Origin: Diphasiastrum complanatum
Taxonomy: Eukaryota > Streptophyta > Lycopodiopsida > Lycopodiales > Lycopodiaceae
Length of the DNA: 64,000 nucleotides
Direction: 5' to 3'
Assembly (NCBI GenBank): GCA_029204225.1
Contig: CM055094.1
Span: 25,318,541-25,382,540, forward strand
A program made the position numbers and the translations under genes. Below are positions 1 through 64,000 of this stretch, one piece after another; within the stretch, counting starts at the first letter, position 1, and each line of letters starts with the position of its first letter. The notes under the pieces were generated by a model. That model had not been told where the DNA came from. It did not search any database and saw only the letters and a program-made list of their open reading frames with translations.

Positions 1-1850
1 GTTTGAACTTTGCTCTTAAAACTTGATCGGCAAACCGGCCAAGAAAATATTGACAGAAGCGTCACCCTATAAATGCTCATTGAAAGGTTGCGTAATCCAA
101 GCACTTGCAGGTAAGAAATACAAATTCATCATTTTAAAGAAGCAGAAGCCAATTCTATCATTCTGGTATTTCTACATTCTTCCTGAACCCATGGAGGTAG
201 GCTCTCATGGAGGTGCTATAGCAAGGAAAGAGAAGACAACTGGTTTCATGTAGTAGTATCTTCTTTGGACCATGGAAATATGGGACACATAAAGAAGTAT
301 TGCTCCTCACTCTCAAACCTTCGATAGTGTGCAAAGTTCATGAAGTCAATTGTGTTAGTCTTAGTCTCTAGGAAGTTTGACAATTATACTTTGAGCTATC
401 CTCTCGCAACCAAATATTTGTGTGCCATCTCTAAGCTGAAATACCTCGATGACTATACTCCACAAAAGGAAATGATGGGTACAAAGAAAAGACCAATTCA
501 TCCATAGAAGATCAAGGTTTAGTGATAAAAAGGATTGGTGGTGGGTCATGAGGTAAAAACACATGAGAATTCTAATGAAGAGCTTATTAGGAGAATTAAT
601 AATAGCTAAGTTGTGAAGATGATTAAAGACATGTTTTCTACGATGAACCAAGCCAATGATATTCTAACACGTTCATTTGGGTACGTGCTACAAAATGTCA
701 TGTAGTTGTTATAAAATCTTTATGGTGGCCTTTCTCAGTACCCAACCAAGTATTAGAAGCAAAGGAGGCTTTGGCTTTGATGGATGTGTTGTGAGATTAA
801 GAAGTGCAAAAGATAATGTATGCCCATCTTTAAAGTACTAGCCGGGGGAGTGAAATGGAGTAGAGAGCATTGTAAACTTTTGTTACATGTATGAGATAAA
901 ATATGGGATGAACAATATGTGAAAGGTTATGAAGCGCGTGTGAAGGTTAGTTGGAGTAGTTTTAGAGTAAATAATATAAGGGATGAAAGGAGGAGTATCT
1001 ATGATAGACACTGAGCTACATGTCCATTTTGACAATGTAGTATTTGAAAAATACTATTGAGCAAAGCCTTTATTATCAAGAGCATGTTCATAATGTTCTC
1101 TAGGGTGTACTCTCATGGTACAAAGCAACCACATCATTTATGTCAATTCAGAACCTCCAATTCATCACTTTCAATGAATGTAGCCCTAATGGACACTTTA
1201 TATAACAATCATGTAAGTAAAATTTTCCTTGAAACTTGAAATTGGGGTAGTCCTTAGTTTTGGCTCTCATGCATCTGTATGAAAAATGATGCATTTCTTT
1301 TCTCAACAAAATGTCATTATTTATCTCCCGTAGACGATGAATAAATATTACTACAATCCTATTAGTTAACCTCTAGTGAGTTTTGGCTAAGGTGGTCTAA
1401 TGTTTCCCAATACTTGCTCCCTATGCATAACTATTTAATAATTTAAATGATTTTTTACATGTCTCACACTTCTAGCTCCTTTTGTTGACCTCTTAAGTTG
1501 CTACATGTCTCTTTTCCATCTTAACTTATGACATATTATTGTCTATAAAAGTGTAGTTATGTTACAAATGATGTACTACTTGAAACTCTCCCACCAACAT
1601 ATCTTTGATATATTTATGGAGTAATTTGCAATGATTAAGCTCAAGAGATGGTTAGGCAAATATAGCAAATGGCTTCTAGAGTCTATTTAGTGAGCATTTT
1701 CTAGCTACAAAAAGATATTTATGAGAAGTTGTCACAAAAGTTATATCCCATGATCATGTAGTGTGGCATCCCTATAAAAACGCATGTCTTGAAAAATAGG
1801 CACAATTTAGGCCAAGAATGCATAGAATTCACTTAGCTATAAAATATTCA
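1..1850. other. AT-rich stretch without recognisable gene
   Basis: Short open frames occur on both strands, but none resembles a known protein and none continues across plausible splice sites. If the KNOX gene at 6562 extends upstream, this may be its intron or 5' region. No KNOX1-domain exon was found here. Confidence 0.5.
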
Positions 1851-2650
1851 TCATAAAATTGTAATATGTATTCAATATCTCATAAACATGATTTGGAGAT
1901 ACATCAAACATGCTGGAAAAAATGCATGAAAGTAGTGTGTTATGGAGAGGTCAAATTTTTTGACTTGGTTGTTTTCATGATGCCAACAACCAAGTCAAAG
2001 GAATGAGCTTTGCTAACTAAAAACAAATGTTCGCATGGCAGGTTACATCCTAGTATTTACCCAAGGTCTTAGAATAAGTTGTGAGATAAGTAGGACAATA
2101 AGATGATGCTAGTGGAAGTGATTTAATGACCCGACTCAAAGCTTTGATTATGTGGGATCTCCCTCCCTTAGGAGTAGATCTAGATGGGATAGGAAGAAGA
2201 GGAAATTTTACACCAGATATGTGAGGTGATGTGGGATGGATAGAATTAAAAGTGTGTTTGATCCTTCTCTCAATTTTTTTTCCTTGGCACTAATTATTGA
2301 TTCACTATCATGTTCCCCCTGGGGGGTTTAAGGGAGGGAGATCCCACATAATCAGAGCTTTGAGTTAGGTCATTAAATCACTTCCACTAGCATCATCTTA
2401 TTATCCTACTTATCTCACAACTTATTCTAAGACCTTGGGTAAATACTAGGATGTAACCTGCCATGCGAACATTTGTTTTTTGTTAGCAAAGCTCATTCCT
2501 TTGAACTTTGTTGGCATCATGAAAACAACCAGGTCAAAAAATTTGACCTCCGTCTCCATAACACACTACTTTCATGCATTTTTTCCAGCATATTTGGTGT
2601 ATCTCCAAATCATGTCTATGAGATATTGAATACATATTACAATTGTATGA
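1851..2650. repeat. Long foldback (inverted) repeat, arms about 320 bp
   Basis: The left arm (about 1851-2170) is the reverse complement of the right arm (about 2329-2650), with a loop of about 158 bp. By eye the arms are well over 90 percent identical. Landmarks: the left arm carries catgatttggagatacatc and the right arm gatgtatctccaaatcatg-type sequence; ccctccctta at 2161 pairs with taagggaggg at 2329. Transcription across it would give a long double-stranded RNA hairpin. No short target duplication was identified. It could be a foldback transposon, a hairpin-siRNA locus or a recent inverted duplication. Confidence 0.9.
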
Positions 2651-4104
2651 TAAATAATACATAAGAATGAGTAGGCTCATCACCAAACTTGCAAATTTGA
2701 TTGATTTGGGCTCAAGGTCGACATTTTTTAATTCTTTTGGATTCACGAGTCCTTGTAATTAGTTACATTCATGATTGGAAGTTGACATTCTATCCCGGCT
2801 TTTCAAATCTAGACTTGCATTGTTTAACATTATAAGTACAGTAGATTTGATGAAATATAATCAATACAAAATGCATTTGCAATATGATCTAGTGCCAATG
2901 AAGTACTTCACGTGTATCCAAAATGATGTATTTTATCACAATAGAAAGAATCCGATCAACAAGATCTAGTAAAAGTTGATTGCAAATTCCTATTCAACCT
3001 TTATCCTACTTGAAAAATAAGACATGTAGTATACCCAAACTTACACTTTCATTATTCTAGCGAATCTTTGATCTTGATGCCTTAATACAACTACTAAAGA
3101 TCTTTTGCAAGTATGAAAACAAGTAGGCTTGAAATTCAGAGGGAAATTTCAAGGCTTCCTCAAAACTAGGTTATGTGTGGTGATGAGTACACATTTGATC
3201 ATGATCATGATGTTATCTCATATATTATCACATTTTGGTTTTCACTGGTATAAATGGTCTCTGTTGTTGATATATTATCAAATTCCATGTCTTTATAAGT
3301 GTATATTCATCAAAATATATTCAGAATCAATTGTGTAGTATACCAAGGCTTACATCAAGGGTAGCATTTTTTTTGTCAATGGTGGTATATACCTCATAAT
3401 ATTCCTTGAAGGATTGCGCTAATTTCAAAGATTTCACCAAAGAAATTTCCAAGACTTATACCAAAAAATATCCAAGGCTTATACCAAAATAATTTCTAAG
3501 GCTTAGACCGTCGCCAGTTAAAGTCCAACTTCCTTGCACCCATTTTTTTTGTCTATCTTTTTAAAAAACGCTACAAAGTAGCATTGGAAAGCCTCTACTT
3601 TCTTGTAGTGCTAGTACATAAATAAGCACTAAACTTCGCCAGACTTGGTGACAATGGTGAAAACTAGGTCTCAAGTGTCTTCTATGACCTATTGTTGGCT
3701 TTGATCTTTGGAATACCTAAGTTGGTCGTATAAATAAAATTAACAAATACATAGAACTACCTTGAATAGCTAAAATTCACTTATCATAATTGAAAACTTC
3801 ATATTTTCCAAACACACTTAATCCCATTCAATCGAGAGATTTGAGCATGCATTATGCTATAAGTGATCTATAAATTACTCTTGTATTGGCTAGATGCAGT
3901 AACTTTTGATATGTATCAAAATTTGGACTCTCATGGTGGAGATGCACAACGTCAAGATTTTGTTTAGTTTTTCTCACTATTACAATGAATTTCATGAATT
4001 GTATGTATTCTAAAACTTATAGTTATCGGCATTTGTCAAAAATTTAAATATATTTTGGAGAAAAATTGAATTTCATTATGAGACAAAGTCAACTTTATTA
4101 AACA
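2651..4104. other. No recognisable feature
   Basis: AT-rich sequence with only short open frames. Variants of the phrase ccaaggcttataccaaaa recur between 3345 and 3510, a minor local duplication. No gene seen. Confidence 0.4.
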
Positions 4105-4612
4105 CTACTATGGACAAGAGATCCTTGCATTGGAAGTTTTATGTTTAGCTTGTCCTTAGAGTAACTTTCACTTATAGGATCAATTGAATGAGGGACCTAT
4201 AGCCAAGTAACACCATGGGAATGTTCAACCTATTTTGAGGTTTGGTAAATTGTCGCATCAAGACTCAAGCCACTTAGTTAGATGTCTTATATTTAACTAG
4301 TGTTGGTAAAATTTTGCATAACTTTAGCACTAGAAATCAAATCATAACATAGTCTTCAGGCATTTGGATACCCTTGCATTGGAGACCCTTGCTTCATTAT
4401 TTTTAGCTTGTTCTTATAGTAGGTTTTACTCATAGGATCCATGGAGTGAGAGACTTGGTGTAGCACCATGGGCAAGTTCAAGCTACTTTGAGGTTTGAAA
4501 AATGATTTACCAACTCAAGCCACCAAGTTATGTGGCTTATATTTAACGAGTTTTGGTAATATTTTGCATCACTTTTAAGATATGGACAATTGCTTAGCAC
4601 TAGAAATCAAAC
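4105..4612. repeat. Diverged tandem duplication, unit about 250 bp
   Basis: Two successive copies (about 4110-4345 and 4365-4610) share, in the same order, cccttgcattgga-type, tttagcttgt, ttactcataggatc, caccatggg, ttgaggtttg, actcaagccac, ttatatttaac and agcactagaaatcaaa segments. Many substitutions and small indels separate them, so the duplication is old. No coding potential is evident. Confidence 0.75.
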
Positions 4613-5514
4613 CATAACCAAGAGTCCCTCCTAAACTTTTCATAAAGGAAATACTTATTACATTTCAAAAGAGTCTAAGAGGATGGGTCTTTGAAGGTCA
4701 CTCAATGCCCATAACATAGTTTCAAAACATTTGGAACACTCTTGTTTTGATTGTCATTATGACAAAAGACAATTTGTTTGAGCTTAAAGCTAGAACTAGC
4801 TTTTAAAGGTAAGTTGAGACAGTCCTTTAAAATGCCCATAGAGTAAAACCTTCAATCCTGCTTTTACATGGAATCTGCTTGACTTGCTTTCCTTAGCCTC
4901 ATTTGATGTGATTGGGTCTCATGGATGAACTTTTCTTGCAACTGGATACATGAAAGTTATACTTGTGGATGTAGTTTTAAACTAGTTGATGGCTCATGTA
5001 GATTTGCATAATAATGAGGTTTAAGTACAAGGAAAAAAGACATATATTTGAGAGGCTTTATGATCTTATTTTGTCTTACATGTCCTCAATTGTGTGTGTT
5101 CAAGGCCCCTTTGGAAATCAAGATGCATTTGTGAGTGTGTCTTGTGAAGATTTGAATTAAACTCTTGGGAATGGAAGTCCTAAGCTACACATGAGTTATT
5201 TTTTGCTCTTGTATGTCCATGAGGTGAATTGAAGTCTAACTCCTCAACTCAAGCAGAGGAAGGAAAGTCCTCACCAATTCACCACCTATTGGAGTACCAC
5301 TCATCACTTATTTGGGGATCGAAAGTTTACAATATCCAAAAAAGAACTGGAATAAGCCCCACGTAAATCCAACTTATGTGGCATGAATCCAACTTGGGTG
5401 AAAGTGACCAAGCCCAATCAAGCACATGATGCTATCACACCACATGCAAGTTTTACATTTTGTCTCACTCAAGGAAAACAGTCGTATGCTTGATTTTGCT
5501 AGAGGCATTTTTTT
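4613..5514. other. No recognisable feature
   Basis: AT-rich non-coding sequence between two tandem duplications. No ORF, RNA gene or transposon end was recognised. Confidence 0.4.
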
Positions 5515-5840
5515 TCTCTTGCGTGAATCAAAGACCATGTGATGCATGCTTGCACTTTTGTTTCAAGAGAAGATGTTCTTTTATTCTCATTTATTAACAT
5601 GGCCAATTTTTTTCCCTTTCCAAAACCTTTGATTTTCTTTAATTCTCTAAAATTTGACTATCAAAAGCTTAATTATTCTCTTGCTTGAATCAAAGACCAT
5701 GTGATACATGCTTACACTTTCAGTTTAGGCGAAGATGTCCTTTTATGTCATTTATCATTTATTAACACGAACAATTTTTTTGCCCCTTTTCAAAACCTTT
5801 AAATATTTATTAATTTTCTAAAATTTGGCTATCAAAAGGG
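5515..5840. repeat. Diverged tandem duplication, unit about 160 bp
   Basis: Copies at about 5515-5670 and 5673-5840 both run from ttctcttgc-tgaatcaaagaccatgtga through gaagatg, tttattaacacg and caaaaccttt to aatttg-ctatcaaaag. They differ by substitutions and short indels. No coding potential. Confidence 0.75.
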
Positions 5841-6561
5841 CTTTTCATTAGACTATGCTCTCATTTAACCTACATCTCTGATGATGCCATTTAAAGCCTT
5901 TGCCTTTTTCATCCTAAGCATCAAAAGCTTAATTTTTTTTTCCGCCACTTGCAAAAGTGGCCCATTCAATTTAAAATCTTCAAATGAACTTTGTATGTTC
6001 TTTGTGGGCACGAATGTGATAGATGTGATGTTCACTTTGAACCAATGTACAATCTGGACTCTGGAGTCTGGACTGTAAAGGCATGTCGGACAGGTCACAG
6101 CTTTGTTAAAAAATGCTGTTCCAAAAGATTCATTGAACTTATTATCTTGGAGATTGTACCATGCCATGGATGACGGGCGTCAAATTTTAACAATTTATTT
6201 TTTTAACATTGCTCGATGGGTCCGTATTCACCAAAGACTGAAGTCCTGATTTTGAAAATCCCGTTCGTCGAATATGGAGGTGAACTTTGGACCAATATAT
6301 CAGACAGTCCTCGATTGCTGTACGTGCTTTGATTTCATTTTTGCAGAATGTTTTAGACATAGTTGACAACACAACGACGTTATAAAGTTCTGACAGGCAT
6401 TTGATATGAGTCAATTTTCCTTCACCTGAGTTTTGAAATGTAGTTGACGTCTGGCTCTATGCAGAAGCTGATAGTAAGAAATTAACAGTGGCGAGTTGCA
6501 AGGAAAATGCTTAGAGTAAACTCTTATATTGAACAGCTTCATGACGACTTTGTAGGCTCAG

Positions 6562-6676
6562 TATGTGATGCTGCTTCATTCCTTCAAGGAGCAATTGCAA
6601 CAACATGTGCGGGTTCATGCTATGGAGGCTGTTGTCGCGTGCTGGGAGATGGAGCAGTCACTTCTAAATTTAACAG
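6562..6676 (+). CDS. KNAT3-like: KNOX exon: KNOX2 domain, C-terminal half
   Basis: The frame reads [31 protein letters not shown] and SLLNLT. This is the conserved second half of the KNOX2 (MEINOX) domain, used for BELL partner contact. The acceptor is ctcag before tat, and the donor is g followed by gtcaaa. The exon is 115 nt and ends in phase 1, which the next exon completes as Gly. Confidence 0.9.
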
Positions 6677-8242
6677 GTCAAATTTTTAAATCTTAGTAAA
6701 TGCTAGAAGTTGGCTGAATATAATGTTGAAGCATCAGAGAACGTGCTAAGCCTACTTTTCAGCCTTTTTCTCGCTCTTGTATTTTTTCGATTGATTCAAG
6801 TACAATTTTAACTTCTGCATGTTGACAGATCGCTAGAGATTTTATGATGAAAATAGATGGAGAGTGTGCTAGCATAGATTATGCAATAGAAGTGAGACTC
6901 TGTTAACGTACCTAGGTGCAGTCTACAATGCTACGTTGGAAGTCTACATAAGAAGATTTATAAGTTTGGCACCATAGAGAATTCTGGAAAACAATATAGT
7001 AAGCATTACTGCAGACATAGCATCGCGTAAAGTAAGTACAAGACTAGGAAATGTTTATCACAATGTACATCAAAGCAGCGATTCGTTGAAAAGATCAATA
7101 TTTGGTGTCAGCAAATTCAGTAGCTTGACTAAAAGCAAAAATGGAGCGACGTTAGAGTCTTCTAGTCGAATCAATTTTTCCTAATAATCTCCAAGTTCAA
7201 GATGCAATTGGGAAGAAATTAGCATCTATAACAGTGTTATTTGTTTGAAGCGCTGGATGTTCATCCAAGGGCGATTTGTTGTTTTGGGTCATGAATACTA
7301 TCTTTGTTTAGTTCAACTATGTCAGAAAAATGTGTTCTATTAGCTTACGTCGCAGAGTTAATAGAGTCTTGAAATTGTACGTAGGGTCATCACTAGCCTG
7401 CTAATGGTGAGGATATTTGTTCGTAGAGGACTTAGAAATGGAATCATTAAGCAAAAAGATTCACAATCAAAACATTACACAGCGTACAGAATGATTCGAA
7501 GATGGTACAGAATGATCTTATTACACGCTGATCTCAAAAAGAAAAAGATGATCTACATTGTTCACATGCGGCTTTATACAGCCGTACGAGTGTCATGCCA
7601 ATAAGACGAGAGCTGGGTCACAGAGTCACACCCTCGCAGGGTCCCAAATATCGTGTGCACATCTTTATTAAATAATTAACAAGTTTCACATTGCTTCACT
7701 TAATGCGATATGTTATGTTTGCATGAGCCTCTTTTTCTATAATCATTCGCTCAATTAAACAACCGATGTCATTGTACTCCTAATCTTAGCTCATTTTTAA
7801 GAATAACGAAATTATCTTTTGTGAGAGTTTGGTCATGAAGTCTTGCCACCATGTCTTTAGTGTAACAGTGGGCAACTTTTACCGAGCCTCCTTCCAGCAA
7901 ATCCCTGATGAAATGATATTGTAAAGAATCATTGAATTATGATTGATTTCCCTTTCTGTGAGACATTTCTGATACAAAGGTACTTTTTGGATGCTTGGCA
8001 AGTCCCTATGTAGTTACCTTCAGTTGTCAACAGAGCAGCCAAGGTATGAGTTTTAATAGTAGTGATTGCCCTGCAAGTGACTTAAATATAATATAATTTC
8101 CAAGTATGCAAAAGCCAAAATGTTGACAAAGAAGAATGAATGCATCATCGGAAAAGCAATATCAATTTTACTTGCACTCAAAGTTCCCCACGGCGCAGGT
8201 GCCGTGGGGTCTGAGTGCCCTACCACGGCACGTGGTACGGCA

Positions 8243-8287
<45 letters not shown>

Positions 8288-11200
8288 TAGTAAAGAGTGC
8301 CCGTCGTTGACGGGCAATGGAGGCCAATCTTCATAGAAATGCATTTTTATTTCAACCTTTCCCGTGGAAAGTATGATAATTTAAAAAATCCTTAGAGCAC
8401 CCTTCAAATTTTTGATAATGAAAGTCTCATTTGTTTAACACCTTTCACCATGAAAGTATGTACATGCATTTCAAAACACTATGTGTGTTGGTAAAGGATA
8501 ATTTGAATTTGGAGTGGGCCCTTAGATGCATGCATGGGGAGGAAGGCCATGCATCCTTTTTCCCATACTTGCATCCTCCTCCCCAAGTTTTTTACTAGAA
8601 AAAGTTCATGCATAGGTGAGGGGAGGAGGATGCATGGGTGCACCCATACACATGCACAAAAGTGTACATAAGTTTAAATATATATATAGATATTTTGTTT
8701 TTTTTAATTTTTTGACTTGAAAACGGCCATTCTATGGTTTTTTTTAATAAAATTTTTTTTTATGTAGGTGTCGTGGCACTGAAAAGGTACGGCACCTACG
8801 GCACACGTGTCGTACCACGGCATCCGGAACTTTGCTTGCACTACACATATATGCTTGTATTTCAACATTCATTGTTAAATGTAAAATCAACATCAAATAT
8901 TAGCCTTATGTAGACTTTCAATAAATCTGTACAAATCATAGAACCGTGGGTCCCAAGAACCGTTGGGTGAACCATACCCCACGGTTCATGAACCGTGGTA
9001 CGGTTCTTGTAATTAATTAATTTTTTTTCTTGGACCCTTCCCCCCCCCCAAAAAAAAAGAAAAACCCATTTCATTGTGTTTGGTCCTCATTTCACTGTTT
9101 CTGGCCCCCATTTCATTGTTTCTGCCCCTCATTTCACTGTTTCTGGCCCTCTGTTTTTTTGGTTTTTTTAGGCTCTTTTTGGCCATTTTTTGGCATTTAA
9201 AAAAAATTAATTAATTAATTAATTGGTACGGTTCACCACAGTTCACCATTAAAATCTTTGTGAACCGTACGGTTCTGAGAACCGTGGTGAACCGTTCACG
9301 GTTCTCAGATTCTATGGTACAGATTCAGACTCTGTGAAATGGGTTATAGCAAATAAAATCTTAACATCATAATTTGACACATACAAAAGAGCAATATCCA
9401 ATATAGACAACCAAATATCTACTTTAGCAAGTCCAAACTTCCATTGAACGAAGAAATTTCATTTGACTAATATTTGTTTCCAAACCATTCACTTTTGCGA
9501 TGCTTGGCTTTTGTAAGAAACAACATTCATTGTCCCAGTTGTACGTTAAGACATGGACATTGTTTTTTGACATGGAAATTGCATGTTGACAAATTTTTGG
9601 TAGCTGTAGACTTTCTTGGAAGTACTCAATATGGTGACGAGTAACACTTTACCACCTACTCATAGATTTTGTATTCTTGAAGAATGAGATTTTTTTTTTA
9701 AATTGAGACTACTAATGTTTCACTAACAATACTTCTCAGGGTGTTGGTCTCATTGAGCTGATGAATTTTGCTCTGCATTGGAGTTCGAGCTCAAATAGAG
9801 AAACGAAAATGAAATGCAATAACTTAGAAAGAAAAAAGGGGAGGTCTTAATACCTTCACAAACAAAGTAATATGGGAGTGTGAAATTGATAAAAGAAAAT
9901 GACAAAAACAACACCTAGGAATAAGTGCTTAAGACAAAATATCAATTAGATTTTATAAAATTTGGAATCCATGAAACACCTCCATTGCAGATAGAGAAGT
10001 CATCAACACTTCCTCTACTTTTTCCCCTCCCCCTAACTTGGTCATCTTGTACCTCAGTCTCAACAGAACTCTCTGCCTAATTGGTCCAAAATGCAAGTAT
10101 TTCTCACAAGGACCCCTTAAGGAAAGATAGAAATTTATGTTGATTTTGGTGAAGAAAAGTTCGTTTATTTCACTGATTCAACCAAGTGCATCAACCACTC
10201 GATTGGTGGTTCTTTTTAACGCTTCAAAGTTGAATTCCTACATGAGTTCCACGCATCAGGCCATACAACCTCTTAGATCATTATGATCAAAAAGATATTT
10301 GAAAGGTTCGTGATTTCTGATACATGAGTTCCGCCCATTTCCTTTTATGTCTCCATGACTTCAGAGCATGGATCATCACAAAAAACTTTCTTTATGATTC
10401 GAAAAGCAATAATCAACTGGTTCTTTTACGATTCTTGTTGATTGTTTTCCGGTTACTTTCTCTCTCTAAGTTCTAGATAGTCGGGCGGATCTTTCTCGAG
10501 CTCTTTGCTACTATTTATGTACATTCATCTTGTACTTTCAAGTTAATGCAATATACCATGTGTGGAGCAACTCTGTTTGTCTTTTGTGCATCAAACCGGA
10601 CAATTGAAGATTCTGTGGATTACTCTAAGGCGAGGCATCCTCCCACTGTATCAGAAACTGTGAATTATGCTCAGAATTTGAGCGTGGTCAGCCTAGAAGT
10701 ATGAAGTTACAAGAAAGGCCAGTCTTCGTGGGAGAGTTTTGAACTCTGTGCACCAGGTACTACACAGATTGGAGTGTCGTTTGTTGCTACACCTAGAGGG
10801 TTGTGGGGCGACCTCAGAGAAGTGGAAAGCTACCAGGGAAGGCACTGACTAAGCTTATTGATTGCTCAAGAATGTTGAGAAACCCTGGTCGGGAGTTTTT
10901 GGGCAGAAAAATCCTCTAAAGTTATCTATTTGTTGTTGTTTCTGAAGCTGTAAGAGGCTATAGTAGGGCGCCCTAGTGTGCTGGATTAGTCTGCAAAAAG
11001 CCGCAGACAGCCGTGGCCTGATGCACGCTCCAGAACAGTCCTGATCGGAACCTCTCTTGCCATAAAACCCTCCTCCATAGCCAAACATGAAGAGAGAAAG
11101 AGAGAGGGTGCGTGTCCCCCTCGTGCGGGCTAGTTGGTGAGGAGTGGTAGTGCTCCTAAGTGCTTTGTGTATTTTGGAACCCTTATTCAATCTGTGGATC

Positions 11201-14200
11201 GATCTAGAGCATCAGATCTGATTCAAAATGGATCAAAGGTGAAAGATGGAGCTATTATGGCCATCCGATCAAAGACAACCATTAGATCTGCTGGAAACCA
11301 TCCTAAACTTCATGTGAAAGGGCCTGAAGTGCATAATGCACTTCAACTTCTTTAAAAACTTTCAAGATGAAAAGGACCCAGGTTATTGAAATCCTTGAAA
11401 GGTGAACTTCTTTCAACTTGAAGAAACAGTTCAAAAATTGGACATGCCCTTATTTCCGGTTCCTTAAGCATATTTTGACCAAATGAAGAGCTATGGACTC
11501 CAAACGAAGGGCACTCGAACTATACTTGCAAGTACGGTACTAGAAAACAGAGTGATTCTCGTGGAGAAACTGCTCAGTGGATGCCAAAAGTCATTTGCCC
11601 CTTTCAGGGAGCGTGTAGTTGGGGGTGTGCAGCAAAAACCATTTTCCGTTATGTATGAAGCGATCTTGGCTTTCAACATGCCAACTAAGTAGTAGGGAGC
11701 ATGGTAAGGGAAAATAGCAGGTCATTATTTTGGACTTTTGACATCAGCATTGCACTCGGAGCACTCTTTTTAACTTACATGTGCGTTTTTAAGCAGTTTG
11801 GAAATTGCAAGCTTGAATGAGTTAGTTCTGGGCGAAGCTAGTAAGTTGGATGGCGTCTCCAACTATAGCATTTATAAATTCAAAATGAAGAGCATCCTTA
11901 TGGAGGAGGAGCTCTAGGACATCATGACGGGCATAGAATTGAGGCCCAACACCACTCCAGTTGAAATGAGGGCCTATGACAAGAGGGCACAAAGGGCATT
12001 ATTGTTGATCAATTTGTCGATGAAAGACCATGTGATCATGCACATTAGTGATGCAATTATGGCAAGAGGTGCTTGGGAAGTGTTGAGAGTCCAATATCAA
12101 ACCGTGAATCCATCTTGTATGATGTTTTTGAAGACCAAGCTCAATACCATACGAATGGAAGACAATGAGAGTGCGGGATCCTTCTTCACCATGATCAAGG
12201 AATTGAGAGATCAGTTGATTGCCATCGGAGAATCCATCGGGGATGTCGAGCTTGTTCATGCGACCATGAGTGGCATATTTGAAGGTTTGCAAATGTTCGT
12301 GAGTGGCATTGTATCGAGGGAGAAATTACCCACCTTTGAAGACTTGCACAAGATTCTTCCATAGGAAGAACAGAGGCATGCCACTCAAGAAGATCAGACA
12401 TTGTGGGCCAAAGGCAAGCAAAAGGGTTGGAAGCGACTTCCCAAGAAGGGCAAGGATGACGAGGACAAGAGAGAGCCATTGTCGAAGCCAAAGAAAAAGA
12501 AGGGCAAGTATTATTATTGCCACAAGCAAGGCCATGGTCGCCTAGATAGCTACTTTCTCTCTAACAATTTTGTGAGGACGAATTTTGATCTTAGTCTGAT
12601 AAAGTGATGATAGTGTTGCTTTGGTAGTGTTGTATGTAGATGATATTATCATCAGAAGAAATGACGAGGACCTGATAAAGTCTATCAAAGTTAATTTATG
12701 CAAGCATTTTGAGATGACACTTAGATTTGATGGATTATTGTCTAGGCATAGAAGTGTGACAAAATGCAGACAATGCCAAGCTTTCACAAGCTAAGTTTGC
12801 TCATGAAGTTTCTTGTTGGGAGTCTTATATATCTCACCACCACTAGACTAGATATTAGTTATGCTATAAGCTTGGTGAGTCTATGGAACATTGGAAAGTA
12901 GCCAAGCACATTCTGAGGTACGTGAAAGGCACATTTAATCTTGTTTTAGTCTATTCAAGACAATTTGATTTACCAAAGCTGAAAGGTTATGTGGATGATA
13001 AATGGGATGGTAGCATAGATGATAGGAGATCAACTACTGGTTATGCTTTTGATAGTAACAATGGGTGTTTTTCCTGGTCGAGCGAAAAGCAAGACACCGT
13101 TTCACTTTCTACCACAGAGGCTGAGTATAAGGCTTTATGTTTAGCAACACAAGAAGCAATTTGGTTAGGTCAACTGCTTAAGGGAAATTCGCATAAGGCA
13201 AATCAAAGGTACGATCATTTTTTGTGATAGTCAAAGTGGGACACAATTGGCCAAGAATCCTGTATTTCATGCCAGAACAAAGCACATAGAAGTAAAGTAC
13301 CATTTCATAAGTGAAAAACTTTGTTCAAAAGACATAGACGTGATTCATTGTAGTACTACTTTACAATTAGCTGATATATTCACAGTGTCGCTAAGCAAGG
13401 ACAACGAACTTTAGGATGAAATCTGGCATGGAAACAATAATTTGAAGTGTGGAAGAAATTGAAGGATATGCTTTTCTACCTTGCTCACAATATCATGATA
13501 ATGTATATTTCAAGTTTAGAGTTGTGAGAAACTATGCTATCATGGAGACATGTTTCATGAATAGTTTCCTTGTTAATAATTTGTAAACATTGATTATTGA
13601 GCGAGAGAGTTAGAAAAGCAGTACTCAACTATTCCTTTTATGGTTATTTGTTATGGTTACTTTATCTCTTTAAGTTCTAAATGGTCAGGTGGATCTTTCT
13701 CGAGTCATTAGCTACTACTTATAAACATTCTTCTTGTACTTTCAAGTAAATGCAATATACAATGTGTGGAGCAATTTTGTTTGTCCCTTGTCTTGATAGA
13801 GCTTGAGGATGATGTGCTTATGTGATTGAATCGATCAGTGTTAGTTTTGTCAACTGTATACTTTACTTGTGCATCAAATAATTTCTTACTCTCAAAAGCA
13901 ACGGGCCCCTCAGCCCTCCAGTTGCCGTATCACTTTTGTTAGTGTTAATGACAAAGGGTATATTTGGATATCCTATTCTCAAAACGGGAGCCAAGACGAT
14001 TAGAAGTTTGAGTTTGTGAAAACTCTCATCTAACTTCTCATTTCATGACTAGAGCTACCTTTTCGACTTTTCATCCCCTCTCATACTTGATTAAGCGAGG
14101 CTACAATCTTTGAGTATTCCTCAACAAATTTTGAAAAAACACTAAATGAATGACTTGAGTTTGCGTATGGTTTCAATGATATTTCGTTCAAAGATCAATT

Positions 14201-14311
14201 TATGTGAAGAATTTGGCTCCACTTTACCAATCTATGAGATCATCCATTCTAGGAAGCGATTATTCTCTTTTAATGGTAGCTATTCAAGTCTTTGTAATCC
14301 ACACACATTCG

Positions 14312-14346
<35 letters not shown>

Positions 14347-17300
14347 ATCTTTCTTATCTTTAATAAAAACTGGCGCTCCTAAAGGCGATTCACTTGGGCT
14401 AATATGACCCATCTTAAGATACTCCTCAATTTGCCTAGGCACTTTTCCCTTTTCTTTTTTACTAAACCAATATGGTTGTCGAATAATGGGATGGCTACCG
14501 GGCACTAAGTCTATTCTATGGTCCACAAACCGAGTAGGTGGTAACCATATGGAAGTTGTTTAGGAAAAACATCATTAAATTCTTTTTTCAAAACTTGCAC
14601 TATATGTTGCTCTTGATGGGAATTTTCGGTGTTACAACTCTAAAACATATTCAGATCATGTTCATTAATTAGCGTTATGACAATTCAATCTAGATTTTAA
14701 AGCAAGATTTTTACAATTTATAATCTGACTTATTGACTTTTTCCGTTCTTTCAGCCAAGGAAACCGTCGACAATGGGAGTAGCTAATAAAATCTATGAAT
14801 TCTGGGACATACATGTCTAGGGCCAATTCACGGTTGCCATTGGTAAACTGGAGATATATCTTCGAGTCATCCACAAAATTGAAAGCATTATGAAATTCCT
14901 CTTAGATTAGGGTCTGATACCACTTTCAAGAACTTCTCCAAGGATCCAAGACTAGAATGCCAAAACAAGAGAAACAAGGGGAATGGATGGTGGGTCAAGC
15001 CCACCCAACCAATCTCTAGATCTAACGGATCTAGCCTAAGTTATGGACCAACAAAGACTTAGTAGAAGAAATGTGACACTAGAAGCATGTACAAGACACA
15101 AATTTAAGGTCTTCCCAAGGGAGGCCTAGTGGGATACTTATACCGTCGAAGACTTTCAACTAGGAGTGAACTGGGACACATCAGGAGCCTACTTGGGCCA
15201 CATCATCCACTCCCGTATGATAGTTCAATGCAAATCCACCATAATGAGTTTTAGGCCTTTAAACCATTAATTATGACTTTAGTACCATGAGGGCCCCAAT
15301 CCTAACAAGTGTTGATCAGATGACTTTGGACCCTTGAAATCTTATGATGTATAGAAGTTTAGAAGGAAATTTTTTTTATTGGATGGATTTTGATCGTGAA
15401 ATATGTAAATATGCAGAAAGTTTGTATGTATGCAGTGGTAGATAGCTATGAAGCTTCTCAATCAATGCTCTCTTCAAAATTTTAAAATGAAGGGCATTAA
15501 CCAAGAGCATTTGGATCGGGTAATTCTATTGTTAGGTGCATGCCAAGAATGTTGTTGAAAGATGACCAAATTTGAGTGTGTAAACTCAAGACAATGACTA
15601 GCAGGTGGAATGTTGTAACAATTGCCTTTCATGATTGGAGTATGACTTTGTGACATCACTCAAAGTTCTACTTTGCACAATAAATGAACTTTTGATTGGT
15701 AAGCTAATAATGTTTTTGTCAGGTAGTGTTGTAAACTGCTAGCAGTAAGCATGCACAAAAGTGGCTGTCCAAGTGAAAACTTGAATATTCTAGCTTAATC
15801 TTATACCCTGGTCCTTATTCTAAGAAAAATTAAAAAATTCATGGATCTACCTTTCATTAATTATATTAGTCTTGAATAGGCTCCAATGATGATTGCTATT
15901 CAACGGTTGCTTCAGAGGTGAATTGCACTCTGCCCAGATTTTTAAATACTTCAAGTTTATCAAATAAACAAACTAGATTCTTCAGATTAATCATTCTCTT
16001 TAAAGTAACCCTGGTTGGATAGAGAGAGGCTACCATTATGTCTTAATTCATTAAAAGTTCTTTCTTTTAAGTTTTAAGCTATAACACAGCCAAAGCTGCA
16101 AATTTAATGTACATTCTTTCTTTAAAAGTAGCTGTATCCCAGCTCTTAGCTCACATTAAAATTTTGTACTTGCAGGGGTGACCCCTGGGGAAGGTACAGG
16201 AGCTACAATGTCAGATGATGAAGACGAACATCTAGATAACGATGTGGGTTTTTATGATACCGGGCTGGATGGGCATGATTCTATGGGGTTTGGACCACTT
16301 ATACCCACTGAAACAGAGAGAACTCTTATGGAGCGAGTACGACATGAGCTGAAGCTTGAATTGAAACAAGTAAGTCTTTGACAAAGTTTTCATTCCCTGC
16401 CATGGTACTAACTGGTACCTACTACCCACATCAGTCCTGTTTCAAAGTCTTAGTTTTTGAGGGTACCAGAGATCTTAAGCCTTCGAAGGACTAAAAGTTT
16501 TGATGACGCAAAGGCCTTTTTTGCTGAATATTTCACTCCTTGTGCTGAGTGCTGTTTCCTTGCTTAACCAAACACTGTTTGGATATATGAATGATTTGAT
16601 TGCTCATAGGGATATAGAGCGCGGATCAATGATGTTAGGGAGGAGATCCTTCGAAAGCGTCGTGCTGGCAAGTTGCCTGGAGACACTACATCAGTACTCA
16701 AGGCCTGGTGGCATGCACACTCAAAGTGGCCTTATCCATCGGTAATGACCTCTTTTAGGAAAGAACATGAACAATGCCCGTTTTTCAAGCTATCAAGTTT
16801 AGCTGCATGATTAATCTATTTAATTATGAGTTTGCTATGTTTTCTGTTGTCATCCTGATCACAAGACAATACACAATACAAGGAGCAAATTGGTATTGTT
16901 GCTGAAAAGCAACGTATCATCCACGTGTAAGGTGATGATAATGAAGGATTGTCTTTCTTATGAAATTTCTTTTAATATGGTTGCAAAAGAAGTGGCAGTT
17001 GAAGCCCTTTGTACCTGGTGAGCAGTATCCAGTCCTCACAATTGACCATCAATCAACTAAGAACTCCATGCTGTTATCACGTACGTGGTATTCTGAATTC
17101 TGATATGCAGAAGCGACATTAGCTATAGCTTCAACAAATCAATGTAATCTCAAACCGATTTTGCGCGTTGCATTTTTATAATTCTGTTCCATGCGCTCCA
17201 AGGTGTGAATACGCTATCAAACATCAAATGCTTTTAAGGTTCAAAGTTAAAAACCTGAAAAGCTTACATGTGCCTAACACCAGGTCGCATATTGCAGCCA

Positions 17301-20300
17301 AGCACCTCAACCGAAGCATTTTTTTAAATAAAATTTGCTTGTTAATCTTAAAGTGGGAGATACGCAGCACTAGAATAAAGTGCCAGCAAGTCTAGGAACA
17401 AACGTATTACCACATGTTGGTATTTGGAACCAGTTGATTCTATTGATATGGCTAAAAGACATGACTAATTGGTTCTAGATGTACCCTAAAGAACTCTTGA
17501 TGTTTTTCTATTTCATTGCTATTCATGACAATTCAGGCTTTATTGGGTCAGAAAAGCTCCTTGTGTAGGCTTTTAGTTGGTGCTAGAAAGTTATTACTGA
17601 ATAGAATGGCTGCAACAAGCCTTTGGAATCTGGGCTACCTTAGGAAGTTCAAAGAGGTTCTGCTCTGAATTGGTACTGATCTACACAGTGCAACTTTTTA
17701 TTTAAAAACATTAGTGTAGAAAAGTCGGACGACCTAGTTGTACTAAGAACCTTTTCAGCAATATCATCCACATTTGCTTTGAGAATCCTTGTGCAAGAGA
17801 ATTAAATCATTATTGACCTACAAGTGTTAATGACAGTCATTAAGAAATTCATGGGTATGATGTTCAAAGCATCATAGCTACATGGTGAGATGAGGCAAGT
17901 AGGGCAAAATCTTTCAGGTCACTCCCACCTGCTCAAGAGTCTTTATTTTAGATGAACTTACTGATTACCTCATACACTTGGTGAGGAATCACACATATTT
18001 TCTTGTATCTTTTAAGTAATATGTCCTATATGTTCATGCAAACCAGGAAAAAAATCCCCTTTAGGAAATTCACCTTACTCGAGTTGAAGGTATAATAATG
18101 AATAAACAATCAAAGAAAGAAATGCGACCATCATTCTGGCCATGATGATGAAGCTTCTACAATAAAGCTCTGCTCAGGGTTAACTTATATACCGATAAAA
18201 TTTTGCATGGTTGTTTCTTCTGTTTTGGCAGCTTGTTCATTTCAGGATGTTGTGAACTTTCTTTTCTGGTTGTTGGCTTTCATGACACCCTTTTGCTCTT
18301 AATGATGCCATCAGTCTTAGTCCGCACACCTGGCTTAGGTTCTTCATCTACTTTTTACTAATACAAATGGGATCTCCAATCTCTTTTTAGCTTTATCACG
18401 ACATTTCATAGCCATGACAATCCAGTTTGCAAGTGTCATTCTTGGTCCATGTACCTAAGCTTTGGAGCTCTCATTTAGAAATTACTCAGCCATCCTTGAA
18501 AGCATTTCAGCACATATCTTCATTAGCTTCAATGGTTTCTTCAAACATCTTGTGCTATGAATTTCCATTGTGATCATTCTGGTCCGTCTTTCAATATCAT
18601 GAGTTTTGCAGCTAGTATATTCATTTACTAGTTCGACATCTACTAGTATATTCATTTTTGAAGCATTATTTTTTGACATATTAATTTTTGCAGTATCATG
18701 TTTCGGCATCCTCATTTTGTCAGCATGGAGGTTAGGAAGACCCTTACATGGGGCTACAAGGATCTGTAGTGAACTGAATACCATTTGGACCTCAGAAGTC
18801 TAAGTTAAAAAGGACAGTCAAACAAGTGCCGAGAATTTTGGCACCCAACTAAAGGAGGAATTTGTATTCACAATTTTAAACCTCTCAAGTTTCCTCCAAA
18901 AGTTTCCAATAAGGTGTTTTTTATGTTTTAAGAAGAGTACGAAAGAACTATTGAGTTCCTCCATAGTATATCGAATATCCATAAGCAGAATTCAAAACAA
19001 AGAAGTTGAGAGTAGAATAGAGTAGGAGTGCACTGGGCACCTCCTTGAGGATACTCATCAGCAATATCATCCTGTAAGTCATTTGCATGCTCAAACAATC
19101 ATTATAGCTGTCCTAAATGCTCCTTGTGCATTGGGGCAGGCAGGTTAGAGAGCAAGTTTTACTATATGTTGTCCTTTAACTCTGTTCCTCATCAGACCTT
19201 ATACATGGACTTCGCAACCTGGAACTCGAAATGGATAAGGATGACAATAATGCAATGGTGACAAGATGCTTCAGATCACCTATAGTTCACCCACTCTCTT
19301 TGATCTACAAGGCATGAGCTTGAGGGTGTTGCATACAGGAGAGTAGAGGTGGTAGTTACCTTTATAAGGAAACTGGAGACTCTTTGTCCAGGTACTACTA
19401 GTTGATGCTGTGTATCTACATTACTTGGATGTCACTAGAGTTCTATTGTTCAGTATTTTCTTGCTCGTCTTCTGCAGAGGGGCTATAGCCACAGTTTGAT
19501 ACATTGTGGTTGTGCTGCAAACTTGAAGGTTGTGCTGCAAACTTGAATAACTCTAAGTGAATACTTCAAAGACAAAGATTATGGTCTGCTCAACACTTGT
19601 CAGCTTGCTATGCATGCACAGAGATCGTACCTTGGGGACCATCTGGAGGTAGTGTCGTCTTACATCTATTCAGGCGTCCTCGTAGGATGACGTCAGCTTT
19701 GACCACACTGTATTGTATACATATATTTGTAGTCTTCCTGGTAGTCGTAGGTTGTGGTAGGAACTACGATGATCTGCTGATGCTTCTTGGCAGAATCAAA
19801 ATCAGTACGGTTTTATATGCCTTTGTATGATGAGATTCAAGCCTGGTCATCATATGACTATAAAGAGGGGTAGAGAATAGGTAGTTGCATAGGACCATTC
19901 TATCCAGAAAAGGTGGAGGGGGGGGGGCTGCTTTTACGACTTACTGATGCTCTTTAGTGTACATATACTCAACCACACCATTATAAGTGACAGGGATCTG
20001 ATTTGATGTCAACAGAACAATTCTGGTCAAACTTGGAGAGGACCATAGTGTTATTCAGCATTGCGCCTTATTAGTGGCACATTTTCTAACTTAGCTCTTA
20101 TTTTCTCATTCTATGGCTACAAATTGTGCACTCAAGTGTGGGCATGTTCAGGGACCTGTCCTCTGCCATTTGTACTGTTGGCTGATTATTGTTGATAGAT
20201 CTTGTTTCTAATTATATGGAGATACTTGAGAAACAAGATGAGCATCCCAGTTCTTTTGATATGTACATTCTAAATGTTGTTAAAGATTTGCTGTCTTAAT

Positions 20301-21143
20301 TATGTTCCTTCTGTCAGAGTTAATCTATGCAGCCAATATAAAAACTGCATAGTTTTGATTTATGTAAGTGGCACTTAGCCTTATGTACATAGCTATATGG
20401 GGACCAGCAAATTTTTCTTAAAAAGGCTGTCTTCTAGGTTTGGTCACAGCCTACCTACAGGTGCTTTCACAATGCTTTTTTGGTTGAGTAGGTCTTATTG
20501 ATTTCTGTATCATTTCTGATAACAAAGATAAAGTACTCCCAACAATCAATCCTGTCCCAGCATTTTATTTCTCTCTTCAACGTTTTTTGAGATAGTGGCA
20601 GTAGCTGACAGGATTAGGTCAAAAGCCATGACAAAGGTCAACAGGATGCTTTTTGTACAAATGTACTTGTACTGCTTCCATATCTTATTTTCAATTATTC
20701 AGGGAAAACGTATATATGGCTGTATACATTTTCCAAATATGAAAGTTTGGAAAATTTATGAAAGTTTTCTTCCAGCAAATCAAACAACTAAATGCTGATA
20801 GTGGAGACACTTTTGGTTTTTCAGGAAGATGAGAAAGCAAGGTTAGTGCAAGAGACTGGACTAGAACTGAAACAGATTAACAACTGGTTCATCAATCAGC
20901 GGAAGAGAAATTGGAATAGCAACCCATCAGCATCTTCGTCACTGAAGAACAAGCGAAAGAGGTGAGCTTGTGTGTCTTTGATGAGATAAATCCATAGTCT
21001 TCAACAATTTAGCTGACTTTTAGCTTGGTCATGGATCATGAGGTTTCTGAATCTATTTATTTTTTGACTAATCCTGTAGATATGCAGCATTTGAAAGTGG
21101 GAAAAAGCACATCCCTGTAAACATCCTGTATAGTAATAACTGA
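6562..21143 (+). CDS. KNAT3-like: Class II KNOX homeobox transcription factor (3' part of gene)
   Basis: TALE homeodomain transcription factor. In plants, class II KNOX proteins act in the nucleus, usually with BELL partners, to control diploid-phase development and differentiation. Exons read: 6562-6676 (second half of the KNOX2 domain), 16176-16369 ([14 protein letters not shown] linker, start of ELK), 16610-16741 (rest of ELK, homeodomain helix 1 and the three-residue PYP loop), 20825-20961 (helices 2-3, [13 protein letters not shown]), and possibly 21080-21143 (C-terminus). All junctions have GT-AG ends and matching phase, and no internal stop occurs. The MSDDEDE linker and the intron within the homeodomain are typical of class II (KNAT3/4/5 type) genes. 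The KNOX1 exon and start codon were not found and lie upstream, possibly outside the window. The C-terminus is uncertain: reading through the last donor would end the protein at TGA 20963-20965. Confidence 0.93.
8179..8834. mobile_element. hAT-like MITE with 8-bp target-site duplication
   Basis: The 656-bp element is flanked by direct copies of cttgcact at 8171-8178 and 8835-8842, exactly the 8-bp target duplication of the hAT superfamily. Its ends are inverted: CAAAGTTCC at the left matches GGAACTTTG at the right, followed by a looser GC-rich subterminal inverted region with ccgtgg and tacggcacc blocks. No transposase frame is present, so it is non-autonomous. Inside are a TA microsatellite and, just after it, a small hairpin gcccgtcgttgacgggc. 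Confidence 0.9.
8245..8286. repeat. (TA)n microsatellite
   Basis: Uninterrupted TA dinucleotide run of about 42 bp inside the hAT-like MITE. It is expected to be length-polymorphic. Confidence 0.97.
8937..9316. mobile_element. Second hAT-like MITE, 8-bp target duplication with one mismatch
   Basis: The 380-bp element is bounded by gtacaaat (8929-8936) and gtacagat (9317-9324). It starts catagaa-ccgtg and ends cggttctcagattctatg, giving inverted termini with an indel. The subterminal regions are densely packed with GAACCGT and its complement ACGGTTC. The centre is AT-rich (ttaattaatt) and carries a short minisatellite. No coding capacity. It lies only about 100 bp from the previous MITE and shares GC-rich ccgtggtacgg wording, so the two may be related families. 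Confidence 0.78.
9068..9150. repeat. Minisatellite inside MITE
   Basis: About four imperfect tandem units of 20-28 bp built on catttcactgtttctggccc. They form the pyrimidine-biased centre of the second MITE. Confidence 0.8.
10395..10615 (+). repeat. 5' LTR (approximate) of Copia element
   Basis: Similar to 13605-13880 over about 200 bp, in the same orientation. A weak primer-binding-like tgtatcaga follows at about 10655, but it is too degraded to rely on. Confidence 0.7.
11821..12559 (+). pseudogene. Copia gag (DUF4219/UBN2-type) with in-frame stops
   Basis: One frame reads [19 protein letters not shown], a stop, then [11 protein letters not shown] and the UBN2-like body ([60 protein letters not shown]). 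After a second stop it continues EEQRHATQ to a basic tail and a damaged CCHC knuckle ([10 protein letters not shown], first Cys replaced by Tyr). Two nonsense changes and the lost knuckle Cys show decay. Gag would form the particle shell and bind RNA. Confidence 0.85.
12610..13416 (+). pseudogene. Copia reverse transcriptase end and RNase H, broken
   Basis: The catalytic [11 protein letters not shown] appears at about 12620. It is followed, with frame changes, by DYCLGIEV and [16 protein letters not shown]. RNase H then reads [27 protein letters not shown] and the hallmark [13 protein letters not shown] frameshift near 13205 leads into [20 protein letters not shown] and ADIF. Integrase and the first half of reverse transcriptase are absent between gag and this block, so the element suffered an internal deletion. 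Confidence 0.88.
13605..13880 (+). repeat. 3' LTR (approximate) of Copia element
   Basis: Partner of 10395-10615. It starts near gagagagttagaaaagcag after the RNase H region. Confidence 0.7.
14284..14526 (-). pseudogene. Gypsy reverse-transcriptase N-terminal part
   Basis: The frame reads [39 protein letters not shown] and [10 protein letters not shown], the conserved start of Gypsy reverse transcriptase. It runs into a polyglycine tract coded by a 32-base G run. Downstream on the same strand (14270 to 13930) are damaged pieces such as VDYKDLN and [13 protein letters not shown]. The catalytic YxDD part is missing, showing an internal deletion. Confidence 0.88.
14315..14346. repeat. 32-base C homopolymer
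   Basis: Uninterrupted poly(C) on +, poly(G) on the Gypsy sense strand, located where the KDKKDG codons of reverse transcriptase end. It can form G-quadruplex structures on the - strand. Length is uncertain because sequencing and assembly err on such runs. Confidence 0.9.
14911..14922 (-). promoter_or_regulatory. Retroelement primer-binding site
   Basis: The - strand reads TGGTATCAGACC directly next to the LTR end at 14923. It matches the initiator-Met tRNA 3' end complement used by many plant LTR elements, with one mismatch. Confidence 0.75.
16176..16369 (+). CDS. KNAT3-like: KNOX exon: acidic linker and ELK start
   Basis: Begins after ttgcag. The frame reads [18 protein letters not shown], then [20 protein letters not shown] and HELKLELKQ. 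The donor is gtaagt. At 194 nt it takes phase 1 from the preceding exon and ends in phase 0. The [14 protein letters not shown] block is a class II KNOX signature. Confidence 0.95.
16610..16741 (+). CDS. KNAT3-like: KNOX exon: ELK end, homeodomain helix 1 and PYP loop
   Basis: A 132-nt exon of 44 codons after acceptor catag: [20 protein letters not shown], then [20 protein letters not shown] and PYPS. The PYP triplet is the TALE three-residue insertion. The donor is gtaatg. The 240-nt intron before it is the only short one upstream of the homeodomain. Confidence 0.95.
16742..20824 (+). other. 4.1-kb KNOX intron inside homeodomain
   Basis: Runs from gtaatg to ttttcag and splits the homeodomain between PYPS and EDEKAR. 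No transposon domain was recognised. A 20-bp unit (ggttgtgctgcaaacttgaa) is tandemly doubled at 19508-19547, and a G run of about 11 bases lies near 19918. Confidence 0.85.
20825..20961 (+). CDS. KNAT3-like: KNOX exon: homeodomain helices 2 and 3
   Basis: Begins after tttttcag. The frame reads [17 protein letters not shown], then the recognition helix [13 protein letters not shown], then a Ser-rich stretch and KNKRKR. The Asn of WFINQ is the DNA-contacting residue. The exon ends ag followed by gtgagc. The exon-exon join within the homeodomain continues the TALE domain without gap or insertion. Confidence 0.95.
21080..21143 (+). CDS. KNAT3-like: Possible last KNOX exon
   Basis: After acceptor tcctgtag the frame continues [21 protein letters not shown] and a TGA at 21141-21143, in the phase left by the previous exon. 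The 118-nt intron is a normal plant size. These residues match no C-terminus I know. The alternative is no splicing and termination at TGA 20963-20965. Confidence 0.45.
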
Positions 21144-22329
21144 ACTCATTAGGGCAGAGTTCCAAACTTGTTTTGAATGTACCTGTCTAAAACCTCATTT
21201 TCTTAAAGCTTTTCATAGGGATCTACAAGGTTCTATTCCTAGATTCAGAAAGTTCATGCTCAAAAAGATTAATTAAAAAACAGCTACTTCAACCTGCCAT
21301 ATCTCACTGCTTTCACCAAAGACATGGAACAAACATTATTTCTCCTTCAACCTCTTTTTATAGAGATTCCTTGAAGGTGGGGTTTTTGAAGTCTGTGATA
21401 TATTAAGATCATCAAAACATGCTTACAATAGGCACTCATTGTACACTGACATATGTTGTGTTAACATGAATTTCGCTATTGATCGATGGTCTCTTGGACA
21501 TTTGTTTTCATATCAGTTGATATAATTTTATTTTTATGCCCCTTAGTGAGGAAAAAATATCTCTAACATTTGGTTGCTACCTTGTCTATAAAGATAGGTA
21601 AGGTGTTTCAGATGCATAATGCATGCACAGATACCTATTCCCAACTTTTTGGTTTGAAAAGTTCCATTCTGTATGTATGCAACGGAAGAGGTTCCATAAG
21701 TATGCAACATGAAAAAAAATTTGAAATCTTTGTATCCTGATTTTATTTTTTACTTTGAATTTATGGTGCAAACATTTTTGTCTTGGAAGAATTCAGCTGT
21801 CTTTTTCTGTTTAAAATTTTCAATAAGAAAATGAAAAAACAGTTGTTAAGTCCTAAAAATTTTACTAGCACTAAAAACTAGTTAAAACACTAAAACTTTA
21901 AAAAAAAACATTAAAAAAGAAATAAACAAACAGCTACATTTTGGGAGACTCTAATGGAATGACTTGGGAATGCTTAACTAAAGCTCACTCTTATCTCCTC
22001 AGGCACCCCTTAACCCTGACCCATCCTAGAGCCACCATATGGCACATACCACTTTGGCAAGTACCTGAGACATGGGTATGCATGCAGAGATTGCTAAAAT
22101 CGTCTGACAACATGTCACTCATGTAATAGACCAAATGTCCCAATCGACATATGAGATTTGTTCTTTGATGGGCCAACTCCTACATTTTAGGAAGTCAGTC
22201 TAACAGAATCTAATTAACATCCCTTTGCAACTTACAAGCTTGTCAATAACAATTAGTGTTTTTATTACCATTTAGAATTGTCACCATAGATCAACAACTT
22301 AGCCATTTTACAATCGATAATTACATTTT
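21144..22329. other. Presumed KNOX 3' region, no other feature
   Basis: AT-rich sequence after the probable KNOX stop. No clear polyadenylation signal could be chosen among many A/T runs. No coding feature. Confidence 0.4.
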
Positions 22330-23715
22330 TACAGCTTACAATGGGTAAGGGATCCAAAAGCATGTGACCCAGCAGAAAATAAGATTATATTCAGGAGTGG
22401 AATCGATACCAAGCAAGGTGAAAGGAGTTCTACAAATGACAACATAAATGTGCTGCTGGGCAAGATTCATAGTAAAATCTCTTAATGACACAAACGAGCC
22501 AGCTCGAAGAGTAATGTCATAGGGAAATAATTTGGAGATTGACATATAAATGATTCATGGCAAAATTACTTGTAGCATGAATATGAGACATAATTTTACC
22601 ACTGACCAAAGAATGAGTACTGTTGGAATCAACAAGGGCAATAAACTCACATCCAGTGACACGAACGCCCAATTGAATATGGTTAGCTAGCATATTATTT
22701 GGGCGAAACACTTAGCAGCCTCATCAGGAACAGCCTTATGAATTTCTTCAACAATACAATGTACAGAATTATCAGGATCAAAAACCTCATAAACTTGCAA
22801 AATAGGATGTGGTCTAGGGTGTGAACAATCTCGATGAAGATGAATGATCAAGGCTACAAAAATAAAACACAGGTTTTGGGTACAAATTTCAAGTATTTTC
22901 AACGAGTAGAATGTTTAAAGACAACATGTGTGAAGACGGGATGGACGAAACAAGAGGAGTAATTGCATAAGAAAGTGGGGGATGAGATGAAGAATGGAGC
23001 TTAAATGAAACTAATTGCCAGTCAAGATACTTTGTAAATACTAGCAAGATTTATGGCACGCTTAAGGAAGTCATGTTGAAAAGATTGCACATCAAAGTAA
23101 AGGGCATTTTGCAAGCCGGCAATGACTTCATCAAGAAGAATATTAGAGAATGTGTATGAAAATATAGCAAAATTTTCATCACACTCTTATTGTTTGTTTG
23201 ATTGGACAGTACTGATCCAAGTTGAAATGTTGTCCACGTTAGATCCACCATAGCGTTATGTAAGGTGATTCTAAACTCTTGCCAATTAACTGCAAAAGTG
23301 AATTGAAGCTGGTGTGTATGCCACAAGGTCAACGCTCATCGACAAGGATGAACAAGAAGTTGTATTTGATGGTAAGTAGAGCGGAGGGACAGTTGGAAAT
23401 AGTTCTCTAATTAGAGGAACCAATTTCGTAGCTTGCTACCATTTGAAAATCCTGAATACATTGCCGAAGATTCTGTACCTTTGAATTTACGTAGAATAGG
23501 TGTAGGACGATGTATGACGAGATCGGCCTCCATGTCATGAGAAGCAACGATGGTAGAATGCGCTGGGGCTGGGTCCGTGGATAGGAGGAACAATAGGAGG
23601 GAAAGTAGGTTAAGGGAGACGAAGGGAAATAGAGATCAACATGGTCTGGAGGACAACCATAGCACCTTGGATAGTCTCCAACATAGAGATACGAACAGTG
23701 ACCATGTTGGAACAT
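22330..23715 (-). pseudogene. Ty3/Gypsy gag-protease remnant
   Basis: Reading the - strand downward: a gag-like start (HRPTPILRKFKGT, 23590-23500), a gag core in shifting frames (near 23320-23045: DENFAIFSYTFSN, LLDEVIAGLQNALYF, FLKRAINLA) and a retropepsin-like segment (CEFIALVDSNSTHSLVSG, about 22645-22590, where DSGST is expected). Several frameshifts break it. No reverse transcriptase is adjacent. The family call rests on the DS-ST protease motif and the gag-like context. Confidence 0.55.
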
Positions 23716-26700
23716 CGTCTATTTGGGTGGAATAAGCATCTACTTGAGCTTGAAAGTCATCGGTGGAAGAACTGTGTGGAAGGCATGATGGAATCACAAA
23801 GGAGAGGTAGAAAACGAAAAGCAAAACAAGGAAAAAAATGAGATGAGTCATCGAAGCAATGGAGCAAAGGGTTCAAGAGGCAGAAAGTACGGCAACAATA
23901 ATCTTGAGGAAATGAAATGACAAATACAAAAAATATAGATCGGACATTGATGCACAAGAAGTTAGAAACTGGAAAATAGATCAGAGAGGTAGTGCAAAAT
24001 GACGAAAGTAGCAATGGCAGAAAAGCAGAGAAAAGGCAATGATCTAGCAAAAGTAGAACTACTAGGGCAACGACGGACCTAAAAGGAGGTGCTATGTAGC
24101 GATCTTTTTGTTGGGGTAGCAATAGACCTCAAGGGAAGTATTGGACAACAAACTACACACAAAAAAAAAAAATTGTGCGCTAGCGATGGAATAGTTGGAG
24201 GCTTTCTAAGCAACAACAGAGATTTGGATGATGGCTGGGCCATCAATGGGCAAATTTTTTCTTCCATTTATATGTTTACAAGGACCAATAAAAATCCTCC
24301 AAATGGATCCCAACATAACAGTCACAAAGTCCCATGATGTGAACATAGACTCTACTTTGCCATGAGCAGGTCTTAAAACAATGGTATTGATTGTTTTAGT
24401 CAAGTTTCTCTAATATGAGCAGCAATGGTAATCTTTAGCCCTTATTTATACCAATCTAGAAGTCTTTTAGAATGTTCCAAATTCAACTTCCTTGCGTATG
24501 GCTTTTAGATGTAGTGGTGCTATTAATGAAGATATGTCTCTTTTTCTAATAGCGTTCATCATGCCGATGTTTTTGCAGTTGAAAGGAAAAAAGAACACTT
24601 CATGGTAGATTGATGATTCCGATGGAGTGTTTCTTTGCCGTTTGTAGAGAATAGATTGTTGAATTTTGGAGAATTTATATATTATTGATTTTGGATGTTG
24701 ATACTTCACATCTTGTTGAGAAGCATTTTATAAAATTCAAAGATTGGTACAAATTGGCTTCTTGTGTAGTTTATATGGAAAATATAATTTTGACAGATGG
24801 GGAAAAAATTGCAAGATGCACCCTTCATTAGCAAATGTTTCAAGCATATTGCTTTCTTTCTATGTTAAATTGGCATGAAGTTGTGTAGTTGAATTAGCGT
24901 TGTTAATCAAAATGTGGGAGATTGTGAGGGTGTTGTGCAACTTTACAGATAAGATAAAGAGTGCTTAGATCCTTAAGTTAGTAGTTGCTTCTCGTTGCTT
25001 AAATTTATGGATGCTTAGTTATGTCAACCACATTTGCACTCCACAAAGTAGGTATTCTGCACTATGGCTGTGTACAACTTGCTCTTACTCTTCTTCTTTT
25101 TGCAAGCATGCACATGCATGCAAGAACAACATCAATATCTCATGTCAATTGTGTATGCACCCATCTCAAGACCATCAAACATTTTGTTACGATGTTGATG
25201 GATGCTCAAATATAAAGAATAACAAACTTCATGGTACATGTATAGTCCCCACTTTTAGTTTGTTCATTAGCTCATAATTGCAACCCTATGCTTGTGGGGT
25301 AATCGTTTATGGAAATAAGTAGGTTGCATGTATATTTGTGATGAAAAAAGTTCTAAGTTGATGTAAGGTTGGAGCTTATGGTTACGCATTCAAGAATGTC
25401 AACATCGAATATACTCCAATTGAGAGATATTTGATGAGCTTTCTTTCATTTTCTAGATTCACTCCATGAAAACATTGCTATTTTTTTCATGAACGTTGTG
25501 TTTTCCATGATAGAGAATGTATGAAGAGAGTTCATATAGATTGGTATTATGTTCAAGTTCTACATATTTTTCACATCCTCAAAGTTAGCTTCAAACATAA
25601 CTTATTATGGAAAATGGGAAAAAATGCTAGACGAGGATTTTTGTTTCGCATCCCTAAAGAAAAGGGTGAATCTATCAAGCTAAGCTTTGTTTTGGCTATC
25701 AATTTTTTGTAAGCAATACAACTTTGTCTTTTGGTTTTATCATAAAGACTTAGAAACCAAAAACCAAAATCTACTTTTTATGTTGATCTTGTAGATCTAT
25801 GTAGTACATGTATATTTACTAAAAGTCATGGATCATGTGAATTGCAAAAATGTTTTTTTATAGCAACATCAATCTTTAAAAAAATATGTTCCCCTTGAGT
25901 CTTTCTTAATCTAGACATATCAAATGAAGAACATAAACTATTATTAAGTTAGCATATTAATATCCCATATTGTTAGAATTCTCATTATCATCATTATTGT
26001 ATACAATGACACAACCAATTATTGCTTCAAAATGCTTTAGTAGAAATTTATAGTTTGCATGCTAATTCTATCTATGGTCAGCAGACAATGTAGTGACATT
26101 CTTTTTGGAAATAAACATGTTTTTGTTAGCAAAAATGAGACTCAACCCTATTTTCATATAAGAACCTTACGAATTTGAGTTTACTTGGTGCATTTTGTTC
26201 TACTTGTGAGTGTTCCTTCTCAACAGTTGGAGGGAGAGTGAGTTTTCCAAATCATTTGCTTATGTATTGAAAGTAACAACTTCAAGCATAAGCAAATGGA
26301 ATATGCAAGTGGAAGCTCTACCTTTGTGGCTCCTTTGGTGGTGTCCACATTATAAAATTAGAAGTATGCAGACTTGCAAACCATATTTATAGATGTATTT
26401 TTCAAATCCTTAATCCTTAATTAACATATATGGGTAAATATTGCCACTTGTTGAGATACTTTGGATGTTTTGTGATACTCATTGGTCGATGCTTTTGGAG
26501 TGACTAAGATCTAATTTTAATTTCAATAAAGGTCTTCTATTTAGTTTATCTAGTTGGTAAGGAGTAGGGTTGTCAAATTGTCCATCTTACATGAGAAATG
26601 AGTTGTTTTGCTTGGAGCTAATAAGAGCAAAAACACACTTCACTACCAAAGATTGTGTTTGAATGAGCTATTGAAAAGAAAAACTTATAGTTTCTTGGAT

Positions 26701-27749
26701 GGTTTGTGTTTTATAACAAGGTCAATCAAAGTCAAGATATTAGCATAGAACATAATTTTCTACAAATTGGAGTACATACGCATACAAGGTGACACCATTT
26801 GTGCTTGAGAGAGTGTGGACATAGCTCATCAAGAGATATCTATAGTAGCTTTTGTAAGAAGACCTTGAATTCCTATTGCTCATGCATTGGACTTTGGAAT
26901 ATTACACAATTCAAATAGAATGTTACAAAATCAATAAGTACTTATATATATCCAAGTATAGAATTGGATATCTAAGTTTTTCAAAACTTCTATGAATCCC
27001 TTAAGTCGAATTTCTATTCACCATCCATTTTCTTATTTCCAACACAAAAAAGGCTGCATAAGCGTCCAAAATTGAGACAAGGAAATGAGGATTGTTCAAC
27101 ACATAAAAGTTGTGTTTGACAATGAGTGTCATAGAGTAATCATTGAATAAGACTCACAAATCAAAGTGCTATGCCTTGACCACAATTGATTGTCGAGACT
27201 TAGAAATAAGTATCTCCAATGAATAAAGACAAGCACAATGTGACAGTATCAACAACTACCCTAGTGAAACCAATGGTGGAATGGATAGTGAACTGGATGA
27301 CCATATTGAAGAGCTCCCGACCTTTATGTTGGGTATCCAAAGGTTACTGTAGAAATGTACAAATAATGAATTTGTGTGATGCACAAATTTTGATTGGCTT
27401 TATTTTCCACCCAAGACAAAACTAAAGAACTTCGACATGTAGTAACGATTCTCCTTGATAACTTTTAGCTTGGCCCAAAAGACATTTTCACTGCAACCAT
27501 GAATGAGAAGAAAACCGACTCCCTCCAATGGTCATAATGTAATCAAGAAGTTTGCGGGCATTGTTATGTATAACACATCCACCAATTTTCATGAAAAGCT
27601 CCAATGTAACCAATCACTCCACCGAAGCGACAACCAACCAACAGTAAGGCCAAGAAATCTAGTATGGTAGTGAAATTCAATCTTGCACTTGACACTGAAA
27701 CTAAAGTCAGAAAGGAACACATGGAAATTGTCCCTTTTCTAGTACATAA
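23716..27749. other. Long intergenic stretch, no gene recognised
   Basis: AT-rich. Open frames are short and unlike known proteins. The part to about 24400 may still belong to the decayed Gypsy element upstream of gag (5' leader or LTR), but no LTR pair was found. Nothing else is supported. Confidence 0.4.
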
Positions 27750-28055
27750 TATTATGAGGAATTTGCTATGTACCATAATGGTACGCCCAATAGTGATGGC
27801 CTCACAAGGGGAAAAATGCAAGTCTGGAATCATAGATATGTTTGGGTGCCACATGTTAGCATCCTACAATGACACATGTTGTGGATCAAAGTAGGAGGTG
27901 GATGGAGAGCACGTGCAGATCCAAGATGTATCTCTAGGCTAGGACATGTGTGCTAGAGATCCAACAGTGATGTCAGGGATTATGGAATCCTGGTTATCTA
28001 TGGATGGGGGTTGATGATAGTGCATTCATCACGCATATTGGGTAATAAGGTGTAC
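27750..28055 (+). repeat. Dispersed repeat, copy 1
   Basis: Shares with 29080-29470 the ordered blocks gctatgtaccataa, agtgatggcctcacaaggg, ccaagatgtatct, ctatggatggg and cgcatattgggt. The two copies are strongly diverged and in the same orientation about 1.3 kb apart. No protein family was recognised. Confidence 0.65.
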
Positions 28056-29079
28056 TAAACTGATGTATCACAAAAAATTCTTCCAAAAGAGCTTTGATTG
28101 TCTCATTGACAAAATGAGTGCCTCAATCACTCACAATTTCAACAAAACATCCAAATCTGACTATGACAATTTCATACAAGACCTTTGTAGTAGACCTTGC
28201 ATCCGCAATCCACACAACCTTAAAAAAAAAAAACATGGGCGAAAAAATAAAATTATCATACCTCTCTCTTTTTTGTTAAGGTAAGTTTTGTTTTAAAAGA
28301 GCTCAAAACAGCGCACTGCCCCTGTAAATGCCTTAGTACATATTTGGTTATATGGGTACTATACCCATACCTACAAATACTAATGAGACGGGTGGTTTTT
28401 TTTGGTTGGTCGGGGAACTAGATCAACACTATAGGTGCAGCCGAGTAGGGCCACAAGCCCTTGCTCTTTTTAAACTTTGAACATAGCACAAAAAATAATT
28501 GTTGCAAAGAAAAAAAAGAGGGGAGGGGGTTGCGTTAGCAATCCCCACATGTACGATAGCGTTACCTTCCTCTTGAAATGTAAAGAGAGTATTTACACTT
28601 TTTTGACTTGAAAGTGGGGCTCAACCAAGTCAAAGAATATTTTGGGTCTAGGGGACACATGGCGGACTTACAAGCCACCACTTAGGCCCTAAGGTGGCAA
28701 TAAGTACACACCCACCAACAAGGTCCCCACCTATCCTTTTTTGGATGATTAGGAGGTTAAGGTGCATAAAGAAGATGAGGGGTCATACGCATGGACCCAT
28801 CTCATTCTCTTTCTCATTTGCAAAAGTTTTTCTTCAAGTTTATGTTGCTTAGAGCCCCTTTGCCTACATATCCTTGTTTGAGCCCATTCTTATATCTATG
28901 GTCTCCATTTTCCCTCTAGTTTTTTGCTACATCTCTCTCTTTTAGTCATGGATCCACCTATGGAGGGAACTCATGCTCAATCTTCGTCGGGGCTTGTTGG
29001 CAGTGGTCACAGCAGTCGATTTGGAGGAAATGGTGTGGACTATCAATTTGTTCTAGCAACCAATTGTCGATATGCAATC
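28056..29079. other. Spacer between two repeat copies
   Basis: The end of this spacer opens a frame at 28924-29322 (MDPPMEGTHAQSSSGLVGSG), which continues into repeat copy 2. No similarity recognised. Probably the less damaged copy of the repeat's own former reading frame. Confidence 0.35.
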
Positions 29080-29470
29080 TATCATGAAGCATTTGTTATG
29101 TACCATAACTATACATCCAAGAGTGATAGCCTTGCAAGGGGGAAAACACAAGTTTGGGTTATCGACTCACGAGTCAAACTGTGCTCGATTATGGGACCAC
29201 TTGTACTATGTATATATAGAATCAGGAAAGCCTTTTGGGGTGGGACTCAATCCACCCAGGAGGAAGTGGATGAAGCACATGCAAAACCAAGATGTATCTT
29301 TAGGCCAGAAGATGTGTGTTAACCAGTAGTATAGGATGATGGTTATCATTGGAGGCTCAACCAGGCAAGAAGCATATGTGACGCACTGCCACTATGCATG
29401 GGGGTGAGTCGGTAGTTACTCTATGGATGGGCAGTGACAGTGTCTTTGTCACGTATATTGGGTGTGTGAC
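29080..29470 (+). repeat. Dispersed repeat, copy 2
   Basis: Partner of 27750-28055. Contains ttatgtaccataac, gtgatagccttgcaaggg, ccaagatgtatcttta, ctatggatgggcagtgac and cgtatattgggt. The longest local frame (28924-29322, 132 codons) crosses its left boundary. Confidence 0.65.
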
Positions 29471-30699
29471 CACCTTATAGCTTTCAACAGATCTTTAGAG
29501 TTGTAACAACATTCTAAACAAGTATGTATGGAAAATCCATCTCCAACCCATGTAGATCAATGAAACATGGGTCGTAGAATATAAGAGTCAAGCAAAAGAC
29601 CCAAAAAGCCCTAGTTAATCAACTTCAGTAAAGAAATGAAATCTTGACTAAGGAGCAATAGTGGAAGATGATGTTGAAGAACAACTTGCATGAGTATATA
29701 TTTCAAGGACTACATGATGGACAAAGTATTCATTGTGATGCCACATCTTAAAAAAATAAACTAGCCATATTGTATGACCCTACTAAAGTTTAACCCCTTG
29801 ATGTATTCCAATCATGTGAGGAGAAAAAGATCATCTACATAGACAAAGATGTGCCTAATCAATCAAGTACCAAGATTGTTTTGCATGGAACTATAGCGTG
29901 CATGAGGGCATCTCACCCCAAGGTAGTGGTCCACACCATACCTATGGTAGCAAAAGAAACACAAATATTCAATAAATCCTACCAATAAAACCCACTCTAC
30001 AAATAGCTAATTTAAGATAAACTTTTCAAAGTACTTGATGTGGACTTTATCTATGAGATTGAGCACACATATTGGATATCACTAATTGTGGTTTGTACCA
30101 AGGGCAAAACAACTAGACATATATGTGAAATTTCAAAAAGCTCAATGTAGTATGACAAGGATCATGTCTTCTTATATTTCATAGAGAATGTACTTGAGCA
30201 TATTGTGGAAAAAGAAACCCACAAGTTTTTGAATGGCTTTAGTCACTACACTCTAATGCAAATAGCCTCAAATGACCAATTCAAAATGAATTATCCCATC
30301 AAAGCTCAATTTGATCTACAAATGATCAATAAGAGTGATTGGAAGCTTGTAATCTTGATCTATATCAAAACTAGCATCCAAATCTAGCTTCTACTTGACA
30401 ATTTCTATATATCCAAGCAAGAACAACCAAAAATAATCATCCAAAGGCTTCAAACATTGTATGGCCTGCTAACAGAAAATAAGTTTACTTAAGAAATCCT
30501 AAGCATTCATCCACAAAGAACTTGCTTAAGAGAGTGAAAACACCAAGATTGCTCCCAAATCAATGTCTCTCATCATTAGCCTTCAAATGGATCTCACATG
30601 GATGATATACAAAATCTTCATAATCTCTCTCTAAGCCATATCCAGCACGTGTGAGACAGCTTATAGTACTTATCCATATCCACTTTGGCTAGGATTCCA
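29471..30699. other. No recognisable feature
   Basis: AT-rich, short ORFs only. It precedes the Copia fragments at 30700. Confidence 0.4.
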
Positions 30700-31382
30700 T
30701 TAATTTGCCACATCATCATTGGTGGCTAGTGTTGACCTTCTAGATTCCTACATCGACTGCTCCATAACAAATGCAAAAGTCGATGCTTCCATCTGCTTTG
30801 TACTTGACTTTGAAAATCCATTTGCAATCAACTATGTTTTTGCTAGCAGGTAATTCGACAATTGTCCATGTCTGGTTCTTGATAAGAGATGAATACTCTT
30901 TATCCATAACTTCTTTCCAAAGATCAAAATCGGACTAACTGAGTGTCTCATCGACAGTCGTCGGCTCTTGAACAAGGTAGGCTACAGACTCATCGATATA
31001 CCTAATAGGTGGTTTGTTAGTTCTTGATGATCTTCTGGGGAATAGAGGAAGTTGATCATTTTCATCATATTGTAGTTGCTAAACCACAACATCATCATCT
31101 TCGAATTCGTCATTGATATTTTGTTTATCAAAAGTAGATGAGCTTGGACCTTCAATGGGAATACTCGACTCGAGAACCTCGAAGTTTAATATGTCGGACG
31201 AGTCAGACAAGTCAGCTACATGGGCTTTGTCTTTTCCCTTGAGGACGATAGACTGATCTTTGATGAAGATGACATCCCGGCTAGTGAGTCTCTTCGACTC
31301 GATAGGATCGAACAGTTTGTAAGCTTGATTTGAAGTAGTGTAGCTGATGAGAAACCACAAAGAAGTATGTTCAACTTGGTGA
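30700..31382 (-). pseudogene. Copia integrase end and polyprotein linker, - strand half
   Basis: On the - strand the frame starts at about 31382 with LISYTTSNQAYKLFDP, then ESKRLTSRDVIF, the block after the Copia integrase, then an acidic linker (DLSDSSDILNFEVL, NDEFEDDDVV). It continues with RYIDES and the reverse-transcriptase entry NQTWTIVELPAS and KWIFKVKYKADGS. There it jumps to an RNase H piece (CICYGAVD), which implies a deletion. It is close to the Copia copy at 56740-58385. Its upstream half lies in opposite orientation immediately next to it. Confidence 0.88.
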
Positions 31383-32420
31383 TGATAACACACACTATCA
31401 AAGGTGAAGGTACTGTAAGATTGAGGTTCTAGCATGATCAATTCAAACTACTGTCAAAAGTCTTGTATGTTCCTAAACTCTCTACAAATCTGTTATCAAT
31501 AAGTAGAATTACAGATTTAGGTCATAAGGTGGAGTTTGAGTCTGATCAATGCAGAATTATCGATAAGAATAATAAGATCCTTGCACTCGGCAAGAGGCAT
31601 GGATACTTATATAGATTGGCACCTTGTTATTCGGATTCTAGTCAAGCCCTAAATTTTTCCGTTCTTGTCAATAAAGCATTACTATGGCATCATCGCGTAG
31701 GACACTTGAATTATGCATCTGTATTGAAAATGTTCAGACAATCCCTTGCACTTCACCTCGACTATCCTTCTGGCAAAGTCGATGTCCCTGTCTGCCATAG
31801 CTGCATCCTTGGAAAGTAGACTAGGATTCCTTTTAGATCGAGTCATAGGCATGCAACAAAAGGTCTATTAGATCCGTCATTGTTAGATGAAAAGTATTTT
31901 ATTACTTTTATTGATGAATTCTCTCAAAGAACAACTGTTTACTTCATTAAGTAGAAATCAGAAGCTTTCATCAAGTTCAGGCAATTCAAAGAGCATGCAG
32001 AAAATCAAACTGGCAAACGAATCAAAGCACTGAGGTCCGACAATGGGGGAGAATACATCTCCACCGAATTCAAGGAGTACTGCCTTAACAATGACATTGA
32101 GCAACAATGCGTTACCTTCTATTCGCCTCAGTCAAATGGTCTTGTTGAGAGAAAGAACAGAACCTTAGTCGGATCGGCAAAGTCCATGTTATCACATGTG
32201 ACACTTCCGAAGTTCTTCTAGGCTGAAGCCATTTCAATAGCAACCTATATTCAGAACATATGTCCTACTAAAGGTCTCTTAGACAAAACACCATTCGAAG
32301 TTTGGACAGGTACCAAACTTTCTTTATCAAACTTAAGATTTTTTGGATGTACTACTTATGTATAGATTCTTTATGATCTTAGGAAGAAGCTCAACTTCCA
32401 AAGTATCAAATGTAAAGGCG
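31383..32420 (+). pseudogene. Copia protease end, gag-pre-integrase and integrase, + strand half
   Basis: From about 31383 the + frame reads IKGEGTVRLRF, stop, KLLSKVLYVPKLSTNLLSIS, then the GAG-pre-integrase block (LLWHHRVGHLNYASVLKM, CHSCILGK) and the integrase core (ALRSDNGGEYISTEF, FYSPQSNGLVERKNRTL, with the D and E of the DDE triad). It ends FEVWTGTKLSLSNLRFFGC and KKLNFQSIKCK at about 32420. Several in-frame stops are present. It ends near the codon where the - strand half begins. Confidence 0.9.
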
Positions 32421-32649
32421 TATAGGAATGAAAAATCTCACGATGATTGGTCATATATTGAGTAGCTCCAAAATCCAGAAATCACGAGTCATCCGAATTC
32501 GCGTACCACCAGCTTTTCCTCCAAGAATCCTCTGCATCTATATTTGTTTTGCCCAAAAAGTCAAAAAGACTATTTGGCTATCCTATATCCAACTATAGGA
32601 TCATAATCACAACCAATTCCATGAGATACATCAACCATTGAAATCATGC

Positions 32650-33165
32650 ACCTTAGTTTCTGAAAAACTCTAAGTGTATCTGTACCAAGAAGCATTTATG
32701 ATAGGTCTACAAGTAATTGTGGATAGTCTTGGACTATAATAGTTTGGATCTTTAACTTTTGAACATTGATTTCCAATGTAAGGTGACATTTCACCCGAAG
32801 ATTCATGTAAATTGAGGTTACATGATGGTGACATTACTAGATTGGAGAGAACTAGGCCCAGTAGGAAAATTGATCTCTTAGTGTACTTCTAAAGGTCAAT
32901 ATAGTACTTTAGTGCAGAGATAGATAATTTGAGAATTATTCCATCGCTAAGTACTTATTTGATATTGAAGTCAGATGTATTGAAAAAATTTCCATTTGGA
33001 GTACTTATCGCTCAATGTACCTTTGGACCCTAAAAGAGTGCTCTGGATCAGAGATAAACAATCGAGAAATCGTTCTATATCTGAGTGCTTGATTAGGTTG
33101 GTTGGTCAGATTGAGAATAATGATTCATGGGAAAGAGTTAAAAGCACCCAAATTTGGAAGAACAA
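32650..33165 (+). repeat. Inverted dispersed repeat, left copy
   Basis: Matches the reverse complement of 39065-39720 over about 500 bp. Shared blocks include gatttccaatgtaaggtgac, atttcaccc-aa-attcatgta, gtgtacttctaaaggtc and gacttcaatatcaaa (complement). The right copy has an extra segment of about 130 bp. Confidence 0.85.
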
Positions 33166-33780
33166 ACCACCATAGATCTGATTTTTAACTGTGGGCAGCG
33201 ATCAGAGGCTGCAATAGGTCTGATTTTTGCCTCTGATGAAAAAGGTAGGGCGTTAGGCTGATAGGCTTTAGGCCTAATTTTTCACTGTAAACAGTGATGG
33301 GGAAGCCGCAATTGATTTGATTCAGGACCGTATGACCTCAAACAGGTCGTAGATAGACCAAGTAGGCCACAGACAAGCTGAAACCAGGCCTCAGATAGAC
33401 TTTGTAGGCCGTAGACAGCTGCTATGTGACTGTGGGCAGTGATCTCATCTATGGACAGGTCCCAACAGGTCCAGTAGGCCACAGGCAGACAATACAAGCA
33501 TATGTGGGCAGGCGGTACAGGGTACCGCAGGTAAAAAACAGCAAGACACAGGCTTTTGCAGGCTGCAGGCGGCTAAACAGCACAGGACAGGGCTGCAACA
33601 AGTCGATGGTAGGGTTGCAGCCACGTGGATGCACTGAGGCATGGGAGATTCACCAACAATGGGTCATGGCTTTATAAGTGGTTTGCATAGCAGTGAAGGC
33701 TCCAATCTCAAAAACATTGCTCTGAAAGTAATTATGCGTGAAGCGAAGTGAGCTAAGGACATGATCACACACATTCACAG
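33166..33780. other. GC-richer block of degenerate short repeats
   Basis: Variants of ctgtgggcagtgatc and aggccacagacag recur from 33190 to 33500. The higher GC keeps frames open on both strands (for example 33426-33677), but the amino-acid sequences look like translated repeats. No gene call. Confidence 0.5.
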
Positions 33781-34780
33781 ACAAGCAGGGACCAACCAAT
33801 TTGAACACTTCTCATCAATCAACATGATATGACCAATTGCAATCACACTCTCTTCTGAACATCACCTCATAAAAAAATCCTTTCTCTCAACCGATCAAAC
33901 CAAACGACATTGGGTTCGAAACTATGAACCACTTACGAATACATCAGACATATGCATTGTAAACAATCAGGTTAGTTGCTCATCACATACTAGCCCCACA
34001 AATGTAGAATACCATGAGTGAAATTACAACCCACCAATGTCACAATCCCAAGAACCCCTTCCTCAATTTTTAACCAACCATTCACTCAATTATCGACAGT
34101 CAACCAACAAATCACAGCTTCTAATTACACACTCCCCACAATTGATTACAATCAACGACACTCTCATGCTCTTAAGAGTCACTCCAACACATTCCAAGAA
34201 GTTCATCCCTCAATCACACAACAACCCTACCATCTCAAAGCACGACGATTCACCACACCAAACATTCAACAAATGAAGTGACAAACCTCCTCTCAACTCT
34301 AACACATCCATAACCTTCCTCTCAACAAACAAAACATGGTACTCCTTACAAGAGCCACATTTGAACCAACAAACAACTAATTATCACAATGCTCACCTTC
34401 AAGCATCCACCACACACAAGAGGAGCAATGCAGCATCCAAGCAAGCATTAACACCAAGCAAAGGTAACGATCAACTCCCACAAGTAAACCCTAAACGACC
34501 ATCACTTCACATTAGAGCTATCAAATCCTCCTTAATTATAGTAACTACCATCCAATATTAGTAACTAACATTCAATCACTCAACCTAACAACTAACATTA
34601 CTCTCAACCCACTCACAACAACAACACAACATAATTACAATTCAAGACACTACCTCCAAGCAACTCACAAAAATACCCCACTCTCAAAATGACCAACTTC
34701 CATAAATACCAACTCTTAAAAATATTAGCCCACAAAAGTACTAACATTTGAAAGACAAGGAGTTGGCTCCTTCTTATAGG
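33781..34780. other. G-poor, A/C-rich strand-asymmetric block
   Basis: For about 1 kb the + strand is dominated by A and C with very few G, for example acaacccaccaatgtcaca and caaccaacaaatcacagc. Frames stay open at 34018-34281 and 34037-34276, but the products are low-complexity Thr/Asn/Gln/Ser/His strings. No gene recognised. Confidence 0.7.
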
Positions 34781-34788
34781 AAAATCCA

Positions 34789-35259
34789 ATGCATTCCCTT
34801 CACAATGTCATCTTGCCATTCTTCATGCCCTTCATGCCCTTCAAGCCCTCTTTGCCATTTGTCCCCAACCCATTAGATAGTACACCTAGTGGCCTCCATA
34901 AGAGAGTGGGGGAGTGGTGCATTCAAGGCTCTCTTCCAAAACTAGCCAAGATGCCATTTTTGTCAAAGGCTAGGGAGGCCATTCAAGTTTCCCCTTTTGT
35001 ACACCCTAGAAGCCCAAAATGTCAATGGCTAGTGGGTGTACCTCCCAATTTTTATAGCCTCCAAGGTGTTTTAGCATTTATTATCCAAATTTTGGGTGAG
35101 GCCTTTTTTCAACCCGTATTTTTAGTAGGCGGCCTTTGTTTTTCTTTAGATACTTGTATTTTCGGCTTTTCTTCGATTTTTCAAGGGTCGTGCGCCTACT
35201 GCTCATCTGTCTGGGTTTTTGGCCTGTGGGGTAACCACTTGGCCTGCACATTTCATTAA
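34789..35259 (+). other. 156-codon open frame of doubtful coding status
   Basis: The frame starts MHSLHNVILPFFMPFMPFKP and has hydrophobic stretches rich in Phe. No family recognised. The Phe-rich start comes from repeated cttcatgccc/ttcaagccc wording, which suggests repeat sequence rather than a gene. There is no adjoining exon or clear promoter. Confidence 0.25.
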
Positions 35260-38200
35260 TTGCCCGTAAATTGCCCAAACTTTGTCGTTAGGGTTTCTGT
35301 GATTCCTTGACACTGAATCCATATTTCCCGGTCCCGTTTTTACCCAAAACTTTTCTTTCTCGGTTTTTTCTTTTGTGGTTGACTTTTTTGGCATTCATGA
35401 CTAGGGCTCCCACGACAATACGATTTCCTTGAAGAATACACTGAGTGATCATATATTAGTAAAAATGGACTCAATACATGGTGAGATTTTAGCACGGTCA
35501 TACCGGCTATTTTTTTACAACTGGCCATTTTTTTGAAAAGTCGTAAAATATTTACTGGCCATTTCTAAGGCCGCAAAATTTTCTCTAGCCTCAATTAGGA
35601 CGGGCTGGGACCCAATTCTAGGTGGACCAACACTCTTGGCTCGGTCTTACAAAACTTGACCACAAAATACTTTTGACGGTTTTTTTGAAAGTCAGTTTCT
35701 TTCTTTTAAACTGTGTCTAGCCACTTTAGGACGGGCTGGGACCTAGACCTAAGGCAAATTTGTGCCGATTTTTCTCTAATAACCGGGCTTTACATGCCGA
35801 TTTTTTCAATTATTGTGAACTTAAACTTCAATATTAGCCCGATTTTCCATATCGGCTAACATGTTGGTACTAGAAAAAAATTTCTTAGAGGTAATGCTCT
35901 ATGTTGGAGGGATTAATAAAGCTTATTACTAACCAAAAGAGGTTGACAGTGTGTCAGAAAACCATGTGTAGGAGTCTTCTTGTTGAATCTCTTTCATAAA
36001 TGGATTACTGTTAGAATCCCCATCATCGATCCGGTCATTGCTAAGACACAAACAGGTAACGAATGCTACATTACTGCCCCCAACGATAGAGGTACTGCCA
36101 CCTCTCCCTCATGCATTGGAGCTATAGACCACCATCAAGCAAGCTTGGATCTTCGATAAGCCATGGTGTCCCAGACCACCATGCCTTACTCTTGTCGCCT
36201 ACCTACATCCTGAGGCCTAGATAATCATCTTGACCTGACCACCAGTGAAAGAGCTCTTCATTCTCCTGAAGAGAATGAATGACAAGCTCATGGAGATCCA
36301 CCTCTATATACATAGTCCAGGTGGGGTCATCTCCGACCAAAGGAGTCATGCATGACCATCAATATACGACAGTTGTGCACACTGACGCGTGTCCATATTA
36401 AAGAGTCACCACGTGCCAATAAGACATTGACATCTGGCACCCAAAAGACTTATAGCTCCAACGTTCCATCCCATAAATGAGACCGGCACCTCAAGTTACC
36501 TGTTGCGTGCCCTTATGGGTACGTAACAATCACTAATATCCATCAGGAAAAACTTATAGATTCTCTAGTGTTTTGATTGTGTCTGATATGTGCTTATACA
36601 TAGTATAAGGATTCTAGATTGATTATTTGGATCTCTAGAATATTGGATAAGGTGATTAAGGATTTTCTAGAAGGAAGAGTTGGTGGTATGGGACATCAGT
36701 AATTTTGGAAAGAAAATTCTTGGACTATAAAGATCTAATTATCTATGGCCTATTTTAGTACCTAGTCGCGATATAGGAAAAATAAGACCATTTTAGAAGT
36801 TCAATATAGTTTGAGATTCTAGAGAATTTTAATTGACGAATCATACATCTAACTTTTGGTGATTGATGGATCATAAATGGATACTTAATCATAAGATTAT
36901 CTAGAAATGTGTTGATTCTTAAGTGTCTAGTCTATCAAATGAGTTGAGATGTCAGATCAGTATTTTGAAAGTCAAAATCTCTTTACTCCAGTATTTTGTT
37001 GAGACCTATGGATCTCACAAGCATTTCTTGTTAAGTAAAATACTTTTGCTTATGAAGAGTTTGCTTACTCTAGTGGATTGTATTTTGCTACAAATTGTAG
37101 TCTATATGTGTTTGTGTACATGTTCAATCTACATCTCCAAATATATAGGAGACGGTTAAAATTATTGAGATTCAGATGTGTTGCTGATTTCTTGCATGAG
37201 ATGCTAGTAATAATTGTGAGGTAGTTAGCATGCATTTAGGCATTTTGGTATTGACATAGTATGTTAGAGTTGCATTTCGTGGTGTTTTACGGCTAGATTT
37301 TGATGTTTTATGTTATTTTGATTGGATTTCCTACTTGTAACACTTGTGATTGATTAAATGAGAGACAATGCATCATTGCTAAGACCCATTTGAAAACTAG
37401 AAAACATCAAGAAAAAAACCAAAAAAAATATCCCTGTTTTTTCAAAAATTGTCATCAAAGACAATAACTTTATGTTTTTCTTGAACTTTGTTTATCGTTG
37501 ACTTGCAAGTAGGACCACTCTGATACAAAGTAGCTTTAGTTTGAAGGGTGAAGATTATTTCTCACAGCCATTTTCAAAAACTTGCAAAAAACAACCAAAA
37601 ACATCACCAAATACCTTGAAAAACTCATAGAAAAAAAAGCACTCTTAATTGGTCAGCCAACCTTTATTCACTTTCATATTGTTAAATTAGAGTTTCTATG
37701 AGGATTCATACCTAGTTTTGGAAGCCACGCAAAGAATAATATAGCCAAAAATGACAAATCATACAAAAACCGTTCAATTTTCAGTAAGAAAATTTATTAA
37801 CCTCACCAATCTCACAAAACTCTTCTAACATTTTGATTAGCTCACAAAAATCTTCACAAAGATTAGGTTATAAAATCCAAGCCATGCGAAGGTTCTTTTC
37901 GATTTTGATCATTTTTTATTGAAGAAATAGACCTCTCTCAAGAAAAACCTTAGTATTTGTCCACAAACTTTCGCATAACCTTTGCTACTCATATTGAATA
38001 CTCCTCATACATAGTAGAGCTCCAATGAAGCCAAAAAGCCTATGTTTTGTTTATGCAATCAACATTAAGCCAATTCATGTCAAACCCTAGACTAATGCAT
38101 TGAAAGACACTTACTAGATATTTATAGGCCACCCAGGACCTGTGCATATAGTACAATAGACTCAATGCAAAGGCAGTCAAGTTTTGTTATACCTTTTAAG

Positions 38201-38640
38201 GATCATTCCAAATACATTTTAATGCATAAATGTCACTCATTATGCTAATGCTAATATTTTCACATTATTTTTGATAATTTCATAGGTCTATCTTTCAACC
38301 TTTTTCTGTTCTATATTGTTCTATACATTTCTTATTCACGTTACTAACTGACTGATTGAGCTAATCAACTATTATCAAAACTACCATAGTTGTCTCCGAC
38401 ACCTTAAGTAGTTTCAAATATAAGGCCATATTGATAGTCTGATAATATTATTAGCATGCTAATGGATTTGCAAAAAAAATTATAAGTTATACAGCTAATA
38501 GGCAGTTGCATCTATCTAATCATAAAGAACCAGGTATTAGCGTTTCCATACTTGTGTCAATCTCTTAACTCATATCCTTTAGTACACATCATGTAAAGAT
38601 TGCCTAGTGAAGATCCAACTAGATCCTGTTGCAAGCAACC
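35260..38640. other. Intergenic, short duplications only
   Basis: A phrase ggacgggctgggacc occurs at about 35600 and again at about 35732, within AT-rich text of similar wording (an old local duplication, 35520-35860). No ORF of note and no RNA gene recognised. Confidence 0.4.
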
Positions 38641-39033
38641 AAAAGGACACATGTGGAGCAAAACCACCCAACCAACAAGAAATGGCTAGTCAATACCCTA
38701 ACCACTTCACCCCCATGCCATGGTGAATGAAGGCAAGAGAAGAGGGGCTCCTGACTACAAGGATCAAAAAATCCAATAGGTAGATGGATGAGTTTCCACT
38801 AGTATATATTCTCTCCCATGGGGAGAGAATATTCCTCTTAGGATCTCCATGCAACCTGGAATAGCAATTGACCTCCTATTCTTGCAGTCAAACACCATGC
38901 AAGTGCTCCTATGTCCAATTATAGGTCTGGGCCCTCATATGATTATTAATTACTTTATCACATACATTGGAGTGACCAGCTATCCATGTCAGGAATTATT
39001 CTGAGTCCCTCATATTGAACATGGACGTAACAT
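38641..39033 (-). repeat. Possible Gypsy 3' LTR start with polypurine tract
   Basis: On the - strand a purine tract aggggggaagaa (about 39045-39034) is followed by TGTTACGTCCATG, the usual arrangement of polypurine tract and LTR start. Just upstream the frame reads LRTELVLGGKNVT-like, resembling the tail of Gypsy polyproteins. The other LTR was not found, and the end near 38641 is a guess. Confidence 0.4.
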
Positions 39034-39064
39034 TCTTCCCCCCTAAAACCAGTTCGGTCCTCAG

Positions 39065-39720
39065 AATGAGTAACTAGGGAAGATCCAAATTTGTATGCTT
39101 TTAACTCTTGCACATGAATCATTATCCTCAATCTGACCAACCAACCTAAGCAAGCACTCAAAGATAGAATGATTTCACAATTGTTTAACTCTAATTTTGA
39201 GTACTCTTTCAAGGTCCAAAGGTACATTGAGTGATAAGTCCTCCAAATGGCCAAAATCTTCAATATATCCAATTGTCATTATCATTTAAACTAAGTTTAC
39301 ATGATACACTGGATGAGAAATCAACCAAACCTAAAGATCGAGCTCAAAAGCTAACAAATCAACATTTTAACTTTCACATTTATCTTGAAAATCAATCCTT
39401 CGCCTGACTTCAATATCAAAAAAGTACTTAGAGATGGAATAATTCTCAAATTATCTATCTCTGCAATGAAGTACTATATCGACCTTTAGAAGTACACTAA
39501 GAGATAAATTTTTCTATTGGGTCTGATTCTCTCCAATCTAGTAACATCACCTTCATGTAATCTCAATTTACATGAATTTTTGGGTGAAATGTCACCTTAC
39601 ATTGGAAATCAATATTCAAAAGTTAAAGATCCAAACAATTATAGTCCAAGATTGTCCACAATTACTTGTAGACCTATCATAAATGCTTCTTAGTACAATA
39701 CACTTAGAATTTTTTTCAAA
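39065..39720 (-). repeat. Inverted dispersed repeat, right copy
   Basis: Reverse-complement partner of 32650-33165. It lies directly before the putative Gypsy polypurine tract and LTR on the - strand, so the repeat may be the 3' untranslated part of that Gypsy family. Confidence 0.85.
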
Positions 39721-39953
39721 TAGCTAAGGTACGACCATTCATCCTATCAAAATCTCTAGGAGATCCATCAAGATAAAAATGACTCAATCCTAAGTACCCC
39801 ATATACTCTCTTGAGTTAAGCACTCTATTCCTAGCAACATATGCAAGGAAATAGCAACCATTCAATCATGATAGACTTAACTGCTCCTAATTAACTGGAG
39901 ATTTTAGGTTGAAAATAGTACACAAGCACTCCTTGACTACAATATGTAAAGGC

Positions 39954-40097
39954 TGTTAAAAATGCAGCAAAATAATCCAATTTGATCCTGGAAATGGTGG
40001 AGAAAGCACCTACTTAAGATCCAAACAAGATCTAGAAGCTAGATTACTAATCAATGCATTGATTCCTAGCTTATCTTGGCATGAACTCCATGAATTA
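39954..40097 (-). repeat. 3' LTR of short-LTR Copia derivative
   Basis: 144-bp copy, about 90 percent identical by eye to 41862-42002. On the - strand it directly follows protease codons (HMTSKREYFS) instead of a normal polyprotein end. Confidence 0.8.
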
Positions 40098-40104
40098 TTG
40101 AAAA

Positions 40105-41050
40105 ATACTCCCTCTTACTTGTCATGTGGGTGCTAGCCCCACTATCTATCCACCCGGGGGTTTTCTCCTCTCATGCTTGAAGATGAAAAACTTGACATCA
40201 TGAGAGAGTTTTCATATGAACTCTCCTCTTCCTTTTGGCCTAGGTTTGCTTGACCTTGAGCTTGCTTCCTCTTGAAGCACTCGGAGGCATTTCATCTTGC
40301 TACAAAAGTAGCACTTGAACTTTGACTTATCCTTCCTTGGCTTGCTTGAGCTTGGACTTGAAGATCCTTCTTGATCTTCACTCTTGACTTGGTTCCTCTT
40401 GAATGCAGCACCTTTGCCTTTGCTCTTGATGAAAAGAGCCTTGTCATCTCCATCATTGAGAAAGAGCATCTCCATCCTTGACTCGATGTGTGTTCTCCTA
40501 CTCTCCTCGGCCATGAGGACTCCTTGGAGATCTTCAAGTGAGGGCAATTTGCCCATAATTGCATAGCCTTGCACTAGGTTAGCAAAATCCACACTCAAAC
40601 CATCCAAGATTAGTTGAACAAGTTCACTTTCCTTGATGGAATCTCCTATGTAAGCAAGCTCCTTGTTTAAGTCCTTAACTCTCAACACAGATGAATGTCC
40701 CCTCTCTCCTTTAGCTTGAAAACATTGAAGGATTTGATTCTTCAAGGATAGCGACCTTGAAGTATTCTTGGATTCATATATCTTTTGAAGAGTTTCCCAT
40801 GCTTCTTGAGCCAAGGTGCAAGCACCTACCTCCTTAAGAAGCTCATTAGCTACATTCATTTTTATACAATGGAGAGCAACCTTACACCTCCTTTTGTATT
40901 TTGTAGCTTCTAGTGAATGGGCTCATCCTCTTCACCACTCACTATATCCATTAGATCTTGTAAAATCAGAATTGATTCCATTCTTAGCTTCCAAATTGAG
41001 TAATTAGAAGCATTCAATCTATCATGTGAATCCAAAAGACATGCATTCAT
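40105..41050 (-). pseudogene. Copia gag with protease start
   Basis: The - frame begins near 41045 with LLDSHDRLNASNYSIWKLRM, ESILILQDLMDIVSGEEDEP (DUF4219-like), a stop, then ORF 40859-40212: EVGACTLAQEAWETLQKIY, KDLNKELAYIGDSIKESELV and KLPSLEDLQGVLMAEESRR (UBN2-like). The first half of a zinc knuckle (KFKCYFC) follows. After a frameshift it continues to GWIDSGASTHMTSKREYF, the retropepsin start with DSG. Several stops and one shift make it non-functional as it stands. Confidence 0.88.
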
Positions 41051-41848
41051 TGAAGCCATCTATCTTTAAACAAGATCTTGATCACAAGAGTATATGCAAA
41101 ATAGAAATGATTGAAAGACTAGCTATCCCACTACCTAGGGACTTGAGAAAGCTCAAAACTGGACCTCTCAATAAGATCCTACCTGATCTTAAGCCAAATC
41201 AAATCTATGAATGTCAACAAGAATGGAAACTAGCTTGAATTTGCATTAAAAAATGGATCTAGAATTGCCTCCTCCTTGATCTCGACTTCACAAGGATATT
41301 AGATTCACCTAACCTAAACCAAAAGGAATCATATGCACATAAATGCCTCTTCAAATCATTCCTACAAGATCGGGTTGAATCATCATGCAATAATCAATCC
41401 AAACTATCTCACAAATCAACCAAAAAATTGAACACAATCTTGACTAGAATTGCATTCTTGATGAGCACTTATCAAAATCTTTGGGCTGACCCCAAAATTG
41501 AATTCATAAGACCTCAATAAGTCTAAGAATGACCTATTATAGTACCAAAGATAAGGATCTACCTTCCTTTTGATTGATTGAAAACTATTTATAGACTCCA
41601 CAAATCGAGTAGCATCAATATGATGAAAGTGCAAAATACTTGCTATTTTGATCCAATTGATAAGAGATGACCACAACTCGGATTTTGAAGCCAAAAAACC
41701 TGTAAATAAAAAAGCATTAGATCCCTCTTCACTCAAACTGATCAAGAATTGAAGGTACTACTCATAGATTATGTCTAGATAGCAATCAATGCTTGAATTG
41801 CATCAAAATCTATGATTCTAGCATGAAGTGAAGCTCATTTCTTGGAAT

Positions 41849-41861
41849 GGCTCTGATACCA
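41849..41861 (-). promoter_or_regulatory. Primer-binding site (initiator-Met tRNA type)
   Basis: The - strand reads TGGTATCAGAGCC immediately after the LTR end AACA. It defines the 5' LTR end and the orientation of this element. Confidence 0.9.
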
Positions 41862-42002
41862 TGTTAAAAATGCAGCAAAATAATCCCATTTGATCCTAGA
41901 AATGATGGAGAAAGCACCTTAAGATCCAAATAAGATCTAGAAGCTAGATTACTAATCAATGCATTGATTCCTAGCTTATCTTGGCTTGAACTCTATGAAT
42001 TA
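41862..42002 (-). repeat. 5' LTR of short-LTR Copia derivative
   Basis: 141-bp copy next to the primer-binding site. At 42002 it meets unrelated sequence leading into a + strand Copia reverse-transcriptase fragment. Confidence 0.8.
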
Positions 42003-42084
42003 GCTCCAAAACTGTGAACTCGAGGGTGAAGGCCTGTCCTAAGTTTTCAAAAGCCAAAAGATTTATTGGCTTATCATTCTGATA

Positions 42085-42846
42085 AATTGTTGTAAAACCA
42101 ATTGACTCCAAGTAGATCTTTAAGCTGAAGCTTAAACCAGATGGATCCATATCCAAATGGAAAGCTAGACTGGTGGTTAAAGGCTTTGAACAAGTATATG
42201 GGATAAACTACACTGAGACCTTTAGTCCAGTGGCAAAGCATTAGTCTATTTGTACCTTACTAGCTATAGATGTTGCAGAAGATCTGGACATTCACCCAAT
42301 GGACGTCTAGACGGCATTCCTACATGGATATATACAAAAAGATATATTCATCTATCAACCAGAAGGTTACGTCCTTCAAGGCAAGGAGCATATGGTATGT
42401 AAATTGAATAAGGCTTTATATGGTTTTAAGAAAGCTCCCAAGGCTTGGTATGACAGAATTAATCACTTCTTGTTGCAGCACAATTTTACTTCTTGCTCTG
42501 CAGACTATAATATATATCTCAGGCGTAAAGGGTCAAGCTATGTCATAATAGCATTATACGTTGATGATTCTTTAATTATCAGCAATTCAAATCAGTTATT
42601 ACAGGAGACCAAATCTGTGCTTTCATCAGAGTTTGAGATATTGATTTAGGCCCAGTCCATTACTTTCTTGGTATGAAGATCAGCAGAGATCGCACAGGCA
42701 GAAGGATAACTATAAGCCAAGAATCCTACTTGACTAATGTACTTTGCAAATATGGCATGGAGGACTGCAAGCCCATAGACACACCTATGGATCTAGGAGC
42801 TAAGCTGTCAAAAGACATGTGCCCCAAAACTCAAGCAACGTAGAAC
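42085..42846 (+). pseudogene. Copia reverse-transcriptase fragment
   Basis: The frame runs KPIDSK[15 protein letters not shown], [28 protein letters not shown]-stop, DLDIHPMDV-stop-TAFLHGY, KLNKALYGFKKAPKAWYDR and the catalytic VIIALYVDDSLII. A shift leads to VHYFLGMKISRDRTG and CKPIDTPMDLGAKLSKDM, then similarity stops. RNase H, integrase and LTRs are absent. At least three in-frame stops. Confidence 0.9.
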
Positions 42847-42889
42847 AAAAGAACTATTATCAGATTAAGTATAGTAAAATATACATGTC

Positions 42890-44550
42890 AATAATGCGGT
42901 AGAGCACGACAATAGCGGACAAAATCATGTGCTCTACAAAGCTAATTCAATCTGTAAAAAGGAATGAACCTATTACTGACAATAAAAAATCAATGCGCAA
43001 GGCATCTACTTCGTCTATCTCTGATAAGCTTCTGATGCTATTATTTTACACACACTCGTTTATCATTCCTAAATCAAATGGTATTCAATATATATACACA
43101 ATGTTACAGGTGTGCAGATGAAGAAAGTACAAAGTGGATGTGCCCTTTAGGGTCTTTACATTGGTAGCAGAGCTCGGCTAAGATGCGGTCTTGGATAGGA
43201 TGGAGACAAGCTCTACATCGGATTGGAAGATGGAAGCACTTGGAGTTACATCTCGGTTGGAGTGTTGTTTTCTCAAGGGAATTTTGGAATTGGATTCACT
43301 AATTTCCAATTATGAAGCATGCTTGTCCAATATGATGGTCGAGTGCTCTTCTACATGATCTATTTTGGTAAAGATGCTAAGAATTATGGTGAATTCATTT
43401 TTAATTCTCTGTTTTTTTGAGGAACCTTTCAATGATGGTAGAACGATTTGTGATTGTAGATCAGATTGCTTGTTCTGCTCAAGTAGAGGTTTAGATTGAT
43501 GGCACCAATCTGTAATGTCCTGAAACATATAAATTTGTTTCAAGTTCATAGATAAATTGGCTGTAAATCAATTTATCCGATTGTATGGACTGTTTGTAAC
43601 AAAGATACATGATTCAGATGATTGCATGATGAGGATGGAAAGTTTATTTCCCTTATGTGAATCCTCCAGAGAATCTGCAAGATTGAAACATTGACTGGAA
43701 GAGAAACAATCTAATTTCTTAAATTTGTAGAGCAAAATTCAATGCTTGTTTGGTTAGTGGAACGCCCATTACCCTGTAGCTGATGTTCCATGCAAATGGC
43801 TTAGAACTGGTGAAGCTTAGTGAATGTTTGGAGTGTTCCTAGCAGTAATCAGTAGAAGGACAGCCATTCTAGAGGAGTGGTTGTTACTTAGAATAGCCAT
43901 GCATGCAGCTTGAAATCTTTTTAGTAAAAGAGAGTAGTAAACTTGTATGAACTTCTGATATTATTGATTGTTGACAAAGACCATTGTCTGCTCTCTGTGG
44001 TTTTCTCGTTGTGAAAAGATAGATGTGAACATGTGTGTTGCTCGTTCCACTGTCCTTCGGATCGCATGAGTGTCGTATAACTCCTAGAAAAAATCCAATA
44101 TCTGGCAGCTCACCTGATTTTTTTTGTCCTCAATCGGTTGTGGTTGATTGTCTGAAAGGGATTTTTAATAGAGAGATTACTCCTATACAGCTGGACTAGT
44201 CTGAGTATCGTGTCTGTCGGTTGTATTTAGGAGACCTTGAAATTGTTGAAAATCTGGGTGCAATCCAACTTGATTTCCTGGTGAAACCTTGATTCATCGG
44301 TGTTGGAAAACCGTGCTTTTGGTGGATTGCCAGAGGCATGACTGCAGCCATGGATTGATTGTCCCAGAAATGGCAAATGTGGAAGTGGAGGTGCGAGCAG
44401 CAGACATCGCTTTATGGCTGTTGTGTTGGTTCTTCTTTTGGATCAAAGTTGAAAACAATCTGTCCGGATGTCTGTTACAGCAGAAGTAATGCGTGACTGT
44501 CAGCCTCAAAATTGAGGGTTTGATAAGGAATGGTGCATTTCTATTGTAAC
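42890..44550. other. Possible LTR and leader of an unidentified retroelement
   Basis: At about 43164 ttggtagcagagctcgg follows tctttaca, resembling an LTR end plus a primer-binding site with one change from TGGTATCAGAGC. From 43200 a short frame METSSTSDWKMEALGVTS runs 53 codons to a stop. No second LTR, and no pol domain in the same direction. The rest of the interval shows nothing recognisable. Confidence 0.35.
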
Positions 44551-44554
44551 AGCG

Positions 44555-45505
44555 GTGGTGGTTCTGTCCACTCAGCCATCTTCCACAACTCCAGTTTCCT
44601 TACCTGCTATCACCACTACTCTCCCACCACCACCCCCACTATTTATGACTACCTCCACACCCTCAATCACTCTCAACACGGGCTTTGATTCCACAATTCC
44701 ACCAAAGCCCTCACCTGTACATTCTTCCACCCTACTTGACTCTACGGTCAATGTAGACAACTTTGCATTACAACTACTAACACAGCCCACATCCACCACC
44801 ACCACCACTAATCTCCTCCACATGTCTCCGACATGCATTCAATCACCTCCTCTCATCCCACAGTCACCTCCCCCCTCCATTTTCTCACACTCCAACCTCT
44901 CCCCATTTTCGATTTTCTACCTTTTCACTTGATGCCATATCCTAACTATACATGCACTCTCTCTGACATTGGCCCTTGGGAGCAGTTACCCCTTGCAGCC
45001 CAAAAAGCGGTATGGTTGGTGAATGAGCTCCAATATAATTTATTCGACACCCTAGTAGGACAGTACACCATGCGATAGTTTGATGATGGCGCCATGGCGG
45101 ATCTTCAGAAGGAAAAAACAAGGCTGGAGATGTAAAACAAGCAATAGCACCTGTAGATCCAAAATCTCACCACTTATAATCACAACAGTAGAACCAGCTC
45201 CAACTGAAGGTATCCAACATGCAGATTTCCATTGATAACATTACAACAGAAAGGGACGAGGTCGTAGCAGATGCACAAGCCGCACATTCCGCTATGAAGG
45301 AACAGTTGGAATTGGTGGATTTCAATGACTTTGCACCACCAGCTATTCTTGAGGGAACTCCAATTCCAGTGGTGGCCTATCAAATGCTAGTCCAAAAGCT
45401 GAAAGCCACGACGGAGCAGCACACTAAACTCCAACAATCATACACTGCTTCTGTCGAGGCCCTGAACCAGCACATCGCCACCCTGGAAGAATGGTTAAAG
45501 GCTTA
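44555..45505 (+). pseudogene. Broken unrecognised ORF: Pro/Thr/Ser-rich then coiled coil
   Basis: Three overlapping + frames follow one another with no gap. 44555-44932 is Ser/Thr/Pro-rich (PAITTTLPPPPPLFMTTS). 44934-45078 has SDIGPWEQLPLAAQKAVWLV and NELQYNLFDTLVGQYTMR, then a stop and LQKEKTRLEM. 45195-45505 is Glu/Gln/Leu-rich with heptad-like spacing (TTERDEVVADAQAAHSAM, KLKATTEQHTKLQQSYTAS) ending ATLEEWLKA and a stop. Codon-like sequence over 950 bp with two frame changes suggests a decayed gene. The low-complexity head and coiled-coil tail would suit a retroelement gag-like protein, but no family is recognised. Confidence 0.5.
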
Positions 45506-47132
<1,627 letters not shown>

Positions 47133-47154
47133 TTCCCACTCTCTAGAGAATATT

Positions 47155-47493
47155 GTCACATTCAAAGTATCTCTCATTCGCGAGTTTGTGCATGCTAAGT
47201 TGGGCTCTCTAACATTAAAAGTATCTCTCATTCGAGAATTTGTGTGTGCTAAGTTTGGTGGCATGAATTTTATTAGTTTATGTCTTGGCACTAAACTCTG
47301 CAGTTTTAGGCATTTGGAACACCGAAAAAATAATATCAAAGAAGGCACCGACATTCAAAGTATCTCTCATTCAAGGACGTGTGCACCACCAAGTTTGTCA
47401 GTGGCATAAATCTTTAATTTTATTTTTTGGTGCTAAATTGCATGGTTTTAAGCATTTGGATATTAAAAAAATATTGTTGAAAAAGACACCGAC
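47155..47493. repeat. Tandem duplication of about 140 bp
   Basis: acattcaaagtatctctcattc occurs at about 47158, with variants at 47212 and 47351. The last two start a unit of about 140 bp that includes tgctaa, ttggcat/ttggata and acaccgacat, repeated once with substitutions. Confidence 0.75.
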
Positions 47494-47718
47494 ATAAAAA
47501 AAAATTCAATACTTTAACATGCCAAATTTTTTTTGCATTTGACACCTACAATAGGAATGTGTCACAAAAGTGGTATGGCCTATATTGAGCATATTTAGGT
47601 TGACTAGATGTTGATTTAGAGGTTCTAATGCTTGATTTAGAGCACAAGTTTTCCTATACATAGGTGTTGAGTACTTTCACCATATTGAAAAACGTCAATT
47701 ATGTAATTGCTTTAAAGC

Positions 47719-47801
47719 TGCTTTTTCAGTATTGGCCTAGAGACATGATAACTGGAATCTGCTTTTTCATTATTGGCCTAGAGAAACGATAACTGAAATC
47801 T
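47719..47801. repeat. Tandem duplication, unit about 43 bp
   Basis: ctgctttttcagtattggcc-tagagacatgataactg is followed at once by ctgctttttcattattggcc-tagagaaacgataactg. Confidence 0.85.
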
Positions 47802-48404
47802 ATATAATGTAGTGCATCCAATCACATTTGCAATGGGATATAGTTGGAGTTTATCTCTCCCATATGTTTGGCTATTGTTTTATAACATTAGGAATCGTCT
47901 TGATTACTTGTATGAGCAAATCAGTTTTCCAACAAGAAGGTGCCCTGAAGATGTAACCATATGTACACGAATAACCAGCTGATAAAATCCAAGATCATGG
48001 ATATTCACATCAATTAGATTACACAAATTTCTGAATTTCAGTGCTTCATAACTCAATCGAATAGTAAGGCTTATGAGGAAATTTTTATCCTGAATACTAA
48101 CTTCATACTCTGGTGCAATTACAATTACAAATGGAATGAACAACAAAATGCCCTTTCCAATGCCAACATGATGTCACTTTGATCAGTAAATAATCAAGAT
48201 TCACAAAAACACACAAAAAATATAAAATTTAATCATAAAATGGCCACATAGAGCATCCTCTTCATAAAAAAGAACAAAATCCTTTAACTTAAAATTCAGA
48301 TGAGAAGGTCAAATTCTGATAAAACTGGTTGTAATTTGTCAATAAAATTTAAAGCACCAACCACGAGGAGGCGAGGACTGCAGCCAATGCTTTAAAGGAT
48401 CACA

Positions 48405-48506
48405 CTACTCTGCCTTGTGACTTTTGCTCTTGTCAAGTGAGGAATACTTTTGTCGATAGAAATTTGAGAAGAGAACTAGCAAAGAAATCATGTAGTAATA
48501 AAGTAT
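48405..48506 (-). CDS. PSE1-like: Elongase exon 7 (C-terminus)
   Basis: 102 nt. ILYYYMISLLVLFSNFYRQK, then a basic tail YSSLDKSKSHKAE and TAG. The Lys-rich tail is common in ER-resident elongases, although no exact dilysine signal is at the end. Confidence 0.93.
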   Translation of the reverse strand: MLYYYMISLLVLFSNFYRQKYSSLDKSKSHKAE

Positions 48507-48581
48507 CTGCAGAACAGCAAGTCTGAGAGGTAAGTTCAAATTGAAAATGCTGCTTTGCAGACAAACAAGAAATTTCTTAAC

Positions 48582-48642
<61 letters not shown>

Positions 48643-51600
48643 TTGTCAAAAACTGGGGATATGGTGCATCAACTTTTAAGTCATAATAAGCCTGAGCCAT
48701 GTTAACCCCAAATTGCAGCATCTGGAAACGAGTCAGGTACCTGTGAAGCACTTGAAAGTTAACTAGGCCTTTTTTTGGCTTGTATGGTCAGCTAGGCCCT
48801 TTTTAAAAAGTTGAGTTCAGCAATTAGACTGTAGTTGACTACGTGAAGATTAGAAGTCGCCACACATCCAGCAGGAGTGTAAAAGGAATGAATTTTGAAG
48901 TAACATGATCATTTTAGAGAGATAAAAGTAGCACATTCCATGATGAAGGCTTGTCTTGGTCTGGTTTTTGATATTTCAACATCAATCTAGATCCACATCT
49001 TTTGTAGCAATGAGCAGAGAAAATACAGCACTCTAAAAATTTGACTGTCTATTGTCAATAAAACTGCACCTAACAAATGAATCAAACAATTAACCAAGCT
49101 ATCATTTCTAAAAGCATCGGTTCATGAATAAGTTGCATGTTGATGAAGGCCTCCTTTCCTCTACCTTGAGGTTAAGATTTGGACTCCAAACATCAGCATG
49201 CAGGGACATCCCAGAGTTAGAAAACAGTTGATGGCACTGTTAATCTTTCGAGCTGAGATTTTAATCCCAATACTCAGAAATGAAGAAAACTACATAGAAA
49301 CGGTATTTAAGATTTGAATTTCATATGATTTGATATCATGGGTATTCAGAACATCAGAGAAAAAGGAAGTGCATTGATGCAGAAGAGAATCTTGAAGCCC
49401 ACAAGCTTTGGTCCTTCTGATTTCATTTCGCATGATCAACAAAATAACCTAAGGCTTCAAGTTTCATAAATTCAATGAAACTAGAAGTACTCCAAATAAC
49501 CACTACTACAATATATCATACACATTCATATTCAACAGAATAACTCAGGCTCCAAATTATCATACATGTATAAACCTAACATCCACTTCTTTCCTCTGAA
49601 TGAAAAACCTGACTATCACACATCTGCCAATGGCAAGGAATCGAGAAAAATAAAAGGCTCGTATAGATAATGTAATTTGCAAAGCACACTTACTTTCCCC
49701 AAAATAAATACTTATAACGTGATGCCGCATCATCCCGCAAGATTGCCGACAGCATATAATAAAAATACATAACCACATGCACTCCAGAGTTCACGGCCGC
49801 CGAGAAGTATGCTGATGATAATGCTAAGGTTAGATTAAGCTTTACTGATCCTGAAGTGATAAACTTGACTAGAAGGGTGACTTTGCACTAAGCAATTCAA
49901 GATAAAAAAGACATTCTGCTAAGGGTATAGCCACCCCTAGACAGGGCTGTGGAGCACACTCTATTGAGCGAGCCCCACGTGGCGAAAAGGTGATCCAACA
50001 ACAGCTAGATAGATTCAAACAGCTTACCGTCACCGCCAGGAGCATGATGAGAAATGAGCCACCAAATGAGGACGATTGAACAATGATGGTAAACATGAAG
50101 CACAGTGACTTGCCGAACTTTGCGCTTTAAAAGCATAATGATCTACAGCACACATAGGACTGCAAGTGAATATCATGCAAAACTGATCTTGTGCTCATAA
50201 CAACAATTTGATTGACAATGTCCTACTTGCTTGTCAAAAAAAGCACCCGTGAATACAACTAGTGTGTTATCAGATCTTCTGAAAATATAATATAGCGGAG
50301 TTTAAGAGTGTCTTACTGTATCCATGAACTCCAGATATTTGGACATATAGAAGATATAAATGAAATGCGCCATCTGCCATTACCAAAGATCTTAGCAGCA
50401 ATAGGAAGGTGACAGTAGCGGGTAGAAAAACTTTCTTAACTATTAATCTTCCTTTTCCAACAAAATGACATGAACTTATTATTCTCTTCAAAAAATAGTG
50501 AATGTGCCAAATCCATTTTTCCATATCGAGATGAACTGCCAGTTCAATTAGCTTTCACCCCCCCTGACGCATGTGAGACGCCCAACCACAAGAAAGAAAA
50601 GATGAAAATTCCGAGAGTTGCCTGTGGCCCTGATCTACAGACGGAGAGGACTCGCTGCCAGCTTATATTCAACCTTAGTTTTAACAAATAGATGAGAAAT
50701 AACTAACTTCAAAAACAATAGATGAGAAAGAACTTACTTGAAAAAAATTTGCAGTTCAAAGCTAACAAAAAATGGGCAGACGAAAGATATAAAAATTGGT
50801 GGCTTGCTGTTCAGGTTCAGTCACACGTTTAATACCGTTTACTCGAGGTTGTACAGTAATAATTTTGAAGGTATTCGTGCATCACTCATAATTTACTTAA
50901 CTATTGTCGCCTTGCGAAACACAAAATGCCACCAAAGAGTAAGCTACATAGGGGTTTTCATAGATTCCATAACATCTTGGGTATTGACAGGGCGAGAGAC
51001 ATTTGCATCTGTATTAGGAACCTAAATAACCAAAACGTAAAGCATCTTAAAAAAATCTTTATGGCGTCCGACAGCTCAGTTCATCATAGAGTAAACAAAG
51101 TCAGAATTGTTCCATCTGAGACATTCATATCCAATAACAACTTATTCAACAAGTCGATTAATGATAGATATGCCGGGTCAAATTTCTTAGATTTATAGGT
51201 TGCGGTGCATAGATTAGTGGCAAATCAGTTTAAGCGCGGTCACTGCTGGTAAAGAAATCTCTCATATGGGTATTAGGAAACTTAAATATGACATTAAAGA
51301 TGTTTGTTGCTCGATTGGGCGCAATGTACAAGTATGCAGTGGACAAAGCTGTGTGTGGACATACTTTAAAAACGTATTCTTGCCCTCGTTTATGATCTTG
51401 GATATTTATGACAGGGGAATACGTTACTACTGTTGTTCATGCAAGTTTTAAAGAAAAATCTCAGCTACAGAAACAAGAACGTTAGAACATTGTATTCTTG
51501 CTGAGAAAAGATATTCATAATTTCATGACTAGTCAAGAATATCGGTGACATATCGGGACCTTTCAGAACTGTATTACAAAGCGCGTGTGCTGATGTAACT

Positions 51601-52275
51601 AGACATAACACAAGTACTAGAAATCAAAGACAATCCAAGAGCGTACCTCTTCATGGTTTGGATTGTACGCATTACCCCACACTGAGTATCTGTCCAGTCC
51701 AGCTGCAAGTCATCATGTTATCCAATAACCTCTCATGACTTCTTAAAGATTTCACACTTTCTGCTTAAAGATCTCATCTTTCCAAGATAAAAGAAAGAGA
51801 CCAAAGAAACATCTCAAACCCGGCATGATCACAGGGACAATGTTTCATGAAACGAACGAATATCTGACACTAGCAACAATGTTAAATCACTAGATCTTAA
51901 AGACGAAAGAAAAGAAAAGATCCAAGTGGCAGCCTACCCGAGACGGTAGGCTCGATACAAAAGACCAACGCACATATACAAGCTGAGAGCCAGACAAAAC
52001 GCGTTATGAAGTACCACCAAGGTCTGCAGAGGCCAAGGCTCTCGGATTCGCGGCTTCAGACCCGAAATTCGGATCCAAAGCAGCCCGGCAGCAACAGCGG
52101 CCAGGTACAGCAAAGCCGCTAAGAGCACGACCGTAGGGCGATCCACGGTTGGCAATCCCGCAGTTGCTGGGCTGCTACTCAAACCCACACCAACAACAGC
52201 ATTGAAAAACCAACCCACGCGATCGCTGATCCAAGCATCTACCACGCTGTACGCGTGCATTACAGCAGCCTCCAT
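48405..52275 (-). CDS. PSE1-like: ELO-family very-long-chain / polyunsaturated fatty-acid elongase
   Basis: Condensing enzyme (3-ketoacyl-CoA synthase of the ELO type) in the ER membrane. It adds two carbons to acyl-CoA with malonyl-CoA, probably C18 polyunsaturated substrates to C20. Seven exons on the - strand: 52275-51938, 51689-51647, 50373-50317, 50142-50028, 49811-49694, 48740-48641, 48506-48405. They total 873 nt, or 290 residues plus TAG. All junctions are GT-AG and phase-consistent, with no internal stop. Family motifs in order: KYLEFMDT, the histidine box HVYHH, NSGVHVVMYFYY and LTRFQMLQF. Several hydrophobic segments fit a multi-spanning protein. The length equals that of the moss delta6-elongase as I remember it, and motif spacing agrees without gaps. 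The start is ATG 52275; a second Met at codon 6 is possible. Substrate is inferred, not shown. Confidence 0.95.
48586..48639. repeat. (GA)n microsatellite at elongase intron 6 donor
   Basis: 54-bp GA run (CT on the gene strand) beginning inside the donor dinucleotide context of exon 6. Confidence 0.97.
48641..48740 (-). CDS. PSE1-like: Elongase exon 6
   Basis: 100 nt. KYLTRFQMLQFGVNMAQAYY, then DLKVDAPYPQFLTK. The donor is AAG followed by GTCTCTCT; the 5' splice site opens directly into a 54-bp CT run and lacks the usual GTAAG. Confidence 0.93.
49694..49811 (-). CDS. PSE1-like: Elongase exon 5
   Basis: 118 nt. AYFSAAVNSGVHVVMYFYYM, LSAILRDDAASRYKYLFWGK. Carries the N-x-x-x-H-x-x-M-Y-x-Y-Y motif. 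Acceptor atcag, donor gtaagt. Confidence 0.95.
50028..50142 (-). CDS. PSE1-like: Elongase exon 4 (histidine box)
   Basis: 115 nt. IIMLLKRKVRQVTVLHVYHH, then CSIVLIWWLISHHAPGGD. HVYHH is the active-site histidine box of ELO enzymes. Donor gtaagc. Confidence 0.96.
50317..50373 (-). CDS. PSE1-like: Elongase exon 3
   Basis: 57 nt, MAHFIYIFYMSKYLEFMDT, containing the conserved K-x-x-E-x-x-D-T motif. Acceptor ggcag, donor gtaaga. Confidence 0.95.
50690..51480 (+). other. Antisense open frames inside elongase intron 2
   Basis: Within the 1273-bp intron 2 the + strand has successive open frames: 50738-51025, an overlapping stop-free run ending at 51198 (HRVNKVRIVPSETFISNNN, LFNKSINDRYAGSNFLDL), and 51266-51451, Cys-rich (VCCSIGRNVQVCSGQSC). 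No family recognised. They could be remains of an inserted sequence. Nothing shows they are expressed. Confidence 0.3.
51647..51689 (-). CDS. PSE1-like: Elongase exon 2
   Basis: 43-nt exon: completes Gly, then YSVWGNAYNPNHEE. Acceptor gacag, donor gtacgc. The nearer ttgcag acceptor 14 bp upstream would shift the frame, so it is not used for this protein. Confidence 0.88.
51938..52275 (-). CDS. PSE1-like: Elongase exon 1 (N-terminus and first membrane segments)
   Basis: 338 nt. Starts MEAAVMHAYSVVDAWISD, with hydrophobic LLAALLYLAAVAAGLLWI and LHNAFCLALSLYMCVGLLYR. Donor gtaggc. The codons are much more GC-rich than the surroundings. Confidence 0.95.
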
Positions 52276-52380
52276 CGCCGTTTCCCTTCACAGATCCCTC
52301 CCTCCCTCCTCTCTCTCTCTCTCTCGCTATCTTTTTTCTTAGTGTTTCTATTTAGATTCCTCTCTATTTATTTCTAAAGA
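52276..52380 (-). promoter_or_regulatory. Elongase 5' leader and possible promoter
   Basis: Upstream of ATG 52275 on the - strand is a GA-rich leader (gagagagagagagagagg, then agggagggaggg) and a good start context (ggcgATGG). About 90-100 bp upstream, aaataaatagag could serve as a TATA-like element. GA-rich leaders are common in plants. The transcription start is not known. Confidence 0.4.
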
Positions 52381-52411
52381 ATAGGAACAAATCCAAGAGT
52401 AAAATGGACAT

Positions 52412-52432
52412 ACACACACACACACACACACA
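52412..52432. repeat. (AC)n microsatellite
   Basis: Short AC dinucleotide run upstream of the elongase leader. Confidence 0.9.
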
Positions 52433-52497
52433 TGCACACAAAACCTAGATGTAAAATTAAAGCAAATGTACTTTGGGGAACTGAAACAAAGAGAATT

Positions 52498-52655
52498 GAA
52501 TCTTGATTTTCAAGGTCACATGTCACATGCTTCTGCTCTTCTTCTCTTTGAATCTTGATTTTGATGGCCACATGTCACACGCTTCTACTCTTCTTCAAGA
52601 CTCTTTGAATCTTAATTTTCATGGTCACATGTCACATCCTTCTACTCTTCTTCTT
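52498..52655. repeat. Three-copy tandem repeat, unit about 52-58 bp
   Basis: Three units, each starting gaatctt-attttcatgg-like and containing cacatgtcaca and cttctactcttcttc, lie head to tail about 220 bp upstream of the elongase ATG. Confidence 0.9.
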
Positions 52656-52734
52656 CTTTTTTGGAGGGCACAAGTTTTAGCTTTTGCATGTGATCACTTG
52701 CACTGTTTCTTGCTATTTATTGTTTGGTTACACG

Positions 52735-52975
52735 GTCGGGCATTAAGGTGCATTTAAGAGAAGAAAAAAGTGATCTTACACAACACTAAGGATTCAAAAC
52801 ATGTAAGAGAAAAGAAATGATCTTACATAGCACTAAGTTGGCATGAATCATTTAAGAGAAAAAAAGCATTTTGCAAATGGCTAAGTTTGGCATTAAGGAA
52901 TATTTAAGAGAAGGAAAGTGATCCTTAGCTCTCGCATGCGGGAACAATTAAGAGAAAGAAAGCGATTCTCAACTT
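52735..52975. repeat. Degenerate tandem repeat around tttaagagaa
   Basis: Four to five irregular units contain ggcattaag or related text, atttaagagaa, and aaagtgatctta. Strongly diverged. Confidence 0.7.
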
Positions 52976-52979
52976 TGAC

Positions 52980-55610
52980 ACATGGAGGCCTCTAAAAAAA
53001 AGTTCTAAATCAAGCTTATAAAAAAGCCCACAAGATTATTATGAGATCGATAGAACATTAAATTTATAACGAGACATTTATGGCTAAAACTAAATGATTT
53101 TGAATCATTGAATCAAATGGATGATGAGATGCATCCATGGTGGGGATTGCGAGAAAGTTGGGTGGTAGGATGAAGAATGGCCATTGGGATATGGTTGAAA
53201 GGAGGCTTGAAGTTTCGAAGTGCAAAAATGAAGAAACTTCATAAAAACATTTCAGCATGAAATGGGCTGAAGGGACCTGAAGGGCAAAAATGTCATTTCT
53301 TCATTAAAAAACTTTTGAATGAAGTTACAGTTCATTTTGCAAGTACAATCTTTGGAGAGGGCTATCTTAGGGTAGAGGGCATCTTTTTGGCCATCCTTGG
53401 GCCAAAATGACCCCTGAAACTGGTTGCTCAGAGCCAGCGGACAGACGACATCACAGAGTAGGGAGAAATGCATTTCGGAGAGTTTTCATCACCATTCTAT
53501 CAAGCGGAGTGCGAGTGACCTAATGATTGGCTACATTCGCTATTTGGGTATCGTAGGGCCAAATTTGGAGAAATTTTTGGCTGGTGAAACCTGCTCAAGG
53601 AGGTCCAATGAGGCATAATCACTTTTAAATCATTATTGCTTACTTCTAACAGGGTAACAGGGTGTTTGGAAGAGGTAAATGCGGTATGGGGACGAATGGT
53701 AGCGGAATTGTGTGGAGAAAGCTAGTATTGGCGACAAAAATGCAGTTTGGCATCATGACTACTCATGATTGGCGACAATTTTGAGAGGGCAAGCAATCAC
53801 AGGTGAGAGGTAGGCATGGTATGCCAGTTACAAGTGAAAACTTCTTGTGATCAGGTTCAACTCTTGGGGTTAGAACTGACCAATGTCAAGTGGCATTTTG
53901 GAGGAACGCTCTCACAGGTATGATCGGCAGTGGCATTGTCGAGTCAAGTGATAGTTGCATTGACACATGTATTCGTAGCTTGGAAATTTCTCATTCAGAG
54001 AGAAATATGGACTAGCTTGGAGGTACACACATTTTGGCGATCATGGGTGATGGAAGTGCGAGGTGGTGCCAATTGGAAGCCATTGGGCAAGATAGCGGAC
54101 TTGCATTGGACGAGCTGTGTGTGGGACACGTAGAGGATGAAGAATGGATCAATGATCACACTTTTGGAGACTCTTGGAAAGTGGTGAGTGTTATGATTTT
54201 GCGAATTTACAATTGGTAAGTCAATTTTGATCAAGCCATTTTAGCTATGGAGTAGTGTACAGGTTTGTCATCGAGAGATACACTTCAATAGCCTACTATT
54301 ATGGGTAAGTCAAGTCAATTTTCCATATGAGTATTGCATTAGAAATGCAGATTCCAATGATGACAAGGTGCAAATCATTTGGTTTGGGCCATGGAAGATC
54401 TCATAGGTTCGCTTGGAGAGATATTGGCATGCACAGTCATGTGAAGGACTTGATGGTGGCTTTGGAGTTCACATCTCAGTGTATTCTCAGGGAGTCGTTT
54501 GGAACCATTCACAAAAGCAACTTGGAGCTAGTAGGTGAGCACTACATGGTAGATGCTCAGATCTTCGAGATCAGGAATGACATTGGGATACCTGGTAGGG
54601 ATAGCACTGTAGGATGCACTATAGGATGGCATGGGATGATCATCAGGGGGCAGCTATTTCATATTGGACTTGAGTCATTGGCATGGACAGGACTTATGGG
54701 TGGGATTCATGATGGAATTAGGAAGCTGCAAACGCAAATGGGCAAAACGTGAAGCTTTGAGAGCCAGCTCTAGGTTGGAGAGCTGATGGAGATTGCACAC
54801 TTGGGTGTGATCGGAGGGCAAACACTTGGTGAGTGTTTTGCTAGTAATCTAATAGAGGGGACATTGATAGCGAGGACTTCATGGTGTGCTCATTTGGAAG
54901 TACAGGTTGGCATTACAGCAGGGAGCCAGTCATTGGCATTTGCATCGATGGGGAGGCATCTACCATCACGGGCGTGGATAAGCTATCTATAGCTTTCATG
55001 CAGTTGGCTGTATTTGTAGGAGTCTAGGCTTGGCACAGGTGTTGGAATTTCCATGGTGCAGATTCTCAGGTGGTGAGATCAGGGATAAGCCTAGAGGAAG
55101 TCACTCAGAGCCATATACCTCAGTATGATCAGGGAGACAATGGTCTCGGGATCCCATGAGCAGCGACTCAGAGACAAGCTTGCATTAGCATGGTGTCCAG
55201 TGGCACATAGCCAGGAAGAGCAAGCAGATCCTAGGAGCCAAGTGGAGCAGATAATACTCTGGAGATTGGCTTGCTTAGCAAGATGGTGACAAGGATGGAA
55301 GACATCAAGTGAGCATAGTATGTGGATGACAAGTCCATTGGGGTGGCACTTAGGGAGATGCTACAGTTGCTCAGGTATGACATGTCATTTGATGTATGGA
55401 CGATGTTCTTCAGCTGGTGCATCATGTGTGGTGAGATAGGCTCCTTGGTTGGAGGCCTATGTACTGGTCAAATCAGAGTTGACAACGTCAAGCATGGAAA
55501 GTTGAGCCTACATGGGATGTAGGACAGGCAGATCATCATCAGTATCTTTGGGACATGGGCAAGCTACTCAGGTATAGCCTATGGTGAGTTTTGCATACCT
55601 TCATTCATTG
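52980..55610. other. G-rich non-coding stretch, left part
   Basis: From about 53400 the + strand becomes rich in G with few C, with repeated wording such as ttggcat, gatggtgac and tctcaggtggtgag. Frames such as 54327-54752 stay open but resemble no protein. The stretch resumes at 58547 after a Copia insertion, so it was once continuous. It may be the interior of a large non-coding LTR element, but no LTR pair was found. Confidence 0.4.
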
Positions 55611-55615
55611 AGTCC

Positions 55616-56371
55616 TGTCAGAAAGAGGAATGTAAAAGATAGGTTGAATAAGATTCGAATAAACAGAATTGAACGACAAGAAAGAAAACTTATCATGCGC
55701 AGCGGAATAGACTATCTTCTTCTTTCTTTATGCATAACTACGCCTATAAATTTTGAACAAAACAATAGTGATAGAAATCACATTCGATCTTATACTAACT
55801 ACCTTTGAAATCAGTACTACAATGATTACGTAGCCAAACAATAATGCATTGAATTATCAAACAAATAATTTGTCGCAAAAAACTACATAAACACTTACAT
55901 TCTGAGATGGTCGTAAACAGTCTGTCTGCATAAATGAACTAAAACTGTCACTCTGCATAAATGAACTAAAACTGCCACAGGCGATAGTGTTGGCTTCTTG
56001 CAAAAAAGGCGACAATGTCCTTAAATCTCATTTAGGGTATCCCCACACTTTGCCAAAGTCATTTTCTTAACATTTGAGGCACTTTGAAAAAGGTGACTCT
56101 GCATTTTTACTTGCAATTCCTGACAAGCGAAAAATGTGAAAAAGACAACACTGCATTTTTATACGTAATTCTTGATAGACGACAGTGTTTGGATCGTAGA
56201 GAGATAAAATGTGACATTGTCGTCAAACTCCGTGTATTTCTATAGACTATGTAAAAACACTTGTAAATCTACAAACTGTGTAAAGACAAGGGAAAATCCG
56301 TAGAACTGGATAAACAATGGATGAGGATTAAAACCGATTAGTCGATTAGTAAGAAGGAGAATAATCCAACA
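55616..56371 (-). repeat. 3' LTR of Copia deletion derivative
   Basis: Its part 56222-56371 repeats 58391-58541, including gtgtaaaaacacttgtaaat-like text and attaaaaccgattagtcgat. Bounded by the target duplication on one side and the polypurine tract on the other. Confidence 0.85.
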
Positions 56372-56739
56372 CTCCCCCTTAATCTGAATCCTTGAATGCC
56401 TTGACCTTCAAACTTAGTCCTACACAGAATTTTCTATGTGCTTCCAAACTTAATGCTTTGGTAAAAATATTTGTTGTCATATCTTGCGTTCTACAAAACT
56501 ACAATCTGACCTCTTCATTGAGAACTTTGCTTCTGACGAAATGATACTTAATTTCAATGTGCTTACTCCTAGAATGAAATCTAGGGTTGGCTGATAAAGC
56601 AATGGCACTTTGATTATCACAAAATAATGTCGTCGGGGCATATTGATTCAGACCGATATCTGAGAGTAAGTTCCTCAACCAAATTGCTTTCTTTGTAGCT
56701 TGAGAGCTGCGATATACTTTGATTCAGTGGAAGATAGAG

Positions 56740-58385
56740 CTATTGATGATTGCTTGCGACTGTTCCAAGAAATTGGACCATTGTTGAAGAAAAATGTAAA
56801 TCCGGAAGTGGATTTACGGAGTGTCTACATCTCCTGCCCAACTTGCATTTGTGTAACCATTGAGTAAATTGAGTTTGTCGTTGTCGACTGCTCCATAACA
56901 AATGCAAAAACTCATAGTAGCTCAAAGATATCTCATGACTCTGATAAGAGCCTTCCAATGTGTTACACCAGGATTAGTCATAAACTGACTGAGAGAGCTG
57001 ACTGCAAAAGCTATGTCTGGCCTGGTATAGATCATGGTGTACATAAGAGATCCTATAATAAAATGGTAAGGATACTCACGCATCTGCTGCTTCTTATGAA
57101 TTGTTTGGAAACACTGGTCCTTTGACAATTTGAGACCTAGTTCCATTGGTGAGAGAGCTAACTTGCAATTAATCAGATTATATCTGACTAACATGTTGTA
57201 GATGTACCTCTCTTCTGTTTTCTATCTTTGTGGATCTGTATACCAAGACAGAAATGAGCTTCGCCCAGATCGGTCATGTCGAATTCAGAAGATAGCATTG
57301 TCTTGGCCTCTTTTATCAGATCGGTACTGTTGTTGAAAAGCAATTTGTCGTCCACATACAAAGCGATTATGATAAAAGACTGTTGCACTGCTTTGAAGTA
57401 AACATTTGAATCTGAAGAGCTAGGTGTGGTCGTCATCGAGCAAATTGCTTCAAGCCATAAAGTGTCTTATAGAGTCTACACATGATTGTGTTTACCCTCG
57501 ATAATATAACCTTTGGGTTGCACCATGTAAATGTCTTCTTCGATAACTCCATTGAAATATGTTGTCTGTACATTCATTTCATGTATTTCCAAATCTACTG
57601 CAGCGACAAATGGTAGCAAAAGTCGAATAGAAGAATGCTTGACTACTGGACTAAAGGTCTTAGTGTAATCAACGTTGTATACCTGAGAAAATCCTCTGGC
57701 GACAAGTCATGTCTTTCTCATGTTGATGCTTGCATCTGCATTGTATGTGACTCTGAAAATCCATTTGCAATCAACTACGTTTCTGCTAGCAGGTAATTCG
57801 ACAACTATCCATGTCTGGTTCTTGATAAGAGATGAATACTCTTTATCCATAGCTTCTTTCTAGAGATTTGAATCAGGCTGACTGAGTGCCTCTTGGACAG
57901 ATAGGCTGCAGACTCGTCGATATATCGGTTAGGTAGTTTGCTTGCTCTTGAAGATTTTCTGGGTAATAGAGGAAGTTGATTATTTCTATCATATGGTAGT
58001 TGTTGAACTCCAACATCATCATCTTCTAATTCGTCGTTGATTTGTTGTTCATCAAAAGTAGAAGAGCTTGGACCTTCAATGGGATTAGTCAACTGAGGAA
58101 CTGGAAATTTTAATATGTCAGGAGAATCTGACAGGTCGGCTACATGGGGACTGCCTTTTCCCTTGAGGTCTTGAAACTGATCTTCGATGAAGATGACATC
58201 TCGGCTTGTGAATATCTTCAACTCGATGGGATCGAACAACTTGTAGGCTTGATCTGAAGTAGTGTAGCTGATGAAAATACATTTGATACTCTGGAAGTCG
58301 AGCTTCTTCCTGAGATCACGAGGTATCTACGCAAAAGCTGTACATCCAAAAACTCATAGGTTTGATAAAGAAGGTTTGGTAGTGA
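56740..58385 (-). pseudogene. Copia integrase end, reverse transcriptase and RNase H remains
   Basis: Downward on the - strand: TKPSLSNL, FGCTAFA-stop, RKKLDFQSIKCIFISYTTSD, QAYKLFDPIELK and SRDVIFIEDQF. Then an acidic linker, the RYIDES block, reverse transcriptase pieces (VDLEIHEMNVQTTYFNG, FIIIALYVDDKLLFNN, DLGEAHFCLGIQIHKDR) and RNase H start (YHFIIGSLMYTMIYTRPDIA, FAVSSLSQFM). Many shifts. Closely related to the fragments at 30700-32420. Confidence 0.9.
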
Positions 58386-58390
58386 TACTA

Positions 58391-58541
58391 TTGTCAAACT
58401 CCGTGTATTTTTGCAGACTGTGTAAAAACACTTGTAAATTTGCAGACTGTGTAAAGACACGGGAAAATCCACAGAACGGGATAAAAAATGGATGAGGATT
58501 AAAACCGATTAGTCGATTAGTAAGAAAAAGAATAATCCAAC
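58391..58541 (-). repeat. Truncated 5' LTR of Copia deletion derivative
   Basis: About 150 bp matching the inner end of the 56371 LTR. It ends in the AGTCC target duplication. Confidence 0.85.
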
Positions 58542-58546
58542 AAGTC

Positions 58547-59440
58547 CTTGGTGACTCTTGTGCTTGGAACATGGGGAATGGATGGGGATCAGCTTTCAGG
58601 ACTTATTAGACAGTTGGATATGCTACGTGAGGGCATCTTGTTACAAGTGCGGGCCATGGTTGGAGACCTGATTTGGTGACCAATGGTGTAGCAGCGGATC
58701 TACAGGTGGCACAAGTGTTGGTATGACAGGATACCACTTATGGGCAGGCCTTGGTCATGTATTTGATGCTTTATCATTCGTGTTGGTTTGCATGAGTGTG
58801 TGTGGGCTTGCATGTTACCTTGTCACGGGAGTCTAGATTTGAGTCAGAGTTTTATGTGGTTGTGCATTTGCTACGTTTGAAACAAAGTAGCCATTTTATG
58901 CTCATTGACTTGTCATTGTCTACTAGCTATCTATCTAGTGAGGGTACAATCTTATGGTGGCAGCAAGATTTTCTCAGGTTGAGCCTCAATCACTCATTTA
59001 TGTCAACTTTACAGGTCTGTGCTTGTAAGTGTCTGATAGGATGTCAGCCTAGCTAGATGGAGAATGTAAGTCTCATGGTGGCAGTGGGATTTCCTCAGTT
59101 TGAGCCATGTCGCTCATGTGGTCCACTTGTGTTCAAGTCGACGAGTCAGTTGGTCGAGAGTGTGGTAGACTCACTGTATGAGCATTGTGTTTGCATGATA
59201 CTTTGTGAGTCAAACCTGGTGGTTTGTTGGTGTGCTTGAGTGTGAGTCAAGTACACAGTAGCAGGACATGCATAACATCCTTGGACACTCCAAACGTTGC
59301 TACAAATTATTGTTTTTCACTCTTATCACATTTGAGCTTCAGGGAGAGAGTTAGAAATCAGTTTTGATCCGATTCATTATTATAAGCTTCAAATGTGATA
59401 CTGTAATAAATGTACAGTTAGTTAGTTTAATGTTTTCAGT
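58547..59440. other. G-rich non-coding stretch, right part
   Basis: Continuation of the 53400-55610 text after the Copia insertion. Near 59337-59352 gagcttcagggagagagttagaaatc resembles a polypurine tract plus LTR start, but no matching LTR was identified. Confidence 0.35.
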
Positions 59441-59446
59441 AGTGAA

Positions 59447-59522
59447 CGGGACATGACCGACTATCGTTATAATAGTCATGCACTTGTCCCGTAACCGACT
59501 ACTTGGGTTAGCCGAGTAGTTG
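59447..59522. repeat. Cluster of two hairpins
   Basis: CGGGACA (59447) pairs with TGTCCCG (59485), enclosing GACTAT (59459) with ATAGTC (59472). Immediately after, CGACTACT (59496) pairs with AGTAGTTG (59515) with one wobble. The stems are short but stacked within 76 bp. Confidence 0.7.
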
Positions 59523-60190
59523 AACCTATGAAAAGTCCAAGATCTCAAACCACCTTGCCCAAAAAAATTTCAAATTTTTTAAATTTAGATCTAAAGGATC
59601 ACTTGCTAACACAAGAGTCACTTAATTTTTGACTTGTCATAGTGTTTAAGCAATGCATGTCTCAAGGCCCTAGGGTACTACCATGATACTTTTTAGTTTG
59701 ACAGTAATTTGAGACAAGCTCCCAATTGCCCAAGATGTGACATTAATGTTTGTCGTAAAACAGTGGGTGTGAGCGGCAGCGGAAGCTCGAGGCTTTGAGC
59801 TAGGCATGTAGGGACGGAAACACAACAGTTAGAAGCAAAAATATTCAAGTAGAAGAAGTCATACAAATTGTGCAAATGAACAACGCAGTAGTGAGACAAA
59901 AATTGCACTCTGATTAATATCAATAGTGAGTACAATGGCTTGAAGTAATAACTTCAGCTTGCTAAGCGTGATAACGTTGGCTACAGATAACTCTGATTGA
60001 AAGAGAAATTCAATTAACACTTACATAGTTTGATTCAACTAGTATATATATTTATAAGCGTTGAGAAAAAAATATCTTATGCCTTAACTGCCATTTACTC
60101 CAGTTTTGCATCTATACAAAGTTGGTAACCACCCTTAGGATATTTGTTTCTCCAGTTGTTTTAGGGTTGATGATAAGTTGGCGACGTTGG
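59523..60190. other. No recognisable gene
   Basis: AT-rich sequence between the hairpin cluster and the minisatellite. Nothing recognised. Confidence 0.4.
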
Positions 60191-60222
60191 TCTGCCAATG
60201 TAGCAAAAACGCGAAAAACCCA

Positions 60223-60510
60223 AAGGTGCCCTTTAGACTGAAGGTATGCAAATCCTGAAGGTGCCCTTAGACTTAAGGTGTTTAAATCCCTAAGGCACCC
60301 TTAGACTGAAGGCAGCGAAGAAGGCGAAGATGCCTTAGACTAAAGGTAGCGAAGAAGACGAAGGTGCCTTAGACTAAAGGCAACGAAGAAGACGAAGGTG
60401 CCTTGGATTAAAGACAACGAAGAAGGCGAAGGTGCCTTAGACTAAAGGCAGCGAAGAAGGCGAAGGTGTCTTAGATTAAAGGCAACGAAAAAGACGAAGG
60501 TGCCTTAAAA
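60223..60510. repeat. Minisatellite, unit about 34-42 bp, around eight copies
   Basis: Units follow the pattern gaaggtgcctta-gactaaaggc, then a-cgaagaagacg/ggcg. The first two to three copies are longer and more diverged (gaaggtgcccttagactgaa). A further gacgaaggtgcctta lies at about 60584. Each unit has an internal near-palindrome AAGGTGCCTT. Frames through it would give Lys/Glu-rich repeats, but there is no sign of a gene. Confidence 0.93.
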
Positions 60511-60725
60511 TGGTTTCTAAGGCATTCTGGCCACTTTGTCGCTTTTTTGCGAAGGGGTGAAAAAAGACGAAAAAAGGCGAAAAAGACGAAGGTGCCTTAA
60601 AAATAATTTTTAAAATATTTCAAGTAGCAAATAATATTAAAAAGTATGAATGAAATGAAAAACTTCATGCCACAAAAGTTTGAAATTCATACATAAGTTT
60701 CAAAATCATAAAATAGTCATGTACA

Positions 60726-61949
60726 CTATTCCCAAAAATCATTAAGGTCATTGACATCTTTGGGCTTTTCTAGAGGAGCCTCAATAGAGACAATGGCAAC
60801 CTCTTGTACAGTTTCCTCTACAGTCACAACATTGTAATCTTGAACTAAGACATCTACAAAGTCCCCTGTGTCATCCACTATCCCACTAGCGGGAGGTTGT
60901 GGTTCTTTCGATAGTGGAATTACAGAGTCTTCATCATCTGTAGACTTTTCTACCTCAATTAATTCATCTAACAAAATTTAGAAAGATTTCATTCGCATTT
61001 TTATAAAATCTACTCAGCTAGAATCTAAATCTACAACAACAACATGCCTTCCTTTTTGAACAATGCATGCGCTTGTACCGCTACCACTAAACAAATCTAA
61101 AACCTAGTCTGCTGGATGTAAAAAAAATTCAATAAGATGATTAATTAATTGTTGTGGCTTTTGATAAGAACAAGCCACAGAACCTATCATTGAACTTTTT
61201 AATATTTTTTTTTACTACTGGAAATTGGAACAAGTTCCCAAAGCTAGTCAACTCGGCGGTGTTGTACTGCAGCATGGAGCGTTTGCCATCCAGTGAATAA
61301 TAACCAATGGTTATGTATTCAATCTCATTACACAGCCGTGCACCACACCTGAATTGCAAACATTGGGCTTGTACCTACAAAAAGTAGAGTAAATTATTAT
61401 TTTAAACAATGATCTATGCTATTACAAATAAAGTTAAGTAATTAAAAAGTTAAGAACATACCAAACAACATTTTCAACCCCAACATTGCTTTTTGTTAAA
61501 AGAGCTTTTTGCACTGAAGTCGACTGCCAACTTGAATGGAATATTACAACTCTCAAAATAGGAAGAGTTGTAATTTCAAGAAATCTTTGCATTACACTAT
61601 GAGTTTCAATGAATTTAAATGAATAATCATTATTTAAAGATTCTTTCATCTGAAATCCATAGAAGATGTCTGCTATGCATAGAGTGTAGGGTCTTTTGTT
61701 TAAAAATTTTGAAATCTCCCTACGATCTTCCACAATGTAAAAACATGATCGTCAAGAACTCTACCTTGCACATGAAATGGAGAATCTCTTCTTAGCAATA
61801 TGGATAAATAGTTCACCAAGTTTAGTGCTATTTATACCTTTTGTAAAATAAAACATATATTTGTTTTTGTCCTTTAGAGGAACATATTGAGTCCAGCCCA
61901 AGATCCGAAAGAAAATCTTCAACATCCTTAATCTCGCAAAAATTTCGCT
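60726..61949 (-). pseudogene. Beta-class DNA amino-methyltransferase-like gene, broken
   Basis: Such enzymes methylate adenine N6 or cytosine N4 using S-adenosylmethionine. On the - strand, from acceptor at 61951: RNFCEIKDVEDFLSDLG, shift, WTQYVPLKDKNKYMFYF, shift, SPFHVQGRVLDDHVF, shift, FLNKRPYTLCIADIFYGFQM (ADIFYGF in place of D-P-P-Y, motif IV), then LRVVIFHSSWQSTSV and GVENVVW. An 87-nt GT-AG intron (61461-61375) follows, then YKPN, shift, EIEYITIGYYSLDGKR, FNDRFCGLFLSKAT, and after a shift LHPAD-stop-VLDLFSGSGT (motif I), GRHVVVVDLDSS-stop. An acidic tail (60974-60726) ends DVNDLNDFWE. Motif IV before motif I is the beta-type order. At least three in-frame stops and several shifts: not functional here. 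Family call from motifs only. Confidence 0.68.
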
Positions 61950-62626
61950 CTAAATATGCAAAAATACAATTATTATTGCCATTTTATTAGAATCTTACTA
62001 GAAAATTTCTTTGAAATTCATGTTTGATTTATAAAATTTTAAGATAGCAACATTTTTGTGTAGATTTTGATGTTTTTTAAAAAATTTAATGTCCAAGCCA
62101 AGAAAAAAAAAAGCATTTTCTATGTTGAGCATAGCAAGTTCTTTAAATTTGCAAAGATGTGTTATGCTCAACATAGAAACCTTTCTTCCTCTCGTCCGGG
62201 CTCTATGTTGAGCATAACATCTCTTCAATCTTTATGAGGTTATGCTATGCTCAACATAAGATATTCTCTTCCTCTCTCCCAAGTCCTATGTTGAGCATAA
62301 TGTGCATTCTCACTCAACGCGGTTATGCTATGCGGAGCATACGATCTCCTCTTTTGCTTGCCCGCGTTGAGTTGAGCAAAGCGTCTGGGCGAGAGGAAGA
62401 AATGTTTTTATGCTAAGCATAGCGAATCGTTGCAAAATAAAAGAACTTACTATGCTCAACATAGGATTAAAAAGAAACTAAACTTTTCTCCTAAGATTAT
62501 CATGGCACAATATTTGTCTATACTATGCTAAGCATAACATCTTATCTATTTAAATAAATTAAACCTTTGTAATACTATTCTAAGCATAGAGAAAGACTTT
62601 TAAAAAAGAAAAATTACAAATATCAC
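61950..62626 (-). other. Presumed intron of the methyltransferase-like gene
   Basis: On the - strand it starts GTGATA after gtccag and ends catatttag before agcgaa (677 nt). Most of it is occupied by the palindromic-motif cluster. The splice assignment is tentative because the gene is decayed. Confidence 0.4.
62116..62600. repeat. Cluster of palindromic TATGCTCAACATAG motifs, arm 1
   Basis: The motif and its complement (CTATGTTGAGCATA, variants TATGCTAAGCATA, TATGCGGAGCATA) occur about ten times between 62119 and 62592, often as cctatgttgagcataa followed by ttatgctatgctcaacata. Each is itself nearly self-complementary. Between them are CT-rich linkers (ttcctctctccc). The segment 62180-62360 is roughly the reverse complement of 62885-63060. 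Confidence 0.88.
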
Positions 62627-62815
62627 CTGGACAAAAAGTGGATTGTTGAAAGCTATGCGCGAGATTATAGAAGATCGTCACATGAATGCTTAGATCGCTT
62701 TGATGACAACCTTAAACACAAATTCGTAAATGAGGTGCCATGTCTTACTCTTTGGGTCCTTAAATAAAAACTTTGACCTGCAAACTTTAATGGGCCCCCT
62801 TTTTGACCGAATACT
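62627..62815 (-). pseudogene. Possible upstream exon of the methyltransferase-like gene
   Basis: The - frame reads KLVGDSTSIRSKRGPIKVC, RSKFLFKDPKSKTWHLIYEF and VFKVVIKAI, a stop, AFM, a stop, then RSSIISRIAFNNPLFVQ, ending at a plausible donor gtccag/gtgata. Two stops and no recognised domain. It is linked to the gene below only by strand, spacing and the donor. Confidence 0.35.
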
Positions 62816-62884
62816 AGTACTATCACCAACAAGTTTTTTCGGTTAACTTCGTGACCAACTCCAACGATCGCAACCGTGTCAAGT

Positions 62885-63095
62885 TTACCAACCCTAAGCA
62901 TAGAACGCGGGTGAGCGAAAGAGGAGATGCTATGCTCCGATAGCATAATCGCATTGAGTGAGAACACACGTTATGCTTAACATAGAACTCGATTTAGAAA
63001 AAGAGAATATCTTACGCTGAGGCATAGAGCTCGGGCGAGAGCAAGAACATAGCAAATCGTTGCAAAATAAAACAACTTGCTATGCTTAGCAAGTT
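62885..63095. repeat. Palindromic-motif cluster, arm 2 (inverted relative to arm 1)
   Basis: Contains cctaagcatagaacgcgggt, gatgctatgctccgatagca, ttatgcttaacatagaactc and tgctatgcttagcaag. It pairs with 62180-62360 in inverted orientation over about 170 bp. A short direct match also exists: aatcgttgcaaaataaaa at 62425 and again at 63056. Confidence 0.85.
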
Positions 63096-63128
63096 AAATT
63101 TAGAGGAGCCAACCCCTACTGAGTAGTC

Positions 63129-63727
63129 GAGGTACAACTTAATGGAGCAGTCAAATTGGAATACCTAGACAAATCTCCATATGGAACTCTAGTTAATGGA
63201 AGTCGTTTGTCAATATTATACACCTGACCCAAGAGGAGCGTGACAAAATAACCGAGAAATATATAAATATTGTGTCTACTTCTCTTTCTGCTCCTATACA
63301 TAATCTTTTTGTCAGAATTCCATACGATCCTACGCAGGTTTATTTGGATTCTGACCAGTATAACTAGTACGAGGCTCACCTAGCTAATAGAATTGATCTT
63401 TTTGGCAATTATTTTGATTTCTTTCTTCTAGATTCACATAGAAGCTTTAGATTAGGTCCCAAATTTTGTGCCGAGCTGAAAGATAAAACATCAGAGATTA
63501 CAGATGTAATAGTGAAATCCGAAAGAAGCTTTTTGCAGCATAGTATTAGTTTCGATTCTCATGGTGTAGTTTTTGTTGTTAGTCCATTTTTTATGGGAGC
63601 GATGAAGGCAAATGACACTGATTTTGAAAGGGCTGTATATTTTGTTGAATGCAGTCCAGTGGCAAAATTTTATTTGATTCCATATGAGAATAAGGATTGC
63701 TCGTTTGTTTTTGTTGCTTTAATTTAA
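63129..63727 (+). pseudogene. Unrecognised protein-coding frame with one shift and one stop
   Basis: A frame VQLNGAVKLEYLDKSPYGTL ends at a stop (63225). A second frame from 63218 reads IHLTQEERDKITEKYINIVS, SAPIHNLFVRIPYDPTQVYL, an amber stop at 63367, then 118 codons (ANRIDLFGNYFDFF, SFRLGPKFCAEL, SERSFLQHSISFDSHGVVF, RAVYFVECSPVAKFYLIPYE) to TAA 63725-63727. Amino-acid composition is protein-like, not repeat-like. No signal peptide, no membrane segment, no domain I recognise. It lies divergently to the methyltransferase-like gene, beyond the palindromic cluster. It could be a decayed host gene, a transposon protein or an endogenised viral protein; the sequence does not decide. Confidence 0.5.
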
Positions 63728-63843
63728 ATTGTTGCAGTCGACATTACTTTTATAAGTAAAGATTGCTTTAATTTTTATTTTGATTGTTGTAGTCGGCATT
63801 AGAGCCTGAACATTCTTTTTGTAAAGATAAATAAGGAGGGAGT

Positions 63844-63901
63844 ATCAAATTTTCTATGTGTAAAAGTAAACTCAACTGCTAATACACATAGAAAATTTGA
63901 T
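63844..63901. repeat. Perfect 19-bp inverted repeat (hairpin)
   Basis: ATCAAATTTTCTATGTGTA (63844-63862) pairs perfectly with its complement at 63883-63901 across a 20-nt loop, about 115 bp after the TAA of the preceding frame. It may be a transposon-end remnant, a small-RNA precursor or a 3' structural element. Confidence 0.92.
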
Positions 63902-64000
63902 TGTCTACTTCATGATGTTGTTCGGAAAGTACCGACAACAGCAATCTCAATTGGACAAATAATCATTAAATCTCTCAAGGTATATTCAATTCATCTCTGA

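Follow-up and report, generated by a model that had tools for sequence, protein, structure and literature searches.

The window, by which we mean the whole stretch of 64,000 nucleotides that was analysed (C3:25318541-25382540 of the Diphasiastrum complanatum genome), carries on its minus strand, from about 61925 to 60726, the remains of an intron-containing gene for a DNA amino-methyltransferase of the permuted (beta-class) type. This identity was confirmed. Its parts are listed in Table 1. The remnant of exon 1 encodes an N-terminal part to which no function is assigned and which reached no Pfam cut-off. At the other extremity an acidic tail followed by a stop codon forms the end of the gene (60977-60726), as had been noticed in a first-pass annotation made from the sequence alone, together with the stops and the frame shifts of the last exon. 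Related copies were found elsewhere in the genome, and in many of them DNA similarity to the window starts at 61742-61749. The match of many copies stops at 60727, with approximately 71-77% identity, and those of L163, L164, L166, L167, L168, L170 and L171 stop at 60597 (81.6-83.4%), a point that falls short of the right end of the family. In seven of the nine closest copies that were read, the similarity extends from 61742-61749 to 60597.

Table 1. Parts of the methyltransferase gene remnant in the window.
Feature	Position	Strand	Evidence
Remnant of family exon 1	61788..61925	-	tblastn with exon 1 of L182, 58.7% identity, E 1.2e-12
Methyltransferase exon containing motif IV and the strand preceding W-Y-K-P-N	61462..61751	-	Open frame 61751-61437; alignments with bacterial and phage enzymes
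Motif IV, D-I-F-Y	61659..61670	-	Alignment column of DPPY/SPPY
GT-AG intron, 87 nt, within the W-Y-K-P-N region	61375..61461	-	Restores VWYKPN; position shared by family copies
Last methyltransferase exon	60726..61374	-	PF01555; 2 frame shifts, 3 in-frame stops
Motif I, D-L-F-S-G-S-G-T, AdoMet binding	61074..61097	-	PF01555, E 5.7e-8
3' non-coding part common to the closest subfamily	60597..60725	-	DNA matches to seven copies

The gene had first been drawn as far as 62815, and this span was not upheld, the recognisable remnant starting near 61925. A search of the whole window with eight pieces of the family found nothing beyond exon 1 and the methyltransferase; the stretch from about 61950 to 62815 gave no family match, and nothing tested ties it to the gene. 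The right-end tail of the family gave short matches only in the window, the best of which (34 nt at 4553-4586, E 2e-4) lies away from the locus. The middle exons present in other copies are absent from this one. Since the exon 1 match sits just before the point at which the similarity to the other copies starts, we conclude that the window copy has lost its middle part. The absence of these exons, the two frame shifts and three stops, and the presence of DIFY where most of the family has DIPY indicate that the gene is dead; the copy is inert and does nothing at this locus. A search of the window against Rfam at gathering thresholds gave 0 matches. The window also has Copia frames of its own, which were confirmed by Pfam.

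The piece bearing FSGSGT, read in a single frame with one X at a stop, matched the PF01555 (N6_N4_Mtase) profile with 33.4 bits and an E value of 5.7e-8, above the cut-off of 26.7 bits, and the likeness of motif I is therefore far above chance. A stitched reading, in which the frames were picked by eye and the stops replaced by X, covered positions 75-219 of the 221 in the profile and reached 42.3 bits. Seven prokaryotic and phage enzymes, which had themselves been retrieved for matching the stitched reading, were made into a second profile. Against this the stitched reading scored 74 bits, and its first 228 residues, from which motif I is missing, scored 17.7 bits, compared with 6.8 bits for the best of 1000 shuffles. 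The three top places in an unstitched six-frame scan of 1588 window pieces of at least 25 residues were all at the locus (17.5, 13.7 and 5.5 bits, the best score elsewhere being 3.4), the first two only being below E 0.01. The best matches in a sequence search of the PDB were RsrI (E 4e-5) and CcrM (E 1.2e-4, over residues 161-307 of the query), both of which we take to belong to the beta class. In NCBIfam and PHROGs the motif I piece alone gave matches below E 1e-3, solely to families of DNA methyltransferases or methyltransferases, and none was found below this value for the other four pieces.

The order of the motifs rests on alignments. By itself the ADIFYGF segment had no match in Pfam, nor had the stitched reading when cut before motif I. 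Nevertheless, DIFY aligned on the DPPY/SPPY of bacterial enzymes in two MAFFT alignments, and BLAST paired the DIFY stretch with an enzyme from an Acinetobacter plasmid. The order is thus the permuted one, with the catalytic motif IV followed by the target region and motif I, as the first reading of ADIFYGF ahead of FSGSGT had implied. The gene shares with the PF01555 beta-class enzymes M.RsrI and CcrM this order, the W-x-K-P region, a QKP helix before motif I and the sequence D-x-F-x-G-S-G-T. It differs from them by its intron, its extra N-terminal exons, its acidic tail, a D-I-P-Y in place of D-P-P-Y in the family, and its many copies. Membership of the METTL4 / MT-A70 group was considered and rejected: searching Pfam up to E 10 gave no match of the stitched reading to the MT-A70 profile, and the motif is DIFY or DIPY and not DPPW.

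The GT-AG intron also withstood closer analysis. It reads GTATGTTC...TTTTTGTAG, and only one of the 62 GT-AG pairs tried (60-200 nt apart), the one that delimits it, restores VWYKPN; its removal raised the profile score of the stretch from 3.8 to 10.6 bits. The same position is used in the family. After the window and four duplicates had been left out and other near-identical pairs retained, both splice sites were found in the form looked for in 16 of the 34 copies measured, the donor TG|GTA being present in 23 and the acceptor in 24.

The extent of the family was estimated in the own genome of the plant, an assembly of 1.745 Gb in 5176 contigs, whose size, like the Copia elements, is in keeping with a plant. 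PF01555 candidates numbered 1605, and all 150 of the 150 places that were scored passed the cut-off, with hits on every contig from C1 to C24. Distinct loci are fewer than hits because some hits pair with small contigs at the same scores, and the copy number is a lower bound because of the unscored candidates. A protein search gave at least 218 matches (150 of 3655 candidates scored) and a DNA search at least 48 (40 of 1642 scored), the highest-scoring others being at 80-85%. The sequence thus belongs to a high-copy interspersed family, and the suggestion that relatives might exist elsewhere in the genome proved right.

Motifs were surveyed in 56 loci (L124-L179, including duplicates and the window itself), 43 of which could be aligned through motif IV. 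The latter reads DIPYG in 21 loci, NIPYG in 5, DIPYE in 4, YIPYE in 3, DIP*G and NILYG in 2 each, and six other forms once. The single DIFYG is that of the window's own place, and ADIFYGF was absent from every other copy fetched; SPPY occurred in none of the 43 loci. Neither the DIFY of the window nor DIPYG, the commonest form of the family, corresponds to the canonical tetrapeptide [DNS]PP[YFW], and we therefore consider the gene a homologue by descent and do not claim a working enzyme. Motif I was found as DLFSGSGT in 27 of 55 loci. Some copies form pairs that are near-identical along extended stretches (L164/L166, 99.1%; L170/L171, 98.6%; L172/L173, 99.2%). Three further parts lie upstream of the methyltransferase in the family, namely exon 1, a basic linker and another exon, reading YHFFVLGGIHSLQ...; this last exon was present in 26 of 56 loci, a set in which many loci are cut by the locus end. 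None of these upstream exons reached a Pfam cut-off.

Selection was assessed on 13 copies with an unbroken last exon (17 frames, from which four duplicates were dropped), giving 78 pairs. This choice of unbroken frames biases the test somewhat, and the copies are not independent. The median dN/dS was 0.34 (5-95% range 0.17-1.02), a value that is weak by itself, since two wrong frames used as controls gave 0.49 and 0.83. A better sign is the excess of changes at third positions, the proportions at codon positions 1, 2 and 3 being 0.30, 0.27 and 0.43. We read this protein-like pattern of substitution as suggesting that the lineages giving rise to the copies kept coding.

The repeat has a sharp right end. 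Nineteen loci with a complete tail were selected, and in these the end falls at one place to within some 4 nt, the sequence there being GGTCAYCATGTT(A) or a close variant; inspection by eye of the 30 nt beyond it found no sequence in common. It lies 761-890 nt past the stop codon in 17 of the 19 loci, 683 nt in L140 and 519 nt in L165. In other loci the tail is cut or missing. Rearrangements are present as well: the tail is turned round in L167 and L176, an upstream exon is turned round in L170 and L171, and in L130 a left-end piece lies downstream of the gene. The left boundary was seen in two copies only.

To the left of the methyltransferase gene, we read 8 kb of upstream sequence in each of six copies (L180-L185). 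On the opposite strand of L183 we found a gene with a DUF7869 domain, one piece of which matched with an E value of 7.8e-35 and another, just under the cut-off, with 1e-5; a Ser-rich part precedes the domain. L182 carries the same gene as judged by sequence match, with the first part of the domain only, and in L181 no more than the Ser-rich part is present. In L184 the family begins just before exon 1, in L180 Copia-like frames (named by eye) lie upstream, and the 8 kb upstream of L185 contain no family piece. Pieces of the DUF7869 gene are thus present in two of these six stretches and, more broadly, in five of 60 loci (L124-L183), most of which have little flank: L182, L183, L152, L153 and L169. 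L152 and L153 are 99.3% identical, and in L169 the pieces lie on the methyltransferase strand. L182 (on C6) and L183 (on C13) are collinear at 84-93% identity; the collinear sequence covers the Ser-rich part and the linker, together with portions of exon 1 and of the transposase-like gene. In these two fuller copies the DUF7869 gene lies within the repeat, L182 holding only part of it. From the left boundary that the two share to its right end, the copy on C13 spans 8.2 kb, a length in which insertions are counted.

The DUF7869 protein is probably a DDE/RNase H-like transposase, a reading based on its LDN...ENNN...VGHTHDQIDQ pattern. A comparison with the PDB yielded nothing useful for this protein, and a literature search found no paper linking DUF7869 with a transposase. 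Among 13 family peptides scanned, no reverse transcriptase, tyrosine recombinase or TET/JBP domain was detected. The search for terminal inverted repeats gave two of ten left-right comparisons whose scores were reached by just 3 and 4 of 500 shuffles, the others being reached by 21-358, and scores in direct orientation were similar to those in inverted orientation. No convincing target-site duplication was seen around the single copy examined.

From these data the locus is, in our opinion, likely to be a dead fragment, lacking internal parts as well as its ends, of an interspersed repeat, most likely of a DNA transposon with its own DNA methyltransferase. It is probably one fossil of a large, presumably mobile, methyltransferase-bearing repeat family, and not a lone oddity. 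The first-pass annotation had left the choice between a decayed host enzyme and a copy borne by a mobile element; the number of copies, their right end and the DUF7869 gene favour the latter. The fuller element would comprise two divergent genes, one encoding the DUF7869 protein as probable transposase, and the other, spliced, ending in the beta-class methyltransferase with its acidic tail. Such an element would move by means of the DUF7869 protein. An intact enzyme would be expected to methylate DNA at the amino group of adenine or cytosine, possibly the DNA of the element itself, and might thereby mark the element ends for the transposase, aid transposition or help to evade host silencing by 5-methylcytosine. 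Most of the copies fetched are broken, and as an amplified pseudogene would look likewise, this counts against a transposon. So do the left boundary seen in two copies only, the small number of loci with pieces of the DUF7869 gene, the rearranged copies and the lack of a target-site duplication at the copy examined.

The first alternative is a family of host genes for DNA amino-methyltransferases, related to plant DN4MT or rotifer N4CMT. Ordinary and segmental duplication would have spread it, and the window would hold one of its pseudogenes. 4mC enzymes that eukaryotes obtained from bacteria do exist, according to the available text of PMC8885841, PMC8566409 and PMC12344493, and both the long near-identical pairs and the coding substitution pattern of the last exon would be in keeping with such a family. 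It accounts poorly for the many genome places combined with the abrupt common right end of the 19 selected loci, for the DUF7869 gene that physically adjoins some copies, and for a motif IV that is mostly DIPY and not SPPY, and we consider it unlikely. The methyltransferase might otherwise have been captured by, or hitchhike with, another repeat such as Copia, and take no part in its own mobility. Frames identified by eye as Copia-like occur near the methyltransferase in L172, L174, L177, L178 and L179 in addition to those upstream in L180, and the 3.75 kb common to L172 and L173 include Copia-like sequence. Outside this pair, however, the Copia-like neighbours vary in place and strand, and the right end of the family recurs without them, which makes this explanation quite improbable. 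The partial state of the DUF7869 gene in L182 and the Copia-like sequence shared by L172 and L173 nonetheless strengthen it slightly, and slightly weaken the reading as a transposon.

Returning to the transposon as the preferred reading, its methyltransferase has to be situated among the known eukaryotic enzymes. The available text of PMC8885841 describes rotifer N4CMT as a PF01555 enzyme captured from bacteria, with conserved introns, an SPPY motif and a C-terminal chromodomain, encoded by what is described as an allelic pair. The 4mC of Marchantia sperm has been attributed to MpDN4MT1a/b (PMC8566409, in the part available), and these were the plant 4mC writers found in the literature covered (PMC8566409, PMC12344493, in part). 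The accessible portion of PMC12344493 lists acquisitions in Marchantia, Adineta and early fungi together, and mentions a PF01555 search of three protist proteomes in which nothing was found; the 6mA enzyme of early fungi is likewise thought to be of bacterial origin (PMC11258239, in the part available). Compared by such partial descriptions, the family resembles bdelloid N4CMT and Marchantia DN4MT1a/b as a eukaryotic amino-methyltransferase of bacterial kind, and is set apart from N4CMT by its many copies, a motif that is mostly DIPY and the DUF7869 gene beside some copies. An enzyme of the N4CMT type was rejected on the DIFY of the window, the lack of SPPY in the alignable loci, and the last exon of one copy, L172, in which Pfam detected no chromodomain.

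With regard to the target base, the part of PMC8885841 available gives SPPY as common to most 4mC enzymes of bacteria and DPPY as the mark of 6mA enzymes; the Asp of motif IV may therefore hint at adenine. D-I-P-Y is unusual, and the motif hints at a base without allowing it to be named. The presence of 6mA in plants is itself contested in the accessible text of PMC12695648, a survey that covers MT-A70 and in which the terms PF01555 and N6_N4 are absent. We can propose only tentatively that the family is a new kind of plant DNA transposon, of DUF7869 type, whose own bacterial-type amino-methyltransferase would mark its DNA with 6mA or 4mC, some copies being perhaps active. No plant transposon with a PF01555 enzyme was found in a literature search of mostly open-access text, seen in part.

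New epigenetic machinery has arisen repeatedly from mobile elements that carry DNA-modifying enzymes; DIRS retroelements carry a Dam-like methyltransferase and fungal KDZ transposons carry TET/JBP. Our family is similar to these in being a putative eukaryotic mobile element with a DNA-modification gene, and differs from them by its PF01555 enzyme and DUF7869 protein. An element present in many copies, whose DNA amino-methyltransferase was maintained as a coding gene, would supply a concrete candidate writer and a testable case of a DNA-marking transposon, and the family could account for 'bacterial' methylases annotated in such genomes. If the proposal is true, a contested plant mark would be written by a mobile element and not by the host.

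Contamination by bacterial or phage DNA, or chance likeness of the motifs, can be dismissed: the relatives outside this genome are indeed bacterial, archaeal, phage and plasmid enzymes, the collections searched being of those kinds, but the own-genome copies on each of C1-C24 already refute contamination, the intron lies at the same place in the copies, the best outside identity among the matches listed, obtained with a 51-residue query of which short stretches were matched, was about 50-53%, and the shuffle control speaks against chance. Phage fusions of ParB and a methyltransferase (L018 and L021, on viral contigs, named by eye) are, like the protein of the family, multi-domain with a C-terminal methyltransferase. 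The upstream exon reading YHFFVLGGIHSLQ... had appeared ParB-like by eye, and this candidate was rejected: no Pfam or NCBIfam match was obtained, a phage ParB profile scored no better than with 1000 shuffles, and hhalign gave no support. In the viral contigs neither the stitched query nor the upstream exon nor the DUF7869 piece found relatives. Phages and plasmids gave weak matches only, in 68 and 114 records when E values up to 1 were admitted. With the motif I piece of 51 residues, by contrast, the searches found at least 72 loci in bacterial and archaeal genomes, at up to 50% identity among the matches listed, and 39 loci in the viral contigs, at 35-53%.

Among the loci of the same genome that carry copies of the high-copy methyltransferase family, the pairs L172/L173, L164/L166, L170/L171 and L152/L153 share 98.6-99.3% identity over 3.4 to 4.2 kb, and represent either recent duplications or haplotype duplicates of the assembly. 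Another such locus, L174, contains an inverted repeat of 793 nt (arms 385-1177 and 2088-2879 of the locus, 93.6% identity), between the arms of which the linker exon, the basic upstream exon of fuller copies, lies in opposite orientation to the methyltransferase gene; this arrangement has apparently arisen by inversion between the two copies of the repeat. More diverged methyltransferase copies were found in L175, L177 and L124-L126, with approximately 69-72% DNA identity to the window in short stretches and a highest PF01555 score of 60.8 bits, obtained for L124.

Repeats of other types surround the methyltransferase remnant of the window. A 34-bp tandem repeat (60215-60507, approximately 6 copies, 88% matches in its best part) lies a short way beyond the end of the methyltransferase repeat. 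Short palindromic repeats of the AGCATAG type are clustered at 62117-62470 and 62904-63091 and include a number of inverted arms, 20-99 nt in length; this cluster lies both within and beside the upstream part of the region described in the first-pass annotation, outside the methyltransferase gene.

Several proteins of viral contigs (L014, L018, L021-L024 and others) are phage proteins in which, as judged by eye, a ParB-like domain at the N-terminus appears to be joined to a methyltransferase. For the unassigned frame of the window, the Pfam search returned no family and the PHROG search a chance-level match only; it is listed below with the Copia-type pieces.

Unassigned frame and Copia-type pieces in the window
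Feature	Position	Strand	Pfam family
176-residue unassigned frame, one stop only	63197-63727	+	
Copia-type gag frame	11918-12361	+	PF14223
Copia-type gag frame	40215-40922	-	PF14223
Retroviral SH3-like polymerase piece	57808-58326	-	PF25597
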